A stretch of DNA of 14,331 bases from Syntrophaceae bacterium (lineage in GTDB: Bacteria > Desulfobacterota > Syntrophia > Syntrophales > UBA5619), in assembly GCA_919902745.1 (NCBI GenBank), contig CAKKRN010000090.1, positions 1 through 14,331 of the forward strand. The letters run 5' to 3'. Under the pieces are notes generated by a model. That model was not told the DNA's origin. It made no database searches and worked only from the letters and a program-made list of their open reading frames with translations. Position 1 is the stretch's first letter. Each line of letters starts with the position of its first letter. Below, one piece after another: positions 1 to 14,331 of this stretch. The translations under genes were made by a program, and so were the position numbers.

Positions 1-13
1 CGGGAATGATCAG

Positions 14-32
14 GACCCCATGCAGCGGGGTC
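14..32. other. Small hairpin in the leader region before the SulP gene
   Basis: A 6-bp perfect stem, GACCCC (14-19) with GGGGTC (27-32), encloses a 7-nt loop. It could be the end of an upstream transcript or a leader structure. No T-run follows on either strand, so it does not look like a classic intrinsic terminator. The remaining bases 33-115 show no convincing promoter or gene. Confidence 0.25.
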
Positions 33-124
33 ATTCGCCGAACGATCCATTCCTGCAGCACAAACCTGGCGAGAAGAGGTGACATCCCGAACCGGCTTTT
101 CCGCCATACCTTTCTGGAGGGGCC

Positions 125-2359
125 ATGCCATTGAATAAGATGCTTCAAAAATGGTTCGGCGGCTACGACCAGATCACCGGAGATCTCTGGGGTGGTTTTG
201 CCGCCATGCTGGTGGCGCTGCCCGCGGCCATCGCCTACGGGATTGCCGTCTATGCGGTGTTGGGACCGCAATATGTCGCCTATGGTTCCATCGCCGGCAT
301 CATCGGCGCGATTGCACTCGGCATGATTGCCCCCCTGCTTGGCGGATCACCGCGGCTGATTTCCGCACCTTGCGCCCCTGCCGCCGCCGTTATGGGCGCC
401 CTGGCAGCAGAGATCATAAAGACGGGTAATGTCTCGCCCGCAAACGCCGTCGTTGTTCTGATGTTTGTGGGACTTCTGGCAGGGATGCTCGAACTCGTTT
501 ATGGGGCGCTGGGAGGCGGACGTTTTATCAAGTACATTCCCTATCCGGTTGTCTCCGGTTATCTCAGCGGTGTCGGTGCGCTGATTATCCTGAGCCAGTT
601 CCCGAAACTTTTGGGTTTGCCCAAAGGGATCTCCGTCATGAGCGGGATGTGGACGCCTTCTCATTGGCAGGGGCCTGGGATACTGGTCGGTGTAATCACG
701 ATGGCCGGTGTCCTGGCGGCGCCGAGGCTGGTCAGGGCGGTTCCCGCCGTTATTATTGGTCTTGCTGCAGGCTTACTCGCCTATTTCGGGATCAGTATTT
801 TCATGCCGGAGTTGAGAACGCTCACCAACAATAACTTGGTCATCGGCCCGCTGTTTCAGGAAAACAGCTCCTTCACCACGATGCTCAAGGGCCAATGGAG
901 CGCCTTTTCCGATCTGTGGATGGCGGATATCGCTTCCCTTCTTATGCCGGCGGTGACGCTATCGGTGCTGCTCTCGATCGACACGCTGAAGACCTGCGTG
1001 GTCATGGACACCATGACCCGCAGCCGTCACAATGCCAATCGCGAGCTGATGGGCCAGGGTTCGGCGAATATCGTGTCCGCCATGCTCGGGGGCATGCCCG
1101 GGTCGGGCACAATGGGGCCGACCCTTGTGAACATTGGAAGCGGCGGACGGACAAGACTTTCCGGTTTCCTGGAAGGGATCTTTGTGCTGATCGCCTTTCT
1201 GATGCTGGCCTGGTTCATTGCCTGGCTCCCCATCGCCGCCCTCGCCGGAATTCTGATGGTGGTCGCCTGGCGAATGATCGATTTTCGCAGCATCCTCCTT
1301 CTGAGACAGAGGGCCACCGTACTCGATTTCTGCGTGATCGCATTGGTCGTGATCACTGCGGTTTACTTCAACCTCATTGCCGCCGCAGGTGTGGGGATGG
1401 GGTTGGCCATCCTATTGTTCATCCGGGAGCAGATCCGGGGCTCGGTCATCCGGCGCAAAGTTCACGGAGACCAGATATCGTCCAAGCAATACCGGGTTCA
1501 GGAAGAAAAGGAGCTGCTGCTGCAGTACGGGAGCTTGATAACCGTTGTCGAACTGCAGAGCAGCCTGTTTTTCGGCACGACGGACCAGTTGTTTACCGAG
1601 ATCGAACCGGACCTCAAGCGGAGCCGGTTTTTGATCCTTGACATGCGGCGTGTACAGTCCGTCGATTTCACCGCCGTCCATATGTTGGAGCTGCTTGGAG
1701 ACATTTTGAAGGAGAGGGAGGGCTATCTCATATTCAGCCATCTCTTGCCGACGCTCCCCACGGGACAGAACCTCGAGGCCTATTTCAAACAGCTCGGCCT
1801 TTTGAAACTCGGCCGAAACGTAAAGATTTTCCTGACCCTGGATGAGGCGATGCAATGGTCGGAGGATCAAATCCTGGATGAGCATCGTGAGACCCTGGCG
1901 GGGAGGGACCAGCCGCTTGCGCTGGCTGAAATCGAATTGTTGCGGGAATTTGATAATGTGAACGGCCTGCCTTTCATGAAGGCCTGCATCGTCGAGCTCT
2001 CTTTCAAAGCGGGCGAAACACTTTTTCGCAGGGGGGATACCGGCGACGAGCTGTTCCTTATCCGCAGGGGCATCGTACGGATTGTTCTTCCACTGGAAAA
2101 TAACCGCTATCACATTCTCACCACCTTCGGCCGCGGTAACTTTTTCGGCGAGATCGCTTTTCTCGATCATGGTGCACGATCGGCAAACGCGGTTGCGGAT
2201 ACAGATACCGACGTTTTTGTAATCTCACGTTTCAGATTCGATGAGGTTTCTCGATCCGACCCTACGCTGGGTGTGATGCTTTTCGCCCGGCTGGCCCGAG
2301 GTCTTGCCATGCGTCTCCGCTATACCGACGCTGAGCTTCGGGCGCTGAAAGAGGCGTGA
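125..2359 (+). CDS. SulP-family anion transporter with STAS and cyclic-nucleotide-binding domains
   Basis: This 744-residue inner-membrane protein is a probable anion:proton or anion:sodium symporter of the SulP/SLC26 family; substrates in this family include sulfate, bicarbonate and dicarboxylates. Residues 20-435 form the many-helix transport core, with the family-like stretch GGSPRLISAPCAPAAAVMG near 73-91. Residues about 470-575 form a cytoplasmic STAS domain. Residues about 618-735 form a cNMP-binding domain with the phosphate-binding cassette FGEIAFLDHGARSA at 674-687. Its E676 and R685 are spaced as in PKA/HCN-type sites, so cyclic nucleotide binding is plausible. The start is set by GGAGGGG at 116-122, just before the ATG. 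The next gene follows after 130 bp with its own likely promoter, so co-transcription is uncertain. The substrate cannot be read from sequence; the family and domain assignments are secure. Confidence 0.93.
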   Translation: MPLNKMLQKWFGGYDQITGDLWGGFAAMLVALPAAIAYGIAVYAVLGPQYVAYGSIAGIIGAIALGMIAPLLGGSPRLISAPCAPAAAVMGALAAEIIKTGNVSPANAVVVLMFVGLLAGMLELVYGALGGGRFIKYIPYPVVSGYLSGVGALIILSQFPKLLGLPKGISVMSGMWTPSHWQGPGILVGVITMAGVLAAPRLVRAVPAVIIGLAAGLLAYFGISIFMPELRTLTNNNLVIGPLFQENSSFTTMLKGQWSAFSDLWMADIASLLMPAVTLSVLLSIDTLKTCVVMDTMTRSRHNANRELMGQGSANIVSAMLGGMPGSGTMGPTLVNIGSGGRTRLSGFLEGIFVLIAFLMLAWFIAWLPIAALAGILMVVAWRMIDFRSILLLRQRATVLDFCVIALVVITAVYFNLIAAAGVGMGLAILLFIREQIRGSVIRRKVHGDQISSKQYRVQEEKELLLQYGSLITVVELQSSLFFGTTDQLFTEIEPDLKRSRFLILDMRRVQSVDFTAVHMLELLGDILKEREGYLIFSHLLPTLPTGQNLEAYFKQLGLLKLGRNVKIFLTLDEAMQWSEDQILDEHRETLAGRDQPLALAEIELLREFDNVNGLPFMKACIVELSFKAGETLFRRGDTGDELFLIRRGIVRIVLPLENNRYHILTTFGRGNFFGEIAFLDHGARSANAVADTDTDVFVISRFRFDEVSRSDPTLGVMLFARLARGLAMRLRYTDAELRALKEA

Positions 2360-2370
2360 GACCTATTTTC

Positions 2371-2399
2371 TTGACGGAAAAAAAAGGATAACGTATCGT
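2371..2399 (+). promoter_or_regulatory. Candidate sigma70-like promoter for pap
   Basis: TTGACG (2371-2376) and TATCGT (2394-2399) are separated by exactly 17 bp, in an AT-rich stretch unlike the surrounding coding DNA. The -10 box matches TATAAT in only four of six positions, so this is a moderate call. It lies about 90 bp before the pap start, leaving an AT-rich leader. Confidence 0.4.
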
Positions 2400-2476
2400 T
2401 ACAATCCGAAATCCCCAAAATTCAATTTATAAATGACGTCCTTTACTATGTTTAAGTCAAATTCCGCCACCATTCT

Positions 2477-2486
2477 TAGGAGGTGA
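2477..2486 (+). promoter_or_regulatory. Near-perfect Shine-Dalgarno of pap
   Basis: TAGGAGGTGA is complementary to the 16S rRNA 3' end over nine consecutive bases. It ends three bases before the ATG at 2490, fixing that start and predicting strong translation. Confidence 0.85.
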
Positions 2487-2489
2487 ACC

Positions 2490-3968
2490 ATGTTTGAATC
2501 GGCAGAACTGGGGCACAAGATCGACAAGGAGACGTATGATCGCGAGGTTCCAAAATTGCGTGAGGATCTCCTCAACGCCCAGTATGATCTTTCGCAACAG
2601 AGGCGTTTTCCCGTGATCATCGTGGTCGGCGGGGTCGATGGGGCCGGGAAGAGCGAGACGGTCAATCTGCTCAACGAATGGATGGATCCCCGTCATATCC
2701 AGACGCACGCATTTCCCGACCCCTCCGACGAAGAGCGTGAGCGGCCCTACATGTGGCGTTTCTGGCGTTCGCTGCCGCCCCGCGGCAAGATCGGCATTCT
2801 TTTCGGGGCCTGGCATTCGGCGCCGATTGTCGAGCGGGTTCTGGGCCGATCAAAATCCGCAAAGCTCGACCAGTCTATTGAGGAGATCATCCGCTTTGAG
2901 AAAATGCTGACTGACGAAGGTGCGCTGATCCTCAAATTCTGGTTTCATCTCTCCAAACAGCAGCAGAAGAAACGTCTGAAAGCGCTTGAGAAGGATCCCA
3001 AGACGCGTTGGCGGATTACCGAGACGGATTGGGAGCGTTTTAAAAGCTATGACCGATTCCGGAAGGTGTCCGAGTATTTTATACGACAGACCAGCTCGAC
3101 GGAAGCGCCCTGGATCGTTGTCGAGGGTGTTGACCATCGCTACCGAAGTCTGACCGTCGGCAGGCTGCTGCTCAACGCAATGCGCGAGCATCTCGCCGAA
3201 AAGCCGGCCGCCCGATTGCCGGAAAAGAAGCCTCCGATCCAGCCCCGCCTCGACGGCAAAGACGTGCTGACATCGCTCGTTCTCACGAAGGCCGTCAGCA
3301 AGGAAAAGTACGACAGGGAGATGGAAACCTGGCAGGGACGTCTCAACCTGCTCACGCGCCATCCGAAGTTTAAAGAGATATCGGTTGTCTTTGTTTTCGA
3401 AGGCCAGGACGCCGCGGGGAAGGGCGGTGCAATCCGGCGGGTGATGCAGGCTCTCGATGCGCGGGTCTATCAGGGCATTCCGATCGCTGCGCCCACCGAA
3501 GAAGAACGCGCCCAGCCTTACCTGTGGCGATTTTGGAGAAACCTGCCGCGGAGTGGCCGGTTCACGATCTTCGACCGTTCCTGGTACGGCCGCGTACTGG
3601 TCGAACGTGTCGAAGGCTTCTGTTCCGAGAACGATTGGATGCGCGCCTACTCCGAGATCAACGACTTTGAAAGTCAACTCGTGCTCAATGGGACGGTTCT
3701 TGTGAAGTTCTGGCTGCAAATCAGCAAGGAGGAGCAGCTCAAACGTTTCCGGGAGCGGGAGAAGACCTCTTTCAAACGCTTCAAGATCACCGCCGAGGAC
3801 TGGCGAAACCGCCAGAAGTGGAAGCAGTATCACCAGGCGGTCTGTGATATGATCGATCGAACCTCCACCGAGATCGCGCCCTGGACCCTGGTAGGGGCGA
3901 ACAATAAATACGATGCGCGTATCAAGGTTCTCCGAACGATCGTCGGCAGCATCGAATCTGCGTTGTGA
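2490..3968 (+). CDS. pap: Polyphosphate:AMP phosphotransferase (two-domain PPK2, class II)
   Basis: This 492-residue cytosolic enzyme is predicted to transfer phosphate from polyphosphate to AMP, giving ADP. Two PPK2 (P-loop kinase) domains are fused, the architecture and length known for Pap. The N-terminal domain (about 10-235) keeps a Walker A-like GGVDGAGKS (47-55) but has LFGAWHSA (104-111) at the place of the catalytic segment. The C-terminal domain (about 265-490) has the full set: FEGQDAAGKGG (303-313), PYLWRFWRNLP (343-353) and FDRSWYGR (361-368). In characterised two-domain family members the C-terminal half carries activity, so the N-terminal half is probably structural or regulatory here. 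The gene converges on the ppk1 operon, pairing polyphosphate synthesis with its use. A GDP/ADP-directed activity (class I PPK2) is less likely given the duplication. Confidence 0.92.
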   Translation: MFESAELGHKIDKETYDREVPKLREDLLNAQYDLSQQRRFPVIIVVGGVDGAGKSETVNLLNEWMDPRHIQTHAFPDPSDEERERPYMWRFWRSLPPRGKIGILFGAWHSAPIVERVLGRSKSAKLDQSIEEIIRFEKMLTDEGALILKFWFHLSKQQQKKRLKALEKDPKTRWRITETDWERFKSYDRFRKVSEYFIRQTSSTEAPWIVVEGVDHRYRSLTVGRLLLNAMREHLAEKPAARLPEKKPPIQPRLDGKDVLTSLVLTKAVSKEKYDREMETWQGRLNLLTRHPKFKEISVVFVFEGQDAAGKGGAIRRVMQALDARVYQGIPIAAPTEEERAQPYLWRFWRNLPRSGRFTIFDRSWYGRVLVERVEGFCSENDWMRAYSEINDFESQLVLNGTVLVKFWLQISKEEQLKRFREREKTSFKRFKITAEDWRNRQKWKQYHQAVCDMIDRTSTEIAPWTLVGANNKYDARIKVLRTIVGSIESAL

Positions 3969-3974
3969 GTAAAA

Positions 3975-4005
3975 ATAGTGCTGAGTGCTCAGCACTCAGC
4001 ACTAT
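3975..4005 (-). terminator. 31-bp perfect palindrome; intrinsic terminator for the minus-strand operon
   Basis: Fifteen-base arms flank a single central base (3990). On the minus strand the hairpin runs directly into five T residues (3975-3971), the layout of a rho-independent terminator. On the plus strand no T-run follows. It starts 7 bp after the pap stop, so minus-strand transcripts from the ppk1 operon would stop before entering pap as antisense RNA. The 9-mer CTCAGCACT occurs three times here (3988, 3995, 4009), suggesting the hairpin arose from a short iterated unit. It may also stabilise the 3' end of the pap transcript. Confidence 0.65.
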
Positions 4006-4055
4006 GTCCTCAGCACTTTATATAAAAATGTCCTTCCCTGTATCGCATGGCGCAG

Positions 4056-4144
4056 AATGTAGGGTGCGTTAGGCGAATGCCGTAACGCACCGTAAATGGA
4101 TCGGATATCAATGTGGATTACGCTCCGCTAATCCACCCTACATT
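4056..4144. repeat. Double-hairpin intergenic repeat with 11-bp inverted ends
   Basis: AATGTAGGGTG (4056-4066) is inverted as CACCCTACATT (4134-4144). Inside are two hairpins: GGTGCGTTA/TAACGCACC (4063-4071 with 4083-4091) and GTGGATTA/TAATCCAC (4113-4120 with 4129-4136). The inner stems share bases with the outer arms, so a closed stem and the two hairpins are alternative folds. Sequences of the type 'gtagggtgcgtta...taacgcacc' and 'gtggatta...taatccaccctac' recur in intergenic DNA of many bacteria; that recollection is general knowledge, not a search. It is likely a small non-autonomous or REP-like element resting between convergent genes. It encodes no protein. Confidence 0.7.
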
Positions 4145-4183
4145 TTCATCCTTCGTTGTGCCCGCACCGGGCATGGGAGTTAG

Positions 4184-5779
4184 TTAGCAAGCAAGTGCGG
4201 AGGCAAGGGTTTTTCGCAAGGCGTCTTGATCGAACTGTTTCCAGATTTTATGGAATTCGGTCTGCTTGGTGCGCGCGATCTCACCCTGAAGTTCGTACAG
4301 CTCCCCAAGCATGAACAACAGCCGCGGATCCAGCACGTTTCCTTTCCATCTCTTCAGCAGGCGATCAATGAGCGCACGCGTGAAGACGGTGTCCTGCAGA
4401 TCACCAAGACAGTCCTGGATTTTCACCACCTCCTCGATGAGGGGGTGCAGCAAATCGCCGTAAGCCGGGCTGACAAATTCCAAGGCATAGCGCAGCTTCT
4501 TGAACTGGATGCGAAGCCTGTGGAAATTCTTGAGATCCGGTTTTGCAAGCACACGACTCCCCTGCGCGATCACGGCGTCGAACCGCGCGGTGATGATGGG
4601 AGGCGCGGCCGCGTTCACTGGGGCCGGTGCAAGAGGCGCCGATGGATTTTTTGCCGGTGTCCTCCCGGCAAAGGCCAGGAGCCGGGAGTGGAGCAGACGC
4701 CAGCGCGCGGAGGCGAGTCCCGCCTTGAGCTCCGCGAAGAGGGCGAGCCTCTCTTCCGCGATATGCTGCATGAGGGTGTTGATGCTGCTTCGCGGCGCGA
4801 TCCCGAGGGTCTGTTTGAAACGGGGGAGGTTGAGCAGGAATACGTCGAGATCCCGTACGCCGCCGAAGAGCGAGCCAAGCCAGAGAAGCTCTTCCGTAAA
4901 ATAGGAACCGGTCTTCTCCGGGATCGCCCCACCGAACAGTCGGATCAGGGATCGCATTCGACGGGTCGCGACACGGGCCTGGTGTACGAATTCGGTGTCG
5001 ATGTCCGTAAGGACGCCCGGAATGTTCTCATCGAGGCGGTGAATCTGAAAAGCGATAATTTTCTGCACCGTCCGGTCGAACCGGTCGTCGATTTTTACCT
5101 GGAGGAGGGGAGGGGGATTCTTTGCGGGGAATACGACGCCGAGGCGCTCGATGGCGGTCTCGAGTTTCGATTGACCGGAGGGGGTGAAACCCATGGCGCC
5201 GGTCAGGTGTTGTTTGAGCGTGTCGAGTTCCGCCGGGGATCCTTTGCGAAGTTCCGCTTCCATCTCGAAAAGGCGGCGGGCCCTCCGGGGTTTGTTTTGA
5301 CCGCGTGCCAGGAAACCCGTAGAGTCAAAAACAAGTTCGATCCGTGCGTTACCCGGGGTTACGACCATGTAAGGTTGCCGCTCGGTGCGCACGGTGATCT
5401 GCCCGATCAGCCGACGCGGGTAGATGATCTCGGCGATTTCCATCTGGATCTCTTTGACCGGCGCCGCCGTCGGATCGAGGATGCTGCCCTTCACCTCGAT
5501 TTCGATCTCCCGCCGTTCCGCCCGTCCTCCCTCGATTTTCCCAATGCTTTTGAGCGTATATAACACTTTCTCATTTGCACGTCGTAAGCGCAGCGATAAT
5601 CCATGCCGGAAAAGCCTCCAGTCGAAGGTGTCCAGATAGAGGTCCTCCTGGCGGATCGTCCGTTGCCGGCGGACCCGATAACCTTTCGACCCGAGCAGGT
5701 CCAGGACGGCTGCGTTCGCTCCCGGCTCCGGCAATAGAAATTTGTATTCGATTTCCTTCGTTTCGGTTGGGGTCTTCAT
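4184..5779 (-). CDS. CYTH-CHAD domain protein (inorganic polyphosphate / triphosphate related)
   Basis: This 531-residue soluble protein joins an N-terminal CYTH triphosphate-tunnel domain (about 8-215) to a C-terminal all-helical CHAD domain (about 235-520). The CYTH signature ExExK is E9-x-E11-x-K13, followed by many alternating basic and acidic residues lining the tunnel. CHAD hallmarks are the basic helices VHQARVATRRMRSLIRLF (265-282) and FHRLRIQFKKLRYALEF (419-435), with H266 and H420, and QDCLGDLQD (455-463). CHAD domains are known to bind inorganic polyphosphate, and CYTH enzymes hydrolyse triphosphates or tripolyphosphate. A proline/alanine-rich stretch (374-395) is probably a loop inside CHAD. 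The gene is last in the ppk1 operon, its ATG overlapping the preceding stop by 4 bp, with AGGGA upstream. The polyphosphate role is inferred from domain and context; the catalytic substrate is unknown. Confidence 0.92.
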   Translation of the reverse strand: MKTPTETKEIEYKFLLPEPGANAAVLDLLGSKGYRVRRQRTIRQEDLYLDTFDWRLFRHGLSLRLRRANEKVLYTLKSIGKIEGGRAERREIEIEVKGSILDPTAAPVKEIQMEIAEIIYPRRLIGQITVRTERQPYMVVTPGNARIELVFDSTGFLARGQNKPRRARRLFEMEAELRKGSPAELDTLKQHLTGAMGFTPSGQSKLETAIERLGVVFPAKNPPPLLQVKIDDRFDRTVQKIIAFQIHRLDENIPGVLTDIDTEFVHQARVATRRMRSLIRLFGGAIPEKTGSYFTEELLWLGSLFGGVRDLDVFLLNLPRFKQTLGIAPRSSINTLMQHIAEERLALFAELKAGLASARWRLLHSRLLAFAGRTPAKNPSAPLAPAPVNAAAPPIITARFDAVIAQGSRVLAKPDLKNFHRLRIQFKKLRYALEFVSPAYGDLLHPLIEEVVKIQDCLGDLQDTVFTRALIDRLLKRWKGNVLDPRLLFMLGELYELQGEIARTKQTEFHKIWKQFDQDALRKTLASALAC

Positions 5780-6510
5780 GGCATTTCCCTTTTTTTGTTC
5801 CCTTCACTGAAATCTGCAGACAAGCCCCGGGGAAGCGACGATCGTTCAATCGCCTGGAGGAGCCCCGCTTTCGGATAGTCGAAACGGATGATCCGCGCTG
5901 AAGGCGGCTTTCCCTGCTGCATCTTCACCAGTGCGTACGCCGGTCGCGGATCGCCGTCGACCGGCTGTCCTGTGGATCCGCAGTTCACGACGAGGGCGCC
6001 TGCCACACGCCTCACAAAAGGGATATGCGTATGGCCGCAGACGAGGATGTCCAATCTTGCTCCGGCAAGCTTCTTTTTCAGGCCGTACGGCGTAATGCTG
6101 GGGTAAATGGCGTCTTCCGCCGACACCGGGCTCCCATGCACCATGAGGAGCTCAAATCGGCCCGCCAGCGTCTCGCGATGGAGGGGGGGAAGAGAAGCTA
6201 AAAACCTCTGCGCGTCGCCGTCGATATGCCTGCATGTCCACTCTAAGATTTTCCATTTGCCCGGCTTCATCCCTTCCTTCAAATCGGCGAAGCGATGGAG
6301 GGCAGAGAGCACTTTGGCATCGTAATTGCCGATAATCGTGGTGATTTGCTTTCCGGCAAGAATGCGGCAAACCTCGCTGGGGAACGGGCCGTATCCGGTC
6401 AGATCGCCTGCGCAGTATATCTTCTCCGCCCCTCGAACGCGGGCATCGGTCAGGGCCGCCTCGAGGGCGGGCAGGTTCCCGTGGATGTCGGAAATGAACG
6501 CTACGAGCAT
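5776..6510 (-). CDS. Calcineurin-like metallophosphoesterase (YfcE/MJ0936-like)
   Basis: This 244-residue cytosolic protein is predicted to bind two metals and hydrolyse phosphomono- or diesters. Visible motifs in order are SDIHGN (7-12), GDLTGYGP (35-42), GNYD (61-64, where GNHD is commoner), VHGSP (124-128) and GHTH (159-162). Together they supply the usual Asp, His and Asn metal ligands. A short C-terminal tail after 210 is low in motif content. The gene overlaps the upstream HD gene by 10 bp and the downstream CYTH-CHAD gene by 4 bp, so translation is coupled. No strong Shine-Dalgarno precedes its ATG, which fits coupling. Related families act on cyclic nucleotides, diadenosine polyphosphates or model diesters; the context makes a polyphosphate- or nucleotide-related substrate reasonable but unproven. 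Confidence 0.9.
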   Translation of the reverse strand: MLVAFISDIHGNLPALEAALTDARVRGAEKIYCAGDLTGYGPFPSEVCRILAGKQITTIIGNYDAKVLSALHRFADLKEGMKPGKWKILEWTCRHIDGDAQRFLASLPPLHRETLAGRFELLMVHGSPVSAEDAIYPSITPYGLKKKLAGARLDILVCGHTHIPFVRRVAGALVVNCGSTGQPVDGDPRPAYALVKMQQGKPPSARIIRFDYPKAGLLQAIERSSLPRGLSADFSEGNKKREMP

Positions 6511-7151
6511 AACCGAAAGACCAGCTCGCGATCGGCCATCCGTGCAAGAAGTCCTGACTTTTTCTCCGCGCCGCTGATCTCCCCGGCGGATTCGCCTCGG
6601 GCTGCAAGCGAGATCGTCAGGCGCTTTGGACTGAGTTCACAGTCCCCAATTCGGACCGCGCATCTGTGTGTGCAGTCGAGTCCATCGGCGACACGCAGGA
6701 TCGCAGCAAGCCAGGAGACGAGGGTGCGCTCTTTCTTTTTAAGGGCGGCAAAGTCTTTGTGCCGCGAGACGTCCGGTTCCGCCTTGTTGTGGTAGCGGGC
6801 GATCAGCGCGCAAAGCGTGCGCTCATCCTCCGTGAGACCCGGCAGCTCGGCCTCCAGGATCATGTCTCGGCTATGCTTGTGATGACCTCCATCCGTTGTT
6901 CGCAACCAGCCGATATCGTGGAGCATGGCCGTGATCTCGAGAAGAAGCCGGTCCCGAGCCCCCAGGCCGTGGAGCTCCATAAGCTTGTCGAAGAGCGCAA
7001 GCGCCAGTTTTGTCACCTGTGCCACGTGATGCCGGTCGGAGTTGGTCGCATCGGCCAGCCGCTTCGCGCTTGCGAGGGGCTCGCCGATCTTCTTGACCGC
7101 CTTCGTCACGGACCTCTTCACTACCGTTTTTGCCTTTGTCTTTGGGATCAT
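6501..7151 (-). CDS. Stand-alone HD protein resembling the Ppx/GppA C-terminal domain
   Basis: This 216-residue cytosolic protein has HD-superfamily features: DRHH (39-42), AMLHDIGW (75-82, H78 and D79), GHHKHSRDMI (89-98), ARYHNK (118-123) and ILRVADGLD (151-159, D156). The order and wording of these motifs match the helical C-terminal domain of exopolyphosphatase/guanosine pentaphosphatase (Ppx/GppA). The N-terminal actin-like phosphatase domain of those enzymes is entirely absent. Residues 1-22 are instead a Lys/Arg-rich leader. The ATG overlaps the ppk1 stop by 4 bp and AAGGA lies 8 bases upstream. In this operon it may bind or process polyphosphate or a related nucleotide; it could equally be a metal-dependent phosphohydrolase with another substrate. 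The HD assignment is firm, the Ppx-like reading good, the activity unknown. Confidence 0.85.
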   Translation of the reverse strand: MIPKTKAKTVVKRSVTKAVKKIGEPLASAKRLADATNSDRHHVAQVTKLALALFDKLMELHGLGARDRLLLEITAMLHDIGWLRTTDGGHHKHSRDMILEAELPGLTEDERTLCALIARYHNKAEPDVSRHKDFAALKKKERTLVSWLAAILRVADGLDCTHRCAVRIGDCELSPKRLTISLAARGESAGEISGAEKKSGLLARMADRELVFRLCS

Positions 7152-9322
7152 TTCTTCTTTCCTTTCTTCTTGCCGATCTGGCGGACGAGTTGAGAGTACG
7201 GCGGCGATTTCACGCCGCCCTTTCGTGCGATAGCAATGAGAGCGCTCTGGCTTCGAACCGGTTTGTCGTTCGGATTGCGTCTGACGCGCTGGTAACTACC
7301 GTCGGGTTGCATCAGTCGCGTTTTCACATTGTCTGTCAGGTAGGTCATCAAAATTTCGTCGATGATCCTTGTCTTCAATGCCTGGTCCTGAATCGGGTAG
7401 AGAATTTCGGCCCGCTTCTTGAAGTTGCGCGGCATCCAGTCCGCGCTTCCCGAATAGATCTCCGGTTCGCCGCCGTTGTGGAAATAGTAGATGCGGGAAT
7501 GCTCAAGGAAGCGGTCGAGGATGCTCCGAACGCGGATGTTGTCGCTGACGCCGGGGATGCCCGGGCGCAGGCAGCAAATACCGCGTACGACGAGATCGAT
7601 CCGCACGCCTGCCTGGGAGGCCCGGTAGAGGGTGCGAATGGTGCGCTCGTCAATGAGGGCGTTCATTTTCGCTATGATCCGGCCCGGTTTCTTCGGGGAT
7701 GATTTTTTGATCTCCCGTTCGATGAGTCCGATGACGCGATCCTGGATGTTGACGGGGGCAAGGATTATCTTCTTGAAGCGCGATTCGATGTTTTCCGGCT
7801 TCAGCATGTCGCCGCCCGTCCAGGAGTTGAAGCCGGTGATGACATTGAAGAGCGAAGAGACGTCGTTGCCGATGCCGGGATCTGCGGTCATGAGTCCGAC
7901 ATCCGTGTAGATCTGGGCGGTCAGGGAGTTGTAGTTTCCAGTGGAGAGGTGGACGTAACGGCGAAGCTGCTTCCCCTCCCGCCGGACAACCAGAGTCGCC
8001 TTGCAGTGGATTTTCCACTTTACAAAGCCGTACACGGGGTTGATTCCCGATTTCACCATCTGGTGCGCAAAATCGATGTTCTTCTCCTCGTCGAAGCGCG
8101 CCTTGATCTCGACGACGGCGGTCACCTGTTTGCCGTTCTCGGCCGCCCGGCAGAGGGCCTCGACGATCGGCGAATCCCGGTCAATCCGGTAAAGCGTCTG
8201 CTTGATTGCCAGAACATCCGGATCTTCCGCGGCGCTGTTGATGAAGTCAACAACCACGGCGAACGAATCATAGGGGTGGTGAATCAGGACGTCGCCCTCC
8301 CGGATGACGCTGAAGATGTCGCTATTGCCGGCAAGGCGCTTCGGGATGCGCGGGTTGAACGGCTCGTCCAGGTGAATCGGGGAAACGGGCAGATCGTAAA
8401 GCGGCAGCAGACCGCAAAGGTTCAGCGGACCGGGGATACGATAGACATTCGTCTCATCCATTTCCAGGTGTTTGCAGAGGATTTGCAACATCTTTTTCGG
8501 GATGCCTTCCTTGACCTCGAGTCGGACGGCGATTTTGTTGGAACGGTCCTTGAGCTCCGCCTCGACGGACTCCAGGAGATCCAGCACGGAATCTTCATGG
8601 AGATCGTAGTCCTGGTTGCGGGTCACGCGGAAGGGAACGCAGTTCGTGATTTTCATCCCGGGGAAAAGGCTGCCGATGCTCGACCGGACCAAATCCTCGA
8701 GCAGAACGAAATGGTGCTCTTTCTTTCCCTTCTCGTCCATGATCCGGATAAGGCGCTGGAGCACCGAAGGCGCCTCGACAAATGCGTACGGCTGGGCGTC
8801 CATATTTGTCGGCGATTCCTTGAACATGACCATCAGGTTTAGCCGCAGGTTGCCCAGAAACGGGAAAGGGTGGCCGGCATCGACCGCAAGCGGCGTCAGG
8901 ATGGGGAAGACCTGGCTTTCAAAGTAGTCGTTAAGCTTATGTATTTCCTTCTTGTCCAGCGAATCGACCGCATGGATTTCGATTCCGGCCTGCTTCAGGA
9001 GGGGGAGGACCGTGTTCTGCAAGCATTGGTACTGCTGGGCTACGTATATGCGGGCTTTACCGGCGATTGCATCGATCTGTTGCTTTGGGAGCATACCGCT
9101 TTGGTCGGGATCGATCACGCCTGCCTGGACCAGTCGCGCGAGAGCGCCGACGCGGACCTGGAAGAATTCGTCGAGGTTCGAGCTGAAAATCGAGATGAAT
9201 TTCAGTTTCTCAAGGGCGGGCGTTTCCGGGTCCTCGGCTTCTTCGAGCACCCGGCGATTAAACTCGATCCAGGAAAGTTCGCGGTTCAACAGCAAGGAAG
9301 GACCCTTCAGGTTGCTCTCCAT
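7148..9322 (-). CDS. ppk1: Polyphosphate kinase (PPK1)
   Basis: This 724-residue enzyme reversibly polymerises the gamma-phosphate of ATP into inorganic polyphosphate, usually at the inner membrane face. It begins with the family-typical NRELSWIEFNRRVLEEA (13-29) and FSSNLDEFFQVRVG (46-59). The catalytic half shows ARFDEEKNI (408-416), KIHCKATL (437-444) with the probable autophosphorylated H439, HLSTGNYN (458-465), TDVGLMTAD (473-481), EHSRIYYF (607-614) with the second active-site histidine H608, and SADWMPRN (626-633). Length fits the family. An in-frame extension reaches 9448 but its TTG is the promoter -35 box itself. The ATG at 9322 has AAGGTG 9 bases upstream, so it is chosen. The C-terminus is strongly lysine-rich. 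It is the first gene of a four-gene overlapping operon. Confidence 0.97.
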   Translation of the reverse strand: MESNLKGPSLLLNRELSWIEFNRRVLEEAEDPETPALEKLKFISIFSSNLDEFFQVRVGALARLVQAGVIDPDQSGMLPKQQIDAIAGKARIYVAQQYQCLQNTVLPLLKQAGIEIHAVDSLDKKEIHKLNDYFESQVFPILTPLAVDAGHPFPFLGNLRLNLMVMFKESPTNMDAQPYAFVEAPSVLQRLIRIMDEKGKKEHHFVLLEDLVRSSIGSLFPGMKITNCVPFRVTRNQDYDLHEDSVLDLLESVEAELKDRSNKIAVRLEVKEGIPKKMLQILCKHLEMDETNVYRIPGPLNLCGLLPLYDLPVSPIHLDEPFNPRIPKRLAGNSDIFSVIREGDVLIHHPYDSFAVVVDFINSAAEDPDVLAIKQTLYRIDRDSPIVEALCRAAENGKQVTAVVEIKARFDEEKNIDFAHQMVKSGINPVYGFVKWKIHCKATLVVRREGKQLRRYVHLSTGNYNSLTAQIYTDVGLMTADPGIGNDVSSLFNVITGFNSWTGGDMLKPENIESRFKKIILAPVNIQDRVIGLIEREIKKSSPKKPGRIIAKMNALIDERTIRTLYRASQAGVRIDLVVRGICCLRPGIPGVSDNIRVRSILDRFLEHSRIYYFHNGGEPEIYSGSADWMPRNFKKRAEILYPIQDQALKTRIIDEILMTYLTDNVKTRLMQPDGSYQRVRRNPNDKPVRSQSALIAIARKGGVKSPPYSQLVRQIGKKKGKKK

Positions 9323-9331
9323 TGTTGCTTT

Positions 9332-9337
9332 CACCTT
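9332..9337 (-). promoter_or_regulatory. Shine-Dalgarno deciding the ppk1 start
   Basis: AAGGTG on the minus strand sits 9 bases before the ATG at 9322. It supports this start over the longer in-frame reading, whose first codon lies in the promoter. Confidence 0.75.
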
Positions 9338-9419
9338 CTTGGGGGATACGGTTGTTTTCCCGTTCAAATGCGGATGGCCTCGCCCATTTGCCGGATGATA
9401 ACTACCTTTCCGGGAATAA

Positions 9420-9448
9420 ACTATAAAGAGATGGCAACTTTGTGTCAA
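9420..9448 (-). promoter_or_regulatory. Near-consensus sigma70-type promoter of the ppk1 operon
   Basis: On the minus strand TTGACA (9448-9443) is followed after exactly 17 bp by TATAGT (9425-9420), matching eleven of twelve consensus positions. Transcription would begin near 9413, giving a leader of about 90 nt. That leader contains short inverted pairs (TTCCCG 9357-9362 with CGGGAA 9411-9416; CAAATG 9365-9370 with CATTTG 9385-9390). No PhoB-box pattern was recognised nearby. Confidence 0.8.
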
Positions 9449-9462
9449 GGGCTATCTGATCT

Positions 9463-9515
9463 GCTGTCGGATAGGCGAACGGACGGCGATGGCGTGGATG
9501 GACTATTCCGACAGC
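9463..9515. repeat. Inverted repeat overlapping the kdsD stop, just upstream of the ppk1 promoter
   Basis: GCTGTCGGATAG (9463-9474) pairs with CTATTCCGACAGC (9503-9515), twelve base pairs with one bulged base, around a 28-nt GC-rich loop. One arm contains the kdsD stop codon and the other ends 15 bp from the ppk1 -35 box. No T-run follows, so it is not a textbook terminator. It could be a 3'-end structure, a partial terminator or a binding site. Confidence 0.5.
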
Positions 9516-10495
9516 GTCATCTTCAGGGTTCCCCCCCGGCCCAGGATGTCATGGAGGTGGACATACCCCTTGATGCGGTTCTCATCGTCGGTGACTACGA
9601 GTGTGGTGATCTCCATCCGCTGCATCGTTTCGACGGTCAGGGCTACGGAGATGTTATCGCGAATGGACTTGGGGGAGCGGGTCATGAGGGCATCGATCCG
9701 TTGATTTCGGAAATCGAGGCCGGTGCGGACGAGACGGCGGACATCGCCGTCGGTCAGGATCCCGAGAAGCTTGTCCGTGACGTCGGTGACGAGAACGAAC
9801 CCCTTGTTCGTTTCATCCATCACCCGGATGGCGTCGAGGAGGGTCGCACCGATATCGACGCGCGGGATCTGGCTGCCGCAAATCATGACGTCTCGAACTT
9901 TGGCCCGGAGTCGGGAGCCGAGGCTTCCGCCGGGATGAAATTTGAAAAAATCCTTCTCCTGGAAATTCCGGCGATGGATCAGCGCAACGGCCAGCGCGTC
10001 ACCCATTGCCAGGGCGGCTGTGGAACTTGATGTCGGCGCGAGACCGAAAGGGCAGGCCTCTCTGGCCACCCCGACATCGATCACAATGTCACAGGAGCGG
10101 GCCAGGGTCGAGGAGAGGTTGCCGGTAAAGGCGATGCGCGGCACGCCGATGGCCCGGATGCTGTCGACGATCATGTTCAGTTCGTCGGTTTCACCGCTGT
10201 TGGAGATGGCGACCAGCACATCGTCTTTTGTAACGATCCCCAGATCCCCGTGGAGGCCCTCGACGGGATGGAGGAAGAGGGCCTGCGTCCCGGTACTGGT
10301 CAGCGTCGCCACCATCTTTCTGCCGATCAGCCCCGATTTGCCGATCCCGGCGACGATCACCCGCCCCGTGCAGCGGTAGATCAGTTCGACCGCCCGCGAA
10401 AAATCCTCTCCCACCCGATCGATCAGTTGAAGAATGCTTTCCGCCTCAAGCTGGAGCACTTCCTTCGCCTGTCGGATGGACTGGTCTGTCTCCAT
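9503..10495 (-). CDS. kdsD: D-arabinose 5-phosphate isomerase (KpsF/GutQ/KdsD family)
   Basis: This 330-residue cytosolic enzyme interconverts ribulose 5-phosphate and arabinose 5-phosphate, the first step towards KDO for lipopolysaccharide. The SIS domain (about 40-175) has AGIGKSGLIGRKM (49-61), SNSGETDE (98-105) and REACPFGLAPTSSSTA (145-160). FHPGGSLG (186-193) follows. K53, E105, E146 and H187 match the positions of the E. coli KdsD catalytic residues with a constant offset of six. Two CBS domains follow (about 200-325), giving the full three-domain length. A TTG two codons upstream is in frame, but the ATG at 10495 has GGAGAGG six bases upstream and is preferred. No other KDO gene is in the window. 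KpsF or GutQ paralogues cannot be excluded by sequence alone. Confidence 0.93.
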   Translation of the reverse strand: METDQSIRQAKEVLQLEAESILQLIDRVGEDFSRAVELIYRCTGRVIVAGIGKSGLIGRKMVATLTSTGTQALFLHPVEGLHGDLGIVTKDDVLVAISNSGETDELNMIVDSIRAIGVPRIAFTGNLSSTLARSCDIVIDVGVAREACPFGLAPTSSSTAALAMGDALAVALIHRRNFQEKDFFKFHPGGSLGSRLRAKVRDVMICGSQIPRVDIGATLLDAIRVMDETNKGFVLVTDVTDKLLGILTDGDVRRLVRTGLDFRNQRIDALMTRSPKSIRDNISVALTVETMQRMEITTLVVTDDENRIKGYVHLHDILGRGGTLKMTLSE

Positions 10496-10501
10496 GAACA
10501 A

Positions 10502-10508
10502 CCTCTCC
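10502..10508 (-). promoter_or_regulatory. Shine-Dalgarno deciding the kdsD start
   Basis: GGAGAGG on the minus strand ends six bases before the ATG at 10495. It abuts the alternative TTG at 10501 directly, which rules that codon out in practice. Confidence 0.75.
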
Positions 10509-10563
10509 GCCGATTCGAACCGGCAATACCTTTATGAATGCATTCAACTTTTACCGTGGGATG

Positions 10564-10592
10564 ATGCTATCAGAAATCTGCGGTCCTGACAA
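10564..10592 (-). promoter_or_regulatory. Candidate sigma70-like promoter of kdsD
   Basis: On the minus strand TTGTCA (10592-10587) and TAGCAT (10569-10564) are 17 bp apart. The -35 matches five of six positions, the -10 four of six. The predicted start near 10557 leaves a leader of about 60 nt. It is divergent from, and about 25 bp away from, the promoter on the other strand. Confidence 0.5.
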
Positions 10593-10615
10593 GGCGGATT
10601 TTGACTGCGCCGGTA

Positions 10616-10644
10616 TTGACACCCCATCGGACATTCCCTATAAT
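10616..10644 (+). promoter_or_regulatory. Perfect-consensus sigma70 promoter of the transglutaminase-ABC cluster
   Basis: TTGACA (10616-10621) and TATAAT (10639-10644) are separated by exactly 17 bp, a twelve-of-twelve match. Transcription should begin near 10651, about 45 bases before the ATG at 10696. Such a site implies strong basal expression unless it is repressed. Confidence 0.85.
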
Positions 10645-10695
10645 CCGTCCGGAAATGCGGATCATTGTGTGCAAGTTCTTTCCCGGGGGCGGAAG

Positions 10696-12183
10696 ATGAG
10701 AAAAAGTAGAAACCGTTGGCACTGGTTTGCGGGAGGGTGCGTGATATTGATCTTCACGCTTCTCCTTGCCGTCCGCCTCGTCGGTCTGCCCAAACCATTT
10801 TCCAAAGCTGCGGAAACCCTTTCCCGTCAGCCGGGGGTTGTCCCCGTCGGCGAGTTCTGGATGAATATCACCCAGGCCGGCCGGAAGATCGGCTATGCGC
10901 AGCGTAACTACTCCCGGACGGAAGACGGGTTTCGCTTCTCCGAGAATATCTTCATGCGGATCAATACGATGGGGATTGTACAGCCCTTGACTGTCCGGAC
11001 GGCGGCGGAGCTGAAGCCCGACCGGACGCTCGCTAACTTTCAATTCGATCTTGGGTCGAACCTTTTCAAGTTCAGGGCACGGGGAGCGGTTGAGGGGAAG
11101 AAGCTGACCGTTCGCATCGGCGGACCGGCCGAGGAAAAGATCAGTGTCATCGCCTTGGCGGAGCCGCCCTATCTGGGCGGCGGCATTTTAGAGTCCGCCG
11201 GAGCAGGGGGACTCCAGCCGGGGGAGGGGAGGACATTCCCGGTCTTCGATCCCGCCTCCCTGGAGCAGAGGCCGGTCCGGATTACCCTTCTCGGCGAAGA
11301 AGAGATGACGATAATGGGAAAAAGCCGGCGGGCCCGAAAACTTTCCGTCGATTTTATGGGGATGAAGCAGATCGCCTGGGTCGATCCGGACGGATCGGTG
11401 CTCCGGGAGGAGGGTATCCTGGGGATCGCGCTGGAACGGGTTACGCGCGAGGAAGCGCTGGCGGGGCTTGAAGGCGCGGTCAGCGCGGATCTGACGGAAA
11501 TCGCCTCCATCCCCTCGTCGAAACCCATTGAGGGCGCCGCGGCCTTGAGAGTCCTGAAGATCCGCCTGGAGGGTCTTCAGCAGGGCTCTTTTTTTCTCGA
11601 CGGCGACCGTCAGATCTATCGGAACGGTGTGCTCACGATCCGGCGCGAATCTTCCGTTGATCCTTCCGCCCGTTCAGGCGGCGCTGCCGGCGACCTGGGG
11701 GCTTTTCTCAAACCCACGCCCTTTATTCAGTCGGATCACCCGAAGATCCGGCAAAAATTGGCCGAAATCGTCGGTCCGGGCGATCCGGACGGCGTGAAGG
11801 CCGACAAACTTGTGGCCTGGGTCCACAAGAACCTGGAGAAGCGTCCGGTCCTGTCGGTTCCGAACGCGCTGGAGACGCTGGAAAACCGCGTCGGGGACTG
11901 CAACGAACACGCCGTCCTGCTGGCGGCCTTTGCGCGAGCCGCCGGGCTGCCGGCTGACGTGGAGGCCGGCGTCGTGTATCTGCGCGGCCGTTTTTTTTAT
12001 CACGCATGGAACGTCCTCTACCTCCGGGACCGGGGCGGCTGGGTGACGGCCGACGCCGTCCTGGGACAGATGCCGGCGGACGTGACCCACATCCGTTTTG
12101 TCCGCGGCGAAGCCGACCGCCAGCTCGATCTGGTGGGGCTGATCGGCCGCTTGAAGCTGGAGATCCTGGAGATGGAACGATGA
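10696..12183 (+). CDS. Membrane-anchored transglutaminase-like protein
   Basis: This 495-residue protein has one N-terminal membrane segment (about 10-31) after a basic start, so the bulk should face the periplasm. The C-terminal part carries a transglutaminase/protease-fold core with the Cys-His-Asp triad: C402 in RVGDCNEHA, H436 in FYHAWN and D453 in WVTADAVLGQ. Residues about 50-330 are a beta-rich-looking region of no family I recognise. A longer in-frame reading begins at 10534, but it would run through the consensus promoter. The ATG at 10696, which makes a clean signal anchor, is therefore preferred even though its Shine-Dalgarno (GGGGGCGGAAG) is imperfect. Its stop overlaps the ATPase ATG by 4 bp, so it is co-expressed with an ABC exporter. 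The substrate is unknown; peptide cleavage or cross-linking in the envelope is possible. Confidence 0.85.
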   Translation: MRKSRNRWHWFAGGCVILIFTLLLAVRLVGLPKPFSKAAETLSRQPGVVPVGEFWMNITQAGRKIGYAQRNYSRTEDGFRFSENIFMRINTMGIVQPLTVRTAAELKPDRTLANFQFDLGSNLFKFRARGAVEGKKLTVRIGGPAEEKISVIALAEPPYLGGGILESAGAGGLQPGEGRTFPVFDPASLEQRPVRITLLGEEEMTIMGKSRRARKLSVDFMGMKQIAWVDPDGSVLREEGILGIALERVTREEALAGLEGAVSADLTEIASIPSSKPIEGAAALRVLKIRLEGLQQGSFFLDGDRQIYRNGVLTIRRESSVDPSARSGGAAGDLGAFLKPTPFIQSDHPKIRQKLAEIVGPGDPDGVKADKLVAWVHKNLEKRPVLSVPNALETLENRVGDCNEHAVLLAAFARAAGLPADVEAGVVYLRGRFFYHAWNVLYLRDRGGWVTADAVLGQMPADVTHIRFVRGEADRQLDLVGLIGRLKLEILEMER

Positions 12184-12911
12184 TCGAATTGACCGACTTG
12201 ACTAAACAGTATGGAAGCACCCTGGCGGTGGACCACCTGAATCTCTCCGTGGCGAAGGGGGAGATCTTCGGTTTCATCGGACCCAATGGGGCGGGAAAGA
12301 CGACGACGATCCGGATGATGGCGGGCGTGCTGGGGCCGACGGAGGGGACGGTCCGGATCGACGGGATCCCGATGGCCACGGATCCGGAGGCGGCCAAGCG
12401 GATCATCGGTTTCATTCCCGACCGGCCCTTCCTCTACGAGAAGCTGACCGGCATGGAGTTCATGCGGTTTGTCGCCGACCTGTACGGCTTCGGAGACGGG
12501 TTCTTCCGTCAGAAGGCCGAGAGGCTCTTGATCCAGTTTTCCCTCTACGACTGGGCCGATCACCTGATCGAGGCCTACTCCCACGGGATGAAACAGAGGT
12601 TGATCATCGCCTCGGCCCTGCTGCACGAGCCAAGGGTGATCATCGTCGATGAACCGATGGTCGGTCTCGATCCGGCCGGGATCCGGATGGTCAAGGACCT
12701 CCTCCGGGAGCTGGCCGCAAGCGGAACGACGATCTTCATGTCCACTCATACGCTGGAGATCGCCGAAGACCTCTGCGACCGGATCGGGGTCATCCACCGC
12801 GGGCGGCTTGTGGCGCTGGGAACCACCGGCGACCTGCGGGGAACGGCCCTTCTCCAGCAGGGCGATCTGGAGGAGGTATTCCTCCGGCTGACCGGGAAGG
12901 AGGCGCCGTGA
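12180..12911 (+). CDS. ABC transporter ATP-binding protein (ABC-2/exporter type)
   Basis: This 243-residue nucleotide-binding subunit energises a membrane exporter. It has Walker A GPNGAGKT (34-41), signature YSHGMKQR (133-140), Walker B VIIVDEP (153-159), D-loop GLDP (162-165) and switch H190 in STHTLEIAEDLCDR. The Q-loop region reads FIPDRPFLYEKLTG (78-91), with Asp where glutamine is usual; variation here is common in exporter-type ATPases. The ATG overlaps the transglutaminase stop (ATGA). The presumed permease begins 165 bp downstream, after a hairpin repeat. The longer reading frame from 12006 is a shadow within the upstream gene. The transported substrate is unknown. Confidence 0.93.
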   Translation: MIELTDLTKQYGSTLAVDHLNLSVAKGEIFGFIGPNGAGKTTTIRMMAGVLGPTEGTVRIDGIPMATDPEAAKRIIGFIPDRPFLYEKLTGMEFMRFVADLYGFGDGFFRQKAERLLIQFSLYDWADHLIEAYSHGMKQRLIIASALLHEPRVIIVDEPMVGLDPAGIRMVKDLLRELAASGTTIFMSTHTLEIAEDLCDRIGVIHRGRLVALGTTGDLRGTALLQQGDLEEVFLRLTGKEAP

Positions 12912-12913
12912 GC

Positions 12914-13038
12914 GACGGCTTCGTAAAAAGTCCGGATGCTGCGTTGCGCTTCATACCTCGTCGTTGCGGCGTACGACGGAGTACGCCTCACTCCTCGGTA
13001 TTCGCGCGCCTTGCCTGCGGACTTTTTACGAAGCCGTC
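12914..13038. repeat. 125-bp long-hairpin element with 21-bp perfect inverted ends
   Basis: The first 21 bases (12914-12934, containing CTTCGTAAAAAGTCC) are perfectly inverted at 13018-13038. The interior is imperfectly self-complementary up to a central 7-bp stem GGCGTAC/GTACGCC (12968-12974 with 12981-12987) around GACGGA, so the whole element can fold as one long hairpin. It begins 3 bp after the ATPase stop and ends 38 bp before the permease ATG. From memory, elements with these ends are frequent in deltaproteobacterial genomes; this was not searched. It resembles a MITE or REP-type element and has no transposase. One frame stays open across it (see findings). Confidence 0.85.
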
Positions 13039-13076
13039 CCATTTACGAGACCTTGATGACTTTGTTGGGGATTACC

Positions 13077-14331
13077 ATGAATGAACTCATCGCGCTGCTT
13101 CGGCCCCGATTCCTCTCCTTCAAGAACGCCGGCGACTCCCAAAGCGCCGGCAACCGCCGGATCCGCTATCTTCTCTTCGCCGCGATCGGTCTGGCCTTCT
13201 GGATCGGCGCCTTCTTAGTCTTCTACCGGGTTCTGACCTATTTTCAGGGGATCGAGGAGTTCGGCGACGTCCTCGCCCGGAAGCTCCTCTCGATGGTTCT
13301 TTTGACCTTTTTCTCGCTCCTCGTCTTCAGCGGCATCATCGCCTCGCTCTCGAAGCTCTACCTCAGCCGGGATCTGCTGCTGGTCCATTCGCTGCCGGTC
13401 TCGGGAGGGAAGATCTTTCTGGCGCGCTGGCTGGAAAGCACGATCGACAGCTCGTGGATGGTGATCCTCTTCAGTCTGCCCGTCTTTCTCTCCTACGGGA
13501 TCGTCTACAAGGCGGGGCCTTTTTTCTACATGACGGCGGGGATGGCGGTCATCCCGCTCTGTCTGATCGCCTCCGCAATGAGCGCGCTCGTGGTCGTCAT
13601 CTCGGCCGTCCTTCTTCCGGCGGGGCGGATCCGGACGGTCTTCATCTTTTTCGGTCTGATCCTGATCCTGGCGCTCATCTTCGCCTTCCGTCTCATGCGG
13701 CCGGAGAGGCTGGTCAATCCGGAGAACTTTGCCACCCTGCTTATCTATTTGCGGGAGATGGGGACGCCCGGCTCACCGTTTCTTCCGACGACCTGGGCCT
13801 GCGACAGCCTCAATGCGGCGCTTTCGGGTCTCAAGGGCGAGGCCCTCTTCCATCTCTCCATCGCCTGGAGCTGCGCGGCGGCGCTCGCCTTCGTCGCGAC
13901 CTGGGTGGCAGGGGCGTTCTATTTCAAAGGCTACACGAAGGCGCAGACCACGGCGGAGAAACTCTTCCCCCACAAAAATGGCCCGCGCGGAAAACGCCAT
14001 CCTTTTTTCGAGAGGATCTCCGGACCGGCATGGGCGTTCACCGTCAAGGAGTTCCGGACCTTCTTCCGGGACCAGACCCAGTGGCCGCAGCTTTTTCTGA
14101 TCGCGGCGCTGATTGCGATCTACCTCTACAACTTTTCGGTTCTGCCGCTGGGGCAATCGAAAATCCGGACGATCTACCTCCAGAACATCTTTTCTTTCCT
14201 GAACATGGGGCTGGCCTCCTTCGTCCTGACGGCGATCGCCGCCCGCTTCGTCTATCCCGCGGTCAGTTTCGAGGGCGACGCCTTCTGGATCGTCCGGGCG
14301 GCGCCGATCTCGCTCAAGACCTTCCTCTGGG
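13077..14331 (+). CDS. ABC transporter permease, 3' end beyond the window
   Basis: The first 418 residues of a multi-pass membrane protein are present; the reading frame is open to the window edge. Hydrophobic segments lie near 31-53, 70-92, 123-145, 150-180, 186-205, 258-282, 338-355 and 370-392. Cytoplasmic stretches such as FTVKEFRTFFRDQTQWPQ (321-338) and FEGDAFWIVRAAPIS (398-412) are of the type seen in large ABC-2-like permeases (ABC_tran_2 group). It should pair with the ATPase encoded just upstream. The ATG at 13077 has GGGG six bases before it. An in-frame ATG at 13056 is an alternative with a weaker ribosome site. The substrate is unknown. Confidence 0.85.
   Translation, partial: MNELIALLRPRFLSFKNAGDSQSAGNRRIRYLLFAAIGLAFWIGAFLVFYRVLTYFQGIEEFGDVLARKLLSMVLLTFFSLLVFSGIIASLSKLYLSRDLLLVHSLPVSGGKIFLARWLESTIDSSWMVILFSLPVFLSYGIVYKAGPFFYMTAGMAVIPLCLIASAMSALVVVISAVLLPAGRIRTVFIFFGLILILALIFAFRLMRPERLVNPENFATLLIYLREMGTPGSPFLPTTWACDSLNAALSGLKGEALFHLSIAWSCAAALAFVATWVAGAFYFKGYTKAQTTAEKLFPHKNGPRGKRHPFFERISGPAWAFTVKEFRTFFRDQTQWPQLFLIAALIAIYLYNFSVLPLGQSKIRTIYLQNIFSFLNMGLASFVLTAIAARFVYPAVSFEGDAFWIVRAAPISLKTFLW

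Follow-up and report, generated by a model that had tools for sequence, protein, structure and literature searches.

Gene clusters that combine ppk1 with ppx, ppk with CHAD and Nudix genes, or ppk with a CHAD gene are already known. As far as the accessible part of one source reports, the genes that most commonly follow ppk encode PPX/GppA, Nudix, MutT and histidine phosphatase proteins (PMC8003754). The locus described here lies in a window of 14,331 nucleotides (the whole stretch of DNA that was analysed) from a Syntrophaceae bacterium, whose assembly comprises 1.84 Mb in 323 contigs with an estimated completeness of 85.5%. Its features are:

2490..3968, plus strand: pap, polyphosphate:AMP phosphotransferase (PAP) with tandem PPK2 domains, convergent to the operon
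3975..4005, minus strand: terminator-like 31-nt perfect palindrome with a T-rich tail on this strand, after the last gene of the operon
4184..5779, minus strand: CYTH-CHAD protein, 531 aa (PF01928 and PF05235)
5776..6510, minus strand: metallophosphoesterase (MPE), 244 aa, with a SapH/PH1004-like fold
6501..7151, minus strand: free-standing HD protein, 216 aa, homologous to domain III plus the C-terminal domain of Ppx
7148..9322, minus strand: ppk1, polyphosphate kinase 1, 724 aa from ATG 9322 (called from the ORF, Pfam, NCBIfam and a revised start)
9420..9448, minus strand: sigma-70-like promoter TTGACA-17-TATAGT upstream of ppk1, matching the consensus at 11 of 12 positions

A sequence-only reading had described this region as a polyphosphate (polyP) island in which overlapping ppk1, HD, MPE and CYTH-CHAD genes on the minus strand face a convergent pap gene, and its genes, domains and overlaps are confirmed. 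Specifically, ppk1 ends at 7148 and the HD gene starts at 7151 (4 bp overlap), the HD gene ends at 6501 and the MPE gene starts at 6510 (10 bp), and the MPE gene ends at 5776 and the CYTH-CHAD gene starts at 5779 (4 bp).

Like the E. coli-type ppk-ppx operon, the locus carries ppk1 followed by a gene with homology to the C-terminal part of Ppx. Unlike that operon, it has no ASKHA domain, and the HD protein stands alone in the company of MPE and CYTH-CHAD. The Streptomyces ppk-pptA(CHAD)-Nudix operon, as the accessible text of its description presents it, likewise combines ppk, a CHAD protein and a hydrolase possibly acting on dinucleoside polyphosphates, although a Nudix protein takes the place of the HD protein and SapH-like MPE, and CYTH is not named in that text (PMC8003754). 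The Acidithiobacillus folD-ppk-parA-CHAD cluster also places ppk1 near a CYTH-CHAD gene, whereas the terms 'HD domain' and 'phosphoesterase' are absent from the accessible main text on it (PMC10892726). A literature search covering papers outside subscription returned no recognised description of the HD or MPE family with ppk1 or CHAD genes, although one may exist in print.

The assignments of the flanking enzymes are clear. Ppk1 has four PP_kinase Pfam domains and scores 855.4 bits against TIGR03705 (cut-off 465.85), and PAP, with its two PPK2 stretches, scores 753.5 bits against TIGR03708 (cut-off 547.65) and 425.5 bits against a second model, NF050016, which is under the cut-off of 800. The CYTH-CHAD protein is of the YgiF type: PF01928 and PF05235 both exceed their Pfam cut-offs, and its translation contains the CYTH ExExK motif as EIEYK. 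Scans of the window returned no Rfam match and no tRNA.

The MPE is assigned by Pfam to Metallophos_2 (PF12850). Calcineurin-like phosphoesterases bind metal through the pattern DxH / GD / GNxD / H / GHxH, and the corresponding MPE residues of a SapH-like enzyme (D8, H10, D36, N62, H125, H160 and H162) are invariant across 22 aligned rows. Its predicted fold is SapH/PH1004-like, and the nearest structure with a named activity is that of SapH (Spr1479), an asymmetric Ap4A hydrolase/phosphodiesterase that has 24% identity to MPE and a different genomic setting. This predicted likeness points to nucleotide substrates, which runs counter to a role on polyP. Yeast Ppn1 and Ppn2 provide a precedent for endopolyphosphatases that are metallophosphoesterases.

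A start for ppk1 at TTG 9448, proposed earlier, is not borne out, in that this TTG belongs to the -35 element of the promoter-like site. The gene probably starts at ATG 9322, giving a product of 724 aa; the stretch GAAGGTGAAAG lies just 5' of this codon, and conserved Ppk1 sequence begins shortly after it. Because TTGACA-17-TATAGT at 9448-9420 matches the consensus, the operon may have a predicted promoter of its own between kdsD and ppk1, at a site that ranks second of the five promoter-like sites in 2300-10700 (shuffle mean 2.4). Terminator-like sites number 10 against a shuffle mean of 8.6, so the palindrome at 3975-4005 is weak by itself as a terminator.

Other features surround the operon. 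The kdsD gene (arabinose-5-phosphate isomerase, 9503-10501) lies directly upstream of ppk1 on the same strand, an arrangement shown by seven loci (L016-L020, L023, L024) among the 54 from the HD scan described below. Upstream of pap, and on its strand, is a gene at 125-2359 for a SulP transporter that includes STAS and cyclic-nucleotide-binding domains, and this gene is possibly co-transcribed with pap; in L018 such a gene (7856-9592) likewise precedes pap on the same strand. By eye, a REP-like inverted stretch occupies about 4060-4140, in the interval where pap and the CYTH-CHAD gene converge. A perfect TTGACA-17-TATAAT on the plus strand (10616-10644) lies inside the listed start of a transglutaminase-like ORF (10534-12183), which may therefore have a later start.

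The HD protein had been read as having no assigned role in polyP biology. That is not quite right, because it is homologous to the C-terminal half of Ppx, and the E. coli form of this half serves as a polyP-binding probe, according to the accessible part of PMC2096623; the homology thus suggests a link to polyP. Pfam places the protein in Ppx-GppA_III (PF21447, 64.8 bits, cut-off 27.3), with matches also to HD and, under cut-off, to HD-CE, and finds no ASKHA catalytic domain (PF02541) in it. It shares a common fold with domain III plus the C-terminal domain of Ppx/GppA over about 160-200 residues, but is free-standing, has a separate place in the tree, and retains an intact metal motif where E. 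coli PPX has LHEVG. The motif comprises H42, H78-D79, H121 and D156; H42, H78, D79 and D156 are invariant in 27 aligned HD rows, which conform to the H...HD...D pattern of the superfamily, and the motif is complete in the full free-HD rows. Since the loci of the HD scan were picked by LHDIGW- and ARYH-type patterns, motif conservation among them is partly selected.

Syntrophales/Syntrophaceae metagenome-assembled genomes (MAGs) hold the closest named relatives by HD protein. In a quick tree with pattern-biased sampling and long branches, from which L001-L015 were excluded, 27 Ppx-HD rows fall on one side of a branch with support of 81 and 70 other HD rows on the other. A recently truncated ppx as the source of the HD gene is not favoured by this separation.

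The co-occurrence of these genes is best seen in a sample of 61 genomes, namely the host and 60 relatives. An HD match is present in 13 of them, and the same 13 carry strong ppk1 and CHAD matches. A strong MPE match occurs in 12 of the 13 (absent only in G011), as does PPK2, searched to 1e-20 (missing in G005, which is 74% complete). The other 48 genomes have no HD, CHAD, strong ppk1, strong MPE or PPK2 match at the levels used. Here strong ppk1 denotes PF17941 at E < 1e-70; at 1e-3 there are matches in 32 genomes, of which 13 qualify, and the matches dropped have E above 1e-13 and frames of 175-264 aa. Strong MPE denotes E < 1e-90, a level attained by 12 of the 19 genomes that match at 1e-3. 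No genome is discordant for HD and ppk1 (Fisher p 1.5e-13, uncorrected for kinship); by genus, both are present in 7 of 35 genera and one alone in none. Within the host genus the HD gene is patchy, occurring in 6 of 11 genomes, so the polyP set looks to be gained or lost as a unit. One relative (G022) has two ppk1-HD loci (L006 and L014; L020 and L021).

A scan of genome contigs with the HD alignment yielded 54 loci: 24 with a free HD protein, 13 with a CHAD-HD fusion, 2 with CHAD-MPE-HD, 1 with MPE-HD and 14 with Ppx-HD only. Many of these loci come from close relatives or the same genomes and are not independent. L016-L024, L027 and L028 are apparently from the same genomes as relatives in the 61-genome set, as judged by contigs, scores and coordinates, and L015 duplicates L070 as L066 does L075. 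On the available stretches, several of them on short contigs, ppk1 accompanies a free HD gene in 16 of 24 loci, a CHAD or MPE fusion in 13 of 16, and Ppx-HD alone in 1 of 14; a CHAD gene is near 5 of these last 14. Among the 16 loci L016-L031, ppk1 is immediately followed by the HD gene in 15; the exception is L022, whose contig begins inside the HD gene. Pfam confirms the fusion in all four loci scanned (L037, L041, L032, L050), with the CHAD part of L041 truncated at the contig end.

The arrangement extends beyond Syntrophales. A ppk1-HD-MPE-CYTH order is found in a Dehalococcoidia MAG (L030), where CHAD is present, and in a CSSED10-310 MAG (L031), where no CHAD match was seen; an Anaerolineae MAG (L038) has the order ppk1-MPE-HD. 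Of 301 genomes from the phylum to which L066 belongs (by record, Chloroflexota), 82 have an HD match at 1e-10, and 29 of the best 30 loci encode a free HD protein. These 29 have a CHAD neighbour in 19 cases (one being L066 again), ppk1-HD-MPE in one and a Ppx N-terminal part in one, and the remaining 8 have none of CHAD, ppk1, MPE or the Ppx N-terminal part within about 1.5 kb. Beside the free HD gene in L080-L104, from the same phylum, CHAD matches often fall in a pair of ORFs that adjoin or overlap each other, which suggests tandem or split CHAD genes. Taken over the 61 genomes, the 54 loci and the Chloroflexota loci, genes of the HD and phosphoesterase families are repeatedly linked to ppk1 and CHAD genes, as the sequence-only reading required.

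The linkage has limits. Among 198 genomes across the phylum of the host, a free HD protein was found in the host only, and 12 others have HD in frames of 507-615 aa that were taken as Ppx by size alone. The 19 ppk1-bearing genomes of this sample include 10 with an HD match and 9 with none. MPE was not found in the ppk1-HD-CHAD loci L025, L026 and L029, or in G011.

Could the HD protein or MPE simply replace Ppx, as the sequence-only reading suggested? A search for a full-length Ppx found no PF02541 in the host assembly, which at 85.5% completeness leaves room for a Ppx in the missing part. PF02541 exceeds its cut-off in 3 of the 13 HD genomes and 1 of the 48 others (4 of 61), and a fifth genome, G040, falls under the cut-off; it is thus absent from 10 HD genomes, seven of them at least 90% complete (G001, G004, G010, G011, G013, G039, G046). 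Within the host genus, the sole ppx over the cut-off among 11 genomes is that of G006 (L015/L070), in a frame of 607 aa on the short contig C375, which could be a stray. The absence from the host supports the suggestion, and what weakens plain substitution is that a CHAD- or MPE-fused HD protein and a full-length Ppx-HD frame occur together in 10 loci (L032, L037, L041, L054, L059, L060, L063, L064, L068, L069), which makes a simple stand-in for Ppx unlikely. Two further fused-HD loci have an imperfect Ppx, in broken frames in L057 and cut by the contig end in L061, and the loci with both fused HD and Ppx include archaeal and Phycisphaerae ones.

We consider it somewhat probable that the operon joins polyP synthesis by Ppk1 to a polyP-tethered hydrolase module composed of the HD protein, the SapH-like MPE and CYTH-CHAD. 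This reading draws on observed gene order, co-occurrence, fusions, predicted folds and intact metal motifs, and the roles of Ppk1, PAP, CHAD and CYTH are taken from known families. In the accessible part of PMC6537752, CHAD is described as binding polyP and is speculated to render fused enzymes processive, and TTM domains, i.e. CYTH, as short-chain polyphosphatases. Ppk1 would make polyP, and CHAD, probably with the HD protein, would dock on the polymer or granule. The HD protein and MPE would then cut polyP or phosphorylated by-products through metal-ion active sites, while CYTH would finish short chains (tripolyphosphate) and the convergent PAP would drain polyP into the conversion of AMP to ADP. 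An AMP load is plausible in the host because it has 11 matches to PF00501, a family whose adenylating enzymes include AMP-forming acyl-CoA synthetases, which supports the earlier idea that Pap could serve such synthetases. Operon membership, co-occurrence and fusion place the HD protein and MPE on the polymer, and we infer that both are catalytic, act on polyP and work as one complex. A bolder form of this proposal, which we regard as possible though doubtful, is that CHAD, HD and MPE constitute an unrecognised prokaryotic polyphosphatase complex, whose parts are encoded separately or joined in a single CHAD-MPE-HD protein. MPE and/or the HD protein would cut polyP, perhaps as endo-acting enzymes, in organisms that carry ppk1, whether classical Ppx is absent or present as well, and the HD subunit would be an unfused, still metal-competent relative of the Ppx binding domain.

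In a different, unlikely but still serious proposal, the HD protein and MPE perform house-cleaning by destroying over-phosphorylated nucleotides (p4A, p5A, Ap4A and Ap5A) made as side products of polyP kinases, with CHAD only holding both enzymes at the granule. The HD protein, though, is closer to the half of Ppx that binds polyP than to nucleotide-specific HD enzymes, and 15 loci encode it as a fusion with CHAD. Its position right after ppk1 in nearly all of L016-L031 would also suit a non-catalytic control function, in which it serves Ppk1 as a polyP-binding sensor or chain-length gauge, as the C-terminal half of Ppx does for Ppx, while the target of MPE is a small regulator. When DrPPX is deprived of its C-terminal part, the cleft of the N-terminal part becomes wider, according to the accessible text of PMC11234463, which is in keeping with such control. 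The complete metal motif of full free-HD rows, unlike that of E. coli PPX, speaks against this function, and we judge it quite improbable.

Plain replacement, with the HD protein, alone or with a short Ppx encoded elsewhere, doing the exopolyphosphatase job in lineages without a full Ppx, draws on more than the 10 of 13 HD genomes that lack PF02541 over cut-off. Among 22 genomes reached via HD loci, 12 have PF02541, in frames of 297-372 aa in 7 and 521-694 aa in 5, and a short Ppx N-terminal gene adjoins the free HD gene in L035, L062, L067 and L093. In L029 ppk1 lies between the two parts, a separation checked by Pfam in this locus alone of the five. These loci give the impression of a Ppx divided between two genes. 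Regardless, the absence of an ASKHA domain from the HD protein, the tree branch that sets Ppx-HD apart, and the Ppx frames beside fused HD proteins (full-length in 10 loci, broken in L057) leave this replacement with little likelihood. That the genes merely inherit their neighbourhood without joint function, as the close kinship of many loci would allow, is hardly credible given that they recur across phyla and as fusions and stay together despite patchy occurrence in the host genus.

Many haloarchaea are said to encode polyP synthesis but no matching breakdown genes, and an unidentified Mn- or Co-dependent activity of polyP breakdown is reported for Haloferax volcanii in the accessible part of a 2026 paper (PMC13318637). 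At stake here are the 10 of 13 related genomes with strong ppk1 that show no Ppx catalytic domain. Because they travel with the cluster and are elsewhere fused to CHAD, the HD protein and MPE are good candidates for missing polyP-handling enzymes, and direct and cheap ones, being small and conserved proteins that are encoded next to polyP-binding CHAD or fused with it. The free HD family is relevant, too, to the origin of Ppx and to the original job of its C-terminal half.
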